DNA of 64,000 nt from Tsuneonella troitsensis (lineage in GTDB: Bacteria; Pseudomonadota; Alphaproteobacteria; Sphingomonadales; Sphingomonadaceae): contig NZ_LMAU01000003.1 of assembly GCF_001441535.1 (NCBI RefSeq), positions 62,001 through 126,000 of the forward strand, in the 5' to 3' direction. How positions within the stretch are numbered: the stretch's first letter is position 1; each line of letters begins with the position of its first letter. Positions 1 to 64,000 of this stretch are shown piece after piece. A model generated the notes under the pieces. It saw only the letters and a list, made by a program, of their open reading frames with translations. It did not search any database and was not told the DNA's origin. Both the position numbers and the translations under genes were made by a program.

Positions 1-994
1 CATTCGCGACATCGCTGGTTTCCTCACCAGCGATCGCAAGGACGAGGCGGACGATCTCGTCGCGCCTGGCCTTGGTGAGCGTCCCGACCGATCCAAAGTC
101 GATGAAGCCGACATCCTGCTCGCCGATCATGAAGACGTTACCGGGATGGGGGTCGCCGTGAAATTCGCCGTTCAGGATGATCATCCGCAGGACAGCGTTG
201 GCATAGCTTTTAGCGAAAGCCGCCACCCGCGGGTCGCCCGATGGGCTGCCCAGCGAAGACGCGGGCCTGCCGTACAGGCGTTCCTGAACGTTCACCCGCA
301 GCCCGGTCAGTTCCCAATGGATGGCCGGGGACCTGACGCCGATGGTATCGAGATATGCGCCGATCCGCTCGCAGGCTCGGGATTCCGCAGCGAGGTCCAT
401 CTCCCAGGCAAGATTGCGGCCGAAGGTCCGCAGAAACTCGACTGGCCGGTAACGCGCGATGTCCGGCGACCGTGCTTCCACGATCCCGGCAAGGCGTATA
501 AGGAGGCGCACATCAGCCTCCATCCGAGCGGCAGTGCCTGGCCGCCGAACCTTCACGATGACCTCGCTTCCGTCCCGCAGTCTGGCGGAATAGGTTTGCG
601 CTATGGAGGCAGAGGCCAAAGGCTTTTCGTCGAACTGCGCAAAGTCGCTCCGCCAGTCCTCACCCCAGCTTGAAGCAAGTACGGGCTCGATATCTGCGAA
701 GGGCACTGACGACACCTGATCGTGCAGGGTTGAGAATGCCGTGATCCAGTGTTCGGTAAACAGATCGCTTCGGGTGGCGAGGAGTTGCCCCAGCTTTATG
801 CCGACTGGCCCGATGTCACGGAGGAACGCCACAACTGCAGCCGGACGAAATTCGCGAGGATCGATGACATTGCTCGAAGAGGGAATAAATCCGAAGGCTC
901 CGGCGAGATTCTTCGCGCCGTGCCTCATTAGGATTTGGCCGATCTCCGCGGCGCGAGCGATGCTGCTGATAGGCTTTTCCGGGGGCGATGCCAT
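1..994 (-). CDS. ABC1/UbiB (AarF) family atypical kinase, C-terminus cut by window edge
   Basis: This reading frame runs off the left end of the window; 331 codons are visible from an ATG at 994. The translation carries the family signatures in order: a KxGQ motif (KLGQLLATR), the ATP-binding lysine strand (VIVKVRRPG), the catalytic loop HGDPHPGNVF and the metal-binding DFGSVG. Known members are protein-kinase-like ATPases that support ubiquinone biosynthesis (UbiB/Coq8); others have no known substrate. It begins only 4 bases after the end of the upstream MarR-type gene, so the two are probably co-transcribed. Whether this copy is the housekeeping UbiB or an accessory paralogue cannot be told from a fragment; linkage to a MarR regulator and an efflux operon argues for an accessory copy. 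Confidence 0.85.
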   Translation of the reverse strand, partial: MASPPEKPISSIARAAEIGQILMRHGAKNLAGAFGFIPSSSNVIDPREFRPAAVVAFLRDIGPVGIKLGQLLATRSDLFTEHWITAFSTLHDQVSSVPFADIEPVLASSWGEDWRSDFAQFDEKPLASASIAQTYSARLRDGSEVIVKVRRPGTAARMEADVRLLIRLAGIVEARSPDIARYRPVEFLRTFGRNLAWEMDLAAESRACERIGAYLDTIGVRSPAIHWELTGLRVNVQERLYGRPASSLGSPSGDPRVAAFAKSYANAVLRMIILNGEFHGDPHPGNVFMIGEQDVGFIDFGSVGTLTKARRDEIVRLVLAIAGEETSDVAN

Positions 995-998
995 GATT

Positions 999-1490
999 TT
1001 ACTCAGCCTCGGCCCGGAGTTGGTCCAGATTTTCCGATACCCTTGCAAGAATCTGCTGCAACGTTTGCTTCTCGTCGGCGGCAATGTCGCGCCAAAGCAG
1101 ATCATGAAGCCTATCCGCGGAGCCTCTCAGTTCGGGCAGCATATCATCTAGCTGCTCCGTGAGGATGAGCCGCCACGCTCGCCGATCCGTCTCAGCTCGA
1201 AGCCTTTTCATCAGCCCGCGTGCGCAAAGACCTGCAACCGCCTGGCCGATGGTCGCCGATTCCAGTTCCAGTTTCTTGGCGATTTCAGCCTGCGTAAGGG
1301 CAGGATCGCGAAGAAGTTGTCCGATGATCCTCCACTGTGTCTGATTGAGACCGATCCTGGCGACCCTCGCATCGTACACTCTGCGCGCGCCGCGACTGAT
1401 CTCGTCCATAAGATAGAGAATGCGGTCATCATCGGTGATGACCTTCTGCCGACGCTGAGACCGTGACATGGTATCTGGTTTTTCATCCAT
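999..1490 (-). CDS. MarR-family winged-helix regulator
   Basis: A 163-residue protein of the usual MarR length. The winged-helix core lies at about residues 45-115, with a recognition helix around AEIAKKLELESATIGQAVAG and the D-x-R wing motif (TDRRAW) typical of the family. MarR proteins are dimeric repressors that leave the DNA when they bind small phenolic or lipophilic ligands. It is divergent from the emrA-like gene, with 125 bp between the start codons, so it is most likely the local repressor of that efflux operon. The UbiB-family gene follows on the same strand. Family assignment is firm; the target is inferred from position. Confidence 0.88.
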   Translation of the reverse strand: MDEKPDTMSRSQRRQKVITDDDRILYLMDEISRGARRVYDARVARIGLNQTQWRIIGQLLRDPALTQAEIAKKLELESATIGQAVAGLCARGLMKRLRAETDRRAWRLILTEQLDDMLPELRGSADRLHDLLWRDIAADEKQTLQQILARVSENLDQLRAEAE

Positions 1491-1547
1491 AGCGCTGTGT
1501 AGTCGGATAGCCTCGGATGCCCAAATGCAAACTGCTAAATGCCTTTA

Positions 1548-1617
1548 CTATCTGACTCACGGCTCATAGGGCGCGAGACGCGTTCACCTTTTACTGAGGC
1601 TGCCGAAAGAGTCAGAT
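1548..1617. promoter_or_regulatory. Intergenic control region between marR-like and emrA-like genes
   Basis: The divergent intergenic region contains a perfect 9-bp inverted repeat: ATCTGACTC at 1550-1558 and GAGTCAGAT at 1609-1617, with 50 bp between the arms. The right arm touches the emrA-like start codon at 1616. The spacing is long for one MarR dimer, so the arms could be two half-operators or chance. I see no convincing -35/-10 pair. Confidence 0.3.
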
Positions 1618-2743
1618 GACCGATAACTCCAACCAACCGGAGCAGGAGGGCACAACCCCAACGAAACCGCAATCGCGGCGTGGCTTGCGCATCGCGCTAA
1701 TCATCGTTGGTCTTGCCGTGCTGCTTGGCGGGATCTGGTGGTACTACCGGCACGTAACCTACGGACAGTACATGCAGTCGACCGATAACGCCTATGTCGC
1801 TGCCGACAGCGTCGTTATCTCTTCCAAGGTAGCGGGATACGTCGAAGAGGTCTTCGTGGGGGAGAACGAGCAGGTTGCTCGCGGCGGAGCCCTCGTACAA
1901 CTGGATCTGCGGGATTATCAGGCGCAAGCGCAACAGGCGCGCGCACAGATCGCTGCGACCCTGGCCGGTGCCGACACAATCCGTTCTCAGGTAGCCGAAC
2001 AGGATGCAGCCATTCGCCAGGTGCGGGGCCAACTCGCCGCCGCGCGCGCAGCACTGGACCTCGCGAACGACCAGGTGGCGCGATATCGGCCCCTTGCCGC
2101 GACAGGAGCCGAACCGCGGGAAAAGCTAGACCAGTATGAGGCGCAGGCGCGGCAAGCGCGGGCCGAACTCGTCGCCGCGCAGGCGGCGGTGGCTGCCGCG
2201 ACCGCGCGCCGAGGGACCCTGTTCGAGCAGATCAACCAGACCCAGGCGCAGGCGGACGCTGCTCGCGCTCAGCTGGAAACAGCCGACCTTACGGTTGAAT
2301 CGACCTTGCTGCGCGCCAGCAAGGCCGGACGCGTCGGCGATCTCTCGGTGAGGGTGGGCCAGTTCGTGCAACCGGGTCAACGTTTGATGACGGTGGTTCC
2401 GGTGAGGGCGATCTACGTGACGGCAAACTTCAAGGAAACGCAGGTCGGCCTGATCCGGGCCGGCCAAAGCGTCAGGCTCGAAGTTGACGCCCTACCCGAC
2501 CTTGAGATCGCGGGACGAGTGGTCAGCATATCGCCGGGAACGGGCGCGGAATTTTCCATCCTCCCCCCCGAAAATGCCACCGGCAACTTTACCAAGATCG
2601 TTCAACGGATACCCGTCCGCATCGGTATCGATGCTCCCCCTGAAGTGCAGCGTCTGCTCGTTCCCGGCATGTCGGTAGTGGCTACGGTCGACACCCGGAA
2701 TGCTGCCGGCGAATTGGAAGAGATCTCGAGTCGGACTCAATGA
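1616..2743 (+). CDS. emrA: EmrA/HlyD-type periplasmic adaptor of a multidrug efflux pump
   Basis: This 375-residue membrane-fusion protein has one N-terminal transmembrane helix (about residues 24-46, LRIALIIVGLAVLLGGIWWY). A biotinyl-lipoyl-like half follows (VGENEQVARGGALVQLD). An Ala/Gln-rich coiled-coil hairpin occupies about residues 100-225 before the second lipoyl half and the beta-barrel region. Such adaptors link an inner-membrane MFS pump to an outer-membrane channel. The stop codon overlaps the start of the EmrB-like gene (ATGA at 2740-2743), indicating translational coupling. An outer-membrane factor gene comes third. Regulation by the divergent MarR-type protein is likely. Confidence 0.9.
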   Translation: MTDNSNQPEQEGTTPTKPQSRRGLRIALIIVGLAVLLGGIWWYYRHVTYGQYMQSTDNAYVAADSVVISSKVAGYVEEVFVGENEQVARGGALVQLDLRDYQAQAQQARAQIAATLAGADTIRSQVAEQDAAIRQVRGQLAAARAALDLANDQVARYRPLAATGAEPREKLDQYEAQARQARAELVAAQAAVAAATARRGTLFEQINQTQAQADAARAQLETADLTVESTLLRASKAGRVGDLSVRVGQFVQPGQRLMTVVPVRAIYVTANFKETQVGLIRAGQSVRLEVDALPDLEIAGRVVSISPGTGAEFSILPPENATGNFTKIVQRIPVRIGIDAPPEVQRLLVPGMSVVATVDTRNAAGELEEISSRTQ

Positions 2744-4311
2744 CCGAGATACTGGCAGCGCAGGACACTTCGATCGGGCCGGCCGGGGGCCGAAAGAACG
2801 CAGACGTGACTGCCTGGGTCGCTGTGGCCGCGGGCGCGCTTGGCGCCATGCTCGCGACGCTGGACATATCAATCGTCAATTCCGCACTCCCCGTCATTCA
2901 GGGCGAGATCGGTGCCACAGGCGCCGAAGGCACCTGGATTGCTACGTCATTTCTCGTTGCTGAAATCGTCGTCATTCCGCTGAGCGCTTGGCTCGAACGG
3001 CTGTTCGGTCTGCGAACCCTCCTCATCATCGCGGTTAGCGCGTTCACCGCATTTTCGGTGCTATGCGGGATTGCAACCGACCTTACGACCATGATCATCG
3101 GCCGAACGGGTCAGGGATTCACGGGCGGAGTCCTCATTCCGACCGCAATGACTATTGTGGCTAAACGATTACCGCCGCACCAACAGCCAATCGGAATGGC
3201 CCTGTTCGGCATGACTGTGGTTCTTGGCCCCGTGATGGGGCCATTGATCGGCGGCTGGCTGACCGAGAACCTGAGCTGGCACTATGCCTTTTTCGTCAAT
3301 GTGCCAGTCTGCGCAATCCTGCTGCTCTTGCTGTTTATCGGGCTGCCTCACGAGAAGCCCAAGTGGGAATATCTCACGGACGCCGATTGGGCTGGCATTC
3401 TCGGGCTGATCCTCGGACTGGGCGGTCTGACTGTTGTACTCGAGGAAGGGCACCGTGAGGAATGGTTCGAGTCCTCACTCATTCGCTGGCTAACGGTGGT
3501 GACCATTATCGGCTTTGCCTGTTTGATTTACGGACAGGTGAAGGCACGCAAGCCAGTCTTGAAGTTGCAGCTCCTGTTCAATCGACAGTTCGCCAGCGTC
3601 GCGATCATGGCGCTCGCCCTGGGCATGGTGATGTATGGTTCGACCTATGTCATTCCGCAGTTTCTGGCGATCATCTCTGACTATAATGCTTTTCAGACGG
3701 GACTGGTCATCTTCTGGATGGGTGTCCCGGCCTTTCTCCTGATGCCGGTTCTGCCCCTGATGATCCGCAAGGTGGACATCCGCATTGCCGTCGGCACCGG
3801 AATGCTGCTGATGGCGATCAGCTGCTTTGTCAGCACGAGTCTGACCGCCGAATCCGGCGGCGCTGTCTTCACTGAAAGTCAGCTTATCCGCGGGGCCGGA
3901 ATGATACTTGCGATGATGTTCCTGAATCAGGCAACGGTTGCGTCGGTGGCCAAGGAAGACGCGGGCGATGCCTCGGGCATTTTCAACGCGGCCCGCAATC
4001 TTGGCGGATCATTCGCCCTCTCGGCCCTCGCTTCGTTCCAGGACCAGCGAATTTGGCACCATACGAGGCGCATGGAAGAAACGCTGAATGCGAACAGCGT
4101 TTCGCTGCAGACCTATCTCGACGGACTGGCGCGAAGCTTGGGCGATATGGAACGAGCGATGGCGGCACTCGGCGGCACTCTCCAGCGCGAAGCGTTCATC
4201 ATGACCTACAATGATGTCTTTCTGGTGATGGGACTTCTCACACTCGCGACGGTCCCGCTTGTTCTGTTCCTCAAGCCGCTTCCGGAAAATGTCTCCCTTT
4301 CGATGCACTGA
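2740..4311 (+). CDS. emrB: EmrB-type MFS drug:H+ antiporter (DHA2 family)
   Basis: A 523-residue hydrophobic protein, the normal size for 14-helix DHA2 transporters. The first helix carries the family motif LDISIVNSALPVIQ, and GRTGQGFTGG and GPVMGPLIGGWL correspond to the loop and antiporter motifs of the major facilitator superfamily. It should act in the inner membrane and export lipophilic drugs or phenolics by proton exchange, together with the adaptor encoded upstream. The substrate cannot be deduced. Confidence 0.92.
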   Translation: MTEILAAQDTSIGPAGGRKNADVTAWVAVAAGALGAMLATLDISIVNSALPVIQGEIGATGAEGTWIATSFLVAEIVVIPLSAWLERLFGLRTLLIIAVSAFTAFSVLCGIATDLTTMIIGRTGQGFTGGVLIPTAMTIVAKRLPPHQQPIGMALFGMTVVLGPVMGPLIGGWLTENLSWHYAFFVNVPVCAILLLLLFIGLPHEKPKWEYLTDADWAGILGLILGLGGLTVVLEEGHREEWFESSLIRWLTVVTIIGFACLIYGQVKARKPVLKLQLLFNRQFASVAIMALALGMVMYGSTYVIPQFLAIISDYNAFQTGLVIFWMGVPAFLLMPVLPLMIRKVDIRIAVGTGMLLMAISCFVSTSLTAESGGAVFTESQLIRGAGMILAMMFLNQATVASVAKEDAGDASGIFNAARNLGGSFALSALASFQDQRIWHHTRRMEETLNANSVSLQTYLDGLARSLGDMERAMAALGGTLQREAFIMTYNDVFLVMGLLTLATVPLVLFLKPLPENVSLSMH

Positions 4312-4321
4312 GCCCGAGATT

Positions 4322-5782
4322 ATGCGCCACTTGCTACCTCCGATTATCACTATCGCCTTGCTAGCTGGATGCACGGCAGGGCCCGATTATGCAGGCCCCC
4401 CGGAAGTTGTGTCAGCAGACACGGGCACTCGCTTTGTGCGCGCTGGCAGTGATGTGAGCGCATCTGATCCGGTTGTCGCTCAATGGTGGCTGCTGCTCGG
4501 CGATCCCGAGTTGACGCGGCTGGTGGAGGCTGCGCTGTCCGGCAACCCTTCGCTCGCCGCAGCGCAGGCGCGCATTGCCCAGGCACGGGCATCCATCAGG
4601 CAAGACCGTGCGGGTCGAATGCCATCGCTTGGGGCACAGGCCAGCACCGTGCAGGGCCGGCTTCCTGGTCTCGACATTCAAGGCGGGGCGCCCCCCCCGT
4701 CAGAGCAAACCAATTCCGACGCAGAAACCGATGACTCGCTCAGCTTTTTCAATGTGGGCCTTAACGCCAACTGGGAGCTGGAGTTCGCCGGTGGCTCGCG
4801 CAGGCGCATTGAAGCCAGCAATGCCCAAGCTGCTGCAACGGTGGCCAATGCAGAGGACGCAAAGGTCCAGTTGACTGCCCAAGTGGCCAGCACCTACGTC
4901 AATTTGCGGGAGGCCCAATTCCGCGCAGAGCAATTTGAGGCGCAGATTTCGTTGCAGGAAGAGATCCTGGCGCTGACATACCAACGCTATCAGCGCGGTG
5001 CATTGCCGCTTTTCCCGGTAGGCACCGCGAATGCCGAACTGGAGATGCTCAAGTCACAACTTGCCGAAGCTGAAGCGGATATCGCAGTCCTGTCTGATGC
5101 ACTCGCTATACTGACCGGACAGGTGCCGGGATCAGTTGATGCAGCGCTCACGACTGCGCATTCCATTCCCATGCCGCCAGAGCAGGTCGCGATCGGCGAT
5201 CCGGCAAGCCTGGTGGCGCGTCGGCCTGACATAAGGGCGGCCGAACGGTCTCTTGCCGCGTCGACGGCGCGGATCGGGGTGGCCGAGGCGGCGCGGTTCC
5301 CGAAATTGTCCTTCACGGGGATCCTGGGCCTCGGCGGATCCTCGTTGGACGACGTTGTCGATGTCGGCGATTTCTCCGCACTCGCGATCCCGCGCCTCCA
5401 GTGGAATTTTCTGGATTTCGGCAGGGTAGACGCTGCGATCGACCAAGCCGGGGCGGCGCGCAACGAAGCAGTCGCCAATTACCAGCAGACGGTGCTTCTG
5501 GCACTGCAAGACGCCGAACGTGCCTTGGCTCGCTTCGGCCAGCAGCGTGTTGCGCTCGCTGCCAGTATGCAAATCAAGAAGCAGGCTGACGGCGCGGCGG
5601 ACCTGAACCGCCAACGTTTTGCCGCAGGAGCGATCTCGAAGGCTGACCTCAACCAGGCCCTGCGAGAACAGCAGCAGGCCTCAGCAGACCTCGTCCGGGC
5701 AAAAGGCGCCCTTACGCTGTCGTGGATTGCGCTGCAGAAGTCGCTGGGCCTTGGGTGGCAAGAGCCTGTTCGAGATCAATAG
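4322..5782 (+). CDS. NodT/OprM-type outer-membrane efflux lipoprotein
   Basis: The start at 4322 gives a lipoprotein signal peptide with lipobox LLAGC (cysteine near residue 17) and a 486-residue product, typical of the NodT/OprM branch of TolC-like channels. An upstream in-frame ATG at 4259 would lie inside emrB and destroy the signal peptide, so I reject it. Two repeated outer-membrane-efflux halves are visible, each rich in Ala/Gln coiled coil (LAAAQARIAQARASIRQD; ADLNQALREQQQASADLVRAK). It completes a three-component Emr-type pump. Its 3' end overlaps the convergent thioesterase gene by 71 bp. Confidence 0.9.
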   Translation: MRHLLPPIITIALLAGCTAGPDYAGPPEVVSADTGTRFVRAGSDVSASDPVVAQWWLLLGDPELTRLVEAALSGNPSLAAAQARIAQARASIRQDRAGRMPSLGAQASTVQGRLPGLDIQGGAPPPSEQTNSDAETDDSLSFFNVGLNANWELEFAGGSRRRIEASNAQAAATVANAEDAKVQLTAQVASTYVNLREAQFRAEQFEAQISLQEEILALTYQRYQRGALPLFPVGTANAELEMLKSQLAEAEADIAVLSDALAILTGQVPGSVDAALTTAHSIPMPPEQVAIGDPASLVARRPDIRAAERSLAASTARIGVAEAARFPKLSFTGILGLGGSSLDDVVDVGDFSALAIPRLQWNFLDFGRVDAAIDQAGAARNEAVANYQQTVLLALQDAERALARFGQQRVALAASMQIKKQADGAADLNRQRFAAGAISKADLNQALREQQQASADLVRAKGALTLSWIALQKSLGLGWQEPVRDQ

Positions 5783-6206
5783 TCCCGCCGCGCTGATCAA
5801 TTGATCCGGTTGACGAGAAGTAGGCGCCCCTGCCGCTGGCGACCAACTTGCCGTCGGGCTCGAGAACCCGGGTTTCCGCCACCGAAATCTGTCGCCCGTT
5901 TTTCACGATCTGTCCGTGAGAAGTGAGAGGTCCTGAGGTTGCAGGACGGTGGTAATCGACATGCAGATCGGCCGTCGCTCTCGCCGCGACGCCCCCGGCG
6001 AGCAGAGTACAAAGCCCGGTGAGGTCGACCAGTGAAGCCAGGATCCCTCCATGCGCCGACCCAATCATAGGGTTCGACACGATCTCTTCGCGCCATGGCA
6101 TGGTGATCGCGATTCCCTGGTCGGAGCATGTCGCAATCTCCAGCCCAAGCCATCGGTGAAACGGCGCGATATGCAGCATTTCCTGCAAGCGTTCTCGATC
6201 GATCAT
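5712..6206 (-). CDS. PaaI-type hotdog thioesterase
   Basis: The 164-residue protein shows the hotdog-fold signature GSAHGGILASLVDLTG, in which the HGG turn binds the thioester and a downstream Asp/Glu helps catalysis. Members hydrolyse aryl- or acyl-CoA thioesters; the substrate here is unknown. It starts inside the stop of the upstream hydrolase (ATGA overlap at 6203-6206), so the two form a coupled pair. The last 71 bp are antisense to the end of the outer-membrane efflux gene, making the C-terminal tail (about residues 140-164, low complexity) unusual. Confidence 0.82.
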   Translation of the reverse strand: MIDRERLQEMLHIAPFHRWLGLEIATCSDQGIAITMPWREEIVSNPMIGSAHGGILASLVDLTGLCTLLAGGVAARATADLHVDYHRPATSGPLTSHGQIVKNGRQISVAETRVLEPDGKLVASGRGAYFSSTGSIDQRGGTIDLEQALATQGPATSAAQSTTA

Positions 6207-7108
6207 AGCTCCCTCGTCCCATGTGGGTGAGTTGTATCGGATGAGTGATGGCGCCCTAGGAAATCGACGATAGCGGCGGAAAAGGCGTCGTTCGCATCGC
6301 CCACGACCATATGCGTGGCATCGGCGATGTCCGTGTATTCTGCATGGGGGGCGAGTTGCCGCAGATGCAAAACGGCCTCTTCGGAAACAAGATCGCTAGA
6401 GGCGCCTCGGATGAGGTGAAGCGGAAGCGTGAGTTTCGCCGCAGCTTGGCTCAGCATTGCCGATTGACGTTCCTGGTTGTCTGGGTCGCCTTGTCTGGCC
6501 GCCATTATATTACGGATAAACACCGGGTCCCAGTGCCAATAGAAGCGCCCATCCGACTTCTGCCGCAGATAGTTTTTCAGACCATCGCTCGCGCCCCGCT
6601 TGGGACGATGCGGCATGTAGCGAGCGATCACGTCGGCCGCCTCCTCTGGTGAGGCGAAGCCGCTATCGACATGCTCTTCCATGAAACCAACCACGCGCAT
6701 CACACCGCTGGGCTCCATGCGCGGGGCAATGTCGACCAATGTGAGTGAAGCAAAGCTACCTGGAGCAAGCTCCCCTGCGGCAATCAGTCCAGCGAGCCCG
6801 CCCAGTGAAGCGCCGACCAGCGCTGGCTTCTGGTCCAGGCGCGACGCTGCAGCGACCAGATCCGCCGCGAAGTCGCGCATTTCATAAGCTCCGCATGGCG
6901 ACCAATCGCTGTCTCCGTGACCGCGCATGTCGAAGGCGATTGCGCGAAAGCCGGCTTGAGCCAGCTCGCTGACCACCCTTCTCCACGCGCGCCGTGTCTG
7001 CCCGCCGCCGTGCGCAAGAAGGACGGGTTTAGCGTAGGCATCCCCCTCAGCCTCGGCTGTAAGAGAAATCGCGCCTGCGCCCTCAATCGTAAAGGTTTCT
7101 CTCGCCAT
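6203..7108 (-). CDS. Alpha/beta hydrolase
   Basis: A 301-residue alpha/beta-hydrolase. It shows the oxyanion turn HGGGQTRRAW near the N-terminus, the nucleophile elbow GASLGG (consensus G-x-S-x-G) at about residue 99, and a catalytic histidine in DATHMVVGD close to the C-terminus. Cap-region residues between them are not diagnostic, so an esterase, lactonase or haloperoxidase-like role cannot be separated. It is the first gene of a two-gene operon with the thioesterase, suggesting joint handling of an ester or thioester intermediate. Confidence 0.85.
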   Translation of the reverse strand: MARETFTIEGAGAISLTAEAEGDAYAKPVLLAHGGGQTRRAWRRVVSELAQAGFRAIAFDMRGHGDSDWSPCGAYEMRDFAADLVAAASRLDQKPALVGASLGGLAGLIAAGELAPGSFASLTLVDIAPRMEPSGVMRVVGFMEEHVDSGFASPEEAADVIARYMPHRPKRGASDGLKNYLRQKSDGRFYWHWDPVFIRNIMAARQGDPDNQERQSAMLSQAAAKLTLPLHLIRGASSDLVSEEAVLHLRQLAPHAEYTDIADATHMVVGDANDAFSAAIVDFLGRHHSSDTTHPHGTREL

Positions 7109-7401
7109 CTCCGGATGGTAGGAAAGGCGCGCTAAATAGTAAACCGATTTAGTTTGTGGCTCTCGGCTCCGTGTTGGCTGTCCTGCAGGGGCGTTTCAAC
7201 GACGGCAAAAGTCTATGCCAAGAGGGGTTTCTCCAGACCATTCTCTAATGCACCGGCTTGCGATTCGGTCAGCAGTCGCTGTCCGCTTAATCCGCTCAAA
7301 GATATAAAAGCTGCCTTTCCGCTTCCGGCCCAAAAGCGACGATCAGTCCCGTAGCAAAGCCGAGGATGCGGTCCCCTGCGAAATAGCGCTATGTCTTCGT
7401 C
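7109..7401. other. Gene-free stretch between the hydrolase and the first small element gene
   Basis: About 290 bp with no convincing coding region. The only ORF (7154-7354) has no recognisable protein character and no ribosome-binding site. The region marks the junction between the efflux/hydrolase genes and the ssb/transfer genes. I saw no tRNA, direct repeat or insertion-sequence end in it. Confidence 0.5.
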
Positions 7402-7674
7402 ATGGACCTCGACGACCTGCTTCGACGATACTTCTCATCCACCGATCTTGCGGCGACAAGCCCGGATGTGCTGGCCTCCGGTTTGGAGCGCTGTAAGGTC
7501 GATCTCGGCCTCGAAAAGGACTGCGGCAAGCGCTTTGCCCTGTGGGCGCTGCTTTACATGCTTGGCTCCGCGCCTGACCTTGAGGCGGCGTTCAAAAATG
7601 CTGACAACCGCGAGGCGGCCCGCAATTTCATGGACCTGCTGGCGGCCAGCGAGGGCGAGGGACCGGGCGGATAG
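7402..7674 (+). CDS. Small conserved-looking protein of unknown function
   Basis: A 90-residue acidic, mostly helical protein (starts MDLDDLLRRYFSST; contains RFALWALLYMLGSAPDLEAAF). I do not recognise the family. The amphipathic pattern and coherent composition make it a believable gene, preferred over the overlapping frame that starts at 7391. It lies 270 bp upstream of ssb on the same strand, which suggests a role in element maintenance; that is only context. Confidence 0.6.
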   Translation: MDLDDLLRRYFSSTDLAATSPDVLASGLERCKVDLGLEKDCGKRFALWALLYMLGSAPDLEAAFKNADNREAARNFMDLLAASEGEGPGG

Positions 7675-7896
7675 GAGAGCGGGGTCCAGGGCGCCTTCGC
7701 CCAGCCACCCGAACCCAATCCGGCTTCTTCGCGAACAGTCCTGAATCAGGTCAGCTGAGGCCGGCAACGCCTTTGCCTTCGGGCCGTGTTGGCAGCTGCG
7801 CTGCCTGCCCGCACCACCCCTAGCAAAAGCGTTTCCCTTGGGCCTGACGGCCCTGCGGTGCAGTCCTCCCATGCCCTGCTTCTTCTGGATGTTCGC

Positions 7897-7919
7897 AAGC
7901 CGGAAATGGTTTCCGGTTT
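7897..7919 (+). promoter_or_regulatory. Hairpin in the ssb leader
   Basis: A perfect 7-bp stem CCGGAAA-tgg-TTTCCGG at 7900-7916, extendable outward by a G-T and two A-T pairs, ends about 22 bases before the ssb start codon. It could be an operator or an RNA structure affecting ssb translation. Confidence 0.35.
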
Positions 7920-7941
7920 GGCACACCGAAGGACCAGTCAC

Positions 7942-8340
7942 ATGACCAATCTCGTAATCCTCACCGGCCGTCTCGCCCGCGATCCCGAATCCCGCGAGAC
8001 CAAGGGCGGAACCTCCGTCACCGGCATCACCGTTGTCACCGACCGCCCCGCGCGCGACAAGGACGGCAAAACCTACAAGGATGAAAACGGCTACACCGCC
8101 AAGGACAGCGAATTCCACCGCGTGACCTGCTTCAACGGCCTCTCCAAGACCGTCGGGCAGTTCTGCACCAAGGGCCAGCTGGTCTCGGTCCAGGGCCGGC
8201 TTCACTACACCCAGTGGGAAGACCAGGAAGGCGTCAAGCGCTACGGCTGCGAGATCCTCGCGGACAAGGTCGACTTCCTCTCGCGCGGCAACGCCAGGGA
8301 TGGCGACGGCGACAACCGCGACGCGCCCGAGATCGACTGA
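7942..8340 (+). CDS. ssb: Single-stranded DNA-binding protein
   Basis: The 132-residue OB-fold protein begins MTNLVILTGRLARDPE and has the single-strand-binding pattern (EFHRVTCFNGLSKTVGQFCTKGQLVSVQGRL). An upstream in-frame ATG at 7786 adds 52 residues without SSB character, so 7942 is the start. It is short for SSB: the Gly/Pro-rich linker is nearly absent and the C-terminus is DNRDAPEID, not the usual DDDIPF-like partner-binding tip. Element-borne SSBs coat transferred single strands in the recipient and can damp SOS induction. A strong hairpin follows. Confidence 0.88.
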   Translation: MTNLVILTGRLARDPESRETKGGTSVTGITVVTDRPARDKDGKTYKDENGYTAKDSEFHRVTCFNGLSKTVGQFCTKGQLVSVQGRLHYTQWEDQEGVKRYGCEILADKVDFLSRGNARDGDGDNRDAPEID

Positions 8341-8362
8341 CATCATCGATTGACCAGCGACC

Positions 8363-8402
8363 GAGAAGGGGCTCTGCCGCATGCGCGGCAGGGCTCCTTC
8401 TC
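8363..8402. terminator. Long hairpin after ssb, likely bidirectional terminator
   Basis: An 18-bp stem with a 4-base loop: GAGAAGGGGCTCTGCCGC at 8363-8380, loop ATGC, then its complement to 8402. Two positions are G-T wobbles. It sits between ssb and the convergent small gene ending at 8410. No long T-run follows on the plus strand. Confidence 0.65.
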
Positions 8403-8409
8403 GTGTTGC

Positions 8410-8676
8410 TCAGGAGCCAGCGGGCGTACCGCTGTGACGGGATGCAGCCGGTTCGCTTCCCAGCCGCCGGAGCGCTTCGGCTTCACCGAGCTTGCCGAGC
8501 ATCTCGCTGGCCTGTCTGAGGCCTTTCCTCGAGAACGCCTCGACACCTGATCCAAGGATCAGCTGCCCCAGCTCTAGGGTGGCCTTCTCTTCCAGTTCGC
8601 GCTGGCGTTCGTCGAGAGCCTGCCGGTCGGCTTCGAGCTTCCGGAGCGCATCAATGGCGCTTCGTTTCGTGGGCAT
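8410..8676 (-). CDS. Small coiled-coil protein of unknown function
   Basis: Start at 8676 gives an 88-residue product beginning MPTKRSAIDALRKLEADRQA; an AGGA ribosome-binding site lies just upstream. The first 45 residues are a charged helix with coiled-coil periodicity (LDERQRELEEKATLEL). The rest resembles a short helical domain (GSGVEAFSRKGLRQASEMLG). The longer frame up to 9003 has no protein-like character before this methionine. One copy of the TTTCCTACA promoter motif lies 66 bp upstream on the coding strand, shared with transfer and regulator genes. Function unknown. Confidence 0.65.
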   Translation of the reverse strand: MPTKRSAIDALRKLEADRQALDERQRELEEKATLELGQLILGSGVEAFSRKGLRQASEMLGKLGEAEALRRLGSEPAASRHSGTPAGS

Positions 8677-9025
8677 ACGTGGGGTCCTTTCCTCGTCCCT
8701 CGTCGATGCCTCCGTGGTCCAGTCTGCCGGGGTCACCCGGGTGTAGGAAAGAGCCTTTTTGCGCTGCTCGATGGGCCATAGGTTCATCCGAGAGGTTGGG
8801 AATGGTCCTGGCTCATGGATCGTCCATGGTGATGGACTTGCGGCTCCCGCGTCAAGGACGGCGGGGCCCCACCATTTTGCCTCCCCTTCGCTTCGCTGCG
8901 GTCCGACAAAATCGTTGCCCCCACCGCCGCTGACGCGGTCGCCCGGAGGGCGATCCTGGACCCGGGATCCGCAAGACCATCGGCCGACCTCCTGTCGTCT
9001 CAAGGACAGACATCAGGAGGATATC
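8677..9025. other. Divergent intergenic region with one TTTCCTACA motif
   Basis: This 349-bp stretch separates two divergent small genes. It holds the motif at 8742-8750 (TGTAGGAAA on the plus strand, TTTCCTACA towards the minus-strand gene). For the plus-strand gene there is an AGGAGG site at 9015-9020. No other coding sequence is supported. Confidence 0.5.
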
Positions 9026-9247
9026 ATGGCTTCACTTGCTCCAATCGCGTCGAACGCGGATAGCTACTTCGAAGCACTGGCGGTTGCCGAACGGCGCGCG
9101 CTGCACAGCTACTTCGATCAGCATATCGTCGAGGACGATGATCTGGGATACTTCGCGCTCGACGAGGGCGACTACAACGCCCTGCCGGCGCACCTGACGA
9201 ACCGGGTGGTCCACACCGTGCGCGGGGGAATGCTCGACGAGTTCTGA
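9026..9247 (+). CDS. Small acidic protein of unknown function
   Basis: A 73-residue protein starting MASLAPIASNADSYFEALAV, with a strong CAGGAGG ribosome-binding site 6-12 bases before the ATG at 9026. The upstream extension of the frame (to 8759) has no support. The sequence is rich in acidic residues (IVEDDDLGYFALDEGDYNAL) and predicted helical. A stem-loop with T-run follows directly. I do not recognise the family; acidic small proteins on conjugative elements are sometimes DNA mimics such as anti-restriction factors, but nothing here proves that. Confidence 0.6.
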   Translation: MASLAPIASNADSYFEALAVAERRALHSYFDQHIVEDDDLGYFALDEGDYNALPAHLTNRVVHTVRGGMLDEF

Positions 9248-9258
9248 GGATGAAGAGA

Positions 9259-9292
9259 GGGCGGGAACCGGCGACGGTTCTTCGCCCTTTTT
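9259..9292 (+). terminator. Rho-independent terminator
   Basis: The arms GGGCGGGAACCG and CGGTTCTTCGCCC enclose a GCGA loop (one bulged T, one G-T pair), followed by five T residues at 9288-9292, 12 bases after the stop codon of the 73-residue gene. Confidence 0.8.
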
Positions 9293-9924
9293 CATGCTCG
9301 CCGGACGATGGTTCGGGGATGCGGAGCGGGGCTGTGGACGCGCTCTGTCCCGCGCATCTGGCGATGCGCTCCTGAGGGCGCGACCTTCTTGTTCTGGGCC
9401 CCGCGCGCACTTGCGAACCGGCGGCGGGTCGGACCAGCGCGCGCGGGCCGAAACGACAAGCCCCGTTCCAGCCGCTTCGCACATGGTCCTTTGCCGCCGC
9501 CTCTTTCGCAGGTGCGATCTCTTGTCGGGGAGAGACCGAACATCAATCCCTTCTGCCTGACATTCGCCGGCGAGGGATTGCTCTCGCTCCGGAGGCGAGT
9601 CGGGAAATGCCCCCTAAGAACACAACGTCTTCGGCCACTGGTACTAGCGGCGCAATGGGGAACAATGGGCACACCGTACGCAGCGGTGCTGCCGGATGTT
9701 TCATTGTCGCTTCAAGGGGATAGGCTGTCGTTTCGCGAGATGCAGCAACTGATTTGCCGGTGATGCATGAAGCGGATTCGCGATTTGCGGGCAAATCACT
9801 CTGCCATAAAGCCTTGAACAAATGGGCGAACTTTCCGTTTTCCTACAGGCTGCCCGTGATTTAGTCTGATCCTCGCCTTCCGCAGGGTGAGCCAGGTTCC
9901 TTATCGTTCAAGGAGCTTGGACAA
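9293..9924. other. Gene-free region upstream of the transfer genes; candidate oriT
   Basis: This 630-bp stretch has only low-quality ORFs in competing frames. Near its right end is an inverted-repeat cluster: TGATTTGCC at 9750-9758 and its complement GGCAAATCA at 9790-9798, plus an inner perfect palindrome GATTTGC-GG-GCAAATC at 9782-9797. Downstream are a GAAC-N8-GAAC pair (9816-9831) and the TTTCCTACA motif (9839-9847). The location, immediately before a putative DNA-binding protein, coupling protein and relaxase, fits an origin of transfer with its relaxosome sites. No nic site can be identified by eye. Confidence 0.45.
9750..9798. repeat. Nested inverted repeats GATTTGC / GCAAATC
   Basis: Three copies of the heptamer GATTTGC (9751-9757, 9782-9788, and inverted at 9791-9797). 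The outer pair extends to a perfect 9-bp inverted repeat with 31 bp between arms; the inner pair forms a near-continuous 16-bp palindrome. Confidence 0.7.
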
Positions 9925-10254
9925 GTGCAACGTCATCAAAGTCTGCAGAGCTATGTTCCGCCGCTAATCGCGGACTGGATCAGGGCGCAGGCGCGCCTCA
10001 AGCAGGTCAGCGTCAGCATCGTCGTGCGCGACCTGCTGGTCGCCGCTTGGACCCGCGACAACGATGCGCTCCTGCGCCCCACCGGGGCCGATCCGGAGCG
10101 GCAGCGGGTGTTCGCCACAGTCGCGCTCGACGCGCTGCTAACCCACCACTCCGACGAGACTCTGAGGGAGCGCACGCTGGCTGCCTATCACCGCCGGCTC
10201 GAGCGGCTCGGTCTCATTCCGGCTTCCGGCAAGGGAGGCGAGCATGAAGCATAA
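9925..10254 (+). CDS. Small putative relaxosome DNA-binding protein upstream of traD
   Basis: A 109-residue protein starting at GTG 9925 with an AAGGAG site 10 bases upstream. The N-terminal part (YVPPLIADWIRAQARLKQVS then VSIVVRDLLVAAW) has the strand-helix-helix rhythm of ribbon-helix-helix proteins. It overlaps the coupling protein gene by 11 bp. Conjugative elements usually place a small accessory relaxosome protein (TraY, TraM or TrwA type) here, so this is the best guess; the sequence itself does not match a named family that I can recall. Confidence 0.6.
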   Translation: MQRHQSLQSYVPPLIADWIRAQARLKQVSVSIVVRDLLVAAWTRDNDALLRPTGADPERQRVFATVALDALLTHHSDETLRERTLAAYHRRLERLGLIPASGKGGEHEA

Positions 10255-12577
10255 TCTGGTCAACTTCACCCGCGGCAGCCAGCTGCTGGGCCACTTCGGC
10301 TTCATGTTTGCGGCGGGCCTCAAGGGACCGCTGCTTGTCACCGTGCTCGTCATTCTCGGTCTTGGCTGGTGGGAGGTCCAATCCTCGCTCAGCGAGCAAG
10401 AGGTCTATCTTCTGTGGATGCATCTCTACGCCTCGGCCTACGGTTTCATGGAGTTCGATCCCGCCAAGCTCGTGCACCTCAAACTGGGCAACGGCGAGAC
10501 CGCCGTCTTTCCCATGTCGGTCGTCACCCAGTACCCGCCGATGCGCGCCGCGGTCGCCGCATTCGGGGAGGCCCTGCGGAGTACTTTCCTGGTTGCAAGC
10601 ATTGTCCTCGTCCCGCTGTTCATTGCTTTCTGGTGGATCGCCGAACGCTTCGGCGAGCGCTCGAAACAGAAGAAGCATGTGCGCGGCTCTTCGCTCGCAA
10701 CGCTGCCCGAACTGGAGCGCGACATCGCCCGGCACAACGCCCGCGAACGGGCGCGCGAATATGGCAGCGAAATGGGTTGGGCATGGCGTCTGGCCGGTCG
10801 CGCATCATTGCGCGAAGCGGGGCTCTACACCCCCGCGCATCTCGCCGGCGTGAGCTGGCCGTGGCGACGCGAGCAGAGCCACGCGATGCTTGTCGGGACC
10901 ACCGGCACCGGCAAGACCGTGGCGCTCACCGATCTTGTTGACGAAATCCGCGAGCGGGGCGAGCGCGCGGTGATATTCGACCTCACCGGGGCCTTTATCG
11001 AGACCTTTTACGAGGCGGATCGCGACGTCATTCTCAACCCACTCGACGCCCGCTGCCCGGCGTGGAGCGTGTTCAACGACTGCACCTCGCGCGCCGAATT
11101 CCATTCCGCGGCTGAATCGCTCGTGCCCCACGACGGGGGCGGCTCTGAGCAGTTCTGGGTGCTCGCCGCGCGCACCATGTTCGTCGAGACCTGCATCAAG
11201 CTCGCCGCGGAAGGACGGGGCAGCAACCAGGCACTCGCCGACGAGCTGATGAACGCCGACCTATCCGATCTGCACAAGCTTCTCGAGGACACGATGGCGG
11301 GGCCGATCACCACGCCGAGCGCTGCCAAGATGGCGGAATCGGTGCGTGCGGTGTTCAACGTCAACGCCAAGGCGATGCAGATGCTGCCTTCGGACGGAGA
11401 GCCGTTTTCGATCCGCCGCTGGGTCAGGGGAACATGCGAACCGGGTTCGCTGCTGTTCCTCTCGGCGCGCTATGTCGACCTGAGCGTGCTCTCGCAGTTG
11501 CTCACGCTGTGGCTCGATACCGCGATCAACACGCTGATGACCGGGCGGCGCACGCGCGACCTCAAACTGTGGTTCCTGATCGACGAACTAGGGGCGCTGC
11601 ACCGGCTCCCCTCGCTGGAAAAGGGCCTCCAGACCGCGCGCAACTTCGGCGGCGCGATCGTCACCGGCGTGCATGCCTTTGCCAAGCTCAAGGAGGTCTA
11701 CGGCGAGAACATGGCGATGACCCTGTCCTCGCTCGCCAGAACCAAGCTGATTCTCGCAACGGCAGACCGCGAAACTGCGACCTGGTGCTCCGATGTGGTC
11801 GGACACCGCGAGGTCCGCGAAATGGAAGAAGGCTACAGCTATGGCTACAACAACGCCCGCGACGCGGTCAGCCTGACACCGCGCCGACAGGTCGTTCCGC
11901 TGCTCCTTCCCGACGAGTTCATGGAGCTTCCCAGCCTGTCGGGCTTCATCAAGTTTCCGGATGGATTTCCGGCCGCGCCGGTTACGCTGACACCGCGCGA
12001 TTGGCCCCGTGTCGCCGAAGGTTTCATCGCCCGTGAGATGCCATCGCGAGCCAGTGCGGAACACGGTAGCGGCAACGATCGTGCTGATACTCAGCGAGAT
12101 GCGGAGCATCGCGGAGGGAGCGACGACGAGGGCGGCGAGCCGCGCCGTCTGGCCCGCAAGGATCGCCCATCGGTTGAACCGCAGAAGGCACCTTCGCGGA
12201 GCAATCGAACGGCGCAGTCTCACGCGCCGCAATCGGGCAGAGGTGGCAAGCAAGCCTCGGCCAAGCCGTCCTTGGGCACCGATCCGGCAAGTGATGCGCG
12301 GCCTACATCAAGGTCGAGTGCCAGGCCAGAAAACGGCACTCAGGCGCAATCCGAATTGCCGCTCGGCGAAGCCAGGGAGAGCTCGGAAGAGAGGCGTGGC
12401 CTGACGCACAAGCCGTCGCGCCCGGATGTCCCTGATCCGCAAGCCTCACACAATGCGGCACGCGATCGTAACCGCGCCGACCACCGGCAACAGGAGGATC
12501 AGCAGCGCGCGCTGCTCGGAGGCGCCGCGCGCGAACAGCAGGACCGCGACCTGGGCGATATCGGGCCCGATATCTGA
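10244..12577 (+). CDS. traD: Type IV coupling protein, TraD/TrwB family
   Basis: The 777-residue protein has two N-terminal membrane segments (around residues 25-45 and 110-132), then a hexameric ATPase domain with Walker A GTTGTGKT near residue 224 and Walker B LWFLIDELGALH near residue 443. The last 170 residues are a charged, low-complexity tail, as in other TraD proteins where the tail contacts the relaxosome. It couples the relaxase-DNA complex to the secretion channel. It overlaps the small upstream gene and is followed after 44 bp by the relaxase. Confidence 0.93.
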   Translation: MKHNLVNFTRGSQLLGHFGFMFAAGLKGPLLVTVLVILGLGWWEVQSSLSEQEVYLLWMHLYASAYGFMEFDPAKLVHLKLGNGETAVFPMSVVTQYPPMRAAVAAFGEALRSTFLVASIVLVPLFIAFWWIAERFGERSKQKKHVRGSSLATLPELERDIARHNARERAREYGSEMGWAWRLAGRASLREAGLYTPAHLAGVSWPWRREQSHAMLVGTTGTGKTVALTDLVDEIRERGERAVIFDLTGAFIETFYEADRDVILNPLDARCPAWSVFNDCTSRAEFHSAAESLVPHDGGGSEQFWVLAARTMFVETCIKLAAEGRGSNQALADELMNADLSDLHKLLEDTMAGPITTPSAAKMAESVRAVFNVNAKAMQMLPSDGEPFSIRRWVRGTCEPGSLLFLSARYVDLSVLSQLLTLWLDTAINTLMTGRRTRDLKLWFLIDELGALHRLPSLEKGLQTARNFGGAIVTGVHAFAKLKEVYGENMAMTLSSLARTKLILATADRETATWCSDVVGHREVREMEEGYSYGYNNARDAVSLTPRRQVVPLLLPDEFMELPSLSGFIKFPDGFPAAPVTLTPRDWPRVAEGFIAREMPSRASAEHGSGNDRADTQRDAEHRGGSDDEGGEPRRLARKDRPSVEPQKAPSRSNRTAQSHAPQSGRGGKQASAKPSLGTDPASDARPTSRSSARPENGTQAQSELPLGEARESSEERRGLTHKPSRPDVPDPQASHNAARDRNRADHRQQEDQQRALLGGAAREQQDRDLGDIGPDI

Positions 12578-12621
12578 TCGCCTGGCGGGAGGCTTGAGGG
12601 GCCAAACGGGATCCGCCGCCA

Positions 12622-15531
12622 ATGCTTTCTGTCGCCAATGTCCGCTCGCCGTCGGCCGCGGCGAGCTACTTCGCCGCCGACAACTATTACGCCAGAGCCG
12701 ATGCCGACCGTTCGGGTCAGTGGATCGGCAAAGGCGCCGATCTGCTGAGCCTGAAGGGTCGCGTCGAAACCAAAGCTTTCGACGCGCTGCTGCGCGGCGA
12801 GCTGCCCGACGGATCGAACGTCGGCAATCCCGGCCAGTGGCATCGGCCAGGCACCGACCTCACCTTTTCGCTGCCCAAGAGCTGGTCGCTGCTGTCTCTC
12901 CTCGGCAAGGACGAGCGGATCGTGGAAGCCTACCGCGAAGCGGTCATCGAAACGCTCGCCTGGGCGGAAAAGAATTCCGCCGAAACCAGGCTCGTCGAGA
13001 AGGGGCAGGTGCGCACGGTCGCCACCGGCAACCTTGCCATCGGTCTGTTCCAGCACGACACCAACCGCAGCCAGGAGCCGAATCTGCATTTCCATGCGGT
13101 CGTCGCCAATGTGACCCGGGGACCCGACGGAGTGTGGCGCACTCTCAAGAACGACCGGCTGTGGTCCTTGAACACGCTCCTCAATTCGATCGCGATGGCG
13201 CGCTTTCGCACGAGCGTCGAGAAGATCGGCTACGAAACCGGACCGGCGCTCAAGCACGGCAATTTCGAAGCGCGCGGCATCAGTCGCGAACAACTGATGG
13301 CGTTCTCGACGCGGCGGCAGGAAGTGCTCGATGCGCGCCGTGGCTCGGGCCTGGAGGCCGGGCGGATTGCCGCCCTTGCCACCCGTTCGGCGAAGGAGTC
13401 GATCGAGGATCGTGGTGCGCTTGCTGTTCGCTGGGATCAGGCGGCGAAGGAGATCGGACTCGACCTCGAGCCGTTGGTCGAAGCTTCGCATCTTCGAGCC
13501 GCGCGGCAGGAGCGCGAAGCCGCGCGTCCGATGACACTGGTCGAGCGCGGTATCGCGAGCCTGCGGGCGTTTGCCGCGCGCATTTCGGGCGAAGAGCGCG
13601 ACCCGTTGGTGCCGAGCCATGTCTTGAAGAAAGGTCCCGAAGCCATCGCGGCGGCGCAGGCGGTCGCCTCGGGCGTGCGCCATCTCTCGCAGCGCGAGGC
13701 CGGCTTCGAGCGCGAGACGCTGTACAAGGCGGCGCTCGACTTCGGGCTGCCGACGACGATCGGCCATGTCGAAACCGCTGTACGCTCGCTGGTTCGATCG
13801 GGACATCTTCTGGAGGGGACAGGCGAGCACAGGGGCTGGGTCACGAGCCGCGAGGCGGTTGAAGTGGAGACGCGCATTCTTGCCTGGGCGGCCGAAGGCA
13901 ACGGCGCGATCAAGCCCGGCATTGCGGGTGACGAAGCCGAAAGCCGCGTTCACGCCTCGGCCGAGATCAACCATGGGTTCAAGCTCAACGAGGGGCAGCT
14001 TGGCGCCGCGCGGCTTATCCTGTCGTCGGCCGACCGCACGATCGCCATCCAGGGCGTCGCCGGCGCGGGCAAGTCGAGCTTGTTGAAGCCGGTCGCCGAA
14101 GTGCTACGCGAGGAAGGCCATCCGGTCATCGGGCTCGCGGTACAGAACACGCTCGTCCAGATGCTCGAGCGTGACACGGGCATACACTCGCAGACGCTCG
14201 CGCGGTTCCTCACGGATTGGGGCAAGCTGATCGACGAGCCCGGGGTTGGCGCCCACCGAACCGAAGCCAAGGCGGCTCTGCAGGACCATGTCCTGGTTCT
14301 CGATGAAGCCTCGATGGTCTCGAACGCCGACAAGGAGCAGCTGATCCAGATCGCGAACCTGGCCGGCGTGCATCGCCTGGTCCTGATGGGCGATCGCCGC
14401 CAACTCGGTGCGGTCTATGCCGGCAAGCCCTTCGCGCTGCTCCAGCAGGGCGGAATCGCCCGCGCGGAGATGAACACCAATCTGCGCGGCCGCGACCCCG
14501 TTCTGCGGCAGGCGCAGGCGGCCGCGCAGGCAGGCCTCGTGCGCTCGGCGCTGGACCACCTCAAAGGGCACACCATTGAAGCCGGAGGCGATGGAGCGAT
14601 CGTCGCGGCGGAACGCTGGCTCTCGTTGCCGCCCTCTGGGCGCGAGCGCACGGCGATCTATGCGTCGGGCCGCAAGATCCGCTCTGCGGTCAACGAAGCA
14701 ATCCAACGCGGCCTGCAGGCGAACGGGGAAATCGGCCCGGAGAAGATCGCGCTCGAAGTGCTCGATCGGGTGAACTTGACCCGCGAGGAACTGCGCTACC
14801 TCGCAGACTACCGGCCCGGCATGGTTGTGGAGGTCGCGAAGTCCGAGCGCACCTTGGGATTGAGGCGCGGCGAATATGCTGTCCTCGACATCGATGAGGC
14901 AAACGGTGTCGCTCGGCTTCAGGATGATCACGGTCGCCAGCATGCGTTCCGGCCCGGCCGAGTGGGGCGAACCGGCAAGGATGACAATCTGGCGCTGTAC
15001 GAGCGGCGCAAACTGGAGGTTTACTGCGGAGATCTGATTCGTTGGACGCGCAACGATCACCGACGCGGACTGTTCAATGCCGACCGCGCCACGGTTGTTT
15101 CAATCGAACGTGATCGCGTCACGATTGAGACATCCAGGGGCGAGCAGCTCCAGCTGAAAGAGGGAGACCCGATGCTGAAGCGGATCGATCTCGCCTACGC
15201 GCTCAACGCGCACATGGCGCAAGGGCTGACATCGGACCGGGGCATCGCGGTGATGGACAGCCGTGAGCGCAATCTCTCCAATCAGAAGACGTTCCTGGTA
15301 ACCGTGACGCGCCTTCGCGATCATCTGACGCTGGTGGTCGACAGTGCGACAAGGTTGGGAGGCGCGGTGGCGCGAAACAAGGGGGAGAAGGCATCGGCTC
15401 TAGAGGTCACCGAACGCCTGCGAGATGCCGCGGCGAGTGGAGTTTCAAAGGGCCGAGACGAGCAGTTGGGGCGAGAATCCGAGCGTGAATTGTCACGCGA
15501 AAAGACCAAAGCGATCGATATCGGAATCTAG
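12622..15531 (+). CDS. traI: MobF-family conjugative relaxase-helicase (TrwC/TraI type)
   Basis: A 969-residue relaxase. The N-terminal TrwC domain shows tyrosines in DNYYARADA (about residue 20) and the three-histidine metal site in QHDTNRSQEPNLHFHAVVAN (about 144-158). The C-terminal half is a RecD2-like helicase with Walker A GVAGAGKSSLL (about residue 480), DEASMVS and the QLGAVYAGKP motif. It nicks oriT, stays covalently bound to the strand and unwinds it. F TraI is larger (about 1,750 residues); this length fits the TrwC branch. The last 39 bp overlap a convergent small gene. Confidence 0.94.
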   Translation: MLSVANVRSPSAAASYFAADNYYARADADRSGQWIGKGADLLSLKGRVETKAFDALLRGELPDGSNVGNPGQWHRPGTDLTFSLPKSWSLLSLLGKDERIVEAYREAVIETLAWAEKNSAETRLVEKGQVRTVATGNLAIGLFQHDTNRSQEPNLHFHAVVANVTRGPDGVWRTLKNDRLWSLNTLLNSIAMARFRTSVEKIGYETGPALKHGNFEARGISREQLMAFSTRRQEVLDARRGSGLEAGRIAALATRSAKESIEDRGALAVRWDQAAKEIGLDLEPLVEASHLRAARQEREAARPMTLVERGIASLRAFAARISGEERDPLVPSHVLKKGPEAIAAAQAVASGVRHLSQREAGFERETLYKAALDFGLPTTIGHVETAVRSLVRSGHLLEGTGEHRGWVTSREAVEVETRILAWAAEGNGAIKPGIAGDEAESRVHASAEINHGFKLNEGQLGAARLILSSADRTIAIQGVAGAGKSSLLKPVAEVLREEGHPVIGLAVQNTLVQMLERDTGIHSQTLARFLTDWGKLIDEPGVGAHRTEAKAALQDHVLVLDEASMVSNADKEQLIQIANLAGVHRLVLMGDRRQLGAVYAGKPFALLQQGGIARAEMNTNLRGRDPVLRQAQAAAQAGLVRSALDHLKGHTIEAGGDGAIVAAERWLSLPPSGRERTAIYASGRKIRSAVNEAIQRGLQANGEIGPEKIALEVLDRVNLTREELRYLADYRPGMVVEVAKSERTLGLRRGEYAVLDIDEANGVARLQDDHGRQHAFRPGRVGRTGKDDNLALYERRKLEVYCGDLIRWTRNDHRRGLFNADRATVVSIERDRVTIETSRGEQLQLKEGDPMLKRIDLAYALNAHMAQGLTSDRGIAVMDSRERNLSNQKTFLVTVTRLRDHLTLVVDSATRLGGAVARNKGEKASALEVTERLRDAAASGVSKGRDEQLGRESERELSREKTKAIDIGI

Positions 15532-15894
15532 CCGCGGCTGCTCACAACCCACGCCGTCGTTATCTCGGTCCAGATGGCCCCATAGCCAGGCTCGCCGCGC
15601 CGAACCGATGCTGCGCCAGCATTCCGGGCGGCCGTGCAGTTGGGCATAGTAGACGCGTCCATCCGAGGCGCGCTGAGGCTGACTGGAACCGCCCGCATTT
15701 GAACCGCGATGACAATGCCGTCCACCATTCTTGCGATCATTGTGACATCCATCTGCGGCCAGGCCGCCTGGATGGGCATTGCTCGGGCTCACCGAAAAAG
15801 CAGAAAGCGCCAGCAAGGCGAGGGGCCCAGTTGCCCGCAGAGGGTCGCGCACACCGTTCTCCAACTTCCTCGTTTCACTGAAGACGTAACCCAA
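15493..15894 (-). CDS. Secreted protein with excalibur-type calcium-binding motif
   Basis: The 133-residue frame contains a hydrophobic export segment (ATGPLALLALSAFSVSPSNA). A Cys/His stretch follows (DGCHNDRKNGGRHCHRG), resembling YHYH/excalibur-linked proteins, and then the excalibur loop DRDNDGVGCE near the C-terminus. The start is uncertain; an internal GTG before the hydrophobic segment would make a cleaner signal peptide. It is convergent with the relaxase gene and overlaps its last 39 bp. The partner or role is unknown; cell-envelope or DNA-entry functions have been proposed for excalibur proteins. Confidence 0.65.
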   Translation of the reverse strand: MGYVFSETRKLENGVRDPLRATGPLALLALSAFSVSPSNAHPGGLAADGCHNDRKNGGRHCHRGSNAGGSSQPQRASDGRVYYAQLHGRPECWRSIGSARRAWLWGHLDRDNDGVGCEQPRLDSDIDRFGLFA

Positions 15895-15953
15895 GGTCGG
15901 TTAATTGTGATGAGGTAAAGAGACGCATACGCGCTTTGATCGTCCCGTGGTGG

Positions 15954-16871
15954 CTAGACGATGATTGCTCGTGGGCTTACAAATGAGCCGACTGTGAGCA
16001 AGCTATAGGAGTTGCAGAAGCTTTCGAAGTAGAACTCGCATGGCTCGTCGCGGTCGTTGGCGATAATGTCGGTCTCCTCGAATATCGGGCCGCGCTTGCG
16101 AGCAGTCGCATATTTTTCGATCACGGCGTACCCGTCCTCGGCGCTGAACTTGGCGAATTGGTCGCGGAATGCCTTAGAGCGGATGAAGTAGCGGACCGTC
16201 GCGCCGTTGTCGCCTCTCCCAATGCTCGGGTGCCGAGGGTGGGCGGTCATCATTCCGAAAACCGGCCGATCGGGTTCACGATCTTCGATGATCCGCCAAA
16301 AGGTCGAAGTCAGAGTGTTACCGTAACGCTTCGCCATCATCTTGATTGTGTCAAAGCCCAAGTCGCAGTCGCGCGCTTCCGCGCCGAAGCGCTCCTGGAG
16401 GAAGAGCAGCCGTGCCGAGGCGAAATTCGCTTCCGCCTCGACCGTTGCATGGCACGCAGGATCGAGGGTGACACCGTCATCGCCGAACAGGAATTCGCGG
16501 TGCCACGGGATCAGGCTGTGCCCAATCTCGTGCCCTTCGATCCAGCGATGCTTTGGATGGGGCACCTCTTGGTCGATCATAATTCTTCGGGATGAGGGAA
16601 CCCACAAAGCCGACAGACCGGCCTTGCGGATAGCATCGAAGAGGGCCGTGGGTTTGTCGAACAGCTGCTTCCCAGCCATCTTCAGCCGGTGGGCCACTTC
16701 GTCGAACAGGCCGACGTCGTTCGAACTGTAGTACTTCAGATCGACATCGAGCTGACGGCGCACCATCTCCAGATCTAGCGGCGGTTCGGGATTTCCAAGA
16801 TCTTTCAGTAGGCGCGCAACGATGGCTTCGATATCGCTAGCCTCGTATTCGCCGACTTGCCCGATAAGCAT
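15954..16871 (-). CDS. ImmA/IrrE-family zinc metallopeptidase
   Basis: A 305-residue protein with the zinc-protease motif GHEIGHSLIPWH (about residues 112-123) and a downstream glutamate helix (EAEANFASARLLF, about 145). ImmA/IrrE peptidases cleave a partner XRE-type repressor; in ICEBs1 ImmA inactivates ImmR to start transfer, and in Deinococcus IrrE cleaves DdrO. Here the gene follows an XRE protein by 7 bp, the same arrangement. The C-terminal 100 residues look like a sensor domain. It is last in an RHH-GNAT-XRE-ImmA operon, divergent from the ubiquitin-like operon. Confidence 0.85.
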   Translation of the reverse strand: MLIGQVGEYEASDIEAIVARLLKDLGNPEPPLDLEMVRRQLDVDLKYYSSNDVGLFDEVAHRLKMAGKQLFDKPTALFDAIRKAGLSALWVPSSRRIMIDQEVPHPKHRWIEGHEIGHSLIPWHREFLFGDDGVTLDPACHATVEAEANFASARLLFLQERFGAEARDCDLGFDTIKMMAKRYGNTLTSTFWRIIEDREPDRPVFGMMTAHPRHPSIGRGDNGATVRYFIRSKAFRDQFAKFSAEDGYAVIEKYATARKRGPIFEETDIIANDRDEPCEFYFESFCNSYSLLTVGSFVSPRAIIV

Positions 16872-16878
16872 GTTTCGC

Positions 16879-17382
16879 TCAGTGCACCCGTTCCGCCAGG
16901 AACTTCACGAAATCATTTAACAAGCGCCGTTCGTCCCGGGTCAGTTGGGACATATCATCCGACATCGCCGCGAATCGTTCGGCTTGCTCCTCGAGCGCAT
17001 TGTCATTGGCGACCATCGCCCCGGACAGGACCATCAACGATCGCTCCGGAATCTCGAACACGCTCGCGAGTTGGTGAACCAACCGGGGTTTGGCCCGATA
17101 GTGCGGATCGTGCTCGACCTGGCGCAAATGCTCGGGGTCGATCCGCGCTTTCTTCGCAAGGTCTTCGATCGACAGACTGTCTCGTCTTCGCAATTGGCGA
17201 ATGAGCACGCCAAAGCTATGCGCGAGCCGCTCGCTGCGCACTGCATTGTCGCCAACCAGTTCTGGCGACAAGAACATGCCGATGTCCTGAAGGACCATTA
17301 TCGGCGCTCCAGCATCCGTATCGACAATGGGATCCGTGTCGATCCGACGCTGGAGCCACTCCTGGGAGATAAGGATTTCCAT
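16879..17382 (-). CDS. XRE-family helix-turn-helix regulator, partner of ImmA-like peptidase
   Basis: The 167-residue protein has a helix-turn-helix at about residues 58-110 (RRRDSLSIEDLAKKARIDPE), preceded by a 50-residue extension and followed by an acidic helical tail (LTRDERRLLNDFVKFLAERV). It lies directly upstream of the ImmA/IrrE-type peptidase gene, the normal place for that peptidase's substrate. I infer that it represses its own operon or neighbouring promoters until cleaved. Confidence 0.83.
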   Translation of the reverse strand: MEILISQEWLQRRIDTDPIVDTDAGAPIMVLQDIGMFLSPELVGDNAVRSERLAHSFGVLIRQLRRRDSLSIEDLAKKARIDPEHLRQVEHDPHYRAKPRLVHQLASVFEIPERSLMVLSGAMVANDNALEEQAERFAAMSDDMSQLTRDERRLLNDFVKFLAERVH

Positions 17383-17396
17383 CTCGAGCTCCTTTC

Positions 17397-18029
17397 CTAA
17401 ATCGCGAGGAAGGCTGTCGCCTGTTCCTCGGTGGTTTCAAAATAACGCATGCCTGTGCCATCGACCCCTAAGTCGGTCATGCCGCAAACGTCGCGATACC
17501 AGGCCTCGGCTTGGGGCAGGGCGTGCAGCCCCACGCGTCCAGCGAACTCCTCGTGGAAACTGAGCGAGATCGCCGCGCCGAGTAAGATGCGCCCTACGCC
17601 CTTGAAGCGAGGAACAGCGGCCAGAGTTGGCCGATTCCACGGCGCACTCGCGAGCAGCACGACCTTCACCAGCGGCTTGCCTTTCTGCGAAGGCTCCTTT
17701 GCGAACCCTGCCGTTTGCGCAAACATCAAGCCTTGTGTGACGCCTTGGCCTTCGAGCGCGAAGGACGCCCAGTCAAGCCGACCCTCAATGGCATCGGCCT
17801 TGCTCGCCCACTGCCAGTGCGCATCCTGGATCATGCGCAGCTGGACAACTTCGTCGACATTTCCGCCGTTGGCCCTGATCTCGTCGAGATGGCGATCGAA
17901 TATGGGGCGCCATCGCGTGAGAAAATGATCCTTGTGCCGTTCCGCGACTGGGCTCCACAGATCGAGATCCGTCGGCTGGTTCGTCTCTCGATCGACAACC
18001 GAGAACGTCGCTAGCGGTTTATCAGACAC
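17397..18029 (-). CDS. GNAT-fold acetyltransferase-like protein
   Basis: A 210-residue protein with a GNAT-like core in its second half: strand LVKVVLLASAPWN, an acetyl-CoA loop resembling RFKGVGRILL, and the final strand region CGMTDLG then GMRYFE. The first 100 residues are unlike standard GNAT proteins, so substrate is unknown. GNAT proteins beside RHH genes can be tRNA-acetylating toxins (TacT/AtaT class), and the 71-residue RHH gene lies 10 bp upstream. This product is longer than typical GNAT toxins (about 160-175 residues), so a toxin role is only a possibility. Confidence 0.6.
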   Translation of the reverse strand: MSDKPLATFSVVDRETNQPTDLDLWSPVAERHKDHFLTRWRPIFDRHLDEIRANGGNVDEVVQLRMIQDAHWQWASKADAIEGRLDWASFALEGQGVTQGLMFAQTAGFAKEPSQKGKPLVKVVLLASAPWNRPTLAAVPRFKGVGRILLGAAISLSFHEEFAGRVGLHALPQAEAWYRDVCGMTDLGVDGTGMRYFETTEEQATAFLAI

Positions 18030-18039
18030 GCGATTGAGC

Positions 18040-18255
18040 TCAGCTCAGAACCATGAGTTCCGCTTTGTCCTTTGTCGCGGGGTCTTCCACGAAGACCTTT
18101 TCGCCACGCGAGATCCGATCCGATATCGATTGGTAAAGACGCAGCGCCTGACGCACCAGCGCGGTTTTCGAGAGGCCTTTCTCGTCGGCCAGCTTCTCCA
18201 CGATGTCCATTTCGATAGCGCTGAGGTTCAGCGTCATGGTCCGCTTGTCATTCAT
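18040..18255 (-). CDS. Ribbon-helix-helix DNA-binding protein
   Basis: A 71-residue protein with the RHH pattern: beta strand TMTLNLSAIEMDI, helix VEKLADEKGLSKTALVRQAL, and the conserved turn before the second helix. It heads the operon with the GNAT-like, XRE and ImmA genes. RHH dimers bind tandem short sites, and three TAGCTA boxes spaced 22 bp lie 57-107 bp upstream of its start codon, so autoregulation is plausible. It could also be the antitoxin for the GNAT-like product. Confidence 0.75.
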   Translation of the reverse strand: MNDKRTMTLNLSAIEMDIVEKLADEKGLSKTALVRQALRLYQSISDRISRGEKVFVEDPATKDKAELMVLS

Positions 18256-18312
18256 ATGCTTGCTCCGTGTTTCGCGCAGGTAATGCCAGAGAACGGTCCT
18301 GTCAACAGAAAT

Positions 18313-18362
18313 TAGCTACAAGATGGCCATTGACTAGCTATAATATGGCTACTACATAGCTA
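18313..18362. promoter_or_regulatory. Three TAGCTA boxes at 22-bp intervals in the divergent promoter region
   Basis: TAGCTA, itself a palindrome, occurs at 18313-18318, 18335-18340 and 18357-18362, an exact 22-bp period (about two helical turns). The first two belong to a 16-bp direct repeat, TAGCTAcAAgATGGCc and TAGCTAtAAtATGGCt. The second overlaps a TATAAT sequence (18339-18344). The array lies between the RHH operon and the ubiquitin-like operon and is the best candidate for their shared operator. A TTGACA on the minus strand (18299-18304) may be a -35 for the RHH operon. Confidence 0.7.
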
Positions 18363-18412
18363 TCGAGCGCCGCACTTTAACGGCTCTCGCCACACAGACC
18401 GGAGTGAATGCC

Positions 18413-18553
18413 ATGAAACGTAAATCGGAAGTCACCAGCCCCCGCGCCGCCAGCGCTGCCTCCAAGGTCCTGCGGGATCCGCGCTCGAGCAAGGCAGCCA
18501 AGACGGCGGCGGCATCGGCGCTGACCCAGCGCCCTAACCGCAAGACGAAGTAG
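18413..18553 (+). CDS. 46-residue basic peptide heading the ubiquitin-like operon
   Basis: The product begins MKRKSEVTSPRAASAASKVL and ends in RPNRKTK; it is very rich in Lys, Arg, Ala and Ser and has no hydrophobic core. A GGAG site lies 8 bases before the ATG. The following multiubiquitin-family gene starts 11 bases after the stop, so the two are in one transcript. Small Lys/Ser-rich proteins of this look occur in diverse bacterial genomes. In this place it could be a conjugation substrate or scaffold; that is speculation. Confidence 0.7.
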   Translation: MKRKSEVTSPRAASAASKVLRDPRSSKAAKTAAASALTQRPNRKTK

Positions 18554-18564
18554 GAGATGGACTC

Positions 18565-18819
18565 GTGAACAAGCCTGACAAAAAAACCGTTACCATCGTC
18601 GTCGAGGGCACCGAGCACGAGTGGCCCAAAGGCGACATCAGCTACGCCGAAGTCGTGACCCTAGAGGTGCCCGACTACGCACAGCACCCGGAGGTTACCT
18701 ACTCGGTGCTCTACAAGCGCGGCCATGGCAACAAGCCCGAAGGGACTCTCGTTCCCGGCGCGAGCGTCAAGGTCAAGGACGGGATGCTGTTCAATGTATC
18801 AGAAACTGGTCAGTCGTAA
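18565..18819 (+). CDS. Ubiquitin-like protein, multiubiquitin family, single domain
   Basis: An 84-residue beta-grasp protein from GTG 18565, with TAGGAG directly upstream. It shows the multiubiquitin-domain pattern: strand KTVTIVVEGTEHEW, then ISYAEVVTLE, then TYSVLYKRGHGNKPEGTLVP and the closing VKVKDGMLFNVS. Many relatives have two or more tandem domains; this has one. It ends GQS, without the C-terminal Gly-Gly of eukaryotic ubiquitin. Its last 26 bp overlap the E1-like gene. It should be activated by that E1-like protein and attached to an unknown target. Confidence 0.8.
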   Translation: MNKPDKKTVTIVVEGTEHEWPKGDISYAEVVTLEVPDYAQHPEVTYSVLYKRGHGNKPEGTLVPGASVKVKDGMLFNVSETGQS

Positions 18820-19993
18820 TCCCGACCTCGGCCGCCTGGCCGACAAGGGTTACGCAATCGCCTTCGACAGCAATTGCCTGATCGTTCGCGATATTCCCTA
18901 CCTCGATCAGACGGGCTCGCTCGCCTGGGGCTCGCTCGTCGCCAAGCTCGTCTTCATCGACCGTGAACGCGTCGAGCAGGACGACCATCAAGTCTATTTC
19001 GCGGGCTCGCCGCCGCATGGACTCGATGGGCAGGCGATCCGCAACCTCGGCGGTGGCCCGGCCACCATCCAGCTTTCAGCGTCCTGCAGCGACATCGTGG
19101 TCGAGCGTTCCTTCTCGAACAAGCCGCGGATCGCGGGTCGCTTTGCGGATTTCTTCGACAAGATAGAAAGTTATGTAGCAATCATCGCGGGTCCCGCGAT
19201 CGAGAAGTACGCTGCGAACCCGTTCACCTTCCGCGCTTGCGAGACCGTCGCCGAACATCCGGTGTTCAAGTTTCAGGACACCCTCACCAGTCGCGCGCAG
19301 ATCAGCGACCTCACTGCGAAACTTGAGAATGATATCGTTGCAATCATTGGCCTGGGCGGAACGGGTGGCCACTTGCTCGATGGCCTCGTCAAGACGCCTG
19401 TCCGCGAGATCCGTGGGTTCGACGGCGACCGTTTCCACGTCCACACAAGCTTCCGCTCGCCCGGGCGCCTCGACGAGCGCGAGCTTGGCCAGTTCAAGGC
19501 CGACGTGTATCGCGAACGCTATGCCCACTTTCGCCATGGGCTCACGCTCAAGCCGATCTACATCGATGAGACTTCCCGCGCCGAGCTAGAGGAGGTTACG
19601 TTCGCTTTCGTCTGCGTCGATAAGGGGTCCGCCCGGGCCGCGATCTTCGCGCTCCTCGCTAAGCTGGGCATTCCTTTCATAGACGTAGGCATGGGTCTGA
19701 GGCGCAAGGATGACGGGCTCGCCGGGATGCTTCGGGTCACGCACTACCCTGCGGATGAGGCGCTGGCGATGATGCGGCTCGGTTTGGCGGAGCTGAGCGA
19801 TGGACCCGGCGATCTATATCGCAACAATATTCAGATCGGCGAACTTAACGCCATCAATGCGGCGCTGGCGTTGGTGCGTTACAAGCAGGTGCGCGGCTTT
19901 TACCGCGAGGATGCCGCCTACAAGCACCTGCTGTTCGCAATTAACGACCTGTCGTCGGTGGGGGAGACGGATTTCGATGCACATGCGGCGTGA
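18794..19993 (+). CDS. DUF6791-ThiF protein: E1-like activating enzyme with N-terminal E2-like domain
   Basis: The start at 18794 gives 399 residues. About residues 1-150 match the DUF6791 type (MYQKLVSRNPDLGRLADKGY, then WGSLVAKLVFID and VYFAGSPPHGLDG), a domain found fused to bacterial E1 proteins and regarded as E2-like. About residues 180-399 are a ThiF/E1 adenylation domain with the nucleotide loop GLGGTGGH (about 186) and FVCVDKGSAR (about 272). No cysteine lies in the FIDVGMGLRRKDDG segment or after it, where classical E1 enzymes often have the thioester residue. The gene overlaps the ubiquitin-like gene by 26 bp and the DUF6527 gene by 17 bp. Confidence 0.82.
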   Translation: MYQKLVSRNPDLGRLADKGYAIAFDSNCLIVRDIPYLDQTGSLAWGSLVAKLVFIDRERVEQDDHQVYFAGSPPHGLDGQAIRNLGGGPATIQLSASCSDIVVERSFSNKPRIAGRFADFFDKIESYVAIIAGPAIEKYAANPFTFRACETVAEHPVFKFQDTLTSRAQISDLTAKLENDIVAIIGLGGTGGHLLDGLVKTPVREIRGFDGDRFHVHTSFRSPGRLDERELGQFKADVYRERYAHFRHGLTLKPIYIDETSRAELEEVTFAFVCVDKGSARAAIFALLAKLGIPFIDVGMGLRRKDDGLAGMLRVTHYPADEALAMMRLGLAELSDGPGDLYRNNIQIGELNAINAALALVRYKQVRGFYREDAAYKHLLFAINDLSSVGETDFDAHAA

Positions 19994-20384
19994 GGATGTC
20001 CGGTCGATGCCACCCAGCCTTGAGCCCGGGGTTCTCTACGTTTCGCGAGAATTCGAGACTGCGGCCCACCTGTGCGCGTGCGGCTGCGGGCGCAAAGTCC
20101 GCACTCCGCTGGGCCCCACCGAGTGGGAGGTAAGCGCCGGCACGCATGGGCCGAGCTTGTGGCCGTCTATCGGAAACTGGCAATTCCCGTGCCGCTCTCA
20201 TTACGTTATCCGGGATGGCGGCATTGAGTGGGCACGAACGTGGACACCCGCGCAGATCGCGAGGGGGCGGGACCGAGAAACCGCACGCCGTGCGCGCTAT
20301 TTTGGGCGTCGCGCCAGGTTGCCGTGGTGGAGCCGGCTCTGCGAATGGACTTGCAAGACGCTGTTCCGACGACCGCGCAATTGA
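19977..20384 (+). CDS. DUF6527 protein, last gene of the ubiquitin-like operon
   Basis: A 135-residue protein if the ATG at 19977 is used (GGGGGAG about 10 bases upstream); ATGs at 19983 and 20007 are alternatives. It shows the DUF6527 pattern: a Cys cluster HLCACGCGRK (Cys33, 35, 37), the segment LWPSIGNWQF and the motif CRSHYVI (Cys72, Ser74, His75), then GGIEW. These Cys/His residues could bind zinc. Proteins of this family are found with multiubiquitin/E1 genes and have been proposed to be a serine-type peptidase that processes the ubiquitin-like protein; that is from memory of the literature. The C-terminal 40 residues are Arg-rich. Confidence 0.75.
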   Translation: MHMRREDVRSMPPSLEPGVLYVSREFETAAHLCACGCGRKVRTPLGPTEWEVSAGTHGPSLWPSIGNWQFPCRSHYVIRDGGIEWARTWTPAQIARGRDRETARRARYFGRRARLPWWSRLCEWTCKTLFRRPRN

Positions 20385-20665
20385 CGCCAAAGCGACCGTC
20401 GGCTTCAACGCAACTGCCGCGCGTTTTGGGCCATCAGCCGCTCTTTGACCGGCCCGGGAGGTGGAGGGCCACCGCCCCCCCAATTCACATTAAGCGCATG
20501 GTGAGGAAAGGGACTCGCACGTAGCGAATGCGATGACCCAGGAGTGCATCCACTGATGTGGAGAACTTGGCGATTGGCCGCTGAGATTTGCTTTCCGGAG
20601 GTCCGCATTACCAAGCGCCGATCGCGAAGCAGTCGATGCGCTGTCGGCCCAAGAACCCGGTCGCC

Positions 20666-21301
20666 CTAGAGAGCTCTCCCAAACCAGATCACTCGCCCGA
20701 CCACGTGTACCTCTGAGCGGTTCATGTCGCTCCAGGTCGGGTATGCGGGATTGTCGCTGGCGATCGTAATCTGCTTGCCGCCGGGTTTGATGGCGACGCG
20801 CTTCACCACAAGTGCGTCGTCGGCGCGCAGGACATAAATCCCGTCACGAAGCCGTGATGCGTGATCGGATGCATCAACCAGTACTTCATCGCCGTCGCTG
20901 AGAGTGGGCTCCATGGAGTCGCCCATCACTCGCACGATTGAAAGACTAGCGCTCTTTGCCGCCGTCAGACTACGCAGCCAGCGCTCATCAAACCCGAAAC
21001 GTGTTTGAGCAGTCTCGCTCGCCGCCACGGCACCGAAACCCGCGGACGCTTCAACATCGAGCACGGGGATTTCCACAAGGCCGTCCCACACGACGTTAGC
21101 CGGACCGCCGAAGACCTGCTCATCGACGCCGAAGAAGCTCGCCAGGATCTTGCGGTCTGCATCGTCGAGCTTGCGGGGCGAGCCCCGCTTGATGAATTGC
21201 TGGATGTAGCTGGCATTGCGCCCCAGCAGCCTGGAGATCGCGGCATAGCCATATTTGTGCTTCTGGATCAGCCGGTCGAGTTCTTCCCTGACATTCTCCA
21301 T
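20666..21301 (-). CDS. LexA/CI-like repressor with S24 autopeptidase domain
   Basis: A 211-residue repressor. The N-terminal helix-turn-helix is around YGYAAISRLLGRNASYIQQF (residues 17-36). A cleavage-type Ala-Gly pair (A87-G88 in EASAGFG) precedes the S24 peptidase domain, which has nucleophile Ser129 in MGDSMEP and general-base Lys167 in LVVKRV. Proteins of this build (phage CI, SetR of SXT) self-cleave with RecA after DNA damage. A GTTC-N7-GTTC box, inverted repeats and a TTTCCTACA-like motif lie upstream. It is a strong candidate for the master repressor of transfer. Confidence 0.87.
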   Translation of the reverse strand: MENVREELDRLIQKHKYGYAAISRLLGRNASYIQQFIKRGSPRKLDDADRKILASFFGVDEQVFGGPANVVWDGLVEIPVLDVEASAGFGAVAASETAQTRFGFDERWLRSLTAAKSASLSIVRVMGDSMEPTLSDGDEVLVDASDHASRLRDGIYVLRADDALVVKRVAIKPGGKQITIASDNPAYPTWSDMNRSEVHVVGRVIWFGRAL

Positions 21302-21328
21302 GGTCGGTCCTTCATGCTTCTCGTCGGG

Positions 21329-21383
21329 TGTAGGATTCTTCCTAGACTCACGAGAGTCTTCCTAATAAGAACATAACAGGAAC
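21329..21383. promoter_or_regulatory. Operator region of the S24 repressor gene with a LexA-type box
   Basis: Within 55 bp lie, on the plus strand: TGTAGGATT (21329-21337, a variant of the shared motif), the inverted repeat TAGGA-ttct-TCCTA (21331-21344), a second inverted repeat AGACTC-acga-GAGTCT (21344-21359), and GAAC-N7-GAAC (21369-21383). The last reads GTTC-CTGTTAT-GTTC towards the repressor gene, matching the alphaproteobacterial LexA box. The region also precedes the plus-strand gene at 21415. Confidence 0.6.
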
Positions 21384-21414
21384 ACAAGCAAGATGCGAGT
21401 CGAGGTTAGTAGCA

Positions 21415-21732
21415 ATGACGTTGTTGGACCGGATCGAGATACATCTCATCAAGCACCGCATCTCCGCAACACGCTTCGGCCGCCGCGCAGTCGGTGACCC
21501 AAGGTTCGTACTCGACCTGAGAACGGGGAGGCGCCCCAGACGACGCACTCTTGAAAGGTTGAATGCCTATCTCGATCGGATCGAACGCGGCAGTGAAGGC
21601 AAAGGCCTTACGAGGACGGATCGTCTTCCTGCCGGTCCGCGAGCCTGTCAAAACGGCGAGCAACCTCCTGCCACAGCCGAGCCCCGTCCTTTTCACCACA
21701 TCGAGCAAGGGCGTCTATTCTCTCGGCAATGA
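21415..21732 (+). CDS. Small putative DNA-binding protein divergent from the S24 repressor
   Basis: A 105-residue basic protein beginning MTLLDRIEIHLIKHRISATR. Residues 18-50 (ATRFGRRAVGDPRFVLDLRT, then RRPRRRTLERLNAYL) resemble a compact helix-turn-helix of the kind found in small element regulators. It is divergent from the S24 repressor with the operator cluster between them, a cro/cI-like arrangement. The C-terminal 40 residues overlap the minus-strand DUF6961-like gene by 125 bp, so the real stop region or one of the two genes deserves caution. Confidence 0.6.
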   Translation: MTLLDRIEIHLIKHRISATRFGRRAVGDPRFVLDLRTGRRPRRRTLERLNAYLDRIERGSEGKGLTRTDRLPAGPRACQNGEQPPATAEPRPFHHIEQGRLFSRQ

Positions 21733-21811
21733 AAGAAGGCCCGCGATTGCCGTGTGCCTTCTCAACCCAAAGCGCCACGCCCCACAATTCCTGCTCTCGT
21801 GTGAGCGTCAC
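21608..21811 (-). CDS. DUF6961-like small protein
   Basis: A 67-residue protein from a GTG start at 21811, which overlaps the stop of the upstream 43-residue gene (ATGTGA). It begins VTLTREQELWGVALWVEKAH and contains ERIDALARCGEKDGARLWQE, a pattern I associate with DUF6961, a short helical family of sphingomonads. The open frame continues to 22003, but that part has no protein-like character and is displaced by another gene. Function is unknown. Confidence 0.65.
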   Translation of the reverse strand: MTLTREQELWGVALWVEKAHGNRGPSFIAERIDALARCGEKDGARLWQEVARRFDRLADRQEDDPSS

Positions 21812-21939
21812 ATCAGCCAACCGACAGCGCACGCGATCGCGAACAGCATCGCGGCCCCGATCACCCACGCTTCGAGATGGAGTTTCCAGGCGTTCGCTTC
21901 GTCCTCGGCGCGCTCTTCGTCGGTCTGCCAATCGCGCAT
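21808..21939 (-). CDS. 43-residue single-span membrane protein
   Basis: The product starts MRDWQTDEERAEDEANAWKL, an acidic soluble part of about 24 residues, and ends in one hydrophobic helix (VIGAAMLFAIACAVGWLM). Its ATG overlaps the stop of the nuclease gene by one base (TGATG), and its stop overlaps the next start (ATGTGA), so three genes are translationally coupled. That packing is the main evidence that this short frame is real. Function unknown. Confidence 0.65.
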   Translation of the reverse strand: MRDWQTDEERAEDEANAWKLHLEAWVIGAAMLFAIACAVGWLM

Positions 21940-22547
21940 CAGCACCACGACTCCCGCCGACCGGTCCAGGTGCGGGCCAGGTTTTCCGATACCAGCTGAT
22001 CACCTAACGATCTGCCACTTCGAATTATGACGCGAAGCTTGCGTCCGAACTGGTCCTCGTCGCGGTTTCCGATCGGGCGCAGCTCTAACTCGCCACCGTT
22101 GAGCAGCACCACAAGCCGATCGCGCGCACGAATACCTCTCTCGTACTCCGCATTGCATTTCGGCGAGGAAATCTCCGGCGTGTCGATATCGGCAATGCGG
22201 ATCTTCACGCCCTCGAGCCAGATCGTGTCGCCATCTACCACGCACGTCTTTCGAATAGTTCCGCACACGGCGAAGCTATGCATCGCCCTTGCTTGCGCGC
22301 TCGCCGTACTGAATCGACAGTTGATTCCGACGAGCCCGCCGATAGCTCCCGCCAGCAGACCACCGCCAACAAGCATCGCGAGCGATCGGCGTTTCGCCCG
22401 TTTCTGCCGATGTAACTCCTGGCGGAAGTCGAAGATCACCGCCCCCGGTTTGCCAACACGCTGCTTCTCTGATCTGCGCTGGAACGTCATGCAAATGCCA
22501 GCCAAGTCGTTCTGAGGATCGCGTGCTTCATTAGGATTGTCTGCCAT
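21939..22547 (-). CDS. Membrane-anchored thermonuclease (SNase) family protein
   Basis: A 202-residue protein with a transmembrane segment at about residues 56-75 (LAMLVGGGLLAGAIGGLVGI) and a staphylococcal-nuclease-like domain after it: VVDGDTIWLEGVKIRIADID, DTPEI, a basic ARDRL helix and DQFGRKLRV. The Asp and Arg residues match the calcium and phosphate site of the family. The domain should face the periplasm. Such nucleases are frequent on conjugative elements; a part in degrading incoming or transferred DNA is possible but unproven. It heads a three-gene coupled operon. Confidence 0.82.
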   Translation of the reverse strand: MADNPNEARDPQNDLAGICMTFQRRSEKQRVGKPGAVIFDFRQELHRQKRAKRRSLAMLVGGGLLAGAIGGLVGINCRFSTASAQARAMHSFAVCGTIRKTCVVDGDTIWLEGVKIRIADIDTPEISSPKCNAEYERGIRARDRLVVLLNGGELELRPIGNRDEDQFGRKLRVIIRSGRSLGDQLVSENLARTWTGRRESWC

Positions 22548-22678
22548 CGCCGATGCAAAGGTCCAAGTCCGGCATATCGTATTCCCGAAACTTTTGAGTT
22601 AAGTTGCTGGCTGCGCGCCTCCAACGTCTCCCAGGAAGAGCAGAGGTGGGCGGTTCTGGTTCGTGAAGGAGTTGGTCG

Positions 22679-22888
22679 ATGAGTGATCCAGACAAATCCA
22701 GGAACTCCGGCGGCCAGGATTGGCAGGGCTTTCGCGAGGTCGACCGGGCTATCGCCGACGACCGAATGGCTGCATACACCTGGAAGAAGGCCTGGGCCGA
22801 TCCATGGGAGCGAAGGGCCCTGATCTTTGCCGGGATCATTGCGCTCGGCTTCATCGCATATGTGATAATCTACGACGGGTTGATTTGA
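22679..22888 (+). CDS. Small C-tail-anchored membrane protein
   Basis: A 69-residue protein starting MSDPDKSRNSGGQDWQGFRE, with a GAAGGAG site about 8 bases before the ATG. The first 48 residues are charged; the last 20 (ALIFAGIIALGFIAYVIIYD) form one membrane helix. It is convergent with traG and ends one base before the traG stop codon. It is unrecognised, and could be an entry-exclusion-like or transfer-linked protein by position only. Confidence 0.6.
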   Translation: MSDPDKSRNSGGQDWQGFREVDRAIADDRMAAYTWKKAWADPWERRALIFAGIIALGFIAYVIIYDGLI

Positions 22889-22889
22889 T

Positions 22890-25592
22890 CTACCACTTCT
22901 TCACATTGTCGGCAGCTTCCGCTGACGCACCTCGTGCGTCCCGCGTTCTACCCTCCAGGTCATCTGTAACGCGGTCCACTCGTTGCTCGCCCCGCTCCTG
23001 AACTCTCGCGACTTCCTGCTCAATCTCCTCGCGATCGCCGGACGAGCCCGACAACTCTCTTGGTGGTCCTCCGAGCCTGACCGAACCACGCACATCGCTT
23101 TGAGAACTTACGTCGGGGCGTGAAATCGGCGCAAAGGCAGGCAGAACAAGGTCGTCGGCGATGTCACCATGCAACCGGTCCGCGTAGCTCTCGACGAAGC
23201 GCGCCTGCAACTGCTGCCCTTGGGCGCTCATCTGGAACTCGATGTCATCGAAGTGCACCGGGCCGTAATAATCCCGGTTGGCTTCGATCTCGGCCATGCC
23301 CCACTCGCGGTAGGCCTGGCTGAGATTGAGCGATCCGGCCGCAGTGGCGCTTTCGTACCAGCTCGCCTGATTCTCGAGGCGGCTGGCAAGCTCTTCGGCG
23401 CGGCGTGCTTCGACGGTGTAGCTCTGCGCCTCGGTGAGCGAAGTGGTGAGACCTGAGGCATTGCTCGAAACCAGCGCTTCCGAGCTCGAACTTGTCTCGC
23501 GCAAGAACCCTTCGCGCGTGGTCGACCAATTCTGGCTCTCGGAGATCTGCCTGAGCGCACCAAGCACCCGCGACCGCTCCTCCGAAGCGATCCCGATATC
23601 GCTGTCGGTCCAACTCTGGTTTCGGCCGCCGCGCACTCCAGCGGTACCACTGAAGACCTTTCCGTCAGCTTTAGCTCCCACACCCGCGTCACCATTCAGG
23701 AACCATGACACCGTGATGTCGTCAGCGGCGCGGCGGGACAGCCCGAACTGCTGCTGAAGCGTCTTGGAAGCGCTGTCGACTTCGTTGAACGCGCTACCGA
23801 TGCTGTCGCTGGTGGAAGTACCGCTGACGCTCTCGTTCGAGCGCGAGCGCGTGTAAGCATCGCGGATCTCGTTGAACCGCGTGACCGCCGAGCTCGTGGA
23901 TTGCTGGGCGAGGTTGGAGAAGGTCTCGCTCTGACCGCGGCTCTGGCTCGCCATGGTCGAGAGCCTACCACTGAAATCCTGGCCCAGCGTCGGGCTGAAG
24001 GGATAGCTCGACGTCGGCACATGCGCGAACTCGGCTCCGGGAAAACTGGTGGTCTGCGTGCCACTCTCGCCGAAGCTGCGAGTCTGACCCGCGCCATAGG
24101 CGATGTTGGGCGCAAGGTTGCCTTGGGCGAACTGGCGCGAGAACACGCTCGAATTGTCGATGTTCGAATTGCCGAGCGAGACGTTGCCCGTGCTCGCTTC
24201 GCGCGCGGCTTCCTCGGCCGCGTTCTGGCTCGGGTTGAGGTAGGAGGTCGCCTGGGTGGAGATGGCCATGGCGCCCTTGGCCACACCGCCCGCAAGGAAC
24301 GGCACCGAGGCGACGAGATAGCCGGCCAGCACGCCGATATCGCTGTTGACGTCGCTCATTCCGCCAAAGTTCGCCAGACTGAGCCCGGTGCTGCCGCTCG
24401 CGGCGGCGACATCGCTCGCGCCCTTGAACATCAGGATCATGTGCAGGATGACGAACAGCGGGCCCCAGGCGGCGAGATAGAAGAAGCCGGTGACGTAGCC
24501 TCTAAGAGCAAGCGGCCCGCTCCTGGGCATCAGGAACAGCGGGAAGAGAACCGGGAACAGCGCGTAGAAGACCACGGTCAGCACGACGTTGAGTATCGGC
24601 ACCCATTTCATGGCATTGTGCGCGATCGAGGAATAGGTCCGCTCGGTTTGAATGTCGGCGCGGGTCTGCGCGAAGACGTCGACGCTGGTCGTGCCGCTCG
24701 CGCCGGCAAAGCCGTGCATCGCCTGGTTCATCGCGTTGATGGTGAGGACCTGACGGAAGATCGCGCTCGCGCTTTGCGAGACGCCGCTCAGATATTGATA
24801 GGCGACCGGCAGGTCGGCGAGAAGCTTGGCCCTGGCGAGCGCTTCGGTCTGGCGCGGGTAGAGCTGGCGGCCCGCGACCAGCGTCATCTCGTCGATGAGG
24901 CCGGCCCACTGGTTCGAGAGCGACGTATAGGCTTCGCGGCAGGTAACAATCGAGGCGGTGACGCTGTCATCAGCCTGGCGGGTCACGAACTTCTGCGCGC
25001 GCGCCGCGCTGCCCGGCGAGATCGTCGCCCAGATGTCGTTGCTCTGCGACAGCTCCTTCATCGAGTAGCGGCCGAGCAGCAGGTCGTAGAACACGCATTG
25101 CCGGACATGCTCGTCGAAATTGGCGGCGAACTCGGGATCGTTAATGCGCAGGGAACGCGTTGCCTCGAGCAGCCGCGCGCCGTAGATCATGCCGTTCTTC
25201 GAATAGTTGAGATCGTCCGGCAGGCCGAAGACGAGCTCCGCCGAACGCGTGAGATAGTCGCCGGCCTGGCTGGTGAAGCTCGCCATCAGCGCGAGCCCGA
25301 GCGGAACATTGGCGACCGTGGCCGGAGCGAGGCCGGGATTCACGCGGTCGGTGACGTGCACGTCCATCCGCGGCACCATCAGGCACATGTAGATGAGCGT
25401 CGCGCCGAGGAACCAGTTGAGCCAGGCGCGCCAGTCCTGATTGAAGGCGAGCACGATGACCGCCAGCGCCATTCCCATCACCAGCGCGACCTGGATCAGG
25501 CTCTTGTAGCCGCCGGCGCCGGTCCAGGCGGCGACGGCGTTCAGGACGTTGACGATGTATTCGCCGCCGCCGACCGTGAATATCTCGACCAC
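22890..25592 (-). CDS. traG: F-type conjugation protein TraG (mating-pair stabilisation)
   Basis: A 900-residue protein whose first 450 residues carry the TraG-N membrane region, with several hydrophobic helices (VALVMGMALAVIVLAF; GATLIYMCLMV; VLTVVFYALFPVLFPLFLM; YLVASVPFLAGGVAKGAM). The rest is a long polar Ser/Gln/Glu-rich periplasmic tail with coiled-coil stretches. In F, TraG assists pilus assembly, and its C-terminal part takes part in mating-pair stabilisation and entry exclusion. Length is close to F TraG (938). It is the last gene of the tra operon, 12 bp after traH. Confidence 0.9.
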   Translation of the reverse strand: MVEIFTVGGGEYIVNVLNAVAAWTGAGGYKSLIQVALVMGMALAVIVLAFNQDWRAWLNWFLGATLIYMCLMVPRMDVHVTDRVNPGLAPATVANVPLGLALMASFTSQAGDYLTRSAELVFGLPDDLNYSKNGMIYGARLLEATRSLRINDPEFAANFDEHVRQCVFYDLLLGRYSMKELSQSNDIWATISPGSAARAQKFVTRQADDSVTASIVTCREAYTSLSNQWAGLIDEMTLVAGRQLYPRQTEALARAKLLADLPVAYQYLSGVSQSASAIFRQVLTINAMNQAMHGFAGASGTTSVDVFAQTRADIQTERTYSSIAHNAMKWVPILNVVLTVVFYALFPVLFPLFLMPRSGPLALRGYVTGFFYLAAWGPLFVILHMILMFKGASDVAAASGSTGLSLANFGGMSDVNSDIGVLAGYLVASVPFLAGGVAKGAMAISTQATSYLNPSQNAAEEAAREASTGNVSLGNSNIDNSSVFSRQFAQGNLAPNIAYGAGQTRSFGESGTQTTSFPGAEFAHVPTSSYPFSPTLGQDFSGRLSTMASQSRGQSETFSNLAQQSTSSAVTRFNEIRDAYTRSRSNESVSGTSTSDSIGSAFNEVDSASKTLQQQFGLSRRAADDITVSWFLNGDAGVGAKADGKVFSGTAGVRGGRNQSWTDSDIGIASEERSRVLGALRQISESQNWSTTREGFLRETSSSSEALVSSNASGLTTSLTEAQSYTVEARRAEELASRLENQASWYESATAAGSLNLSQAYREWGMAEIEANRDYYGPVHFDDIEFQMSAQGQQLQARFVESYADRLHGDIADDLVLPAFAPISRPDVSSQSDVRGSVRLGGPPRELSGSSGDREEIEQEVARVQERGEQRVDRVTDDLEGRTRDARGASAEAADNVKKW

Positions 25593-25604
25593 TTGCTTGA
25601 TCCC

Positions 25605-27053
25605 TTACGGTACGATCGAGCGCGACTGCAGCCCGCGCGACCAGTCGAGCGCCGCAGCCATCGAGGGTGACATCGAGGCGGCAAGCATGTTCTCGATCAT
25701 CGCGGTCTTCTCGATGATCTGGACAATTGCGGTGATGCGAGCCTGTCCGTTGGCCTGCCGATGCGCGAGCTGGCTGCGCACCTCCGCCACCTGCGCGCGC
25801 CACAGCGCGAGCTTCGCTTCGTCGGCGGCAATAAAGCTGGCCATCGAACGGCCCGCTTCGGAGACGATCCGCTCGAGGATCGCGTGGAGCAGATCGATGC
25901 TCGCGACTTCGGCGAGAGTCGCCCGGTCGTCGGTCGCCATACCGCGTCCGAACGCCGCCTGCACGGTGAGGATCTTGTAGAGCGGCAGCGAGGCAACCTG
26001 GAGCAGTTCCATTTCGGTCTCGCCGATCGCGGTATCGGTGCGGATGGCCTCGACCATGTTGCCGATCATCAGAGCGACGCGTGGCCTGATCGCCTTCGCG
26101 CTGGGAAGGCTCAGCTGCTGGAAGCTCGGATTGAGGCACTGGTCGGGCTCGTCGCACTGAAACACGCGCACGCTCTGGCCCTGCGTCCCGTCGAGCAGCG
26201 CGGTCACCAGCGTCGAGGAGGCGTCGCCCGCAAAGGGCACGAACCTGCCGGGCTCCTCGTCCTTGGGCGGCACGTAGATCACCGTTCCGATCAAGGTCAT
26301 CGCATACTCGGCAAGCTCACGGTCGAAGGTGCCGCCCGGGTTGAAGAAGGCGCTCTGCTTGAGAACATGCCAGGTGTAGTTGCGCGGCACCCCTGGGTTG
26401 ACGTCGGCGAAGTCCTCGCCGCCATTCTCGTTGGTCGAGGCGCGCTGCCCCCGGGTGCCGCAGCCATGCTTGGCCGCAGCATAATCGGTAAAGATGCCTT
26501 CGGAATTGCCGATCGCTTCGCAGATCGCCTTGTCGGCAAGATCGCCCTTGGGCCACACGCCCCCGACCAGCCCTTGCGCCATCTCGCAGGAGTTGATCGA
26601 CAGCTCGTTCATGAGCTGCGCCTTCTGGCTGAACTCCTGCATGATCTTGTTGCACTCGGGGCAGATCGTATCGATCGCGAGGCTGAAGGCGAAGCCGACC
26701 GCGTTGTTGGCGACCGCCTTCAGCAGCGCGACCATCTCGCTGGCATTGATGAAGGAAAAGGAGCCGGCGAAGATGTCGATCCCTCCGCAGCCGGCGCGCG
26801 CACGCGGCAGCTGGAGATTGGCGATGTTGGTCGTCTTCTGCGGGAAGCGCGTCCAGACATTGCCCATGCTGTAGTAGCCCGCCGACTGGCCTTCGAAGGC
26901 GGTCGGCCCGGTGACGTTCGCCGCCCCGCCCATGTCATCCATGAACCGGTCCATGCTGTCGCCGACATTTGCCGAGGCGGGGGCAACAAGCGGAGCGGCG
27001 ACCATGCTCGTGGCGGCCAGCGCAAGCGCAATGGTTCTGAGCTTAGTAGTCAT
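25605..27053 (-). CDS. traH: Conjugative pilus assembly protein TraH
   Basis: Start at 27053 gives 482 residues with a signal peptide (LRTIALALAATSMVAAPLVAPASA). The body has TraH features: GGIDIFAGSFSFINASEMV, the Cys-containing IDTICPECNKIM, and conserved helical repeats to the C-terminus. TraH acts in the periplasm/outer membrane in pilus extension with TraF, TraW, TraU and TrbI. It overlaps traF by 11 bp. The longer frame reaching 27254 lies inside traF and is rejected. Confidence 0.92.
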   Translation of the reverse strand: MTTKLRTIALALAATSMVAAPLVAPASANVGDSMDRFMDDMGGAANVTGPTAFEGQSAGYYSMGNVWTRFPQKTTNIANLQLPRARAGCGGIDIFAGSFSFINASEMVALLKAVANNAVGFAFSLAIDTICPECNKIMQEFSQKAQLMNELSINSCEMAQGLVGGVWPKGDLADKAICEAIGNSEGIFTDYAAAKHGCGTRGQRASTNENGGEDFADVNPGVPRNYTWHVLKQSAFFNPGGTFDRELAEYAMTLIGTVIYVPPKDEEPGRFVPFAGDASSTLVTALLDGTQGQSVRVFQCDEPDQCLNPSFQQLSLPSAKAIRPRVALMIGNMVEAIRTDTAIGETEMELLQVASLPLYKILTVQAAFGRGMATDDRATLAEVASIDLLHAILERIVSEAGRSMASFIAADEAKLALWRAQVAEVRSQLAHRQANGQARITAIVQIIEKTAMIENMLAASMSPSMAAALDWSRGLQSRSIVP

Positions 27054-27846
27054 GTCCGGCTTCCTTCGAGGTGAGGAGATAGATGCGGTCCTGCAGCTCG
27101 TCGGCCGAGAGCACGCCGTAGCCGATGGGGATCGGGCGCTTTCCGACGCTGTCCCACAGGACCACCGCCGGGGTGATCCCGGGCTCGAGCCCCATGCGCG
27201 GCCGCTGACCCTTCTCGACGCTGTAATCCGGGAAGTGCCGCGACGGCCCGCCATCGGTCGAGATCGCGCGCACGGTGATCCGCCAGCGTGACGCGACCGC
27301 CTTGACTATCGGGCTCATGACCTCGCAGGCGCCGCAGGTCTGGGCGAAGAAATAGAACAGGCCATAGCGTTCGGAGAGCCGGGCCATAGCGACGTCGCGC
27401 TCGGCCGCGCGGGTATCCTGCCACTGTTTCTTTGCGAGCGCGCCGACGGGACGTTCGAGCGTGTAGTCGAGTGCCGGGTCCTGCCACAGCGCGCGCTGCC
27501 AGACGTCGGAGAACAGTGAGGCGCGGTCGAGCTGCTCGCGCTGGAAGCGGATGTAGGCGGCGACATTGTCCGGCGTGGGGTGAAGGATTGCCTGCGCTTT
27601 CAGTTCGCGCAACGTCCCCGTGATCGCGTCGAGCTCTTCGGTTGCGCTTGGCGGGGCCTGCGGCTCTGCGTCGCGAGGCGCGGGCGTCGGCCTGACGCAG
27701 TAGAACCAGTATCCAAGCTTGCGCTCCGCGCAGTAGAGGGCGTCGGCCGTATCGGTTGAAGGACCTGCGTCCTGTGCCGCCAGCGGGCCAGCCATGCACA
27801 AGCCTGCAAGCGTCCAGAGCGCGAGTTTGATGGCGCCGCGCATCAC
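27043..27846 (-). CDS. traF: Conjugative pilus assembly protein TraF with thioredoxin-like fold
   Basis: A 267-residue exported protein (signal peptide GAIKLALWTLAGLCMAGPLAAQ). The C-terminal half is thioredoxin-like with the pair C-G-A-C in FFAQTCGACEVM (about residue 168) and ITPAVVLWD before the cis-proline strand. F TraF has lost its active-site cysteines, so an intact CxxC here suggests true redox activity on the Cys-rich TraN and TraU. The start overlaps the traN stop by 4 bp; a second ATG at 27843 is possible. Confidence 0.9.
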   Translation of the reverse strand: MMRGAIKLALWTLAGLCMAGPLAAQDAGPSTDTADALYCAERKLGYWFYCVRPTPAPRDAEPQAPPSATEELDAITGTLRELKAQAILHPTPDNVAAYIRFQREQLDRASLFSDVWQRALWQDPALDYTLERPVGALAKKQWQDTRAAERDVAMARLSERYGLFYFFAQTCGACEVMSPIVKAVASRWRITVRAISTDGGPSRHFPDYSVEKGQRPRMGLEPGITPAVVLWDSVGKRPIPIGYGVLSADELQDRIYLLTSKEAGHDY

Positions 27847-29570
27847 TGTGCCTCCCTTGCGTAGTAGTCCTGGATTTTCTGCTGGATGATGGTGCTGGTC
27901 TCGAGCTCGTCCGGAAGCCGCGCGGCGTCAGTGAACTCGGCATAGACTTCGGAGAAATCCATCTGGCTGAGGTCGAGTCGCGCGAACTCGTCGAGCGTGA
28001 AACCCGTACAGGTCTCGGTCTTCGGCTTGCCCCAGGGCTTGGGCAGCTGCCGCCGGCCCTGCTCCTGCAGGATCCGCGAGAGCTTGGACTCAAAGCAGCA
28101 GTAAACCTTCTTCTTGGTCAGACACACGCCGAGGAAGCTGTCGGAGCAATAGGTGCCGACATAGGCGCAGAGCCCCTGCGCATCGCGCTCGTGCAGCAGG
28201 ACTTCCTCGCGATCGCAGCCGAGCGCCACCAGCAGGCTGATCCCGGGGATGAGCGGGAATCCCTTGCCCTTGCAGCAGTTGAGCACGCCGAAGACCTTGG
28301 ACGAGCAGGTGTTGCGGGTTCCGCGAAACAGCGTCAGCGTTTGCGGGTCGAACTGCCCGCGCGCCTCGTTCATCGCGTGGAGCGCCGTCACCGCATCCTT
28401 GAACTCGTCATTCGCCTTGCGCTCGATCGTCTCGCACGAGCCGTCGATGCAGTAGACGTCGCCGTCGCATACATATTGCGTCTCACCCGTTTCACCGGCC
28501 TGAAGCGGGCATTCGTAGACACGCTCCCAGGTCTCGCATGCTTCGTCGCCGCTCAAACACTCTTCGCGAACAAAGCGGCAGCTTCCCTGGTCCTCAAGCG
28601 CGGAGCAGTCGCTGGCGGCGCTTCGGGTGACGCAGGTATAGCTGTGCTGCCAGGCCCAGCAGGGCCGGGTGACCGCGATGCCGTCCACTATCCGGGTCTG
28701 CGGCGCGCTGTCGGTGCAGATTTCCGCGTCGAGCGTGCAATTGCCGTTGCTCGCGAAACCGGCGCACTGGCTCTCGTCGGGGGCGGCAGCTACATCCGTT
28801 GTGGCTGTGACTGCATAGGGCGTCCGGCCCGACACCGGAGCGTCGCAGGTCATCTCGGTCAGCGGTTCGCCCGGTTCCGAGCAGAACCGCGTGTAGCCAT
28901 TGTCGAACCACTGCAGGCAGCGGCCCTCGCGCTCGCCGGTCGCGCGGCAGCTCGCGCCGGCGAAGCCTTCGCAGACTGGCTCGCCCGAATTGTTGAAGTC
29001 GCCGAACCTGCTGCAAAGGTAGTGATACTGCGGCCGCCGGGTAACGCTTGCGACGAGCGGAACCCTGCACTGGCCGGCGCTCTGGTCGATCCGCGTGCCG
29101 GTATTGCAGGTCGCAAAGTAGGTCCCTGCCGATCCGGCGCCGGGAGGAAGCGGTACGCAGGTTCCCTGCGCGCCGCCTACCGCCATGCCGCTGGTATAAT
29201 CGAGCGGGGTCTCGCTGATCGTGCGGCTCCGTGCGAGCATGTCCGAGATGTCCTGCGGGTCGAACTCGGCGCGGCTGGCCATGCTGTCGCGGATCGCGCG
29301 CAGCGCCGGGTTCGTCGTTGCGGTGGCCCGTGCACGCGCCTCGATCTGCTCGGGGTTCTGCGCCAGGTCCTGCAAGTCGCGCGTCGCCTGCGGATCGTAA
29401 TTGGGGACGCGGTTCGCATCGACGGGCGCCGAAGCCGCGTCGCGCGCGGTGTCTAGCAGGTCTCTTGCTGTCTGCTTGCCATCGGTTTTGGCCGCCTCGG
29501 TGGTCTGTGCGGTGCTCGCGTTCGGCAAAACGAGGATCATGGCGAGCGCGGCGGCAATCATCCGGGTCAT
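27843..29570 (-). CDS. traN: Mating-pair stabilisation protein TraN
   Basis: Start 29570 gives 575 residues with a clear signal peptide (MTRMIAAALAMILVLPNASTAQ). The protein is strongly cysteine-rich, especially in the middle (YLCSRFGDFNNSGEPVCEGF; CTGFTLDEFARLDLSQMDF near the end), as expected for the TraN outer-membrane adhesin that stabilises mating pairs in F. Length is near that of F TraN (602). It overlaps trbC and traF by 4 bp each. Disulfide formation probably depends on the DsbC-like and TraF proteins of the same operon. Confidence 0.92.
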   Translation of the reverse strand: MTRMIAAALAMILVLPNASTAQTTEAAKTDGKQTARDLLDTARDAASAPVDANRVPNYDPQATRDLQDLAQNPEQIEARARATATTNPALRAIRDSMASRAEFDPQDISDMLARSRTISETPLDYTSGMAVGGAQGTCVPLPPGAGSAGTYFATCNTGTRIDQSAGQCRVPLVASVTRRPQYHYLCSRFGDFNNSGEPVCEGFAGASCRATGEREGRCLQWFDNGYTRFCSEPGEPLTEMTCDAPVSGRTPYAVTATTDVAAAPDESQCAGFASNGNCTLDAEICTDSAPQTRIVDGIAVTRPCWAWQHSYTCVTRSAASDCSALEDQGSCRFVREECLSGDEACETWERVYECPLQAGETGETQYVCDGDVYCIDGSCETIERKANDEFKDAVTALHAMNEARGQFDPQTLTLFRGTRNTCSSKVFGVLNCCKGKGFPLIPGISLLVALGCDREEVLLHERDAQGLCAYVGTYCSDSFLGVCLTKKKVYCCFESKLSRILQEQGRRQLPKPWGKPKTETCTGFTLDEFARLDLSQMDFSEVYAEFTDAARLPDELETSTIIQQKIQDYYAREAQ

Positions 29571-30316
29571 GGCCAGTCCCCTTCGAGGCGAGCGAGGTGA
29601 AGCCGCGCAAGCGCCGCGCCGGGGCCGCCGCCTCGCGCGAAGGTCTCGAGAACATGGGCGACGCTGACATTGCCCGCGATCCGGTCGTGCGGCGGGACCA
29701 CGCTTCTGCAATCGAACCCGTCGCACGGGCTGAAATCGGTGCTGAGCATGACGAAGCTCGGCGCGGCCTTTATGTCGAAGGCGCGAAAGAGCCGCGGATC
29801 GACGCCGAGCGATCCGGCTTCGCTGCCGTCGCTCCAGATCGCCGCGAGGCGCTTCTTGAAGCCTTCGCTGTCGCCTTGCGGAAACCCGCGCAGGACGGTG
29901 ACCCCGCCCGCGCGGCCCATGTCGCGCACCAGCGCCCTGAGGGCCTCGGGCGGCATCGACAGCGAGGCGAAGGCGATGAAGCGCGGTCCTTCGCTCAGCG
30001 ATGCCGTTTCGGCTTGCGCCTGGGCACGGACCATTGCGTCGAAATCGAGCGCATGATTAGTGAGGTCGGTGCCGACGCTCTCGACATAGGCCGCACGGTT
30101 GGCCTGCGCGCCGTTCTGCGTGCTGCGCGCATCCTCGGCGAGCACATCGGCCCGCTCGCGCACCGCGGTGGCAAGCGCCTCGGCATCGCCGGCATGTTCG
30201 GCTGCGCGCGCGCGGATCGCATCGAGATCGAGATCGCCCGATGCGCTTTGCGCAAGCGCCAGACCGCCAAGCGAGAGGGCGAAGACGAGCGGGAGGAGCA
30301 GAAGGGACTTGGTCAT
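29567..30316 (-). CDS. trbC: F-type pilus assembly protein TrbC
   Basis: A 249-residue exported protein (signal peptide SLLLLPLVFALSLGGLALAQ). The C-terminal domain matches F-type TrbC: FIAFASLSMPPEALRALVRD, GGVTVLRGF, and FDIKAAPSFVM with a nearby cysteine pair (SPCDGFDC). It is thioredoxin-like without a classical CxxC. It is needed for pilus assembly in F, where it precedes traN as here. Four-base overlaps with traU and traN. Confidence 0.9.
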   Translation of the reverse strand: MTKSLLLLPLVFALSLGGLALAQSASGDLDLDAIRARAAEHAGDAEALATAVRERADVLAEDARSTQNGAQANRAAYVESVGTDLTNHALDFDAMVRAQAQAETASLSEGPRFIAFASLSMPPEALRALVRDMGRAGGVTVLRGFPQGDSEGFKKRLAAIWSDGSEAGSLGVDPRLFRAFDIKAAPSFVMLSTDFSPCDGFDCRSVVPPHDRIAGNVSVAHVLETFARGGGPGAALARLHLARLEGDWP

Positions 30317-31326
30317 AGAGCGCAGCAGTTCCTCTTGCGCCAGACGAGGTATCCCATGTCCTCGCCGATGGCGGGGACGACCTGTCCGGGCTCCTGGAGC
30401 GTGGTGGAGGTGCCGATCGGCGGGCAGGCGTAGCGCCCGCTCGTCGCCGGATTGGGATTAGTTGCCTGGAAGCGGTATTGCTGCTTGCGCATCACCGGCA
30501 TCAGGTATTTGCCGCACAGGCCCTTCGAGCCCATCGTGCCCCACGAGACGAGCTCGCGGTGAAGCTTGTAGGCGAAGCGCGAGAGCACGAGCCGCGAGGC
30601 TTGCACGTGCCCGATGGAGGCAGAGACATTGCCGTTCATCGGGTACATCGAGCCTTGGCAGCCCGCGCACCAGAACATCTCGTCGATCGGTAGCTTGGCG
30701 GTCGCCGCCGCGCAGTCGGCGGCGCAGGCGGCCAGCGCCAGCGGATTGGCGAACAGGACCGCCTCGGGATTGATGATCGCGGTGAGTTCGCTGTCCTGCC
30801 ACAGCGGATCGATCTCGGAGATGTAGAGAATGTCGATCGAACCGGGCTCGAGGCAGAGGAAATCGGCGACGATCTCCATCCAGTAGATCAGCGGATAGGC
30901 GTACCAGTGGACGTGCCAGCTCGAATAGTACTGGCTCGCCCCGCCGATCGCCGACGGCCCGGAGATCGAACGGAAGCCGATGTCGAAGCCGGGATCGAGC
31001 TTCATTCCGCCAAGGTTTACGAAGCACCAGGGCTTCATGCTGACATCGGCGAGCCGCACCGGCTCCCAGAACCCCATCGCGATGCCTGGCCTCAGGCCGC
31101 ACAGACACACGGGCAGGTCGGGATTGTCGGGATCGGGCCGGTTCGAGGGCCAGATCTCTAGCCCGCCGACCGAGATCGGGAACAGGCACGACCAGCAGAT
31201 ATCGGTGATCGGGTTGACGAAGCTGCCGGTGCACTTGCCCGGCCCGGCATCGGCCGCGGCGGGCGCCGCCAGAGCCAGCGACACGGCAGCGAGCAGTGCG
31301 GCGGCGAATTTGCGCAGGGCTCTCAT
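30313..31326 (-). CDS. traU: Conjugation protein TraU
   Basis: Start 31326 gives 337 residues (F TraU is 330) with a signal peptide (LLAAVSLALAAPAAADA). The mature protein has many cysteines and conserved TraU stretches: TGSFVNPITDICWSCLFPIS, WCFVNLGGMKLDPG, and MYPMNGNVSASIGHVQAS. TraU is a periplasmic protein that supports DNA transfer more than pilus growth. The open frame extending to 32010 is upstream read-through and is rejected. Four-base overlaps on both sides. Confidence 0.93.
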   Translation of the reverse strand: MRALRKFAAALLAAVSLALAAPAAADAGPGKCTGSFVNPITDICWSCLFPISVGGLEIWPSNRPDPDNPDLPVCLCGLRPGIAMGFWEPVRLADVSMKPWCFVNLGGMKLDPGFDIGFRSISGPSAIGGASQYYSSWHVHWYAYPLIYWMEIVADFLCLEPGSIDILYISEIDPLWQDSELTAIINPEAVLFANPLALAACAADCAAATAKLPIDEMFWCAGCQGSMYPMNGNVSASIGHVQASRLVLSRFAYKLHRELVSWGTMGSKGLCGKYLMPVMRKQQYRFQATNPNPATSGRYACPPIGTSTTLQEPGQVVPAIGEDMGYLVWRKRNCCAL

Positions 31327-31955
31327 CGCGCTGGCTCCTTCTTCGCGGAAAGCGCGATCTCGCTCACGGCGAGCAGTCGGCCCTGTTGGCGCACGCGCGC
31401 GGGCACGGCCCTGATCCCGAAGCGCTCGGTGAGCTTGCCGCCCTGGTCGAAATAGAAGCGGCGCTGGCGGGCCTTCATCAGCTCGAGCGGCGCGCCACTG
31501 ATGAGGATCAACTTGGCCTGCCGGTCCTGCTTGAGCGCCCAGGCGACCTGCGCCGCGTCGTCGCCGTCGAGGAAGAGGAGGTCGGCGCGTAATACAACGC
31601 TGTCGAGCGGGTTGACCGTGGTGCCCGCGGCATGGATCAGCTCGCCCTTCGCGCCCCTGATATCGGCGGCAAGCGTGATCGTCGGATCGAACGACCAGCT
31701 GCGATCGTCGATCGCGCGCGCGATCCCGGCGACCGGGTCCGGGCGATTGACGCGCGCCGCCGTGCGTCGCTTCAACTGGTCGTTGAGCTTCGCGGTCTCG
31801 CCCGATTTTTCCATCGCGACGAGGCGCGAGTGGATCTGCTCGAGCAGATCGCGCTCGATCACCGGAAAGACCGCGCCTTGCTGGCCGTAGTCGCGCGCCT
31901 GAGCGGCAGCCGGCAAAGCAAGAGCGATTGTCAGGACAAGCGGGAGGCGGATCAC
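31323..31955 (-). CDS. traW: Conjugative pilus assembly protein TraW
   Basis: A GTG at 31955 begins a 210-residue exported protein (IRLPLVLTIALALPAAAQA), which fits F TraW in length. Typical stretches are YGQQGAVFPVIERDLLEQI near the N-terminus and FYFDQGGKLTERFGIRAVPA near the C-terminus. No ATG fits between the signal peptide and the upstream gene, and the GTG overlaps the peptidase stop by 4 bp, so I accept it. TraW works in the periplasm with TrbC in pilus assembly. Confidence 0.9.
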   Translation of the reverse strand: MIRLPLVLTIALALPAAAQARDYGQQGAVFPVIERDLLEQIHSRLVAMEKSGETAKLNDQLKRRTAARVNRPDPVAGIARAIDDRSWSFDPTITLAADIRGAKGELIHAAGTTVNPLDSVVLRADLLFLDGDDAAQVAWALKQDRQAKLILISGAPLELMKARQRRFYFDQGGKLTERFGIRAVPARVRQQGRLLAVSEIALSAKKEPAR

Positions 31956-32461
31956 AGGATCGCCCTCCCGCTGCCGAGGATCTGCCCGGCGCAAACGAAG
32001 CCGATCGCACCGTAGCGACTGTCGAGTCCGCGTGGATGATCGGTGCCGGTGTAGTAGCAGTTTGCAGGAATCGTTCCTGCGGGACCTCGCGTCAGGGGTA
32101 CGCCGAGCCGGGTCTTGCCGAGGCGCTTCGCGACCTTCTCGCCGTTGATGAGGACAGCCATGCCGTGATGCGTCACGACATCGCCGGGCAGGCCGAGCAC
32201 CCGCTTGCCGAACATCTGCGGATCCGATCCGAAATGGGTTTCGATAAGCGCGCTGGGCGGCGGCTCGAAGAAGACCAGGCTGCCGCGCTCGATGGGCGCG
32301 CGCTTGTCCAGCCAGAACGCCCAGTTGGGCAAGCTCGGGCTCGCGTTGAGCAGCAGGGCGTGGTCCTTGCTGAAGGCGTCGAGCGGCGCCCAGGCCAGCG
32401 GCAAGGCGCACAGCGCGCAAAGGATAAGCGGGCGGCGCCAGTGAATGGAGGGACGCTTCAT
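31952..32461 (-). CDS. S26-family signal peptidase of the transfer operon (TraF/TrhF-type)
   Basis: A 169-residue membrane-anchored peptidase from ATG 32461, with one N-terminal helix (LILCALCALPLAWAPL). Motifs: the Ser region ASPSLPNWAFWLD, then MFGKRVLGLPGDVV with the catalytic Lys, and the closing GLDSRYGAIGFV, which matches the SRYFG-like box of signal peptidases. In related F-type systems this enzyme processes or cyclises the pilin. The gene overlaps trbI and traW by 4 bp each. Confidence 0.87.
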   Translation of the reverse strand: MKRPSIHWRRPLILCALCALPLAWAPLDAFSKDHALLLNASPSLPNWAFWLDKRAPIERGSLVFFEPPPSALIETHFGSDPQMFGKRVLGLPGDVVTHHGMAVLINGEKVAKRLGKTRLGVPLTRGPAGTIPANCYYTGTDHPRGLDSRYGAIGFVCAGQILGSGRAIL

Positions 32462-32838
32462 CGGCGCGGCTCCTGCTGGAGCTTTGCGGCAATCCGCCGC
32501 TCGAGCTCGGGTGTGGCGTCCTCGGCCGCGCCCGCGAGCACCGCCTCGGCGACCAGCACGACCCGTCCGTCGCGGCCCATTTCGGCGACCGACGCTTCGG
32601 CGGCCTTCAGATAGGCAAGGCTCGCCGCCTGCACGGCCTGCGGCTCGGCATCGGCGCGCGCGGCTTCGTCGACGAACTTCCCGATGGTCTCGGCGAGACG
32701 GACCGTAACGATCCGCGGCGGTGGGTTCTCGGTCACCGCGCGCGTGATCCACGCGGCCCAGAGCAGCGCAGCGGCAAGGCCGAGCGTCGCGAGGATTCCG
32801 AGGGCCAGCCTGGGGTGGGGGAGCCGCAGTCTAGTCAT
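32458..32838 (-). CDS. trbI: F-type conjugation protein TrbI
   Basis: A 126-residue protein with one N-terminal membrane helix (LALGILATLGLAAALLWAAW) and a periplasmic helical part starting with the TrbI-like RIVTVRLAETIGKFVDE. F TrbI (128 residues) affects pilus retraction and belongs to the same gene neighbourhood between traC and traW. The start at 32838 overlaps the preceding gene by 8 bp. Confidence 0.83.
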   Translation of the reverse strand: MTRLRLPHPRLALGILATLGLAAALLWAAWITRAVTENPPPRIVTVRLAETIGKFVDEAARADAEPQAVQAASLAYLKAAEASVAEMGRDGRVVLVAEAVLAGAAEDATPELERRIAAKLQQEPRR

Positions 32839-33223
32839 GACGCCTGTCTCCTTCGGCGAGACGGCGCTCGAGCCGCCGGAGGAAGGCCGGCAGGCGCAGC
32901 AGCGCGTAACAACCCGCGGCAAACAGGAACGCGACCTTGAGGTCCTGGCTGAACAGGTGCCGGGCGACCGGCTCGGCGAGCCGGTAGTGATCGGCAAGGT
33001 TGCCGAGCTGCGCGAACAGCAGTCCCAGATCCCACCCCGCGAGGAACAGGAACGCGAACAGCGGCAGGCCGAGCACGACGAGCACGATGTTCATCGCAAA
33101 TCCCGCGGCCTCGATCAGGACGAGGCAGGTGCCCTGCGCCAGCGACCTCGTGTCGATCTGCCTCGCCCGGCTTTGCCCGCTTGCAATGCGATCGACCGGC
33201 GTTTCGTAGTCGAGGACCATCAT
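32831..33223 (-). CDS. Small membrane protein between traC and trbI, unknown function
   Basis: A 130-residue protein with two clear hydrophobic segments (FAMNIVLVVLGLPLFAFLFLA and VAFLFAAGCYALLRLPAFL). It starts 4 bp inside the traC stop and overlaps trbI by 8 bp, so it is a tightly coupled member of the transfer operon. I do not recognise it as one of the named F Tra proteins. Its place suggests an inner-membrane component or chaperone of the channel specific to this lineage. Confidence 0.7.
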   Translation of the reverse strand: MMVLDYETPVDRIASGQSRARQIDTRSLAQGTCLVLIEAAGFAMNIVLVVLGLPLFAFLFLAGWDLGLLFAQLGNLADHYRLAEPVARHLFSQDLKVAFLFAAGCYALLRLPAFLRRLERRLAEGDRRHD

Positions 33224-35781
33224 GCGGCTCCTCGGGCCGAGCCGGCGATCCCCGCGACCTGGCCGATCGCCTTGTCGAGCGGCATGCCGTCGGCGACATG
33301 CTTGTGGATCGCGGCATAGGTGTCGGGATCGGACGAGAAGATTGTCGCCGAGAACGGGTCGAGCACGAGCCGGCCGACTGCCTCGATCTCTGGACCCTTG
33401 ATGTAGACTTCGCTGTATTCGGTGCCCGAGCGCTTGAGACTGCGGATCAGCGTCTCGGTGCGGTCGTCCATTTCGAGCCGTGCTTCCTTGCGGAAATCGG
33501 CGATGGTCTCAGCCTTCTGCTGGAGCACCAGCATCCAGTCGCTGTTCTCGAGCGCGGCGCGCGCCCCGTCCGACTTGTAATAGTCGTTGAGCGATTGCGT
33601 GGCGGTCGCGAGCGCGCCGCCGTATTTGCGCGCCGTGCGGGCATAGGTCTCGACGAACTCGCCCATCGAACCGCCCTTGAGCATGGCCCAGGCCTCGTCG
33701 ATCAGCAGCAGCTTCTTCGTCGAGCGCGAAGAGCGGGTCATCGCCTGACCGGTCATGAACATGATCGCCGAGAGGACCACGCTCCGCAGCTCCTCGCGTG
33801 AAGCAAGATCGCTCATCTCGAAGACCGTGAAATCGTCCTCGAAGGCAAAGCTCGCCTTGCCGGAGAAGAACCCGGCATAGCTGCCGCCGCGGCAGAACGG
33901 ACCGATCGCGGTCGCGAGCTCCCTGCCGGCCTCGTTTGTTGTCGAGTGGAGCGCATGCGCGACATCGTCGATGCTGCCGCCGCTGCCGAGGCTGTCCCAG
34001 ACTTGCGTAATCGCGCGGTCGATGAGGCCGCGCTCGGTATCGCTCGGCGCCGTGCTCGGACGCGCCATCTGCCCGACGATCGCCTTGATCATCGCGAAGC
34101 AGTCGAGCCGGTAATCCTCGTCGCTTTGGGCGCGGGCATCGTCGACCATCGAGAACGGGTTGAGCGAGAAGCCCGAGGCGAGCGTGAACTCGACGAAGCG
34201 CCCGCCCTGGAGCTTGACCGAGTGCTCGAAGCTGCGGCCGTCGTCGATCACCACGACCTTGGCGCCCGCGCCCCGTAGCGCCGCGCACAGTTCCTGCAGC
34301 AGTACCGACTTGCCCGAGCCCGACTTGCCGCAGATGGCGATGTTGTGGTTGCCCGCGCGGTTCTCGAAGGGCGACCAGAAGAAGGGCTGGCCGCGCCGGC
34401 CGACGAGCAGCAGATGCGGAATGTCGCTACCGAGATACTCGCCCTGCATCGGCGCGATGTTCGCCGCGGTGGTCGAGAGCATGGTCTTGAGGCGCTTGAG
34501 CCGCGTCATGTCCCTTGCGAGCCCATCGGCGAGGCTCAGCGGAAAGGCGGCGATCAGCCCCTGGAGCTGGAGAAAGCGCTCGTCGGCGAGGTCCCAGCCC
34601 GCCGCCTTGTAGATCGCCTTGACCACGCGCTCGTGCGTGTCGCCCTGGCCGAGCGGCGAGATCGTGGTCAGGCCGTAGAACAGCTTGACCAGCTTCTTGC
34701 CCGCCTGGAGCTCGGCCTGGACATGGCGCCATTCGGCCGATTGCTCGCCGAGCCGGGGCAGGAAGCGCGCGCTCTTCGTGTCCGAGAGGCTGGTGGTGCG
34801 CATGAACTTGTAGCCCGCGCGCGCGGCGGCGGCTTCCTGGTCGGGATAGACGAGGCACAGCATTGTCGCCGTGGGGCACGGGAAACGCAGCTTGTCGGTG
34901 AACATGTCGCCGATGAGGCGCGCGCATTCCCACGGCGCCCAGCGCTCGGGCGTCGAGCGCACGGCATAGTGGCGCAGATCGAAGCGGTCGGGATAGCATT
35001 CGCCGACCTGCGGCACGCCGTCGCGGTCGCGGCCGGTCTCGCGAAAGCGCTCGGTGCGCAGGATCAACCGGTCGTCCTCGACCTCGAGTTCGATGTCGCG
35101 GCGGATCGCCTGGAGGTCGAGCGTCTCGTGGCGGTTCCAGTCTACCCGGTCGGGCTCGCGCGCCGTGGTCGGCGAGGTCAGCTCGTCGATCAGCGACAGG
35201 AGGCCGTGCGGCTCGAGGCTCGCCGCGTGCAATCCCAGCGAATGGAGCATGCCGAGCAAGCCCTCGCGGCATTCGGTAAGTTCGGCATCGCTCACATTGC
35301 CGGGCAGGGGAACGCCCAGCGACAGGATCAGCCGGGTGGCGCGCGCGTGGAACGGAGCATGCGCCGAGCCTGATTGCCAGACCAGATCATACAGCCGCTG
35401 CGTGCGCGCCCGCGCGATCGCCTCGTAAATCCCGCCCTGCTCGTAACGCGGCGCGAACCAGGGACCGACCACCGAACCGATCCGGGGCGAAGCGAAATTG
35501 AGCACCTGCAGGCAGGCGCCCGCCGGCATCCCTTCGGAGAAGAACTGCCCGAGGATCTCGCCGGTGCGCTCGTCCGCGCCCACCAGCGGGGTCACTTCGA
35601 GCACGAAACCCTTCGACGCGCGGTTGCGGTAGAGGCCGGTGCGCTCGTCATAGACCCGGTAGGGCAGCCAGTCCGACAGCATGTCGAGCATCAGCGGCGC
35701 ACGGGCATGCTCCGCGCGGTCGGTATCGGCGAAAAGGCCGGAGAGCACCGCGTCGCGCGCGGCGCCAAGCGAAAAGCTCAC
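33220..35781 (-). CDS. traC: Type IV secretion ATPase TraC (VirB4 family)
   Basis: An 853-residue ATPase, close to F TraC (875). Walker A GKSGSGKSVLL lies near residue 484 and Walker B LLLIDEAWAMLKGG near residue 690, followed by the conserved ATATQSLNDYY segment. The N-terminal TraC-F/IV region begins with LSDWLPYRVYDERTGLYRN. It powers pilus polymerisation and secretion at the inner membrane. Four-base overlaps with traV and the small membrane gene. Confidence 0.94.
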   Translation of the reverse strand: MSFSLGAARDAVLSGLFADTDRAEHARAPLMLDMLSDWLPYRVYDERTGLYRNRASKGFVLEVTPLVGADERTGEILGQFFSEGMPAGACLQVLNFASPRIGSVVGPWFAPRYEQGGIYEAIARARTQRLYDLVWQSGSAHAPFHARATRLILSLGVPLPGNVSDAELTECREGLLGMLHSLGLHAASLEPHGLLSLIDELTSPTTAREPDRVDWNRHETLDLQAIRRDIELEVEDDRLILRTERFRETGRDRDGVPQVGECYPDRFDLRHYAVRSTPERWAPWECARLIGDMFTDKLRFPCPTATMLCLVYPDQEAAAARAGYKFMRTTSLSDTKSARFLPRLGEQSAEWRHVQAELQAGKKLVKLFYGLTTISPLGQGDTHERVVKAIYKAAGWDLADERFLQLQGLIAAFPLSLADGLARDMTRLKRLKTMLSTTAANIAPMQGEYLGSDIPHLLLVGRRGQPFFWSPFENRAGNHNIAICGKSGSGKSVLLQELCAALRGAGAKVVVIDDGRSFEHSVKLQGGRFVEFTLASGFSLNPFSMVDDARAQSDEDYRLDCFAMIKAIVGQMARPSTAPSDTERGLIDRAITQVWDSLGSGGSIDDVAHALHSTTNEAGRELATAIGPFCRGGSYAGFFSGKASFAFEDDFTVFEMSDLASREELRSVVLSAIMFMTGQAMTRSSRSTKKLLLIDEAWAMLKGGSMGEFVETYARTARKYGGALATATQSLNDYYKSDGARAALENSDWMLVLQQKAETIADFRKEARLEMDDRTETLIRSLKRSGTEYSEVYIKGPEIEAVGRLVLDPFSATIFSSDPDTYAAIHKHVADGMPLDKAIGQVAGIAGSARGAA

Positions 35782-36353
35782 TGCTGGTCTCCTTGTTCTG
35801 GGGCTGGTTGGACAAGCGGATGGGGCACCCGGCCGGGGGAGGCGTTACGACCGGGTGCCCCGGGTTCCGGCGCATCTGCGCCGGGTATCGCCGGACCGGG
35901 CTGCGAGGGGAGGAACAGCTGGTCCGGCAATTCGGGGAGGTTGGGATCCTGGGAATTCTCGGGCTCCGGCGCGCGAGCGACCGCCTGGCCGATTGCGCGC
36001 AGCAGCTCGCCGGTCCCGCTCGGCTGCCGCCAGCCTTCTGCAGCGGGCTCGGGCAGCACGACTTGGACCACGCGCGCCTCGTGCTCGCGTCCTGCTTCGT
36101 CGCGGTGCGCGGCAAGCACGATGCGCAGACTGCGACCCACGGACGTCCGGCCCTGTGCGGAAGCGACGGGCAGCGTCTCCTGACCGGCAGCCACACCGGT
36201 CGCCTGGGCGTCGATCAGCGAGGTCGGGGCGCAGGTGCCTTCGGGCGCGCGGCAGGCGAAATTGCCCTCGACGTTGCCGCCGAGCGTGGCGCAGCCGGCG
36301 AGCAGCGATGCCGCGACAATCCCGCAGGCGAGGTTGCGGATGCGCGCGCTCAT
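35778..36353 (-). CDS. traV: Outer-membrane lipoprotein TraV
   Basis: A 191-residue lipoprotein with lipobox LLAGC (Cys21) and the TraV-type Cys pair soon after (NFACRAPEGTC). The C-terminal half is Pro-rich and low complexity. TraV (VirB7-like) anchors TraK and TraB in the outer-membrane core complex. Four-base overlaps with the dsbC-like gene and traC. Confidence 0.87.
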   Translation of the reverse strand: MSARIRNLACGIVAASLLAGCATLGGNVEGNFACRAPEGTCAPTSLIDAQATGVAAGQETLPVASAQGRTSVGRSLRIVLAAHRDEAGREHEARVVQVVLPEPAAEGWRQPSGTGELLRAIGQAVARAPEPENSQDPNLPELPDQLFLPSQPGPAIPGADAPEPGAPGRNASPGRVPHPLVQPAPEQGDQQ

Positions 36354-37210
36354 GACCGCGGCCCTTTTTCGCCCGCGGCGAACGCGCGCAGCGTCTGGGC
36401 ATCGCGGAAGCCGTGGAGCACCGCGCCGTCGCTGGCGCGTACAATGACCGGCGTACCGGCAAAGCCGTTGGTCTTCGCGAAGGATTCGTTGGCATCGAGC
36501 GCTTTGGCTTTGGCGCAGGATTTGCCGTTGGCCTCCAGCTCGCCGGCATAGGCAGCGTGGAGCGCCTTTGTGGGATCCTTCGCGCAGAGCACCGTCTCGG
36601 AGAGCTGCCGGCTCGCCGCGCCGAAGATCGAGATCGGGCGCTCCTCGACCTGGACCTTCGCCTTGACGAGTTCACCCGCAAGGCGCTGGCAATAGCCGCA
36701 CTGGAAATCCGAGAAGACCACCAGCCTCGCGCCTTTCGGGTTGCCCCAGCGGATTGCGCCCTCGGCGGGCAGGCTCGCCAAGTCGACTTTAGCCGGCGCA
36801 ACGCTCGAAGTGGTCTCGTTTTGTTCTGAACGTGCCCGGGCGCCGCCCGCGGCCAGCAGATCGGGATTGAGTTCGAGCAGCCGCGCGGCGGTAACATCGC
36901 GCCGCTCTTCCATGTCGTAGAGCCGACCCACGAAGAGGTAGCGCGCGGTCTCGTCGATATAGAACAGCGTGTCGCCCGAGACGACCTCACACCACGGGCC
37001 GAGCGTGTCGCAGGTCAGCGCGTCGACCGGCGTTTTCGGAAGGCGCAGCTTGAGCGCGGCGGCGACATCGCTTGCGAGACCGGCCGCATTGGCGGGAAGC
37101 GCGGTGACGGCGGCGACGCCGAGTGTCAGCACCGTGGCGGCGCCGGTCATCGCGAGCGCGACATGGGCGGCGCGGGCTTTGAGGCCCGGGCGGGTATGCG
37201 TAAAATTCAT
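36350..37210 (-). CDS. dsbC: DsbC-type thiol:disulfide isomerase of the transfer operon
   Basis: Start 37210 gives 286 residues with an export segment (VALAMTGAATVLTLGVAAVT). The C-terminal domain is DsbC/DsbG-like: VVFSDFQCGYCQRLAGEL holds the CxxC pair, and GFAGTPVIV has the cis-proline. An N-terminal domain carries FYIDETARYLFVGRLYDM, typical of DsbC. It probably corrects disulfides in TraN, TraU and TraH. The gene lies between traB and traV, an arrangement common in environmental F-type systems. Confidence 0.88.
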   Translation of the reverse strand: MNFTHTRPGLKARAAHVALAMTGAATVLTLGVAAVTALPANAAGLASDVAAALKLRLPKTPVDALTCDTLGPWCEVVSGDTLFYIDETARYLFVGRLYDMEERRDVTAARLLELNPDLLAAGGARARSEQNETTSSVAPAKVDLASLPAEGAIRWGNPKGARLVVFSDFQCGYCQRLAGELVKAKVQVEERPISIFGAASRQLSETVLCAKDPTKALHAAYAGELEANGKSCAKAKALDANESFAKTNGFAGTPVIVRASDGAVLHGFRDAQTLRAFAAGEKGPRS

Positions 37211-37211
37211 G

Positions 37212-38519
37212 TTACTTGGTGCTCCTGACATGGACGCCGTCGAGAAAGACGATCTCGACCTCGATGCCGGTCGGCATCTCGACGACGGGTTGGTATTGTT
37301 CTGCGCGTTCGATGAGGTAGCGGCTGACCGTGTCGGCGGCGTCGCCCGCGCCCTGGCCGAAACCGCCGGCGAGAATGTCGGTCGGCGACAGCGCCTCGCG
37401 CTGGCCATTGGCGCCCACCTGCCCGGTGAAAATGCCGTTGGCATTGGCGGAGAAGCCGCGCCCGAAGCCGCCGACGATCCCGGCGAGCAGCGCCTGCCCG
37501 ACGAGACTGCCTTCGCGGCTGACCACGCGGCCGCGCACCCCCGACTTGCCGGCAAAGGCGATGAAGCCCTTGACCTCGCTCACCGCGTAGCGGCCGCCGG
37601 GCTGCGCGCAGGTCATCCGCGCGAGCTTGACGTAGACCTTCTCGGCCGAGAGGTCGCCGCGCGCCGCGCCGTTGACGAGGCAGCCGGTAAGGTCGGTGGT
37701 AAGCAGCCGCTTGCCGCTGACGACCGAGCGTGCGGGACCGGTGATCCTCAGCACCACGGGCAACGGATCGGTCTGGCTGGCAACGCCGGTCGAGGCATCG
37801 ACCCCGACGATCACCCGCGCCGGGGCATAGGAATTGGGCGGCAGGTAGTCGCGGCTCGCCTCGAGCATCAGAGCAGGCGTGCGTTCGACCGCCGGGCGGC
37901 TCTTTGCCTCGCCCGGCTCGCCGAAGCTGAGCGTGCTGAGGCCTCCGGCCTGCGGACCGGACGCAAGCGCGTCGCCCTGTTGCGGCCCCTGTTGCGGCTG
38001 CGGCGGCGTGACCCCCGGCCCATAGGTCGGCGGCGGGGCGGCCGGTGCCGGTGGCTCGGCCTGGCGAACCTGCTGCAGCTCGCCACGCAAGGCGGCGTTC
38101 TCGGCCGAGATCGCATCGATCGCCGTCTGACCGTCGCTGCGCATCTGCGCGTTTTCGGAACGCAGCGCTTCGAGCTCCTGCTCGATCGCCGGCCGAGGCA
38201 CTTGCGTTTCCTGGAGATCCTTGATCGCCCGGCCCTGCGCGTCGAGCCGATTGCCGTAGGTGGCGACGAACTCGCGCTGCGAGAGGTTGCGGTTGACGAG
38301 ACCGCCGGTGTCGATGGTCGCCGCGCCCTCAGTCGCGGCGCCGCCATCGTCCTCGCCGCCAAAGACGATCCACGACCCACCGATCAGGACGAGCGCGCCC
38401 AGCCCTGCGAGCAGCAGCTTCTGCCGCCTGGCGATCTGGGTGTTGAGGGTCCGTCGGCCTTCGGCATGACCGGTGTCGTGCTGCGCGCGTTCGGGCGCGG
38501 CCTCGGATGCGTTGACCAT
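37212..38519 (-). CDS. traB: Conjugation channel protein TraB (VirB10 family)
   Basis: Start 38519 gives 435 residues. One membrane helix (LLLAGLGALVLIGGSWIVF, about 34-52) is followed by a coiled coil (about 95-135), a Pro/Gln-rich linker and the C-terminal TraB barrel (LPVVLRITGPARSVVSGKRL; GTG-rich VGQALLAGIVGGFGRGF). TraB spans both membranes and links the channel to the coupling protein. Its ATG overlaps the traK stop by one base (TGATG). The frame open to 39416 is rejected as antiparallel to traK coding. Confidence 0.92.
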   Translation of the reverse strand: MVNASEAAPERAQHDTGHAEGRRTLNTQIARRQKLLLAGLGALVLIGGSWIVFGGEDDGGAATEGAATIDTGGLVNRNLSQREFVATYGNRLDAQGRAIKDLQETQVPRPAIEQELEALRSENAQMRSDGQTAIDAISAENAALRGELQQVRQAEPPAPAAPPPTYGPGVTPPQPQQGPQQGDALASGPQAGGLSTLSFGEPGEAKSRPAVERTPALMLEASRDYLPPNSYAPARVIVGVDASTGVASQTDPLPVVLRITGPARSVVSGKRLLTTDLTGCLVNGAARGDLSAEKVYVKLARMTCAQPGGRYAVSEVKGFIAFAGKSGVRGRVVSREGSLVGQALLAGIVGGFGRGFSANANGIFTGQVGANGQREALSPTDILAGGFGQGAGDAADTVSRYLIERAEQYQPVVEMPTGIEVEIVFLDGVHVRSTK

Positions 38520-39340
38520 CACTCGAGCCCTCCAGTGCTGAAGACAAGGAAAGCGCTGGTCGCTTCGCCGGGAGGCAGCGTGTCGCGGCCGTAGGCGAAG
38601 GCGAGCGCGCCCGCGGGCGCCTCGCGTTCCTCGCCGAGCGCGATCGGCTCCTTGCCCCGGTTGCGGATGAGGAAGCGCTGGCCGGTCAGCGCGGCCCCGT
38701 CGTACTGCGCGACCTGCTGAACCTCGATGGCGCCGGTGCGGCGCGGCCGCGACAGTTCGGCCCGCGCCGAGAAGCCGGGCAGCACCCCATCGCTCGCCAT
38801 CGCCTCGATCAGACGGATGGCGGCTTCGTTCTGGCCGCTTTCCTGTTCCCATTCGGCCGCCTCGCTGCGGACGAGCGCCGGATTGGTGATGAACAGCTGG
38901 CCCGCGTCCACCCCGCCGAGGCGGCAGGCGAACCGGTAAACGTAGCCGGCCTTGCTGGTGGCGAAGAAGCTGACCTTGTCCGAGGCGAACTGCGGCGGCA
39001 CCGAAATGTAGATGTCGCCGCGCACCGGCTCGTGGGTCACCTGAAAATCGTTGTAGGGAAAGCCGCTGGCGATCTTTGAGACATTGGCGAAGCCGTCCTC
39101 GACCAGTGCGATGCGCGTCAGTTCGCCGCGTGCGAGCTCGCAGTCGATCGTCGCGTTGTCCGCCGCCTCGATGAACTGATCCGCATGCGCGGGAACCGCG
39201 ACCAGCGCGAACGATGCCGCCACGAAGGCCGCGCCGATCGCGCGCAGGCCGCTGTCGGGAATCCGGGTCGCGCCGATACAGAAACAGGCAAGACCGGTCC
39301 CGGCGAGCGCGGCGCTCAGCGGCGTGGAAAAGAGGCTCAT
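38519..39340 (-). CDS. traK: Conjugation outer-membrane core protein TraK (VirB9-like)
   Basis: A 273-residue frame; F TraK is 242 residues. Before the signal peptide (FVAASFALVAVPAHADQFIE) there is an extra N-terminal hydrophobic segment (about residues 8-24), so the true start may be internal. The mature part shows TraK-type stretches (SGFPYNDFQVTHEPVRGDIY; SAFLVFSTGG). It forms the outer-membrane ring with TraV and TraB. Overlaps traE by 4 bp. Confidence 0.87.
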   Translation of the reverse strand: MSLFSTPLSAALAGTGLACFCIGATRIPDSGLRAIGAAFVAASFALVAVPAHADQFIEAADNATIDCELARGELTRIALVEDGFANVSKIASGFPYNDFQVTHEPVRGDIYISVPPQFASDKVSFFATSKAGYVYRFACRLGGVDAGQLFITNPALVRSEAAEWEQESGQNEAAIRLIEAMASDGVLPGFSARAELSRPRRTGAIEVQQVAQYDGAALTGQRFLIRNRGKEPIALGEEREAPAGALAFAYGRDTLPPGEATSAFLVFSTGGLE

Positions 39341-39903
39341 GATGGCTGCTCCTCGTCTGTGGTAATTTGCTCGAATCCGGTGAGGCCGAGCGAAAGCCCG
39401 CGCTTCGCCCAGGCAAAGCGGAAGGTCCGTTCCTGGCTCGCGATCACCTGCGCTCCGACGAAGGTCTTGAGCGTGCCGGTGACGCTTGCGGTGAGGCTCT
39501 TGGTGTCGACCGCCATCGAGCGGATCACGAAGGCTTGGCTGACGTCGGAGCCGCGCTGCTCGTCGACGATCCTGACCAGATCGGCCTTGAGACGGCCGTG
39601 CGCCGCCGGATCGGCCACTTTGAGGATCTGCTCCATCCAGTAGTCGAGGCTTTCGGGCGAGCGGTTCAGGAGCATCAGCGCGGTATCGCGGGTGACGAGC
39701 TCAAGGTAATGCGTATCGATCCCGCCGCTCGAGACGGTCAGCGTCTCGGCGGTGACCGGAACGAGAACCACCTGTTCGTCGCGGGTGATCGCGGCTCCGA
39801 TGCCCAGCACGCTGGTCGCCGCCAGGATGGCGCTCAGCCCAGCGAAGCGGTTGCGCTGGGCGAGATACCGCTGCGCCTGCGCGTGCGCGAATTCGGTTTG
39901 CAT
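39337..39903 (-). CDS. traE: Conjugation inner-membrane protein TraE (VirB8-like)
   Basis: A 188-residue protein equal in length to F TraE (188). One N-terminal membrane helix (FAGLSAILAATSVLGIGAAI) precedes a periplasmic domain with YLELVTRDTALMLLNRSPES and the closing GLTGFEQIT. It is an inner-membrane assembly factor. It starts 13 bp after traL and overlaps traK by 4 bp. Confidence 0.9.
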   Translation of the reverse strand: MQTEFAHAQAQRYLAQRNRFAGLSAILAATSVLGIGAAITRDEQVVLVPVTAETLTVSSGGIDTHYLELVTRDTALMLLNRSPESLDYWMEQILKVADPAAHGRLKADLVRIVDEQRGSDVSQAFVIRSMAVDTKSLTASVTGTLKTFVGAQVIASQERTFRFAWAKRGLSLGLTGFEQITTDEEQPS

Positions 39904-39916
39904 GTCTGTCCTCCTC

Positions 39917-40204
39917 TCACCCGGCCAGCAGGCGGCAATGGGAGGGCGGCGTGGCTTTCAACCCCAGGAAGCTCCCGGGCAGATACCAGTAGGCAGCATG
40001 CACCAGTTTCGACCCAGCATTGCCTGCCTTCGCCTTCCGCAGGGCGAACCAGGTCACGACCGATAGGCCCGTGCCGATGATGATGTGCTGCGCAAGAATG
40101 CCCCAGGCGAACGGGACGAGAAGTCCCGCGAACTCGTCGATGGTCCAAAAGCCGATGAGCTCCGGATCGTCGAGCCGCCGTGGAACAAGGTATCTGTCGG
40201 CCAT
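39917..40204 (-). CDS. traL: Conjugation protein TraL (VirB3-like)
   Basis: Start 40204 gives 95 residues, the same size as F TraL (91). It shows the family opening YLVPRRLDDPELIGFWTIDE and two membrane helices (LLVPFAWGILAQHIIIGTGL). TraL is an inner-membrane pilus assembly protein. A GGAGGG-type site precedes the ATG. The longer frame to 40576 overlaps traA and is rejected. Confidence 0.9.
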   Translation of the reverse strand: MADRYLVPRRLDDPELIGFWTIDEFAGLLVPFAWGILAQHIIIGTGLSVVTWFALRKAKAGNAGSKLVHAAYWYLPGSFLGLKATPPSHCRLLAG

Positions 40205-40233
40205 GATGCCGCCCTCCTGCCGTTCGACCGCTG

Positions 40234-40548
40234 TCAGATGACCGCGGTCACGACCGAGGTGACGATCGGCACGCCGGTGCCGACGCCGATCCCGACGCCC
40301 ACCGGCACCGCCACCTGACCGAGCGCAAAGCGCCCCGAGGCCAGTGCAATGAGGCCGCCGGCGAGCGACATGACGGTGATGATCTTGCCGCCCGACCCTT
40401 CGAGAAAGTCGGTGAACTTCTGCAGCGCCGGATCGAAAGTGGTGTCCGCGCCCGCATAGGCGGCACCGGCGCAGGCGAACGCTACAATGGCGGGAAGAAT
40501 ATAGTCGCGGCCCCGGGGACGGGCGGCGCTGAGCGGCTTGGTGAGCAT
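40234..40548 (-). CDS. traA: F-type pilin TraA
   Basis: With the ATG at 40548 (GGAG 9 bases upstream) the product is 104 residues. It has a basic leader and signal region ending in ACAGAAYAGA, and a mature pilin of about 70 residues with two hydrophobic helices (IITVMSLAGGLIALASG; VPVGVGIGVGTGVPIVTSVV) separated by a short basic turn, as in F pilin. Another in-frame ATG at 40608 would include a LexA-type box in coding sequence and has a poorly spaced ribosome site. First gene of the transfer operon. Confidence 0.85.
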   Translation of the reverse strand: MLTKPLSAARPRGRDYILPAIVAFACAGAAYAGADTTFDPALQKFTDFLEGSGGKIITVMSLAGGLIALASGRFALGQVAVPVGVGIGVGTGVPIVTSVVTAVI

Positions 40549-40591
40549 CGGGAGGAACTCCGGGAAGGTTGAACATCGAACCAGCGAGCGT

Positions 40592-40606
40592 GTTCGCTGT
40601 ATGTTC
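40592..40606. promoter_or_regulatory. LexA-type box GTTC-N7-GTTC upstream of traA
   Basis: Reads GTTC-GCTGTAT-GTTC on the plus strand, 44-58 bp upstream of the traA start. It matches the direct-repeat LexA box described for alphaproteobacteria. Confidence 0.5.
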
Positions 40607-40831
40607 ATTCCTCGCCGCGGAGCTGGGGTGTAGGAAATGGCCGAGTGCGCTTTGGCCCCATCGACCAAGCGAAAAGCGACATGGACGAGGGTCCGGGCCG
40701 AGTTTCGCGCTGGCCCTGCGACCAGGTGCGCCAACTTAGCCGCCTTCTGCGCGCGGCGTGCCGCGAACTGCGATCAGCGAGCCGAAATTCGCGCGAATCG
40801 CCGTAGGAAGCTGATTCGCTCCTTCCTCTAT

Positions 40832-40846
40832 GTTCTCTTTCCGTTC
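40832..40846. promoter_or_regulatory. LexA-type box GTTC-N7-GTTC upstream of the XRE gene
   Basis: Reads GTTC-TCTTTCC-GTTC on the plus strand, 8 bp before the TTTCCTACA motif and about 73 bp before the start codon at 40919. Confidence 0.5.
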
Positions 40847-40918
40847 TTTTCGTTTTCCTACAGGCTTCCTTCGCGGTTAGCCGTCGAGTCGATCACCAAC
40901 ACACGAAAGGATCCATCG

Positions 40919-41410
40919 ATGACCAACATGGCGCTCCTTGCCGAACAGCAGGTTCGCGCCGATCTCGCCCGGCTGCTGCTTGCCGCAGTCGAGGCCAGCG
41001 GCCGGACTCGCTGCGATATCGCGCGCGACGCGCAGATTCATAAGGATGCCCTGCGCCGTGTGCTGGCTGGCGAGCGCTCTGCCAGCCTCGGCGAGGCCCT
41101 GCGCATTCTTGCCGCGAGCGGCGTTACCCCGCAGGCCCATATCTTGCTGTTCCTCGTCAGCAGCGGCGATCATGCAATTGCCTGGCTGCAATCGGATCTC
41201 GCGCAGTTTTTTGAGGATTTTACCGGCGAACTGCCGTCGGCACTCGAGCGTGTCCTGGGAAATCAGGTCCACAATGTGAGGCCGCGTTGGGCCAAGGGAA
41301 CGGCGCACCGCGTCGCCCGGCTCCTGTCCGACCATATCGAGGAACTCGAACGCAGGGATGCGCTGCTTGGTGACGGTTTCCCCTCCAGCCAGGGAGGCCA
41401 TCATGGGTGA
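40919..41410 (+). CDS. XRE-like regulator divergent from the transfer operon
   Basis: Start 40919 (GAAAGG upstream) gives 163 residues; the frame open to 40637 crosses the promoter region and is rejected. The N-terminal helix-turn-helix is around TRCDIARDAQIHKDALRRVL with the following GERSASLGEALRILAASG helix. The C-terminal 90 residues (AIAWLQSDLAQFFEDFTGEL) are not familiar. It is divergent from traA and overlaps the AlpA-like gene by 8 bp, so it probably controls the transfer operon. Confidence 0.78.
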   Translation: MTNMALLAEQQVRADLARLLLAAVEASGRTRCDIARDAQIHKDALRRVLAGERSASLGEALRILAASGVTPQAHILLFLVSSGDHAIAWLQSDLAQFFEDFTGELPSALERVLGNQVHNVRPRWAKGTAHRVARLLSDHIEELERRDALLGDGFPSSQGGHHG

Positions 41411-41618
41411 AGCGATCGATCCTGCAGCGCCTGAGCCGCGCAAGGTCCCGCGCCTTATCCGCCTCCCTGAAGTCAAGCACCGGGTCGGACTGGGCCGATC
41501 GACGATCTACCGCTGGATGGCCGAGGGCAGGTTTCCGAAACCGGTCCAGCTTGGGGGCTATGTGGTGGCGTGGCCAGAAGATGAAATCGAGCACTGGATT
41601 TCCGCGAGACTAGAATGA
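41403..41618 (+). CDS. AlpA-family DNA-binding regulator
   Basis: A 71-residue protein with the AlpA/MerR-like winged helix pattern LPEVKHRVGLGRSTIYRWMA then GRFPKPVQLGG and WPEDEIEHW. AlpA-type proteins are small activators, often of excision or integrase genes on mobile elements. No integrase is seen nearby, so its target may be a transfer promoter. It overlaps the XRE gene by 8 bp and ends the regulator operon. Confidence 0.85.
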   Translation: MGEAIDPAAPEPRKVPRLIRLPEVKHRVGLGRSTIYRWMAEGRFPKPVQLGGYVVAWPEDEIEHWISARLE

Positions 41619-41740
41619 TCATCCATAACGTCGTCTGGGACAGCGGGCTCAGCTTAATGAGTCGGCTTTTCCGCTCCTGCTTGCCCCGCGGTGGCGTCAT
41701 CTCCGTGTGTACGCAGGCAATCTGGATGGCGGGCGGGCTG

Positions 41741-42139
41741 CTAGGCGCCAAGGCTATCCATGATCCGGCATTCTGAAACCAATCCGCCCGCGCAGGAACG
41801 AGCGATTTGTTCGAGTTCATCGCGCAGAAGCGCGAGCCTGGCGATTTTTTCGTTCACATCGTCGAGGTGCCGCACCGCGATTTGCGTCACTTCGTCGCAT
41901 GGTCTTTCAGGATCGTCACCCAGCGCGAGCAGCGACCGGATCTCCTGGGTTTCAAACCCTAGCTTCCTTGCATGCCGGATGAAACGCAGTCGTTCCAGGT
42001 CACCCGCACCGTAAGTCCGCCGGCCTGATTGGGTCCGCGCTGCGCGGCGCATCAGCCCGATCTCTTCATAGAAGCGGATCGTGTTGACCTTCGTTCCGGT
42101 TGCGGCGGCAAGATCGCCTATCATCAACATCTTCGACAT
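41741..42139 (-). CDS. MerR-family metal sensor (ZntR/CadR/PbrR type)
   Basis: Start 42139 gives 132 residues. The N-terminal helix-turn-helix is MLMIGDLAAATGTKVNTIRF with the family YEEIGLM and RRTYGAGDLERLRFIR. A long dimerisation helix ends in a metal site with Cys81, Cys116 and Cys124. The 35- and 8-residue spacing resembles the three-Cys site of Zn/Cd/Pb sensors. It is divergent from the methyltransferase-CDF-FTR1 operon, and two MerR-type operators with identical arms occur at 42145 and 42907. Zn, Cd or Pb is likely; which one cannot be told. Confidence 0.87.
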   Translation of the reverse strand: MSKMLMIGDLAAATGTKVNTIRFYEEIGLMRRAARTQSGRRTYGAGDLERLRFIRHARKLGFETQEIRSLLALGDDPERPCDEVTQIAVRHLDDVNEKIARLALLRDELEQIARSCAGGLVSECRIMDSLGA

Positions 42140-42144
42140 TCCGC

Positions 42145-42175
42145 TTGATCCTCCAGTCATTGGAGGATGTAGGAG
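42145..42175 (+). promoter_or_regulatory. MerR-type promoter/operator 1
   Basis: -35 TTGATC (42145-42150), inverted repeat CCTCCA-gtcat-TGGAGG (42150-42166), then a -10-like TAGGAG at 42170-42175. The spacer is 19 bp, the elongated spacing that MerR activators correct by DNA distortion. It drives the methyltransferase gene. Confidence 0.8.
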
Positions 42176-42218
42176 AGCGAAGAGCCGCCGCCAAGGCCGG
42201 AGTAGAGACGCCCGCAAG

Positions 42219-42881
42219 ATGGATAGCGACCACTTCACTCCCGCACTGGGAAGACCGGGGCTAACGCGTGCCGATGACCTGGCAATCCGACTCTTGACGC
42301 GTGAGACCGTCTGGCGGAGCGAACTTCTTCGACAGGTCGCGCCGCATAACAACGAGACGATCATCGATGTCGGCTGCGGTACCGGAACTTTCGCGCTGAT
42401 GTTGAAGCGAGCGGCGCCGGGAGCCCGGATTACCGCGATCGATCCGGACCCACACGTGCTCGCACTAGCTCGGAAGAAGGCCGAGGCCGCTGGCATCGAG
42501 ATCGCCTGGCGGCAAGGGTTTGCTCGGGACGTCGCCGGTCTTGGCGGCAGCTACGACAAGGCCGTGTCGAGCCTGGTCTTCCATCAGGTTCCGCTCGCGG
42601 GCAAACGAGAGGGTGTGGCGGCGATGTTCGCTAGCATCAGGCCGGGTGGCGAAGTCCACATCGCGGATTACGCTCACCAAAGCGGCGCGTTGATGCGTGC
42701 GCTGTTCCGCCTGACGGTCCAGGGGATCGACGGCCTGGCAGACACGCAGCCAAACGCAGATGGGGCGTTGGAGAGCATCCTTTCCGACTATGATGAGGCC
42801 GCCGTCGCACCTCAAGCCGTCGTGCCGACCGCCACCGGTGCGATCAGCCTCTTCCAGGCGATTAAGCCCTTCCGGAATTAA
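42219..42881 (+). CDS. Class I SAM-dependent methyltransferase in the metal operon
   Basis: A 220-residue protein from ATG 42219. Motif I is IIDVGCGTGTFALMLKRAAP, with the acidic post-I strand ITAIDPDPHVLALA and a later GGEVHIADY strand: the usual class I Rossmann methyltransferase. It is the first gene after the MerR-type promoter. Methyltransferases of this kind occur with mercury, lead or arsenic resistance genes, but substrate residues are not recognisable. A second MerR operator follows it. Confidence 0.8.
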   Translation: MDSDHFTPALGRPGLTRADDLAIRLLTRETVWRSELLRQVAPHNNETIIDVGCGTGTFALMLKRAAPGARITAIDPDPHVLALARKKAEAAGIEIAWRQGFARDVAGLGGSYDKAVSSLVFHQVPLAGKREGVAAMFASIRPGGEVHIADYAHQSGALMRALFRLTVQGIDGLADTQPNADGALESILSDYDEAAVAPQAVVPTATGAISLFQAIKPFRN

Positions 42882-42906
42882 TTGCGACACATTCGCAGAA
42901 AGGGGC

Positions 42907-42937
42907 TTGATCCTCCAGCGGCTGGAGGTTGTAGGGA
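42907..42937 (+). promoter_or_regulatory. MerR-type promoter/operator 2
   Basis: TTGATC (42907-42912), CCTCCA-gcggc-TGGAGG (42912-42928) and TAGGGA at 42932-42937, again with a 19-bp spacer. The arms are identical to operator 1, so the same MerR protein should activate the CDF and FTR1 genes separately. Confidence 0.8.
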
Positions 42938-42943
42938 GCGGCA

Positions 42944-43579
42944 ATGGAAGCGAACGAATCAGACGGCTGCGGCTGCACTGGCGACACCAAGCGGGCCCAA
43001 ACCGATCCCGCGTACCGCCGCGCGCTGTGGTGGGTGGTCATCCTCAATGTGGGCTTTGGCCTCGTCGAGATCGTCGGCGGATTCATCGCCAACAGCCAGG
43101 CGCTGAAAGCTGACGCGCTCGATTTTCTCGGCGACGGCTCGATCACTTTCGTCGGTCTGCTCGCTCTCGGATGGGCGGCATCCACCCGGGCGCGAATAGC
43201 GATAACACAGGGGCTCTTTCTCGGCGCGCTCGGCCTCGCCGTCATCGCCATGGCCATTTGGCGCGCTCTGAACGCCATTCCGCCGGAGCCCGAGCTGATG
43301 GGGGGCATCGGCATCGCAGCGCTGATCGTGAACGTGACCGCGGCCCTGATCCTCGCTCGTTTCCGGGACGGTGGCGACGCACAAGCCCGAGCGATCTGGC
43401 TGTTCTCGCGCAACGACGCGATCAACAACGTGGCGGTAATCGCGGCAGCTGCGCTCGTCTTCTTCCTCGACAGCGCGTGGCCCGACATCATCGTGGCTGC
43501 CGTAATTGCCGTAATTTTCCTGCAGTCGGCGTGGGAGATCATCCGAGACGCTGGCGGCGAGTTGCGTGCGAAGGCATGA
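42944..43579 (+). CDS. Cation diffusion facilitator family metal transporter
   Basis: A 211-residue protein with a Cys-containing N-terminus (SDGCGCTGD) and five or six membrane helices. The helix motifs ADALDFLGDGSITFVG and SRNDAINNVAVIAAA supply the Asp/Asn residues expected in the CDF metal site; the classical C-terminal cytoplasmic domain is missing, as in the short CDF branch. It should export a divalent metal (Zn, Cd, Pb or Co) by proton exchange. It overlaps the cytochrome-FTR1 gene by 4 bp (ATGA). Confidence 0.83.
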   Translation: MEANESDGCGCTGDTKRAQTDPAYRRALWWVVILNVGFGLVEIVGGFIANSQALKADALDFLGDGSITFVGLLALGWAASTRARIAITQGLFLGALGLAVIAMAIWRALNAIPPEPELMGGIGIAALIVNVTAALILARFRDGGDAQARAIWLFSRNDAINNVAVIAAAALVFFLDSAWPDIIVAAVIAVIFLQSAWEIIRDAGGELRAKA

Positions 43580-45531
43580 CGACTTTCCGCTACCTCAAGG
43601 CGTTGGCCCTCGCGCTTCTGCTCGGCTGCGTCCTCGCCGCTCCGGCCCGTGCGCAGACGGCGCCGGCTCAGACCATATGGCGTCTTCTGGACTATATCGC
43701 AGTCGATTACGCAGGTGCGGTCTCTGACGGCCGAGTGGTGAACGAGGCCGAATACGTCGAGATGGTGGAGTTCTCCGCGAGCGTGCGCCAGCGCCTCGAC
43801 GAGCTAGCGCCAACCGAAGCGCGGGCAAACCTGCTGCAAGGAGCAAAGCGACTCGAGGCCGATATCGCTGCGAAGGCGGCCCCGGAAAGCATCGCCACGT
43901 CGGCCCGGGAGCTGGGAAGAGTCCTTTTGGCTGCCTACCCGGTGCCGCTTGCCCCGTCGAACCTGCCCGATCTCAGCCGAGGCGCAACGCTCTATGCTCA
44001 GAACTGCGCCAGCTGCCATGGATCGATGGGCGACGGGCGAGGTTCGGCGGCAGGCGGCATGGACCCGCCTCCGATCGGCTTCACCGACGAGGCTAGAGCG
44101 CGTGAACGGAGCCTCTTCGGCCTCTATCAGGTCATCGAGCAGGGCCTCGAAGGCACGGCCATGCCTTCCTTTGCACAGCTCAGCCCTGATGACCGATGGG
44201 CGCTCGCATTCCACGTTGGCCGCTACGCGTATCCAAACAAGCTTGCTCGCTCTGGAGAGACGGCCTGGTCGAATGACGATGCACTGCGCCGACTGATCCC
44301 AAACATGACTGCCTTGGCCGGCATGACCCCGGCGCAGCTCGAAGAGAAGCTGGGAGCTGAGAAGGCGCGGGCCGTCACCGCCTACTTGCGCGGCAATCCA
44401 GAGGCTCTTTCCGGACCGGAGGGCTCACTCAGTCTGGCCAAGGAGCGATTGCAGGAGGCGCTCGACGCCTATGAAGCTGGTCAACGGGCGAGAGCAACTG
44501 ACCTGGCGCTTTCTGCCTACCTCGACGGTTTCGAACCCGTTGAGCCGCTCCTGACGGCGCGTGATGCTTCGCTGATGAGGCGGATCGAAGGGGCGATGGC
44601 CGAGCTGCGCGCCCGCATCGGCCGCGGCGCGCCGGTAGACGAGGTGCGAGCGCAGGTCGCGATAGTACAGACCCTCTTCACAGACGCCGAAGTTCAGCTC
44701 AGCCCCGATAAGGCCAGCGCTGCATCCAGCTTCTTGGGTGCCTTCACCATTCTTTTGCGCGAAGGGCTGGAGGCGCTTCTCCTCGTTATCGCGATGATCG
44801 CGTTCCTCAGGAAGGCCGATCGCCAGGATGTGCTGGGCTATGTTCATGGCGGGTGGGTGGCAGCGCTGGTGGCTGGCGTAGCCACCTGGGCGGCAGCGAC
44901 GTATTTGATCAGTGTAAGCGGGGCGAGCCGCGAGCTGACCGAAGGCTTCGGTTCGATCTTGGCTGCGATAATACTCCTGTCGGTCGGAATCTGGATGCAC
45001 GGGAAAGCCCAGGCCGGGGCATGGCAGCGCTACATCAACGAGCGGCTCAGCAAGGCGCTCTCGAAGCGGTCTGCCTGGTTCCTGTTTGGGCTTACCTTTC
45101 TCGTCGTCTATCGCGAAGTGTTCGAAACGGTTCTCTTCTATGCAACGCTCTGGAACCAGGGCAATTCTGGCGCTGTCGCCGCGGGAGCGCTCGCGGCCAT
45201 TGTTCTGCTTGCAGTGATCGCCGTCGGAATGCTCCGTTACAGCCGGAAAATTCCGATCGCGAGGTTCTTCGCGTACAGCTCCGCCCTCATCGCCATCTTG
45301 GCCGTCGTCCTCGCCGGCAAAGGCGTAGCGGCCCTTCAGGAGGCGGGGTTGATCGACGTGCAGCCCCTCGCACTCGTGCCGCGGATCGACCTGCTCGGCC
45401 TCACCCCCACGGTGCAGTCAGTGCTCGCCCAGTTGGTCATGCTGGCCGCGGTGCTGTTCGGCTTCTGGTACAATCGGCGAGTGGCCCGAAAGAGCATCCC
45501 GCCCGGCGTCCGCCCCGCCAATTCAATATAA
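43576..45531 (+). CDS. Cytochrome c-FTR1 family iron/lead permease (PbrT-like)
   Basis: Start 43576 gives 651 residues with a signal peptide (ALALALLLGCVLAAPARA). A periplasmic domain holds one haem site, QNCASCHGSMGDGRG (about residue 141). The FTR1 permease occupies the last 270 residues, with two REGLE-type motifs (LLREGLEALL; VYREVFETVL). This fusion matches PbrT of lead-resistance operons and related cytochrome-linked Fe permeases. Coupled to the CDF gene and under the MerR-type promoter, it fits lead resistance; iron uptake is the alternative. Confidence 0.85.
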   Translation: MTTFRYLKALALALLLGCVLAAPARAQTAPAQTIWRLLDYIAVDYAGAVSDGRVVNEAEYVEMVEFSASVRQRLDELAPTEARANLLQGAKRLEADIAAKAAPESIATSARELGRVLLAAYPVPLAPSNLPDLSRGATLYAQNCASCHGSMGDGRGSAAGGMDPPPIGFTDEARARERSLFGLYQVIEQGLEGTAMPSFAQLSPDDRWALAFHVGRYAYPNKLARSGETAWSNDDALRRLIPNMTALAGMTPAQLEEKLGAEKARAVTAYLRGNPEALSGPEGSLSLAKERLQEALDAYEAGQRARATDLALSAYLDGFEPVEPLLTARDASLMRRIEGAMAELRARIGRGAPVDEVRAQVAIVQTLFTDAEVQLSPDKASAASSFLGAFTILLREGLEALLLVIAMIAFLRKADRQDVLGYVHGGWVAALVAGVATWAAATYLISVSGASRELTEGFGSILAAIILLSVGIWMHGKAQAGAWQRYINERLSKALSKRSAWFLFGLTFLVVYREVFETVLFYATLWNQGNSGAVAAGALAAIVLLAVIAVGMLRYSRKIPIARFFAYSSALIAILAVVLAGKGVAALQEAGLIDVQPLALVPRIDLLGLTPTVQSVLAQLVMLAAVLFGFWYNRRVARKSIPPGVRPANSI

Positions 45532-45633
45532 TCGCGATGTGGCATTGGGCAAAGCAGCGCGCGTCGGCTGCTGCGGACCGGTTCGCCATGAGCGGCGTTC
45601 ACTTCAAAAGATGTGGCTACCAAGGATCCACGG

Positions 45634-47043
45634 ATGAGCGACGACTTCGATATCATCGTAATCGGCGGTGGCACCGCGGGCTACCCAGCAGCCATCCGCG
45701 CAGCTCAGCTCGGGATGAGCGTCGCCTGCATTGAACGTCGGCCCACGCTGGGCGGCACCTGTCTTAACGTCGGCTGCATTCCCTCCAAGGCTCTTCTCCA
45801 TTCCACGGAATTGTTCGCCCAAGTGAGCGAGGGACTGGAGGAGCACGGTATCGGTATCGGCGGGGTCGCCTTGAACCTGGGCCAATTGATCAGCCGCAAG
45901 GATGAGGTCGTCACCGGACTTACCAAGGGCGTCGAGCACCTGTTGAAGAAAAACGGCGTCGAATGGGTGAGAGGAAGCGCGCGGTTCGAGGCTGCCGACC
46001 GGCTCACCGTTGACTTGGTCCAAGGCGGCGCCCGATCGCTGACCGCGAGCAAAGGCATACTCGTCGCGACTGGGTCCGACGTGGCGCACCTGCCAGGGAT
46101 CGATATCGACGAGATGAGCATCGTCTCCAACACCGGCGCACTCTCCTTAACGAGGGTGCCAGAGCATCTGGTCGTGATCGGCGGCGGCTATATCGGCCTT
46201 GAGCTTGGCTGCGTCTGGCGGCGTCTAGGGGCCAAGGTCACGGTGATCGAGTTCCTCGAAAGTATCGTCCCCAGCATGGATCGCGAAATTGCGCGGCATC
46301 TGCTCAAGGCACTGAAGCAGCAGGGCCTGGAATTTCAGTTCGAAACCAAGGTGACCAGTGTCGAGAAGCGCCCTGACGACCTGCTCGTATCGGTCGAACC
46401 GGCTCAAGGCGGCGAAACCGGGACGCTCACCGCCGATGTCGTACTCGTCGCGGTGGGGCGCAGGCCGTACACCGACGGCCTGGAACTGGAGCGGGTGGGA
46501 ATCACGCTGGACCCCAAGGGGCGCATTCCGGTCGAGCTTGGTTTCAAGACTCAGGTTTCAGGGATTTACGCGATTGGCGATGTGATTGCCGGACCGATGC
46601 TCGCGCATAAGACGACCTTGGATGGGGTGAGGTGCGTGGAAGGGATCGCCGGACGCTACGCTGGGGTAGACTATAATACAGTGCCGGCCGTCATCTACAC
46701 CTCGCCCGAAGTCGCGAGCGTTGGACAAACCGAGGAGCAATTGAAGGCTGCTGGTGTCGAATACAAGTCTGGCACATTTCCATTTTTGGCGAACAGCCGC
46801 GCGCGCTGTAACGGCGACACCCGTGGAATTACCAAGCTGCTGGCGGATGCGAATACCGATCGTCTGCTCGGCGCCCACATCATTGGCCCCGACGCCGGCA
46901 CAATGATCCCTGAAGCGGTGCTGTTGATGGAATATGGGGGAACGGCCGAAGACCTCGCACTGACGACCCATGCACATCCCACCTTGCCGGAGTCGCTGAA
47001 GGAAGCGGCTCTCGTCTTGCTGGGGCAAGGTATGCACATATGA
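45634..47043 (+). CDS. lpdA: Dihydrolipoamide dehydrogenase-like flavoprotein
   Basis: A 469-residue pyridine nucleotide-disulfide oxidoreductase. The FAD loop is IIVIGGGTAGYPAAI, the redox pair lies in GGTCLNVGCIPSK, and the NAD loop in VVIGGGYIGLELG. The C-terminal HAHPTLPESLKEA has the catalytic His-Glu pair of lipoamide dehydrogenase. The C-terminal Cys pair of mercuric reductase is missing. There are no E1/E2 dehydrogenase genes nearby, so this is an orphan copy in a metal island, perhaps for thiol redox defence. An in-frame ATG at 45613 is less likely. A terminator follows. Confidence 0.88.
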   Translation: MSDDFDIIVIGGGTAGYPAAIRAAQLGMSVACIERRPTLGGTCLNVGCIPSKALLHSTELFAQVSEGLEEHGIGIGGVALNLGQLISRKDEVVTGLTKGVEHLLKKNGVEWVRGSARFEAADRLTVDLVQGGARSLTASKGILVATGSDVAHLPGIDIDEMSIVSNTGALSLTRVPEHLVVIGGGYIGLELGCVWRRLGAKVTVIEFLESIVPSMDREIARHLLKALKQQGLEFQFETKVTSVEKRPDDLLVSVEPAQGGETGTLTADVVLVAVGRRPYTDGLELERVGITLDPKGRIPVELGFKTQVSGIYAIGDVIAGPMLAHKTTLDGVRCVEGIAGRYAGVDYNTVPAVIYTSPEVASVGQTEEQLKAAGVEYKSGTFPFLANSRARCNGDTRGITKLLADANTDRLLGAHIIGPDAGTMIPEAVLLMEYGGTAEDLALTTHAHPTLPESLKEAALVLLGQGMHI

Positions 47044-47108
47044 CCTGGTGCGGGATTGGTCTTTAACGACGCGATCGAAATCTCTCGAACGCTCGAATTT
47101 GTCCTCAC

Positions 47109-47132
47109 GCCGGGGGGATGGTCCGGCTTTTT
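47109..47132. terminator. Terminator between lpdA and the convergent metal operon
   Basis: Stem GCCGG (47109-47113) and CCGGC (47123-47127) followed by TTTTT (47128-47132). A perfect 12-bp palindrome CTGCTCGAGCAG (47133-47144) adjoins it. Confidence 0.7.
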
Positions 47133-47156
47133 CTGCTCGAGCAGAGCGGTTGAGAA

Positions 47157-47750
47157 TTACTGGTGGGTGTCCTTATGAGCATCACGCAAGATCTCGATCC
47201 CACCATAAACCGCGATGCAGGCGACAGCGATGCCAACAATCAAATCGGGCCAGTTCGCCCCTGTCAGCATGACCGCGATCCCCGCAAGGACGATGCCGCC
47301 GTTCGAGACGAAGTCATTGAAGCTGAACGTCGTTGCCGCGCGCAAATTCACGTCCTTGTTGTTCAGCTTGTTCAACAGGCGCAGGCACCACAGATTTACG
47401 ACAGCGGCCACGATCGCCATGCCGATCATGAGCGCGCCGCCGGGAGTCGATCCGTTGAGATAACGCTGCACAGCATCGGCCATTACACCGGCGGCAAAAA
47501 TGAGCAGCATCACGCCTGAGAAACGCGCGGCGCCTCGTTTCCAGCGACGTGACCGCGTCAGCGCCAACAGGCTCAAAGCATAGACAACTGCGTCCGAGGA
47601 GTTGTCGACACCGTTAGCCAGGAGTGCATTCGAATCCCCCAGGAAAGCCGTCACGAAAAAGCCTGCGGCGATGGCGACGTTGAGCGCCAGGACCAGCCAC
47701 AGGGTCTTTCGTTTGTCGGCCGAGCCGAGATCGAAATTGGCTTCGCTCAT
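47157..47750 (-). CDS. Second CDF-family cation transporter
   Basis: A 197-residue membrane protein with the same short-CDF architecture as the one at 42944. Motifs are LLANGVDNSSDAVVYALSLL and FSFNDFVSNGGIVLAG, supplying the Asp/Asn metal ligands; WPDLIVGIAVACIAVYGGIE closes the last helix. It is the last gene of the czc/P-type ATPase operon and overlaps the ATPase stop by 4 bp. It probably exports the same metals. Confidence 0.85.
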   Translation of the reverse strand: MSEANFDLGSADKRKTLWLVLALNVAIAAGFFVTAFLGDSNALLANGVDNSSDAVVYALSLLALTRSRRWKRGAARFSGVMLLIFAAGVMADAVQRYLNGSTPGGALMIGMAIVAAVVNLWCLRLLNKLNNKDVNLRAATTFSFNDFVSNGGIVLAGIAVMLTGANWPDLIVGIAVACIAVYGGIEILRDAHKDTHQ

Positions 47751-50317
47751 CCCTTGCGCTCCTCCGTGGCCGGTTGCAGCCCGGCGAAAGGCACCTCTCG
47801 AAACGCCAAAAGCCGCAGCGCGTTGAAGACCACGATCAACGTCGAGCCCTCGTGGGCAATGACGGCAGGCCCGATCCCAAGCCCGAGTATCGTGGCAGGC
47901 AGCAACACTGCCACCACGCCCATGCTGACGAACACGTTCTGGCGGATGATCCGCCGCGTGCGCCGGCTGAGGTCGACGGCAAAGGGTAGTTTGGAGAGGT
48001 CGTCGGCCATCAGGGCGACATCGGCGGTTTCGAGCGCCACGTCGGACCCGGCCGCTCCCATCGCAATTCCGACCGTGGCCGTGGCAAGTGCGGGCGCATC
48101 GTTGACACCGTCACCGACCATCGCGACTTTGCCCTCCGCTGCGCGGAGCTTCTTGATCGCCTCGACCTTGTCTTCGGGCATAAGATCGCCCCAGGCGTCC
48201 TCGATGCCGACGCTCGCGGCGACGGCCTTGGCGACAGGTGTCGCGTCGCCCGACAGCATGATCATCCGCGTTATGCCGAGTTCGCGCAAGCGTGCGGTCG
48301 TTGCCGGAGCCGCCGACCGAGGAGTATCCATCAGCCCGATTACGCCAAGGTACCGCGCGCCCTGGCGAACGATCATGATGGTCCGCCCCTGGGAACGCAG
48401 TTCATCCGCCGAGGCCTTCACTGCATCGGAAAGCGGTTCGCCGCCCGCCTCGGCAAAGAGTTCGTCGCGTCCGATGTGAACGGTCTGGCCGTCGACGACG
48501 GCTTCGACACCGCGTCCCGTGATCGATTTAAGGTCGGTCGCCTTCGCGGCCGGGCCCTTGAGCCGCTCCGTCCCATCGCGGACGATCGCCGCGGCGAGCG
48601 GATGGTCGCTGAGCGCTTCCACCGCGACCGCCGTCTGCAACAATTCTTGCTCCGTTGCATCGGCCGCCGCAACGACATCCGTCACGCGCGGCCGCCCTTC
48701 GGTCAACGTTCCCGTCTTGTCGAAGGCAATAGCGCTCAGTGCGCCCAAGTTCTCGAGCGGCCCGCCGCCCTTCACGAGCACCCCGCCGCGCGCCGCCCGT
48801 GCCACGCCCGACAAGACCGCGCTCGGTGTTGCGATCGCGAGAGCACAGGGGCTGGCCGCGACCAGAACAGCCATCGCCCGATAGAAGCTGGCACTGAAGG
48901 GTTCGTCGATCACGACCCATGCAAACAGCAGCAGCACCACCAGTCCGAGAACGACCGGCACGAAGATGCGCTCGAACCGGTCGGTGAAGCGTTGAGTGGG
49001 AGACTTCTGCGTCTCCGCTTCGCTGACGAGCTTCACGACTTTGGCCAATGTCGTGTCAGAGGCGAGACGGGTGACCTGGATTGCCAGTGCGCCAGAGCCG
49101 TTGATCGTGCCCGCAAATATTCTGGACGTGGACGCGACGCTGTCCGCTGCGGCCGCAGCGGCCGCCGCGTCCTCTACCGGCTGCTTGTCGACCGGAACGC
49201 TTTCGCCAGTCACCGGCGCCTGGTTGACGCTGCTGGTGCCTTCGATCACGAACCCGTCAGCCGGCAAGCGCTCGTTGGGTTTGACGACGACGATGTCGCC
49301 GACGACCAGCGCCTCAACAGGCACTTCCTCGGTGGCGCTGCCGCGCCGCACGACCGCCGTCTGAGGCGCGAGCTCCGCCAGCGCTTCGATCGCCTTCTTG
49401 GCGCGCCCCATGGCATAATGCTCGAGCGCGTGGCCAAGGCTGAACAAAAACAGGAGCAAGGCCCCTTCGGCGAATTCCCCTAACAGGGCCGCGCCGGCGG
49501 CCGCGACGAGCATCAGCGTGTCGATCTCGAAGCGGCGCAATTTGAGAGAATCGATAGCTTCGCGGACAGTGAAGAACCCGCCGAAGAAGTAGGCGGCAAG
49601 GTAGAGCGCAGGGGAGACAACCTCCGGCGCGGCCTCGGCCCAGGACAGTGCAAATCCGATAGCTAGCGCGACGCCGGAGATGAGCGCAAAATACAATTCG
49701 GTGTTCGACCCAAATACGCCGCCGTGCGCGTGACCCCCGCCCTCGGTATGGTCATGGGAGTGATCGGCATCTTTAGCGTGGTCGTGCGCGTGCTTGCCGG
49801 CAGGAGTCGCAGTCGCGGTCGTAACCGGATCGGCAGAAGCGACCGAAGCCGATGTAGCGGGTTTACTAGAGCCTCGGCGACTTACGCCGAGCGAGGCAAG
49901 CGCCGACGTTATCTCTGCTTCGTCGACGAGGCTCCGGTCAAACTCCACCCTCAGAGCTCCGCTGCCCGTCGCATGGGCTTCGAACACGCCCTCGATACGG
50001 CACAGCGTTTCCCCCACGGTTCGCGCCCGCCGCTCCTGCTCGATCCCCTCGACCTGCCACACGATGTGCCCAAAGCGAGCGGTCAGCGCGGCCCCGGCCG
50101 CGCGCGCCGCCTTGCGTATCTGTGCCAGCCCGACCTTCTCCGGATCGTAATGAACACACAGCTTTGCCGGCTCGCTCTCTGCAGCGCCGACCACATGCGC
50201 TTCGCTAACGCCGTGGTGCTCCGTCAGCTCGTCAAGCAGCCTCGCGACACAGCGATCCGCTTCATCGGGAACTGTCGGGAGAAGGAGCGGAAGGTCGAGG
50301 CGTGTGCGTGTCGTCAC
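47747..50317 (-). CDS. P1B-type heavy-metal ATPase (Zn/Cd/Pb type)
   Basis: An 856-residue ATPase. Two N-terminal regions resemble metal-binding ferredoxin folds but have no CxxC (RCVARLLDELTEHHG; ERRARTVGETLCRIEG). A His/Asp linker follows at about residues 174-200 (HAHDHAKDADHSHDH). The core shows the membrane motif ASPCALAIATPSA (about 484), DKTGTLTEGRP (about 534) and GDGVNDAPALA. SPC is shared by several P1B groups; neighbours suggest Zn, Cd or Pb export. It starts 34 bp after czcA in the same operon. Confidence 0.88.
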   Translation of the reverse strand: MTTRTRLDLPLLLPTVPDEADRCVARLLDELTEHHGVSEAHVVGAAESEPAKLCVHYDPEKVGLAQIRKAARAAGAALTARFGHIVWQVEGIEQERRARTVGETLCRIEGVFEAHATGSGALRVEFDRSLVDEAEITSALASLGVSRRGSSKPATSASVASADPVTTATATPAGKHAHDHAKDADHSHDHTEGGGHAHGGVFGSNTELYFALISGVALAIGFALSWAEAAPEVVSPALYLAAYFFGGFFTVREAIDSLKLRRFEIDTLMLVAAAGAALLGEFAEGALLLFLFSLGHALEHYAMGRAKKAIEALAELAPQTAVVRRGSATEEVPVEALVVGDIVVVKPNERLPADGFVIEGTSSVNQAPVTGESVPVDKQPVEDAAAAAAAADSVASTSRIFAGTINGSGALAIQVTRLASDTTLAKVVKLVSEAETQKSPTQRFTDRFERIFVPVVLGLVVLLLFAWVVIDEPFSASFYRAMAVLVAASPCALAIATPSAVLSGVARAARGGVLVKGGGPLENLGALSAIAFDKTGTLTEGRPRVTDVVAAADATEQELLQTAVAVEALSDHPLAAAIVRDGTERLKGPAAKATDLKSITGRGVEAVVDGQTVHIGRDELFAEAGGEPLSDAVKASADELRSQGRTIMIVRQGARYLGVIGLMDTPRSAAPATTARLRELGITRMIMLSGDATPVAKAVAASVGIEDAWGDLMPEDKVEAIKKLRAAEGKVAMVGDGVNDAPALATATVGIAMGAAGSDVALETADVALMADDLSKLPFAVDLSRRTRRIIRQNVFVSMGVVAVLLPATILGLGIGPAVIAHEGSTLIVVFNALRLLAFREVPFAGLQPATEERKG

Positions 50318-50351
50318 AAAGTGTTCTCCTCGAAGACAGGTCTTGGACGGA

Positions 50352-53300
50352 TCATGCTGGCAGCGGTTCCGACCTAGGTATTCCGTCCTCGAAATCGCCC
50401 GGCTGATGGGGCTCCCCGCGCTTCCTCAGGATGAGATGGCTGATCGCGGGAAGGACGTAGAGGGTCATGATGGTGGCGACGATCAGGCCGCCGATGACCA
50501 CGATCGCGAGCGGCTTCTGGACCTCTGCCCCTCGCCCGGTGGCCAGCGCCATGGGCACGAAGCCTATCGCCGGCACGATGCCGGTCATCAGCACCGCGCG
50601 GACCCGCTCCAGAGTGCCTTCGACGATCGCTTCGTCCACCGGTCGTCCAGCATCGATCCGCTGACGGACGCTGGTCATCACCACGAGACCGTTGAGCACG
50701 GTCACCCCCGATAGCACGATGAAACCGACCGCCGCCGAGATCGAGAACGGCAAGCCCGCCAGCGCCAATCCAAACGCGCCACCGGCGAGCCCCAGCGGAA
50801 CTGCCGAATAGACGGCCAGCGAAGAGCGCAAATTGCGCACCGCCAGGAACAGGATGCCGAAGATCAGCAGGAATACCACTGGCACGATCAGGGTGATGCG
50901 CTGCGAGGCTGCCTGCAAATTCTCGAACTGCCCTCCCCAGGTGATGGTGACACCGGGTGGAAGCTTAACCTGCGCGACCCGCTCCTGCGCCTCCTCGACA
51001 TAGGAGCCGAGATCGCGGCCCCTCACATTGGACTGCACCACTACTCGGCGCTGTCCGTTCTCACGGCTGACCTGGTTCAGGCCTTCGGACGTTCGGAAGG
51101 CGACCAGCTCGCGCAGCGGGACGGACGTTCCGGCACCGGAAGCACCTTCGGGGAGCTGCACGGGAAGCGAGCCGACCACGTCGAGGTCGTCACGGTTGAG
51201 ATTGTCGAGCCGAACGATGATGTCGAAGCGGCGGTCACCCTCGAACACCAATCCGGCTTCGCGTCCGCCCAGGGCGGCCGCGACCGTGTCGGTCACGTCC
51301 TCCATGGCCAGGCCGTAGCGAGCGATCGCTTCGCGATCGAACTGCACCTCGAGCGTGGGAAAGCCCTCGGTCTGTTCGACCTTCAGATCCGCAGTTCCCT
51401 CGACACCGCTCATAGCGGCTGCGACTTCGCCCGCGACGCGATTGAGAACGTCCATGTCGTCGCCAAAGACCTTGACTGCGATGTCGCCGCGGACACCGGC
51501 GATTAGCTCGTTGAAGCGCAGCTCGATCGGTTGGCTTGTTTCATAGGCGTTACCGACGAGGCCCCCCAGCTTCTCGTCGATCCGGGCGAGAACGTCCTCG
51601 CGGCTATCGACCCCGTCCGGCCACTCGTCGCGCGGCTTCAGGATGATGAAGGCATCGGATGCGTTCTGCGGCATGGGATCGGAAGCGACTTCGGCCGTAC
51701 CGGTCTTCGAGTACACATAGGCGACCTCCGGGAGGCTGGACACCGCGCGCTCGACCGCCAGCTGCATCTTGGTCGACTGCTCGAGCGAGGTCGAAGGTAC
51801 CCGCAGCGACTGCATGGCAAGATCGCCCTCGTCGAGAGTGGGAATGAATTCGCGCCCCAGACTTGTGAAGACAAGAAAGGCTGCCGCCATGGTGGCCAAG
51901 CCGCCGCCAATCCACGGCCAAGGCCGCTGGACCACTCGGCGCAGCACGGGCTCGTACCGCTCCTTGTACCAGGCAACCGCCTTGACCTCTTTCTCCGCGA
52001 CCTTGCCGCGGATGAGGACGGCAACCATGGCGGGCACGAAGGTCAGCGACAGGAGGAAAGCACCCACCAGCGCCAGCATGACCGTGATCGCCATCGGCGA
52101 GAACGTCTTGCCCTCGACCCCGGTGAAGGTGAGCAGCGGCGCAAAGGTGAGCAGGATGATTGCCTGGCCGTAGATGGTGGGCCGGAGCATCTCCTTGGAG
52201 GCTTCGAACACTTCGTGAAGGCGCTCCGGCAGGCTCAGAAGCCGTCCCTCATGATGCTGGCGCTCCGCCAGCCTGCGCAGGCAATTCTCGATAATGATGA
52301 TCGATCCATCGACAATGAGGCCGAAATCGAGTGCGCCGAGGCTCATCAGATTTCCCGACACGCCGAAGCGGTTCATCCCGATGGCCATAAACAGGAAGGA
52401 AAGCGGGATCACGAGCGTTGCGATGATCGCCGCGCGGATATTGCCAAGCAGCCAGAACAGCACCGCTGCCACGAGCAGGGCCCCTTCGAGCAGGTTCTTC
52501 TCGACGGTTCCGATCGTGGCTTCGACCAAGGCGGCACGATCGTAGACCACGTTCACCGCGATGCCCGGAGGCATCGACTTCGCGACCTCCTCCAGCCGCT
52601 CGCGCACGTCTTCGGCAACGATGCGGCTGTTACCCCCCAGCAGCATCAGCGCGGTCCCCACAACCACTTCGCGCCCGTTCATGGAAGCCGAACCGGTCCT
52701 GAGATCGCCGCCGCTTTGCACGGTCGCAACGTCGCGGACGAGCACGGGCACCCCTCCACGGGTCCCTATGGCCGTCCGGCCGATCTCGTCTTCGGTGCGA
52801 ATGCGCGCATCCGCGCGCACCAGAAAGGCCTCGCCGGCGCGCTGCACGAAGTTGGCACCGATCGAGATGTTTCCGCGCTCGAGGGCCTCGGCGAGCTCGG
52901 TAAAAGAGACGCCGTAAGCCGCCATGCGGCTTGGGTCAGGCTGAACCACCAGCTGTTTTTCGTAGCCGCCGATCGAATCGATTCCGGCAACTCCCTCGAC
53001 ACTGCGGAGCTGGGGGCGGACGACCCAATCCTGGATCGTCCTCAGATAGGCGGCCTTCTGCACATCGGTCGTCAGACGCTCGCCATCCGGGGTGAGGAAC
53101 GCGCCGTCGGGCTGAAAACCGGGTTGCCCGGCGATCATCCGCGATTCCTTCGACAACGGTCGCTTGTAATCGACCGTCCACATCAGGATTTCGCCGAGGC
53201 CAGTCGACAGCGGGCTCATCTGGGGCTCAACCGCTTCGGGAAGGCTCTCGCGTGCCTGGTTGAGGCGTTCGGCAACTTGCTGCCGCGCGAAGAAGATATC

Positions 53301-53603
53301 GACGCTGTCCTCGAAGATCACCGTGACCTGGCTGAAGCCATTGCGCGAGATCGAGCGCGTGCTTTCTAGGCCGGGAATCCCGGCCATCGCCGTCTCAACC
53401 GGAAACGTGACCAGCCGCTCCATGTCGAGTGGACCCAAGGCCGGCGCCTGGGTGTTGATCTGCACCTGCTTGTTGGTGATGTCCGGCACTGCGTCGATCG
53501 GCAGGCGGAATAGCTGGTAGGCGCCATACGCCGCAACGAGCAGGGTAAGGGCGATGACCACCCAGCGAAATCGGACCGAAGCGTCGAGGAGACGATCTAA
53601 CAT
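50352..53603 (-). CDS. czcA: CzcA-type RND heavy-metal efflux pump
   Basis: A 1083-residue inner-membrane pump with the RND architecture of two repeats of six helices and large periplasmic loops. The fourth-helix motif is LDFGLIVDGSIIIIEN, which has the Asp-Asp-Glu pattern of divalent-cation (Zn/Co/Cd/Ni) HME-RND pumps and not the Cu/Ag CusA form. The N-terminus FRLPIDAVPDITNKQVQINT is typical. It works with the CzcB and CzcC proteins encoded upstream, 91 bp away. Confidence 0.93.
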   Translation of the reverse strand: MLDRLLDASVRFRWVVIALTLLVAAYGAYQLFRLPIDAVPDITNKQVQINTQAPALGPLDMERLVTFPVETAMAGIPGLESTRSISRNGFSQVTVIFEDSVDIFFARQQVAERLNQARESLPEAVEPQMSPLSTGLGEILMWTVDYKRPLSKESRMIAGQPGFQPDGAFLTPDGERLTTDVQKAAYLRTIQDWVVRPQLRSVEGVAGIDSIGGYEKQLVVQPDPSRMAAYGVSFTELAEALERGNISIGANFVQRAGEAFLVRADARIRTEDEIGRTAIGTRGGVPVLVRDVATVQSGGDLRTGSASMNGREVVVGTALMLLGGNSRIVAEDVRERLEEVAKSMPPGIAVNVVYDRAALVEATIGTVEKNLLEGALLVAAVLFWLLGNIRAAIIATLVIPLSFLFMAIGMNRFGVSGNLMSLGALDFGLIVDGSIIIIENCLRRLAERQHHEGRLLSLPERLHEVFEASKEMLRPTIYGQAIILLTFAPLLTFTGVEGKTFSPMAITVMLALVGAFLLSLTFVPAMVAVLIRGKVAEKEVKAVAWYKERYEPVLRRVVQRPWPWIGGGLATMAAAFLVFTSLGREFIPTLDEGDLAMQSLRVPSTSLEQSTKMQLAVERAVSSLPEVAYVYSKTGTAEVASDPMPQNASDAFIILKPRDEWPDGVDSREDVLARIDEKLGGLVGNAYETSQPIELRFNELIAGVRGDIAVKVFGDDMDVLNRVAGEVAAAMSGVEGTADLKVEQTEGFPTLEVQFDREAIARYGLAMEDVTDTVAAALGGREAGLVFEGDRRFDIIVRLDNLNRDDLDVVGSLPVQLPEGASGAGTSVPLRELVAFRTSEGLNQVSRENGQRRVVVQSNVRGRDLGSYVEEAQERVAQVKLPPGVTITWGGQFENLQAASQRITLIVPVVFLLIFGILFLAVRNLRSSLAVYSAVPLGLAGGAFGLALAGLPFSISAAVGFIVLSGVTVLNGLVVMTSVRQRIDAGRPVDEAIVEGTLERVRAVLMTGIVPAIGFVPMALATGRGAEVQKPLAIVVIGGLIVATIMTLYVLPAISHLILRKRGEPHQPGDFEDGIPRSEPLPA

Positions 53604-53694
53604 AAATACGTTCCTGGGAGGCGTAAGCGGTCGGCAATGCCGAGATCAGCATCGCGGGCGCGGCCGAAGCCTCGAAAATGGGGAGGTGCCTGTA

Positions 53695-54897
53695 TCAATG
53701 CTCGGCTTCGCTGGCGCCAAGCTGCGACTTGAGAACGAATGCGCCTTCAGTGGCGATCACGGCGCCCGGCTTGATGCCTCCGAGAATCTCGATGCGGCCA
53801 CCGCTGCGTTGGCCCGCAGTCACGGGGGTTGCCTGGAAGCCGCCGTTCACCTGAACGAACACGACATCGCGGCCTTCCACCGATTGGACGGCACCCTCCG
53901 GGATGACGATGCGATTTCCAGTCGCGCCACCACGCGGCGTGATCCGGACCCGAAATGCCTGGCCCTGGGTCAGCCCGGCAGGAATGCCCGATGGAGACAG
54001 CACCACGGTTGCGGCGCGGCTCTCGGTGTCGAGCGAGGGTGTGGTCGATCGGACCACCGCATCCAGGGTCGCCCCATCGCCCAGCTCGATCACGGCCCGA
54101 TCGCCTGGGCGGATGCGCTGAGCGTCTGACCACGGCACCGCCGCTTCGATCTGGACGCTGCGCGGGTTGGCGACCTCGAACAGCTCGGTCCCGGCCGATA
54201 CAAAGGCGCCAAGCTCCGCATCCATCTTGGTAATCCGGCCGCTGATCAGGCTGCGGACGGCAATGTGCCGTCCGTCTGAGGTCACCCCGGCCGCGGTCAC
54301 CCCCGCCTGGGTGCGGCGCAGCTCCGCCTGAGCCTGCGCAGCCTCGGCCTGGGCAGCCTCGAGATCCTGCCGAGCGGTGATCTTGGCATCGAACAGACGC
54401 CGCTCACGATTGAGCGCGGCGGCCGTCGCCTGCGCGCGGGCTGCGGCCGAAGCGCGCTCGGCCATGATCGCGGCCGCTTCGCGACTCTCGAGCAAGGCGA
54501 CGGTCTCACCGGCACCGACTCCATCGCCGAGGCGCTTGTAGATGCTCGTGATCGCACCGTCCGCCCGAGCGGTCAGGGACGAGCGACCGGTCGGGGGAGC
54601 GGTCGCGGTCGCCTGGGCAAGGATTTCGGATCCAAGCGAGCCCGCAGTAATACGCTCGGTCCGAATTCCGACCGCTTCCAGATTTGCAAGCGGCACGGCC
54701 ACAAACCCTTCGGGTCCGTGCTCCTCCTCGCCCTCTTCCTCGCCCGCCTCGGCTTTTTCGGCAGTCGCACCGGCTGCGGTCGGCTGGTCCGTAGCTCGGC
54801 CGATGAGTATGCCGCCAACGCCCGCCAACAGGGCGATGCCTCCGGCGATGGCGATGAGCTTTTTGCGATCATCAGTTGGATTGAGGTCCATGGTCAT
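53695..54897 (-). CDS. czcB: CzcB-type periplasmic adaptor
   Basis: A 400-residue membrane-fusion protein with an N-terminal helix (LIAIAGGIALLAGVGGILIG). An acidic Glu/His linker follows (EAGEEEGEEEHGPEG, about residues 50-64), then lipoyl halves flanking an Ala/Gln coiled coil (about 160-205), and a beta-barrel. It bridges CzcA and CzcC. The start may be the ATG at 54897 or 54891. It lies 4 bp after czcC. Confidence 0.9.
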   Translation of the reverse strand: MTMDLNPTDDRKKLIAIAGGIALLAGVGGILIGRATDQPTAAGATAEKAEAGEEEGEEEHGPEGFVAVPLANLEAVGIRTERITAGSLGSEILAQATATAPPTGRSSLTARADGAITSIYKRLGDGVGAGETVALLESREAAAIMAERASAAARAQATAAALNRERRLFDAKITARQDLEAAQAEAAQAQAELRRTQAGVTAAGVTSDGRHIAVRSLISGRITKMDAELGAFVSAGTELFEVANPRSVQIEAAVPWSDAQRIRPGDRAVIELGDGATLDAVVRSTTPSLDTESRAATVVLSPSGIPAGLTQGQAFRVRITPRGGATGNRIVIPEGAVQSVEGRDVVFVQVNGGFQATPVTAGQRSGGRIEILGGIKPGAVIATEGAFVLKSQLGASEAEH

Positions 54898-54901
54898 GTC
54901 C

Positions 54902-56329
54902 TTACTGCGCCGTCGCGCGCGCGAGTTCCGCGGTGGCTTCGGCCTGCGCCAGGCGAGCTTCGATCAGTTGGGTTTCGGCGCTTGTCAGCGCGGCCTGCGC
55001 ATCGAGCAGTTCGATAAGCTCGATCTTGCCAGCCTCGTACGATAGCTGCGCAAGCCGCAGTGCTTCACGTCCCTCGGGGATGGCTCCGCGTTCGAGCGCT
55101 TCGACACGGGCGTTGGCTGCGCTGAGATTGGCCGTCGCGTTGGCGATCCGGGTGCTGGCCCCAACACGCGCACTGGCCCGCTCAGCCTCCGCAGCGCGGA
55201 TTTCGGCTCGAGCTGCCTCGATATTCCCGCTGTTGCGGTCCCTGATCGGCAGCGGCATCGAAAACCCCGCGACGAGCGCCTGATCGCCAAGCTCCTGGAC
55301 ATGGCGGATGCCAAGCCCAACCGCGGGATCGAGCCGTCGCTCCGCAAGCTGTTGCTGGAGACTCGCCTCGGCCAGAGCGAGCTGGGCATTGGCGAGCCGT
55401 ACGTCCAAGGATTCGACCGGCAAGTTTGTGTTTGGGATCGGCTCGCCGAGGTCGCCCGCAATCGAACTGGGAGCCGTGTCTGCACCGAACAAAGCCGCAA
55501 GAGTGCGGCGTGACGCGGCTTCTTCGGCTTGCGCGCCGCGAAGCTCTGCCGCGGCCTGGCTGGCTGCGGCCTGCGCGCGCAGCGCACGCAGTGGCGGCTC
55601 CCGGCCAACTTCGACCAGAATGTTGGCGATCCGTGCGAGCTCGCGCGATCTCTCCTCGTTCTCCGCCGCGATACGCAGCCTGTCGCGCGCCGCGACCGCC
55701 GTGGCAAACTGTTGCCTCACCGATCGAGCCAGTTCCGCGCGCGTGATCAGCAAGCGCAGCTCGCTCACGGCAAGCTCGGCGCGTCCGACGGCCTGGCGCG
55801 CGGATCTCCGGCCTCCCAAGTCGAGCCGCTGATTGACGGCTACGGTCACCTCAGTGCTTTGCAGCCCGCCCAATTCTCCGGTGCCCAGAAAGTTCTCAAC
55901 CTCGACGCTGAGTTCGGGGTTGTCTCTGAAACCCGCCTGACGGAGCCTGCCCTGCGCCGCCGCGACGGATGCGCGCGCCGATGCGATTGCCGGCGACCGT
56001 GCCTCCGCCGCGCCCAGAGCCCCTTCGAGGGTAAGGTTATCAGGCAAGAGCTCGTCGCTCGGCACCAGCAGCGGCAGCAACGCATCGTCTCCGGTGCGAT
56101 CGATCGGCGCGGGTGGACCCATGATCGGCGAACCCACCTGGGGCGTTGCCGGCGAGCTTACCTGCGCTAGGGCCGCAGCGGGGCTGCACCCGAGAACGGC
56201 AGCCGCAAGGACATGCCGAGCATATTCGCTCGACTGACCGATCCCGCTCGATCGCGGGCCGGGAATCCGTCGCCAGAGGGCGCGGACTCGCAATTGGGAA
56301 AGCATTTTCGAGAGTTCCTCTGCTGACAC
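54902..56329 (-). CDS. czcC: CzcC-type outer-membrane channel
   Basis: A 475-residue TolC-like protein with an export segment (ARHVLAAAVLGCSPAAALAQ). Two outer-membrane-efflux repeats follow, rich in Ala/Arg/Glu helices (LTLEGALGAAEARSPAIASA; ERGAIPEGREALRLAQLSYE). The first 40 residues before the signal look untranslated or extended; ATG 56305 (MLSQLRVRALW) is an alternative start. It completes the CzcCBA complex. Confidence 0.88.
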   Translation of the reverse strand: MSAEELSKMLSQLRVRALWRRIPGPRSSGIGQSSEYARHVLAAAVLGCSPAAALAQVSSPATPQVGSPIMGPPAPIDRTGDDALLPLLVPSDELLPDNLTLEGALGAAEARSPAIASARASVAAAQGRLRQAGFRDNPELSVEVENFLGTGELGGLQSTEVTVAVNQRLDLGGRRSARQAVGRAELAVSELRLLITRAELARSVRQQFATAVAARDRLRIAAENEERSRELARIANILVEVGREPPLRALRAQAAASQAAAELRGAQAEEAASRRTLAALFGADTAPSSIAGDLGEPIPNTNLPVESLDVRLANAQLALAEASLQQQLAERRLDPAVGLGIRHVQELGDQALVAGFSMPLPIRDRNSGNIEAARAEIRAAEAERASARVGASTRIANATANLSAANARVEALERGAIPEGREALRLAQLSYEAGKIELIELLDAQAALTSAETQLIEARLAQAEATAELARATAQ

Positions 56330-56362
56330 AAAACACGCGCTGCGACTGCAGCACGGCTGGTG

Positions 56363-56710
56363 TCAGGCTCGAGGCGGCTCTTTGTCTGAGGTGATTTCAG
56401 CTGCGCTGAGCGCAACCATGGGCAGGGCAAAGTGCAGCGTGGTTGTCGCCAATTGCTCCGTCACGAAGACCACTCCGCGATCCAACGGCGAGACATTGTG
56501 ACAATGGCCATGCGCACACAGAACGTGCGGCTGCGCGTCGTCGCTCGACTTTTCAGGTGCTGGCGACGTGTCGATGGACTGGATCGTCTGCTCTATCGAG
56601 GTTCCCACATCGTCGCACGCAACCGCATCGGACGCGCCGCCGAAAACGACAGCGAACAACAGCAGCAGGGCCGCGAGTGTCCGGAAGGGCGAGGTTGAGC
56701 GAAGTGTCAT
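56363..56710 (-). CDS. Small periplasmic His/Cys protein heading the czc operon
   Basis: Start 56710 gives 115 residues with a signal peptide (TLAALLLLFAVVFGGASDAVA). A Cys/His cluster follows (HVLCAHGHCHN, about residues 66-76). Proteins of this kind sit at the front of czc operons (CzcI or small metal-sensing proteins) and are thought to sense or buffer metal. The longer frame to 57085 is rejected because it crosses the promoter region and the CBS gene. It is 33 bp upstream of czcC. Confidence 0.72.
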   Translation of the reverse strand: MTLRSTSPFRTLAALLLLFAVVFGGASDAVACDDVGTSIEQTIQSIDTSPAPEKSSDDAQPHVLCAHGHCHNVSPLDRGVVFVTEQLATTTLHFALPMVALSAAEITSDKEPPRA

Positions 56711-56905
56711 CGACCGCGCGCCAATGCCACGGCAATTGCAGCTAGACAACCTCAAGATATGCCGTCGTTCCGACGATGAGGTATGAACGGGGCGAAAGAA
56801 GCCCATGGGATCTCTCGCTGAAAGGAACGTCGGAGCCCCGCGCTGCGTTGGACGACTGAGCGCGCGATTGGCGCGCGGCCACTTCAAGAGCTTAGGAGAG
56901 ACGAT

Positions 56906-57325
56906 GTGGAAATTCGCGAACTGATGACGAAGGATCCGGCATGCTGCAGCCCGTCGGACAGTGTGAAGGAAGCCGCCTCGCTGATGGCAAGCAACGACTG
57001 CGGCCAAATTCCAGTGATCGACGCAGATGGTGGGTTGGTCGGCGTCATTACCGATCGCGACATCGCTTGCCGCTGCGTTGCCCAAGGCAAATCTGCCGAA
57101 ACGAAGGTGGAGGAGATCATGTCATCTTCTCCCGTCACCGTGACCATCGATGCGAGCGTTGCTGAGTGCTGCAAAAAGATGGAAGAGAACCAAGTCCGTC
57201 GTCTCCCCGTCGTCGATGACGCCGGTAAGTGCTGTGGGATCGTGTCCCAAGCTGATATTGCGCGCCATGCTAGTGAGCATGAGACTGGCGATCTAGTACG
57301 TGAGGTGTCGGAGCCGACGCGTTAG
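56906..57325 (+). CDS. CBS-domain protein
   Basis: A 139-residue protein from GTG 56906 (AGGAGAG upstream) with two CBS motifs in tandem: MTKDPACCSPSDSVKEAASL then IPVIDADGGLVGVITDRDI, and MSSSPVTVTIDASVAECC then LPVVDDAGKCCGIVS. Such stand-alone pairs bind adenine nucleotides and modulate partners. It contains seven cysteines, several as CC pairs, which is many for this family and could reflect metal or redox sensing. Divergent from the czc operon. Confidence 0.87.
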   Translation: MEIRELMTKDPACCSPSDSVKEAASLMASNDCGQIPVIDADGGLVGVITDRDIACRCVAQGKSAETKVEEIMSSSPVTVTIDASVAECCKKMEENQVRRLPVVDDAGKCCGIVSQADIARHASEHETGDLVREVSEPTR

Positions 57326-57597
57326 GCTTCAGCTCATCGTCCCTTTTCCCATCAGTCGCTCATGGACACGGGCGGCCAGTGCGTAATGCGGTGCAAAGCG
57401 GGGGTACCCCGAATCTAGCGGCGACAGCGACCGGCAGATGAACGGCCAATAATCTTCAGGCCTATCCAGCGCGAGGCTGCTAGTTCGGGTGCAGGCTTGT
57501 TGCAGCCAGATTCTGATCGAACACGCGGGTGAAAAATTCGCCGAACAGTCTGGTCTTGGCCACGCAAGGTTGTGCTGAGCGCGAAGATTGCTGCATC

Positions 57598-58323
57598 TCA
57601 CCGAGATATGCGCTCCCGGCGCGCGCGGACCCAAGCGAGATCATGCTTCCACATCGTCCGGAACAGCAGCCAAAAGCCCGTCACCGCCAGCCACGCCATC
57701 GCGACGCCGGCGGTGATGATCAGCGGATGGTTGAAGCTTGTCCTGTCGGCGTAATCCATGTTGTGAAGCATCCAGAAGAAATCCCACCAGCGCCAGGTGT
57801 CATTCCGCCGCTCGAGCACGGCGCCCGTGGTGGCCGACACGTAATATGTGCTCGCGTCGTCGCCGGCGAAATCGACCTGCCAGATCGGCGGCTCGTGGTC
57901 CCTGACCGGCAGCGATCGCTCGGTAAGAAGCTTCGCCGCGCCGGGCCTCGCCCCGTTGGGATGGTTCGACTGCGCAATGGCGCGGGCGGCGGGCGCATCG
58001 ATCGTCACTGGAATTCCCGTTCGGGCATCGAACATCCGGGTCGATCGCGCGGTCCGCACTTCGACCACCGGCCGATCAAGCAGAGTCTTCAGCCGCAGAC
58101 CCTCGATTTCTGCGCTGCCCAACTCGCGGACGATCCCTGGCCACGCGGTCGCTTCGCCAGCGACTGCCGCTTGGGTCGCTTGAGGCCGGGGGCCTCCGGC
58201 AACCGCCTCCATGTCTAGCAGCGCCATCGCGGCGCCACTGATTGCCCAGATCACGAACTGCAGGCCGATCGCCAGCCCGACCCACTTGTGGATTTTCCGC
58301 AGCCAGGTCGACTTGATTGTCAT
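57598..58323 (-). CDS. PepSY-domain membrane protein (second of a pair)
   Basis: Start 58323 gives 241 residues. An N-terminal helix after KIHKWVGLAIGLQFVIWAIS, a periplasmic region with PepSY features (WQVDFAGDDASTYYVSATTG then RRNDTWRWWDFFWMLHNMDY) and a C-terminal helix (LIITAGVAMAWLAVTGFWLL) match the PiuB/PepSY-TM family. Conserved His residues next to the helices suggest haem or metal contact. It overlaps the paralogous gene upstream by 4 bp. These pairs often accompany copper or iron genes. Confidence 0.8.
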   Translation of the reverse strand: MTIKSTWLRKIHKWVGLAIGLQFVIWAISGAAMALLDMEAVAGGPRPQATQAAVAGEATAWPGIVRELGSAEIEGLRLKTLLDRPVVEVRTARSTRMFDARTGIPVTIDAPAARAIAQSNHPNGARPGAAKLLTERSLPVRDHEPPIWQVDFAGDDASTYYVSATTGAVLERRNDTWRWWDFFWMLHNMDYADRTSFNHPLIITAGVAMAWLAVTGFWLLFRTMWKHDLAWVRARRERISR

Positions 58324-59024
58324 AGGGTGCTGCGCCCCTTCTTCTTGCGCTTGGGAAAGGCATGGAAAAGCAACCAGATGCCCGAGAGCGCCATCAGTAC
58401 CGCGCCCCACGTGAAGACGCGAAGAAGGGAGTTGTTGACGTTCTCGCGCTCGTCATAATCCATGATGTGGAGCATCCACACGAAGTCGAACACGCGCCAC
58501 AGTTCGTGCCGGCGCGACAGCAGTTCGCCGGTAACCGGTGAGAGATAGAAGGTCGGACTGTTCCAATGATCGAACTCCACCCGCCAGAGCGGAGGCGTTC
58601 GTCCGCGGATTTCCCCGGGCACATCCGTAAAGAGTTCGACCGATGCGATGGACTCGGACCCGGTGTAGTACGACGAAGCCAGGGCTCTGATTGCCTGCTC
58701 GTTCGGCGGGTCCAACCGCGTAGCCGAGGTTGCCCCGAAGGCGCGCTCTCCCGAGGGCCCTTCGGTGACATAAATCGGGCGCTCATCAACCCAGGCCAGC
58801 CTGATGCTGGAAGCTTTCTCCTGCGCGGCAAGCGCGAGCGGATCCCGCAAGGCGTTCGCATGGACGCCCGGAATGGACGCCACGCGAATGAGATGGTCGC
58901 CGTGGATCGTATCGATATGGACGATGGTCATGTAAAGGCCGCTAAGCGACCAGACGACCACCTGCAGGCCGACGAACAGCCCGATCCATTTATGCGTCTT
59001 GCGGGCGATTACGTGGGTTCGCAT
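58320..59024 (-). CDS. PepSY-domain membrane protein (first of a pair)
   Basis: A 234-residue paralogue of the next gene, with the same order: ARKTHKWIGLFVGLQVVVWS, PLWRVEFDHWNSPTFYLSPV, LWRVFDFVWMLHIMDYDERE, then a final helix (WGAVLMALSGIWLLFHAF). The pair likely forms an inner-membrane complex. It follows the DUF305 gene by about 70 bp at the end of the copper module. Confidence 0.8.
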   Translation of the reverse strand: MRTHVIARKTHKWIGLFVGLQVVVWSLSGLYMTIVHIDTIHGDHLIRVASIPGVHANALRDPLALAAQEKASSIRLAWVDERPIYVTEGPSGERAFGATSATRLDPPNEQAIRALASSYYTGSESIASVELFTDVPGEIRGRTPPLWRVEFDHWNSPTFYLSPVTGELLSRRHELWRVFDFVWMLHIMDYDERENVNNSLLRVFTWGAVLMALSGIWLLFHAFPKRKKKGRSTL

Positions 59025-59096
59025 CTGCGGACGAAAGCTCCGGCGTTGAATGAGAGTGGCCCCGGCGAAGTTCTCGCCGGGGCCATCAAGGGGCGA

Positions 59097-59897
59097 TCAG
59101 CAGTGGCCCGCTTCCCGATGTTCGGGAGCGCAGGTAGGCGACGCGTCGGGCTCCGCTACAGGCTCCGGCGAGGGCTTGGGCGCAGCCGCTTTGGCCGGGC
59201 CCGGCTTTGCAGCCGCAGCCTTCGGAGCAGCAGGTTTCGCGATAGTCTCCGGCGCAGCGGTTTCGCTCTTGGCTTGCGCTTGCATTGCCATCGGCTCGCC
59301 GCGCAGCATCGCTTCGACCATCCCCACTTCCTGCAGCTGCTCGGACCGGGTCTCCACGATCTGCGCGCGCACGGCCCCGCTCGCGCCGTTCGCGAGTGCG
59401 ATGTCCGACATCGCGACGGCCCCGCGGTGGTGGGCGAGCATCTTGGCGAGATAGGTCTCTGAAGGGGTCGCGCCTGATGCCCCCATCATCTCGGTGTGCA
59501 TCTCGGCCATCGCGGCTTCGTAAGGCCTTGCGCTGGCGGGATCGGCCGCACCGTTGCGGGCGAGCGCCTTGAGCGCTTCGATCTCGGCGCCCTGGTTGTT
59601 GATCGTCATCTGCGCCATCTTCGCGACATCGGCGGTGGGTTGGAGGCCAAGCACGATCCGCGACATGTCGATCGCGCCGTCGTGGTGCGCGATCATCTTC
59701 TTGACCCAGGTGTCGGCGGCATCGACGCCGACCGCCGCCTTCATCGACTTGTCCATCGTCATCTCGGATTCGGCGTAGGGGCCGTCCATGGTCATGCCGG
59801 CAGCGGGCGCGGCGTCTTCGGTAGGCTGGTCGGCGCTTCCGCAGGCGCTCAGCGACGCGAGCAGCGCAAGCGCTGCAATTCCCGTTAGTTTGGTCAT
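59097..59897 (-). CDS. DUF305 lipoprotein with C-terminal Cys/His motif
   Basis: Start 59897 gives 266 residues with a lipobox (LLASLSAC). Two DUF305 repeats are visible: KKMIAHHDGAIDMSRIV and AKMLAHHRGAVAMSDIAL; DUF305 proteins are ferritin-like four-helix bundles with His/Met-rich sites. After an Ala/Pro/Lys-rich linker the protein ends TCAPEHREAGHC, almost the same unit that is repeated five times in the CopB protein of this cluster. It is likely a periplasmic copper-binding factor. Confidence 0.85.
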   Translation of the reverse strand: MTKLTGIAALALLASLSACGSADQPTEDAAPAAGMTMDGPYAESEMTMDKSMKAAVGVDAADTWVKKMIAHHDGAIDMSRIVLGLQPTADVAKMAQMTINNQGAEIEALKALARNGAADPASARPYEAAMAEMHTEMMGASGATPSETYLAKMLAHHRGAVAMSDIALANGASGAVRAQIVETRSEQLQEVGMVEAMLRGEPMAMQAQAKSETAAPETIAKPAAPKAAAAKPGPAKAAAPKPSPEPVAEPDASPTCAPEHREAGHC

Positions 59898-59929
59898 CGA
59901 GTATCTCCGTGGTTTTCGGTCGTATCGGG

Positions 59930-60409
59930 TCAGAGGCGGCCCATGATCCGCTTCATCTCGGCAATTTCGTCTTTCTGCGCCTGGATGATCTCGCCGCAGA
60001 GCTGGCGTATCTCGGGGTCGGTGAGCTTGGCTTCCTCGCACATCAGGATAGCTCCTGAGTGGTGTGGAATCATCGAGCGCAGGAACTGGTCATCGCCGAC
60101 GAGGCTCTGTTGCCGGATGCCGACAAGCGACAGGACGAAGATCGCCGCAAAGGCTACATAGAGCGCGGCGTTGAGCTTCCGGTTGCGATACATGCCTCCC
60201 ATTGTCGCAAGCATGATCGCGCCCATCGGCGCCCACATGACCAAAGCCATGTAGAAGAAGTTCACGTTCTGGATGAACTCCCCCCAGCTCCAGATCATGG
60301 CGAACATGGCGAGATACATCACCAGCAGGCTCAGCCCGAGATTGCCCGCCAGCATCATGTAGGGCTTCGAGCCGCCCTCGTGATGCGCGGACTTTGCGTG
60401 GTCTTCCAT
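59930..60409 (-). CDS. DUF305-family membrane protein
   Basis: A 159-residue protein with three hydrophobic segments (LSLLVMYLAMFAMIWSW; MGAIMLATMGGM; VAFAAIFVLSLVG) followed by one DUF305 unit (FLRSMIPHHSGAILMCEEA). A His-rich N-terminus (DHAKSAHHEGG) precedes the first helix. Position between the DUF2231 and DUF305 lipoprotein genes suggests a membrane partner for copper handling. Confidence 0.85.
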   Translation of the reverse strand: MEDHAKSAHHEGGSKPYMMLAGNLGLSLLVMYLAMFAMIWSWGEFIQNVNFFYMALVMWAPMGAIMLATMGGMYRNRKLNAALYVAFAAIFVLSLVGIRQQSLVGDDQFLRSMIPHHSGAILMCEEAKLTDPEIRQLCGEIIQAQKDEIAEMKRIMGRL

Positions 60410-60421
60410 CGGTCGTTCTCC

Positions 60422-61111
60422 TTACCAGTTCAGGTGATCGACGCCGTGCACGAGCGCGCCGCCGAACCACCCCTGCACGAGGATCGCTGCCGTCAGGATC
60501 GACAGCACCACGATCATGGCTGTGCCGCGATCCTGCTCGGGACGCTTGAGCGCGAACACACCCAAGGCGAACGCGCCGATCCCGATGCCGGTCCCGAGCC
60601 AGCGGTGGCTCTGCATCATCCAGTCGTCGAGGCCGAGTTCAAACCCGCCGCTCAGCCAGCCCGACAGCAGGGCGAACGGAGCGGTCACTCCTGCGGTCAC
60701 CACCAGGAACTGGACGGGCTTCGCGAAGCCGGGCCGCTTGCGCCCGACGATGGCGGTGAAGAGCGCCGCCGGAATGAAGGCGATTGGAAAATGCACCAGC
60801 ATGGGATGGAAGCGGCCGAGCCAGTCGAGCAGTCTGGCCGCGAAGTTCTGCGGCGGATCGTCTGCTGCGTCCATCGCCGCCATGGCCGCGGCATGACCCG
60901 GCATCGCAGGATCGTGGGCCATGGGAGCCGCGTCCCGCGTTCCGCCAGCCGCCGCACGTTGTGCCTCGAGTTGCGCTGCCTCCTGCTTCGCTTTGTGATC
61001 CTTGTGCGCCGATACAGGTGCCGCTGGCATGGACAGGACAGCGATGGCTGCAAACATCGCCAGCACCGACCGCGCCAGCAAGCGATGCGATCGTCGGATG
61101 AACATGCTCAT
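60422..61111 (-). CDS. DUF2231-type membrane protein of the copper module
   Basis: Start 61111 gives 229 residues: a signal peptide (ARSVLAMFAAIAVLSMPAAPVSA), a polar Ala/His/Met stretch (MAHDPAMPGHAAAMAAMD), then four helices with the DUF2231-like RFHPMLVHFPIAFIPAALFT and WMMQSHRWLGTGIGIGAFAL. The conserved His residues could bind haem or copper. It lies one base after the SnoaL-like gene and upstream of the DUF305 genes. Confidence 0.78.
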   Translation of the reverse strand: MSMFIRRSHRLLARSVLAMFAAIAVLSMPAAPVSAHKDHKAKQEAAQLEAQRAAAGGTRDAAPMAHDPAMPGHAAAMAAMDAADDPPQNFAARLLDWLGRFHPMLVHFPIAFIPAALFTAIVGRKRPGFAKPVQFLVVTAGVTAPFALLSGWLSGGFELGLDDWMMQSHRWLGTGIGIGAFALGVFALKRPEQDRGTAMIVVLSILTAAILVQGWFGGALVHGVDHLNW

Positions 61112-61112
61112 C

Positions 61113-61607
61113 TCAGGTCCCCTTCGGCTTGCGCGCCGAATTGTGCATGACCAGGATCTTCCAGCCATCCGCCGTTCTCGTGAGCACGCTCGTGGCGACG
61201 CCCCTGCGCATCGCGATCTCACCGCTCTCCGTCTCGATCCGGTAATTGTAGGTCTCGGTTGCGAGCGCGAGATCGCCTTCGATGCGCACCGCGACCGCGT
61301 AGTCGGAGAACGCGAACGCGCGGAAAGCCGCGAGCTCGGGCCCCAGATGATGCGCGAGATACTCCTTGTAGGTGCCTTCGACCCCGCCGGTTTCGAACAC
61401 CGCGGAATCCTCGGTGAAGAGCGCTTCGGTGCCGCTCGCGTCCAGCCGCTCTATCGCGGACTTGTAGCGCGCCAGCACGTCGCGAACGGCGCTCTCGTCG
61501 GCGCCGAGCGGCGCGGTTTGCGGTGCCGTCGGCCCCGCTTTTGAAGGATGGTGCCCTGGTGCCGCCTGGAGCGCCAGCAAGGCTGCGATCATGGTCGTTA
61601 TCAACAT
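61113..61607 (-). CDS. SnoaL-like (NTF2-fold) protein
   Basis: Start 61607 gives 164 residues, with an N-terminal export-like segment (TTMIAALLALQAAPGHHP) and a DUF4440/SnoaL domain: ESAVRDVLARYKSAIERLDA, FTEDSAVFETGG, and the closing VLTRTADGWKILVMHNSAR. No catalytic set is evident. Placement between copB and the DUF2231 gene suggests an accessory periplasmic role. Confidence 0.8.
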   Translation of the reverse strand: MLITTMIAALLALQAAPGHHPSKAGPTAPQTAPLGADESAVRDVLARYKSAIERLDASGTEALFTEDSAVFETGGVEGTYKEYLAHHLGPELAAFRAFAFSDYAVAVRIEGDLALATETYNYRIETESGEIAMRRGVATSVLTRTADGWKILVMHNSARKPKGT

Positions 61608-61620
61608 TGCTCTTCTCCCC

Positions 61621-62907
61621 TCAGAACCAGAAGCGAATGCCCGCCAGGAAGCTAAAGCCTCCGGCAGATTCGCCTTCATCACGCAGGAAATCGCGCGTCC
61701 TGCCGAACGCCCGCTCGTATTGGACGCCCACGTAAGGAGCGAATTCGCGGGCGATGTCGTAGCGCAGCCGGACGCCGATCTCTGCATCGGTCAGACCCGC
61801 GCCGACACCAATGTCCTCGCTGCTCTGAGCCGCGAAATTGAGCTCGGCACGCGGCTGCAGGATCAGCTTTTGGGTGATGCGCTGGTCGTAGTAGCCTTCG
61901 AGCCGGCCCAACAGTTCGCCCCGATCCGACAGGAACAGCGCGCCCTCGACATCGAAGAAACCCGGCGCCAGCCCCTCGAATCCGATCGTGGCGTAGACGC
62001 GCGATGGGTCTGGCTCGAAATCGTACCGGACACCGGCCTGAAGATCGAAGTAAGGGCCAATGGCGCGGCTATAGAGCGCCTGGACCTCAGCCGATTCCAC
62101 CCCGGCGCCGAACTCGCCTTCACCTTCGGTTTTGACCACCAGCCGATTGATGTCTCCGCCATACCAGGCCTCGCCGCCCCATTCGTAGGCGTCGCGACCG
62201 TCCTTGATCTTCACCTCGGCGATGTTGAGCATAACCAGCGAAAAGTTCTGGCCGCCGTGATGCAGCGACAGATGGTGACGCCCCATGGCCATCGCGGACG
62301 GGCCATAGATCGCGTCCGCAGCGTAGTCCGTGGGCACGGGCGGAGCCGTGCCCGAGCCGGCAGGGAGGTTCGTCCCTTCTGCCGTGATCGTTTCGGCCGG
62401 GGTGCAATGTCCCATCGCCGCCTGTTCCGGCGCGCACGTTACCTGAGTCGCAGGTTGCGCTGCGGGGAGTGTGCAATGCCCCATCTCCGCATGCTCCGGC
62501 GAGCAAGTGGTTTGGGCCGGGGACGCGCTCTGTGGCGTCGCTGCGGGAGAGGCAGCGGGACGCGTGCAATGGCCCATTGCAGCATGTTCGGGCAGGCAAG
62601 TGCCCGGCGCTTGAGGTGCCGGTAGTGGCTGAGCGGCAGCCGGTTGGTTTTCCGGTAGCGTGCAATGTCCCATCGCGGCGTGCTCGGGCAGGCAGGTCGG
62701 CGGCGCTTTGCGCGCGGGCTGCGGCTGAGCGACCGCCGATCGACTTGCCGGCAGCGTGCAATGCCCCATGGCAGCATGCTCGGGAGCGCAACTCGTGGCT
62801 GCGGTAGGGACCGATGTCTGGTCCGGCGAAGCCTGTTCTTGCGCGACTGCTGGCACGCTGGCGAAAGCCGCCACGGCAAGCAGGGGAAGTCTGTGAAGCC
62901 AGATCAT
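61621..62907 (-). CDS. copB: Copper resistance protein CopB with five Cys/His repeats
   Basis: Start 62907 gives 428 residues with a signal peptide (MIWLHRLPLLAVAAFASVPA). Five near-identical units C-x-P-E-[HQ]-A-[AE]-M-G-H-C begin at Cys40, 72, 104, 135 and 158, joined by Pro/Ala linkers. From about residue 205 the CopB outer-membrane barrel follows (YEWGGEAWYGGDINRLVVKT; RLRYDIAREFAPYVGVQYER, ending RFWF). CopB works with CopA in copper sequestration. It starts one base after the copA stop. Confidence 0.92.
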   Translation of the reverse strand: MIWLHRLPLLAVAAFASVPAVAQEQASPDQTSVPTAATSCAPEHAAMGHCTLPASRSAVAQPQPARKAPPTCLPEHAAMGHCTLPENQPAAAQPLPAPQAPGTCLPEHAAMGHCTRPAASPAATPQSASPAQTTCSPEHAEMGHCTLPAAQPATQVTCAPEQAAMGHCTPAETITAEGTNLPAGSGTAPPVPTDYAADAIYGPSAMAMGRHHLSLHHGGQNFSLVMLNIAEVKIKDGRDAYEWGGEAWYGGDINRLVVKTEGEGEFGAGVESAEVQALYSRAIGPYFDLQAGVRYDFEPDPSRVYATIGFEGLAPGFFDVEGALFLSDRGELLGRLEGYYDQRITQKLILQPRAELNFAAQSSEDIGVGAGLTDAEIGVRLRYDIAREFAPYVGVQYERAFGRTRDFLRDEGESAGGFSFLAGIRFWF

Positions 62908-62908
62908 C

Positions 62909-64000
62909 TTACGCGTCTCCCTTGTCGGGACGCACGGTGACGACACGCATCATCCCGGCGGTCATATGGTAGAGGTTGTGACAATGGAACGCCCAGTCGC
63001 CCTGCGCATCGAGGGTGACGTCGAAGGTCGCCGTCCCGCCCGGCTGCACGTTCACCGTGTGCTTGCGCGGCGACCAGGCGCCATGCCCGGTCACCAGCTC
63101 GAAGAAGTGGCCGTGCAGATGGATCGGGTGCTGCATCATCGTGTCGTTGACCAGCCGCACGCGCACGCGCTCGTTGTGGCGGAACGGGATCGGCTCGGCC
63201 GGTTCGCTCAGCTTCACCCCGTCGAACGACCACATGTAGCGTTCCATGTTGCCGGTCAGGTGGATGTCGAGCTGACGGGATGGCGCGCGCACGTCGGGAT
63301 TGCGCTCGAGCGCCATGAGATCGCGGTAATTCAGCACGCGGTGGCCGACGTCTTCCAGACCCGTTCCTGGATCGCCCATGCGATCAACCGGCATCGGCGA
63401 GATCGTCTGCACGCCGGGGTTCTTGTCGACGTGCGGCGCGTTGGCGAAGTCGCGCATGCCCATCGAGCCGTGGTCCATTGGCGCCGCTGCCTGGCCGGCG
63501 GCCGCCGGGACCGTGTGTCCCATCGCGGCGTGGTCCATCGGTGCTGCCGCCGGAGATGCCGCAACGGAACCATGCCCCATCGCCGCGTGATCCATACCCG
63601 CCATGCCAGCCGCCGCTGCCGTTGCAACTACGGCGCCAGTCTCTTTCCAGCCGGTCAGCTTCCACAACTCGCCCGAGGCGTTCTGTTGGGCAGTCGGATC
63701 GACGCCGCGTACCTTCGCCGGGTTCGATGATCCACTGCCCATCGCGCCATGATCCATCCCGGAATGGTCCATGTCGCCCATGCCCATGTCCTTCATGGTG
63801 AGAAGCGGGCGCGGGCGCAGCGGCGGAACCGGCGCGCTCATGCCCTCGCGCGGCGCAAGGGTCGCGCGGCCCAGGCCCGACCGGTCGCTCGCCTCGCTGA
63901 CGAAGCTGTAGGCGCGGTCCTGAGGTGTGACGACGACATCGTAGGTTTCGGCGGTGCCGATCTGGAACTCGTCCACCGTCACGGGCCGGACATTGAGACC
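62909..64000 (-). CDS. copA: Multicopper oxidase CopA, N-terminus beyond the window
   Basis: The frame is open to the right edge; 363 codons are visible. Copper sites are clear: MMQHPIHLHGHFFELV (type 3/1 site) and the C-terminal WAFHCHNLYHMTAGMM. A Met/His-rich region contains several M-D-H-x-x-M-G units (GMGDMDHSGMDHGAMG; PMDHAAMGHT), typical of CopA/PcoA, which oxidise and sequester periplasmic Cu(I). It is the first visible gene of the copper module. Confidence 0.93.
   Translation of the reverse strand, partial: GLNVRPVTVDEFQIGTAETYDVVVTPQDRAYSFVSEASDRSGLGRATLAPREGMSAPVPPLRPRPLLTMKDMGMGDMDHSGMDHGAMGSGSSNPAKVRGVDPTAQQNASGELWKLTGWKETGAVVATAAAAGMAGMDHAAMGHGSVAASPAAAPMDHAAMGHTVPAAAGQAAAPMDHGSMGMRDFANAPHVDKNPGVQTISPMPVDRMGDPGTGLEDVGHRVLNYRDLMALERNPDVRAPSRQLDIHLTGNMERYMWSFDGVKLSEPAEPIPFRHNERVRVRLVNDTMMQHPIHLHGHFFELVTGHGAWSPRKHTVNVQPGGTATFDVTLDAQGDWAFHCHNLYHMTAGMMRVVTVRPDKGDA

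Follow-up and report, generated by a model that had tools for sequence, protein, structure and literature searches.

The locus at positions 18413 to 20384 raised the question of what kind of system its four closely packed genes encode and how that system is held in check. To answer it, we analysed the whole surrounding stretch of 64,000 nucleotides from Tsuneonella troitsensis (here called the window), which lies on a contig of 611 kb. The features that concern us were the following.

15954..16871, minus strand: CapP-like ImmA/IrrE (M78) metallopeptidase, 305 aa (PADLOC capP 2.5e-12; no Pfam match)
16879..17382, minus strand: CapH-like HTH repressor, 167 aa (PADLOC capH 9.2e-10; Pfam HTH_31 6.9e-7, residues 57-113)
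17397..18029, minus strand: GNAT-like acetyltransferase, 210 aa (from the annotation of homologues)
18040..18255, minus strand: 71-aa DNA-binding protein of the RHH (CopG) type, at the head of the divergent block (PF01402 4.9e-5, over the cut-off)
18313..18362, no strand: operator-like array within the divergent promoter region that both sides share: five TRGCYA sites, exactly phased at 11 bp, whose spacers differ
18413..18553, plus strand: Lys/Ser/Ala-rich microprotein, first ORF of the operon (phrog_5079 9.1e-15)
18565..18819, plus strand: single-domain ubiquitin-like protein (Ubl), 84 aa, C-terminus TGQS (PF14452 5.9e-15)
18794..19993, plus strand: E1-like protein with DUF6791 and a ThiF adenylation domain, 399 aa (PF20590 7.4e-39; PF00899 3.3e-9)
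about 19983..20384, plus strand: DUF6527 protein with a C-x-C-x-C ... C-x2-H motif (PF20137 2.3e-23; motif conservation)

A Bub-family operon in a mobile cassette

An earlier note, made from the sequence, had claimed four ORFs here and had assigned them to the Bub type (multiubiquitin, E1, and DUF6527). All four ORFs were present where the note had placed them, with coordinates refined; specifically, the E1 start was moved to 18794 because the mechanical ORF from 18725 was over-long. The HMM search that the note had proposed was run, and multiubiquitin, DUF6791, ThiF, and DUF6527 were all matched in Pfam. The Multi_ubiq match of the Ubl covered one stretch only, and NCBIfam assigned the E1 to PRK06153.1-2 (4.2e-173). 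The microprotein, which is 46 aa long from ATG and 49 aa from GTG, had no match in the Pfam profile search. Relative to an 86%-identical Qipengyuania copy, dN/dS was 0.11 for the peptide, 0.064 for the Ubl, 0.063 for the E1 outside the overlap, and 0.18 for the DUF6527 protein, and these low values indicated that the ORFs are real rather than chance products. The Ubl and E1 reading frames overlapped by 26 nt, as they did in all ten plasmid relatives according to their annotated coordinates. The E1 domain matched Citrobacter BubCD in the PDB (1.3e-8) and three JAB-type E1s (hhalign 98.9%). The Bub-type assignment thus held, and the operon was confirmed as a Bub-family system composed of a Multi_ubiq Ubl, a DUF6791-ThiF E1, and DUF6527.

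The transfer-element setting proposed earlier was also borne out, as homologues of the TrwC relaxase, the TrwB coupling protein, TraG_N, and TraC_F were found within the 64-kb window. Positions 15952-20383, which comprise the divergent block and the operon, were 86% identical to locus L002, whereas TrwC and S24 were only 55% and 62% identical at the protein level and stood in a different gene order. Therefore, the divergent block and the Ubl operon moved as one 4.4-kb cassette.

The divergent block and its phased array

The "likely regulatory operon" that had been suspected beside the Ubl genes proved to be a four-gene RHH-GNAT-CapH-CapP block together with the phased, operator-like array. The RHH gene had a dN/dS of 0.008 relative to L002, and the HExxH motif of CapP (H114, E115, and H118) was invariant in all 16 block members. 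The RHH and GNAT genes were adjacent, the GNAT call being weak for the window protein, which matched no family in the Pfam, NCBIfam, and PHROG profiles; its homologues on plasmids were annotated as GNAT, and one matched Acetyltransf_10 at 9.4e-5, just under the cut-off. The HTH and M78 genes formed a pair divergent from the Ubl operon. Among 39 DUF6791 loci, a CapP-like gene was divergent in 20 and a WYL gene was found in 2. The CapP-like gene went undetected in the other 19, and thus the controller is not general. From 52 plasmid matches to the block, 11 plasmids were opened, and in 10 of them the four genes adjoined CBASS or multiubiquitin systems. As far as the literature could be searched, the four-gene divergent block is new.

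TAGCTA-like sites in 11-bp phase were found upstream of RHH in 16 of 16 RHH-GNAT loci. The control was the same upstream span in all 39 DUF6791 loci, and the 33 loci without RHH all gave chance array scores, including 14 that carried CapP. Two of the arrays (L165 and L169) had only two contiguous in-phase sites each. The strict array pattern occurred once in the T. troitsensis genome, and in a set of 30 genomes (five with the RHH block, T. troitsensis among them) it was confined to T. troitsensis because the arrays of the other RHH-block genomes carry mismatches. A sigma-70 promoter scan found no promoter. We also considered the array as a general phage signature and rejected it: a perfect triple of sites was present in 29 viral-contig stretches, none of the 29 had an RHH, GNAT, CapH, or CapP match, and many of the triples were simply 11-bp tandem repeats whose spacers did not differ.

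Which protein would bind the array is a matter on which two candidates compete. CapH carries an N-terminal extension of about 50 aa, which the 112-aa HTH protein of locus L016 lacks; L016 has no array, so the array and the CapH type may covary with RHH. We considered binding by the extended CapH rather than by RHH less likely than not, as in six loci the distance between the best-scoring site and the start of RHH was 37-108 bp, and short hexamers phased by one turn suit operators of the RHH type.

A second alternative concerns the block as a whole. RHH-GNAT pairs resemble known toxin-antitoxin pairs. The divergent block might then be an addiction module (RHH antitoxin, GNAT toxin, HTH, and M78) that merely stabilises the cassette, as has been argued for a Synechocystis plasmid, and in PMC4963859, 70% of multiubiquitin genes are reported to have COG2856/DUF955 "TA" loci as neighbours. 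However, the phased array sits in a promoter region that the block has in common with the immune operon, the block was divergent and in the same position before CBASS and Bub systems across eight of the opened plasmids, and CapH and CapP are described as controllers in the available text of PMC13373217. We regarded stabilisation as the sole function of the block as rather unlikely. A toxin-antitoxin role and a controller role are not mutually exclusive.

A DUF6791 subtype without a detectable E2

The comparisons across loci excluded copies of the window (L001, L011, and L055). In 54 of 54 DUF6791 loci, the Ubl adjoined the E1 on the same strand and ended near the E1 start. Its last residue was Ser in 52 loci and Ala in 2, a Gly-Gly end was found in none of the 54, and its C-terminal length was fixed in 53. 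The end was conserved in L043 and L046 too, although these loci lack an E1 start codon at the overlap position. In the E1, residues G186, G188, G189, G191, D210, D212, R221, and K235 of the adenylation site were kept in 53 of 53 proteins and D276 was kept in 52 of 53; the conservation analysis and the tree were made without L036, whose start is unsure. No invariant Cys was found in the E1. DUF6527 conservation was scored after 4 of 48 rows had been dropped for length. In six of the 54 loci, DUF6527 was not found within the fetched stretch, and hence it may be dispensable.

A scan of the 39 DUF6791 loci with queries and models from three systems, run without a positive control, gave no E2 or JAB match. 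At the genome level, Prok-E2_E was absent from all seven DUF6791-carrying genomes of the class sample, T. troitsensis included. The Prok-E2_A and E2_B profiles were silent everywhere, controls included, and their silence is no measure of absence. Elsewhere, the T. troitsensis genome encodes a JAB that stands alone and another ThiF protein. The N-terminus of the E1 had no JAB, its place being occupied by DUF6791. In profile comparisons (the E2 and JAB alignments had three rows each), DUF6791 was unrelated to JAB, E2, Ubl, or DUF6527, and the idea that it might be a hidden E2 or JAB was unsupported. Since no E2 was found in the operon, in the 39 loci, or (in the case of Prok-E2_E) in the genome, we place these systems beside classical Bub as a subtype described as E2-less. 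The single Ubl domain and the lack of Gly-Gly, E2, and JAB, which the earlier note had called unusual, were indeed seen at the window locus; the Ubl ends of 54 loci and the E2/JAB scan of 39 loci indicated instead that they are common in the DUF6791 subtype.

The system might still use an E2 encoded elsewhere, given that other Bub operons carry Prok-E2_E (L152) or a gene annotated E2/UBC (L169). We judged this improbable in view of the lack of Prok-E2_E in T. troitsensis and the six other genomes and of any E2 match in the 39 loci, E2 families A and B standing outside that negative. Still less probable is that the Ubl and E1 form a pair for sulfur transfer or for activating small molecules in the style of ThiS/ThiF or MccB rather than a protein conjugation system, for although TcdA gave the top PDB matches of the adenylation domain and ThiF, MoeB, and MccB were also listed, the domain matches BubCD as well, the Ubl has no Gly-Gly end, the annotation of ten plasmid operons included no biosynthetic gene cluster, and DUF6527, CapHP/CapW, and plasmid settings recur.

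The 46-aa peptide, which the earlier note had listed with the Ubl genes, is not confined to them and recurs before other defence genes. It preceded the Ubl in 5 of 39 DUF6791 loci, DUF2188 filled the same slot in 5 others, and most of its relatives were located away from DUF6791 loci; a specific role as a conjugation target or a part of the Ubl set was rejected. Among ten plasmid records with the peptide, seven adjoined defence genes, as judged from the annotation or with PADLOC (Bub, 2; BREX, 2; R-M/XRE, 1; TIR, 1; and RT, 1). The remaining records included one beside mercury genes and one from Planctomycetes with hypotheticals only, whose near twin was left out of the count. A defence-type neighbour was also present in 7 of 19 genome stretches with the peptide (L094, L095, L096, L098, L099, L100, and L101). 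The association of the peptide family with varied defence loci is only suggestive because the scanned subset was picked by eye (L102-L112 were left out) and had no random-gene control. Five of the ten plasmid matches had no annotated feature, the PLSDB gene tables being incomplete and one of the five records having no annotation at all. Despite its PHROG membership, tblastn found no relatives of the peptide in the phage collection. The microprotein family is easily missed, and it may mark varied defence loci.

Proposed working and comparison with known systems

We propose, with a probability of about 0.6, that the locus is a Bub-family, E2-less DUF6791 conjugation cassette on a MOBF/F-type conjugative element and that it is held off by the divergent controller. 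By binding the 11-bp-phased TAGCTA array cooperatively, RHH would repress the shared promoter region together with CapH. Single-stranded DNA from phage damage or from incoming conjugative DNA would activate CapP, which would cut CapH and allow expression, as published work on CapH and CapP suggests for their homologues here. The residues conserved in the active site and the constant Ser at the end of the Ubl point to an E1 that would adenylate the C-terminal Ser carboxylate of the Ubl. Because no E2 and no invariant Cys were found, the Ubl would pass to target amines from the E1 itself, either directly from the adenylate or by way of an intermediate that does not involve Cys. Thr316 of the E1 is one candidate nucleophile. 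DUF6791, which occupies the position of JAB in other Bub E1s, might edit or position the Ubl, and DUF6527 might be a target or release factor that probably binds zinc. The most likely role would be defence or a stress response against invading DNA.

A broader proposal is more tentative, and we put it at slightly less than even odds. It holds that RHH-GNAT-CapH-CapP and the phased array make up a portable immune controller, undescribed in the papers searched, in which a toxin-antitoxin-like pair is coupled to a protease triggered by ssDNA. This controller would be common to CBASS, JAB-type Bub, and E2-less DUF6791 Bub, and in the DUF6791 system a Ser-ended Ubl would be conjugated directly from the E1, with neither an E2 nor a catalytic Cys. 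If so, few ubiquitin-like tagging systems would be simpler than this two-protein (E1 and Ubl) route, and it would inform the question of how E1-only transfer came before E2s. In addition, the controller and array would offer a DNA signature by which immune operons could be located, and would permit direct testing of the way in which ssDNA sensing is linked with toxin-antitoxin-like pairs in the control of defence.

The kind of operon is already known. Iyer, Burroughs, and Aravind (2006; PMC1779556), in the portion available, described type 6e polyUbl operons, now called Bub, with a solo Ubl in one species, a non-JAB N-terminal E1 domain in a subset, and an inactive E2/RWD domain, fused or separate. 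The window shares with type 6e a Ubl of one to three domains, a small metal-binding protein, and a mobile distribution. In contrast to type 6e, no E2/RWD was found in the window or the 39 DUF6791 loci, and the window has a controller block and an array, neither of which is described in that portion. The Bub operon of an E. roggenkampii plasmid (L152) likewise combines Multi_ubiq, a ThiF E1, and DUF6527, but there the Ubl is fused to Prok-E2_E and the E1 to Prok-JAB, whereas the window has neither and carries DUF6791 instead. Bub systems use oxyester chemistry. The plasmid-borne Synechocystis pSYSX cassette resembles the window in its multiubiquitin, E1, metal-binding protein, and HTH/M78 pair; it differs in having a separate E2, and its HTH/M78 pair is read as toxin-antitoxin in the accessible part of PMC4963859. 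According to the available text of PMC13373217, CapHP or CapW is associated with 219 of 544 Bub operons, an association that the window shares, and the same text states that no protection against phage has been demonstrated for Bub operons. It also describes CapH and CapP as an HTH repressor and an M78 peptidase that control immune operons, and the window has such a pair divergent from its immune operon. Compared with the controllers described there, the window adds promoter-proximal RHH and GNAT genes and the phased TAGCTA array.

Gene content and movement of the cassette

As the earlier note had claimed, the operon carried a ubiquitin-like gene set: Multi_ubiq, DUF6791-ThiF, and DUF6527 domains were all matched in the window. 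The neighboring regulatory operon that it proposed was found as four divergent genes. Placement in a transfer element was also borne out, with TrwB and TrwC on one side of the operon and TraG_N and TraC_F on the other. The features were as follows.

18413-18553, + strand: 46-aa open reading frame (peptide; phrog_5079)
18565-18819, + strand: single-domain Multi_ubiq protein (Ubl)
18794-19993, + strand: DUF6791-ThiF protein (E1; NCBIfam PRK06153.1-2, 4.2e-173)
about 19983-20384, + strand: DUF6527 protein
18040-18255, - strand, divergent from the + operon: RHH protein
17397-18029, - strand, divergent: GNAT-like protein
16879-17382, - strand, divergent: CapH-like HTH protein
15954-16871, - strand, divergent: CapP-like M78 peptidase
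20666-21301, opposite strand, just downstream of the cassette: S24 peptidase/LexA-like regulator

The operon is of a known kind, type 6e or Bub. According to Iyer and others (2006, PMC1779556), type 6e operons encode one to three Ubl domains, a metal-binding protein, and an E1 whose N-terminal domain is JAB or, in some members, of a different kind; the E2/RWD-like domain is fused or separate, and a solo Ubl is recorded in one species. A 2026 paper (PMC13373217) uses the name Bub, reports 544 such operons, places CapW or CapH plus CapP beside 219 of them, and states that phage protection has been demonstrated for none. DUF955-type pairs adjoin 70% of multiubiquitin genes, according to PMC4963859.

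Window positions 15952-20383, from the end of the CapP gene to the end of the DUF6527 gene, matched a Qipengyuania copy of the cassette (L002) as one block (85.9% over 4433 bp). Outside the cassette, DNA identity in the TraG region was 73%, TrwC and S24 showed 55% and 62% protein identity, respectively, and the surroundings were in another order in L002. These alignments are most simply read as a joint transfer of all eight genes between related conjugative elements, and this movement of a 4.4-kb cassette appears to be new as far as our searches reach. All eight genes were under purifying selection in the window/L002 pair (dN/dS, 0.008 to 0.18). On Novosphingobium plasmid pCAR3 (MOBF/MPF_F), the genes were arranged alike except that another small ORF came first. 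The S24 peptidase/LexA-like gene was likewise downstream of the cassette in L002, but inverted. The window also contained cargo of the metal-efflux type, a P-type ATPase and an AcrB/CusA-like RND pump, at 47747-53603.

A proposed four-gene controller and its phased array

Of the 39 DUF6791 loci, 20 had a CapP-like gene running divergently and 2 had WYL, by queries several of which were taken from the same loci. RHH-GNAT was present in six, always together with CapP. The GNAT identity of the window protein was weak and was supported by homologues. A GNAT search matched 52 plasmid records, of which 11, mostly the closest, were opened; RHH-GNAT-CapH-CapP was present in this order on 10 of them, and this order was absent from the other, a Calothrix plasmid. 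The block faced CBASS on three plasmids (L160, L163, and L165), a JAB-size Bub with a BubCD-like E1 on four (L161, L164, L166, and L167), a DUF6791 Bub in L162, and a multiubiquitin/JAB/ThiF set in L159, whose E1 also matched BilD. In L169, an E2-bearing Bub was on the CapP side and a transposase on the promoter side.

Between the divergent genes of the window, at 18313-18362, were five TRGCYA hexamers in exact 11-bp steps, with 5-nt spacers that differed from each other. We scored arrays as five sites at 11 bp against shuffles that kept base composition only. The observed score was unreached in five of the first six loci (0/2000 shuffles each), was reached by 1/2000 in L129, and was reached by 0/1000 in each of 10 plasmid loci; steps other than 11 bp gave lower scores. 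At least three contiguous in-phase sites were present in 14 of 16 loci. The motif was first spotted by eye in the window; the fairer test is given by the 14 loci that are left once the window and L002 are set aside. The strict pattern occurred in this genome only at this locus. A perfect triple was found in 29 viral-contig stretches without any block genes, which cautions against over-reading the array.

For a like-for-like control, we scanned the 1350 bases preceding E1 in each of the 39 DUF6791 loci. The six loci with RHH scored 18 to 21 of 24, and 0/60 shuffles were as high; the loci lacking RHH (33, of which 14 had CapP) scored 11 to 14, and between 9 and 60 of the 60 shuffles reached these scores. 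The likeliest binder of the array would be the RHH protein, but the CapH of this block also differs and might bind it instead. No paper describing the RHH-GNAT-CapH-CapP block surfaced in searches that left most subscription papers out of reach, and PMC13373217 had zero occurrences of GNAT, acetyltransferase, or ribbon-helix-helix. Within that reach, which is no proof of novelty, the putative four-gene controller with a phased array common to CBASS and Bub is new.

The first-ORF peptide

The peptide profile matched 28 of 396 genomes of the order (E ≤ 0.01), and tblastn matched 10 plasmids (E ≤ 1) and no phage records. The earlier note had placed the peptide in the Ubl set, which holds in part: it preceded Ubl in five loci (window, L002, L016, L063, and L100), and elsewhere it was beside other defense genes. 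These neighbors, judged without a random control, were BREX/WYL with a PD-(D/E)XK nuclease, HmaA/WYL/PD-(D/E)XK, RmrA, CapP with SocA-Panacea, class VI RT, a ThsB-like TIR protein, and AbiH. The peptide reads as a putative first-ORF microprotein of defense loci, new as far as searches reach. DUF2188 small proteins occupied its slot in L003, L013, L014, L114, and L130, and each of these loci also had a CapP-like gene running divergently.

An E2-less DUF6791 subtype

E1 relatives were found on 115 plasmids. The first ten plasmid operons opened each encoded Ubl-E1 and then a DUF6527 protein (nine by annotation, one "hypothetical" by later match), with a 26-nt Ubl/E1 overlap in 10/10. In a set of 54 loci from plasmids, genomes, and contigs, a same-strand Ubl ORF ended near the E1 start in all 54, its C-terminus was at a fixed distance in 53, and DUF6527 was present in 48. 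The last Ubl residue was Ser in 52 and Ala in two (L009 and L029). The reported lack of a terminal Gly-Gly was confirmed, and its supposed unusualness was not. Overlap alone does not explain the TGQS end because L043 and L046 keep it without an E1 start codon at the overlap position. The conserved Ser terminus is new as far as our literature searches reach, with most subscription papers, key Bub ones included, outside them.

The missing E2 and JAB, also put forward as unusual, appeared to be shared by relatives: neither was matched in the 39 DUF6791 loci (queries from three systems; no positive control). In a class sample of 385 genomes, DUF6791 was found in seven and Prok-E2_E in three (two over the cut-off), none of them among the seven. 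The E1 tree (53 rows) had two main clades; in that of the window, Ubl ORFs were short (at most 110 aa) in 18 of 24 rows, and L015 had three Ubl domains.

The Gly-rich loop, D210, D212, R221, and K235 were invariant in the 53 E1s, and D276 was present in 52, a pattern that would be expected for adenylation. T316 was also present in 52. No Cys was invariant among the 53; the commonest Cys column was position 274 (35/53), next to D276. In Bub systems, both E1 and E2 act through oxyesters. PDB entries are titled for BubCD of Citrobacter and for a D104A mutant of it. By hhalign, the adenylation domain aligned to JAB-type Bub E1s (98.9%, 1.3e-17), and DUF6791, with invariant H65, G71, P74, and G79, showed no relation to E2, JAB, Ubl, or DUF6527.

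A same-strand gene preceded Ubl or the operon in some DUF6791 loci: a UvrD-like helicase in 5/39 (L018, L019, L020, L113, and L116, before Ubl) and a RecB-like nuclease in 2/39 (L012 and L126). DUF6527 was also on viral contigs (L138-L151), with E1 and Ubl in the viewed span of 1 of 14 (L140), and a relative was in three phage genomes. Stand-alone phage DUF6527 could serve counter-defense, or the domain could have some unrelated function there.

The window operon is real and apparently intact, and within a known family it belongs to the E2-less DUF6791 subtype. Its DUF6527 had invariant C-x-C-x-C and C-x2-H (44 rows), close but not identical to Iyer's signature. In the classical Bub operon of an E. 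roggenkampii plasmid (L152), Prok-E2_E is fused to Ubl and Prok-JAB to E1; the window operon lacked both, and DUF6527 was common to the two.
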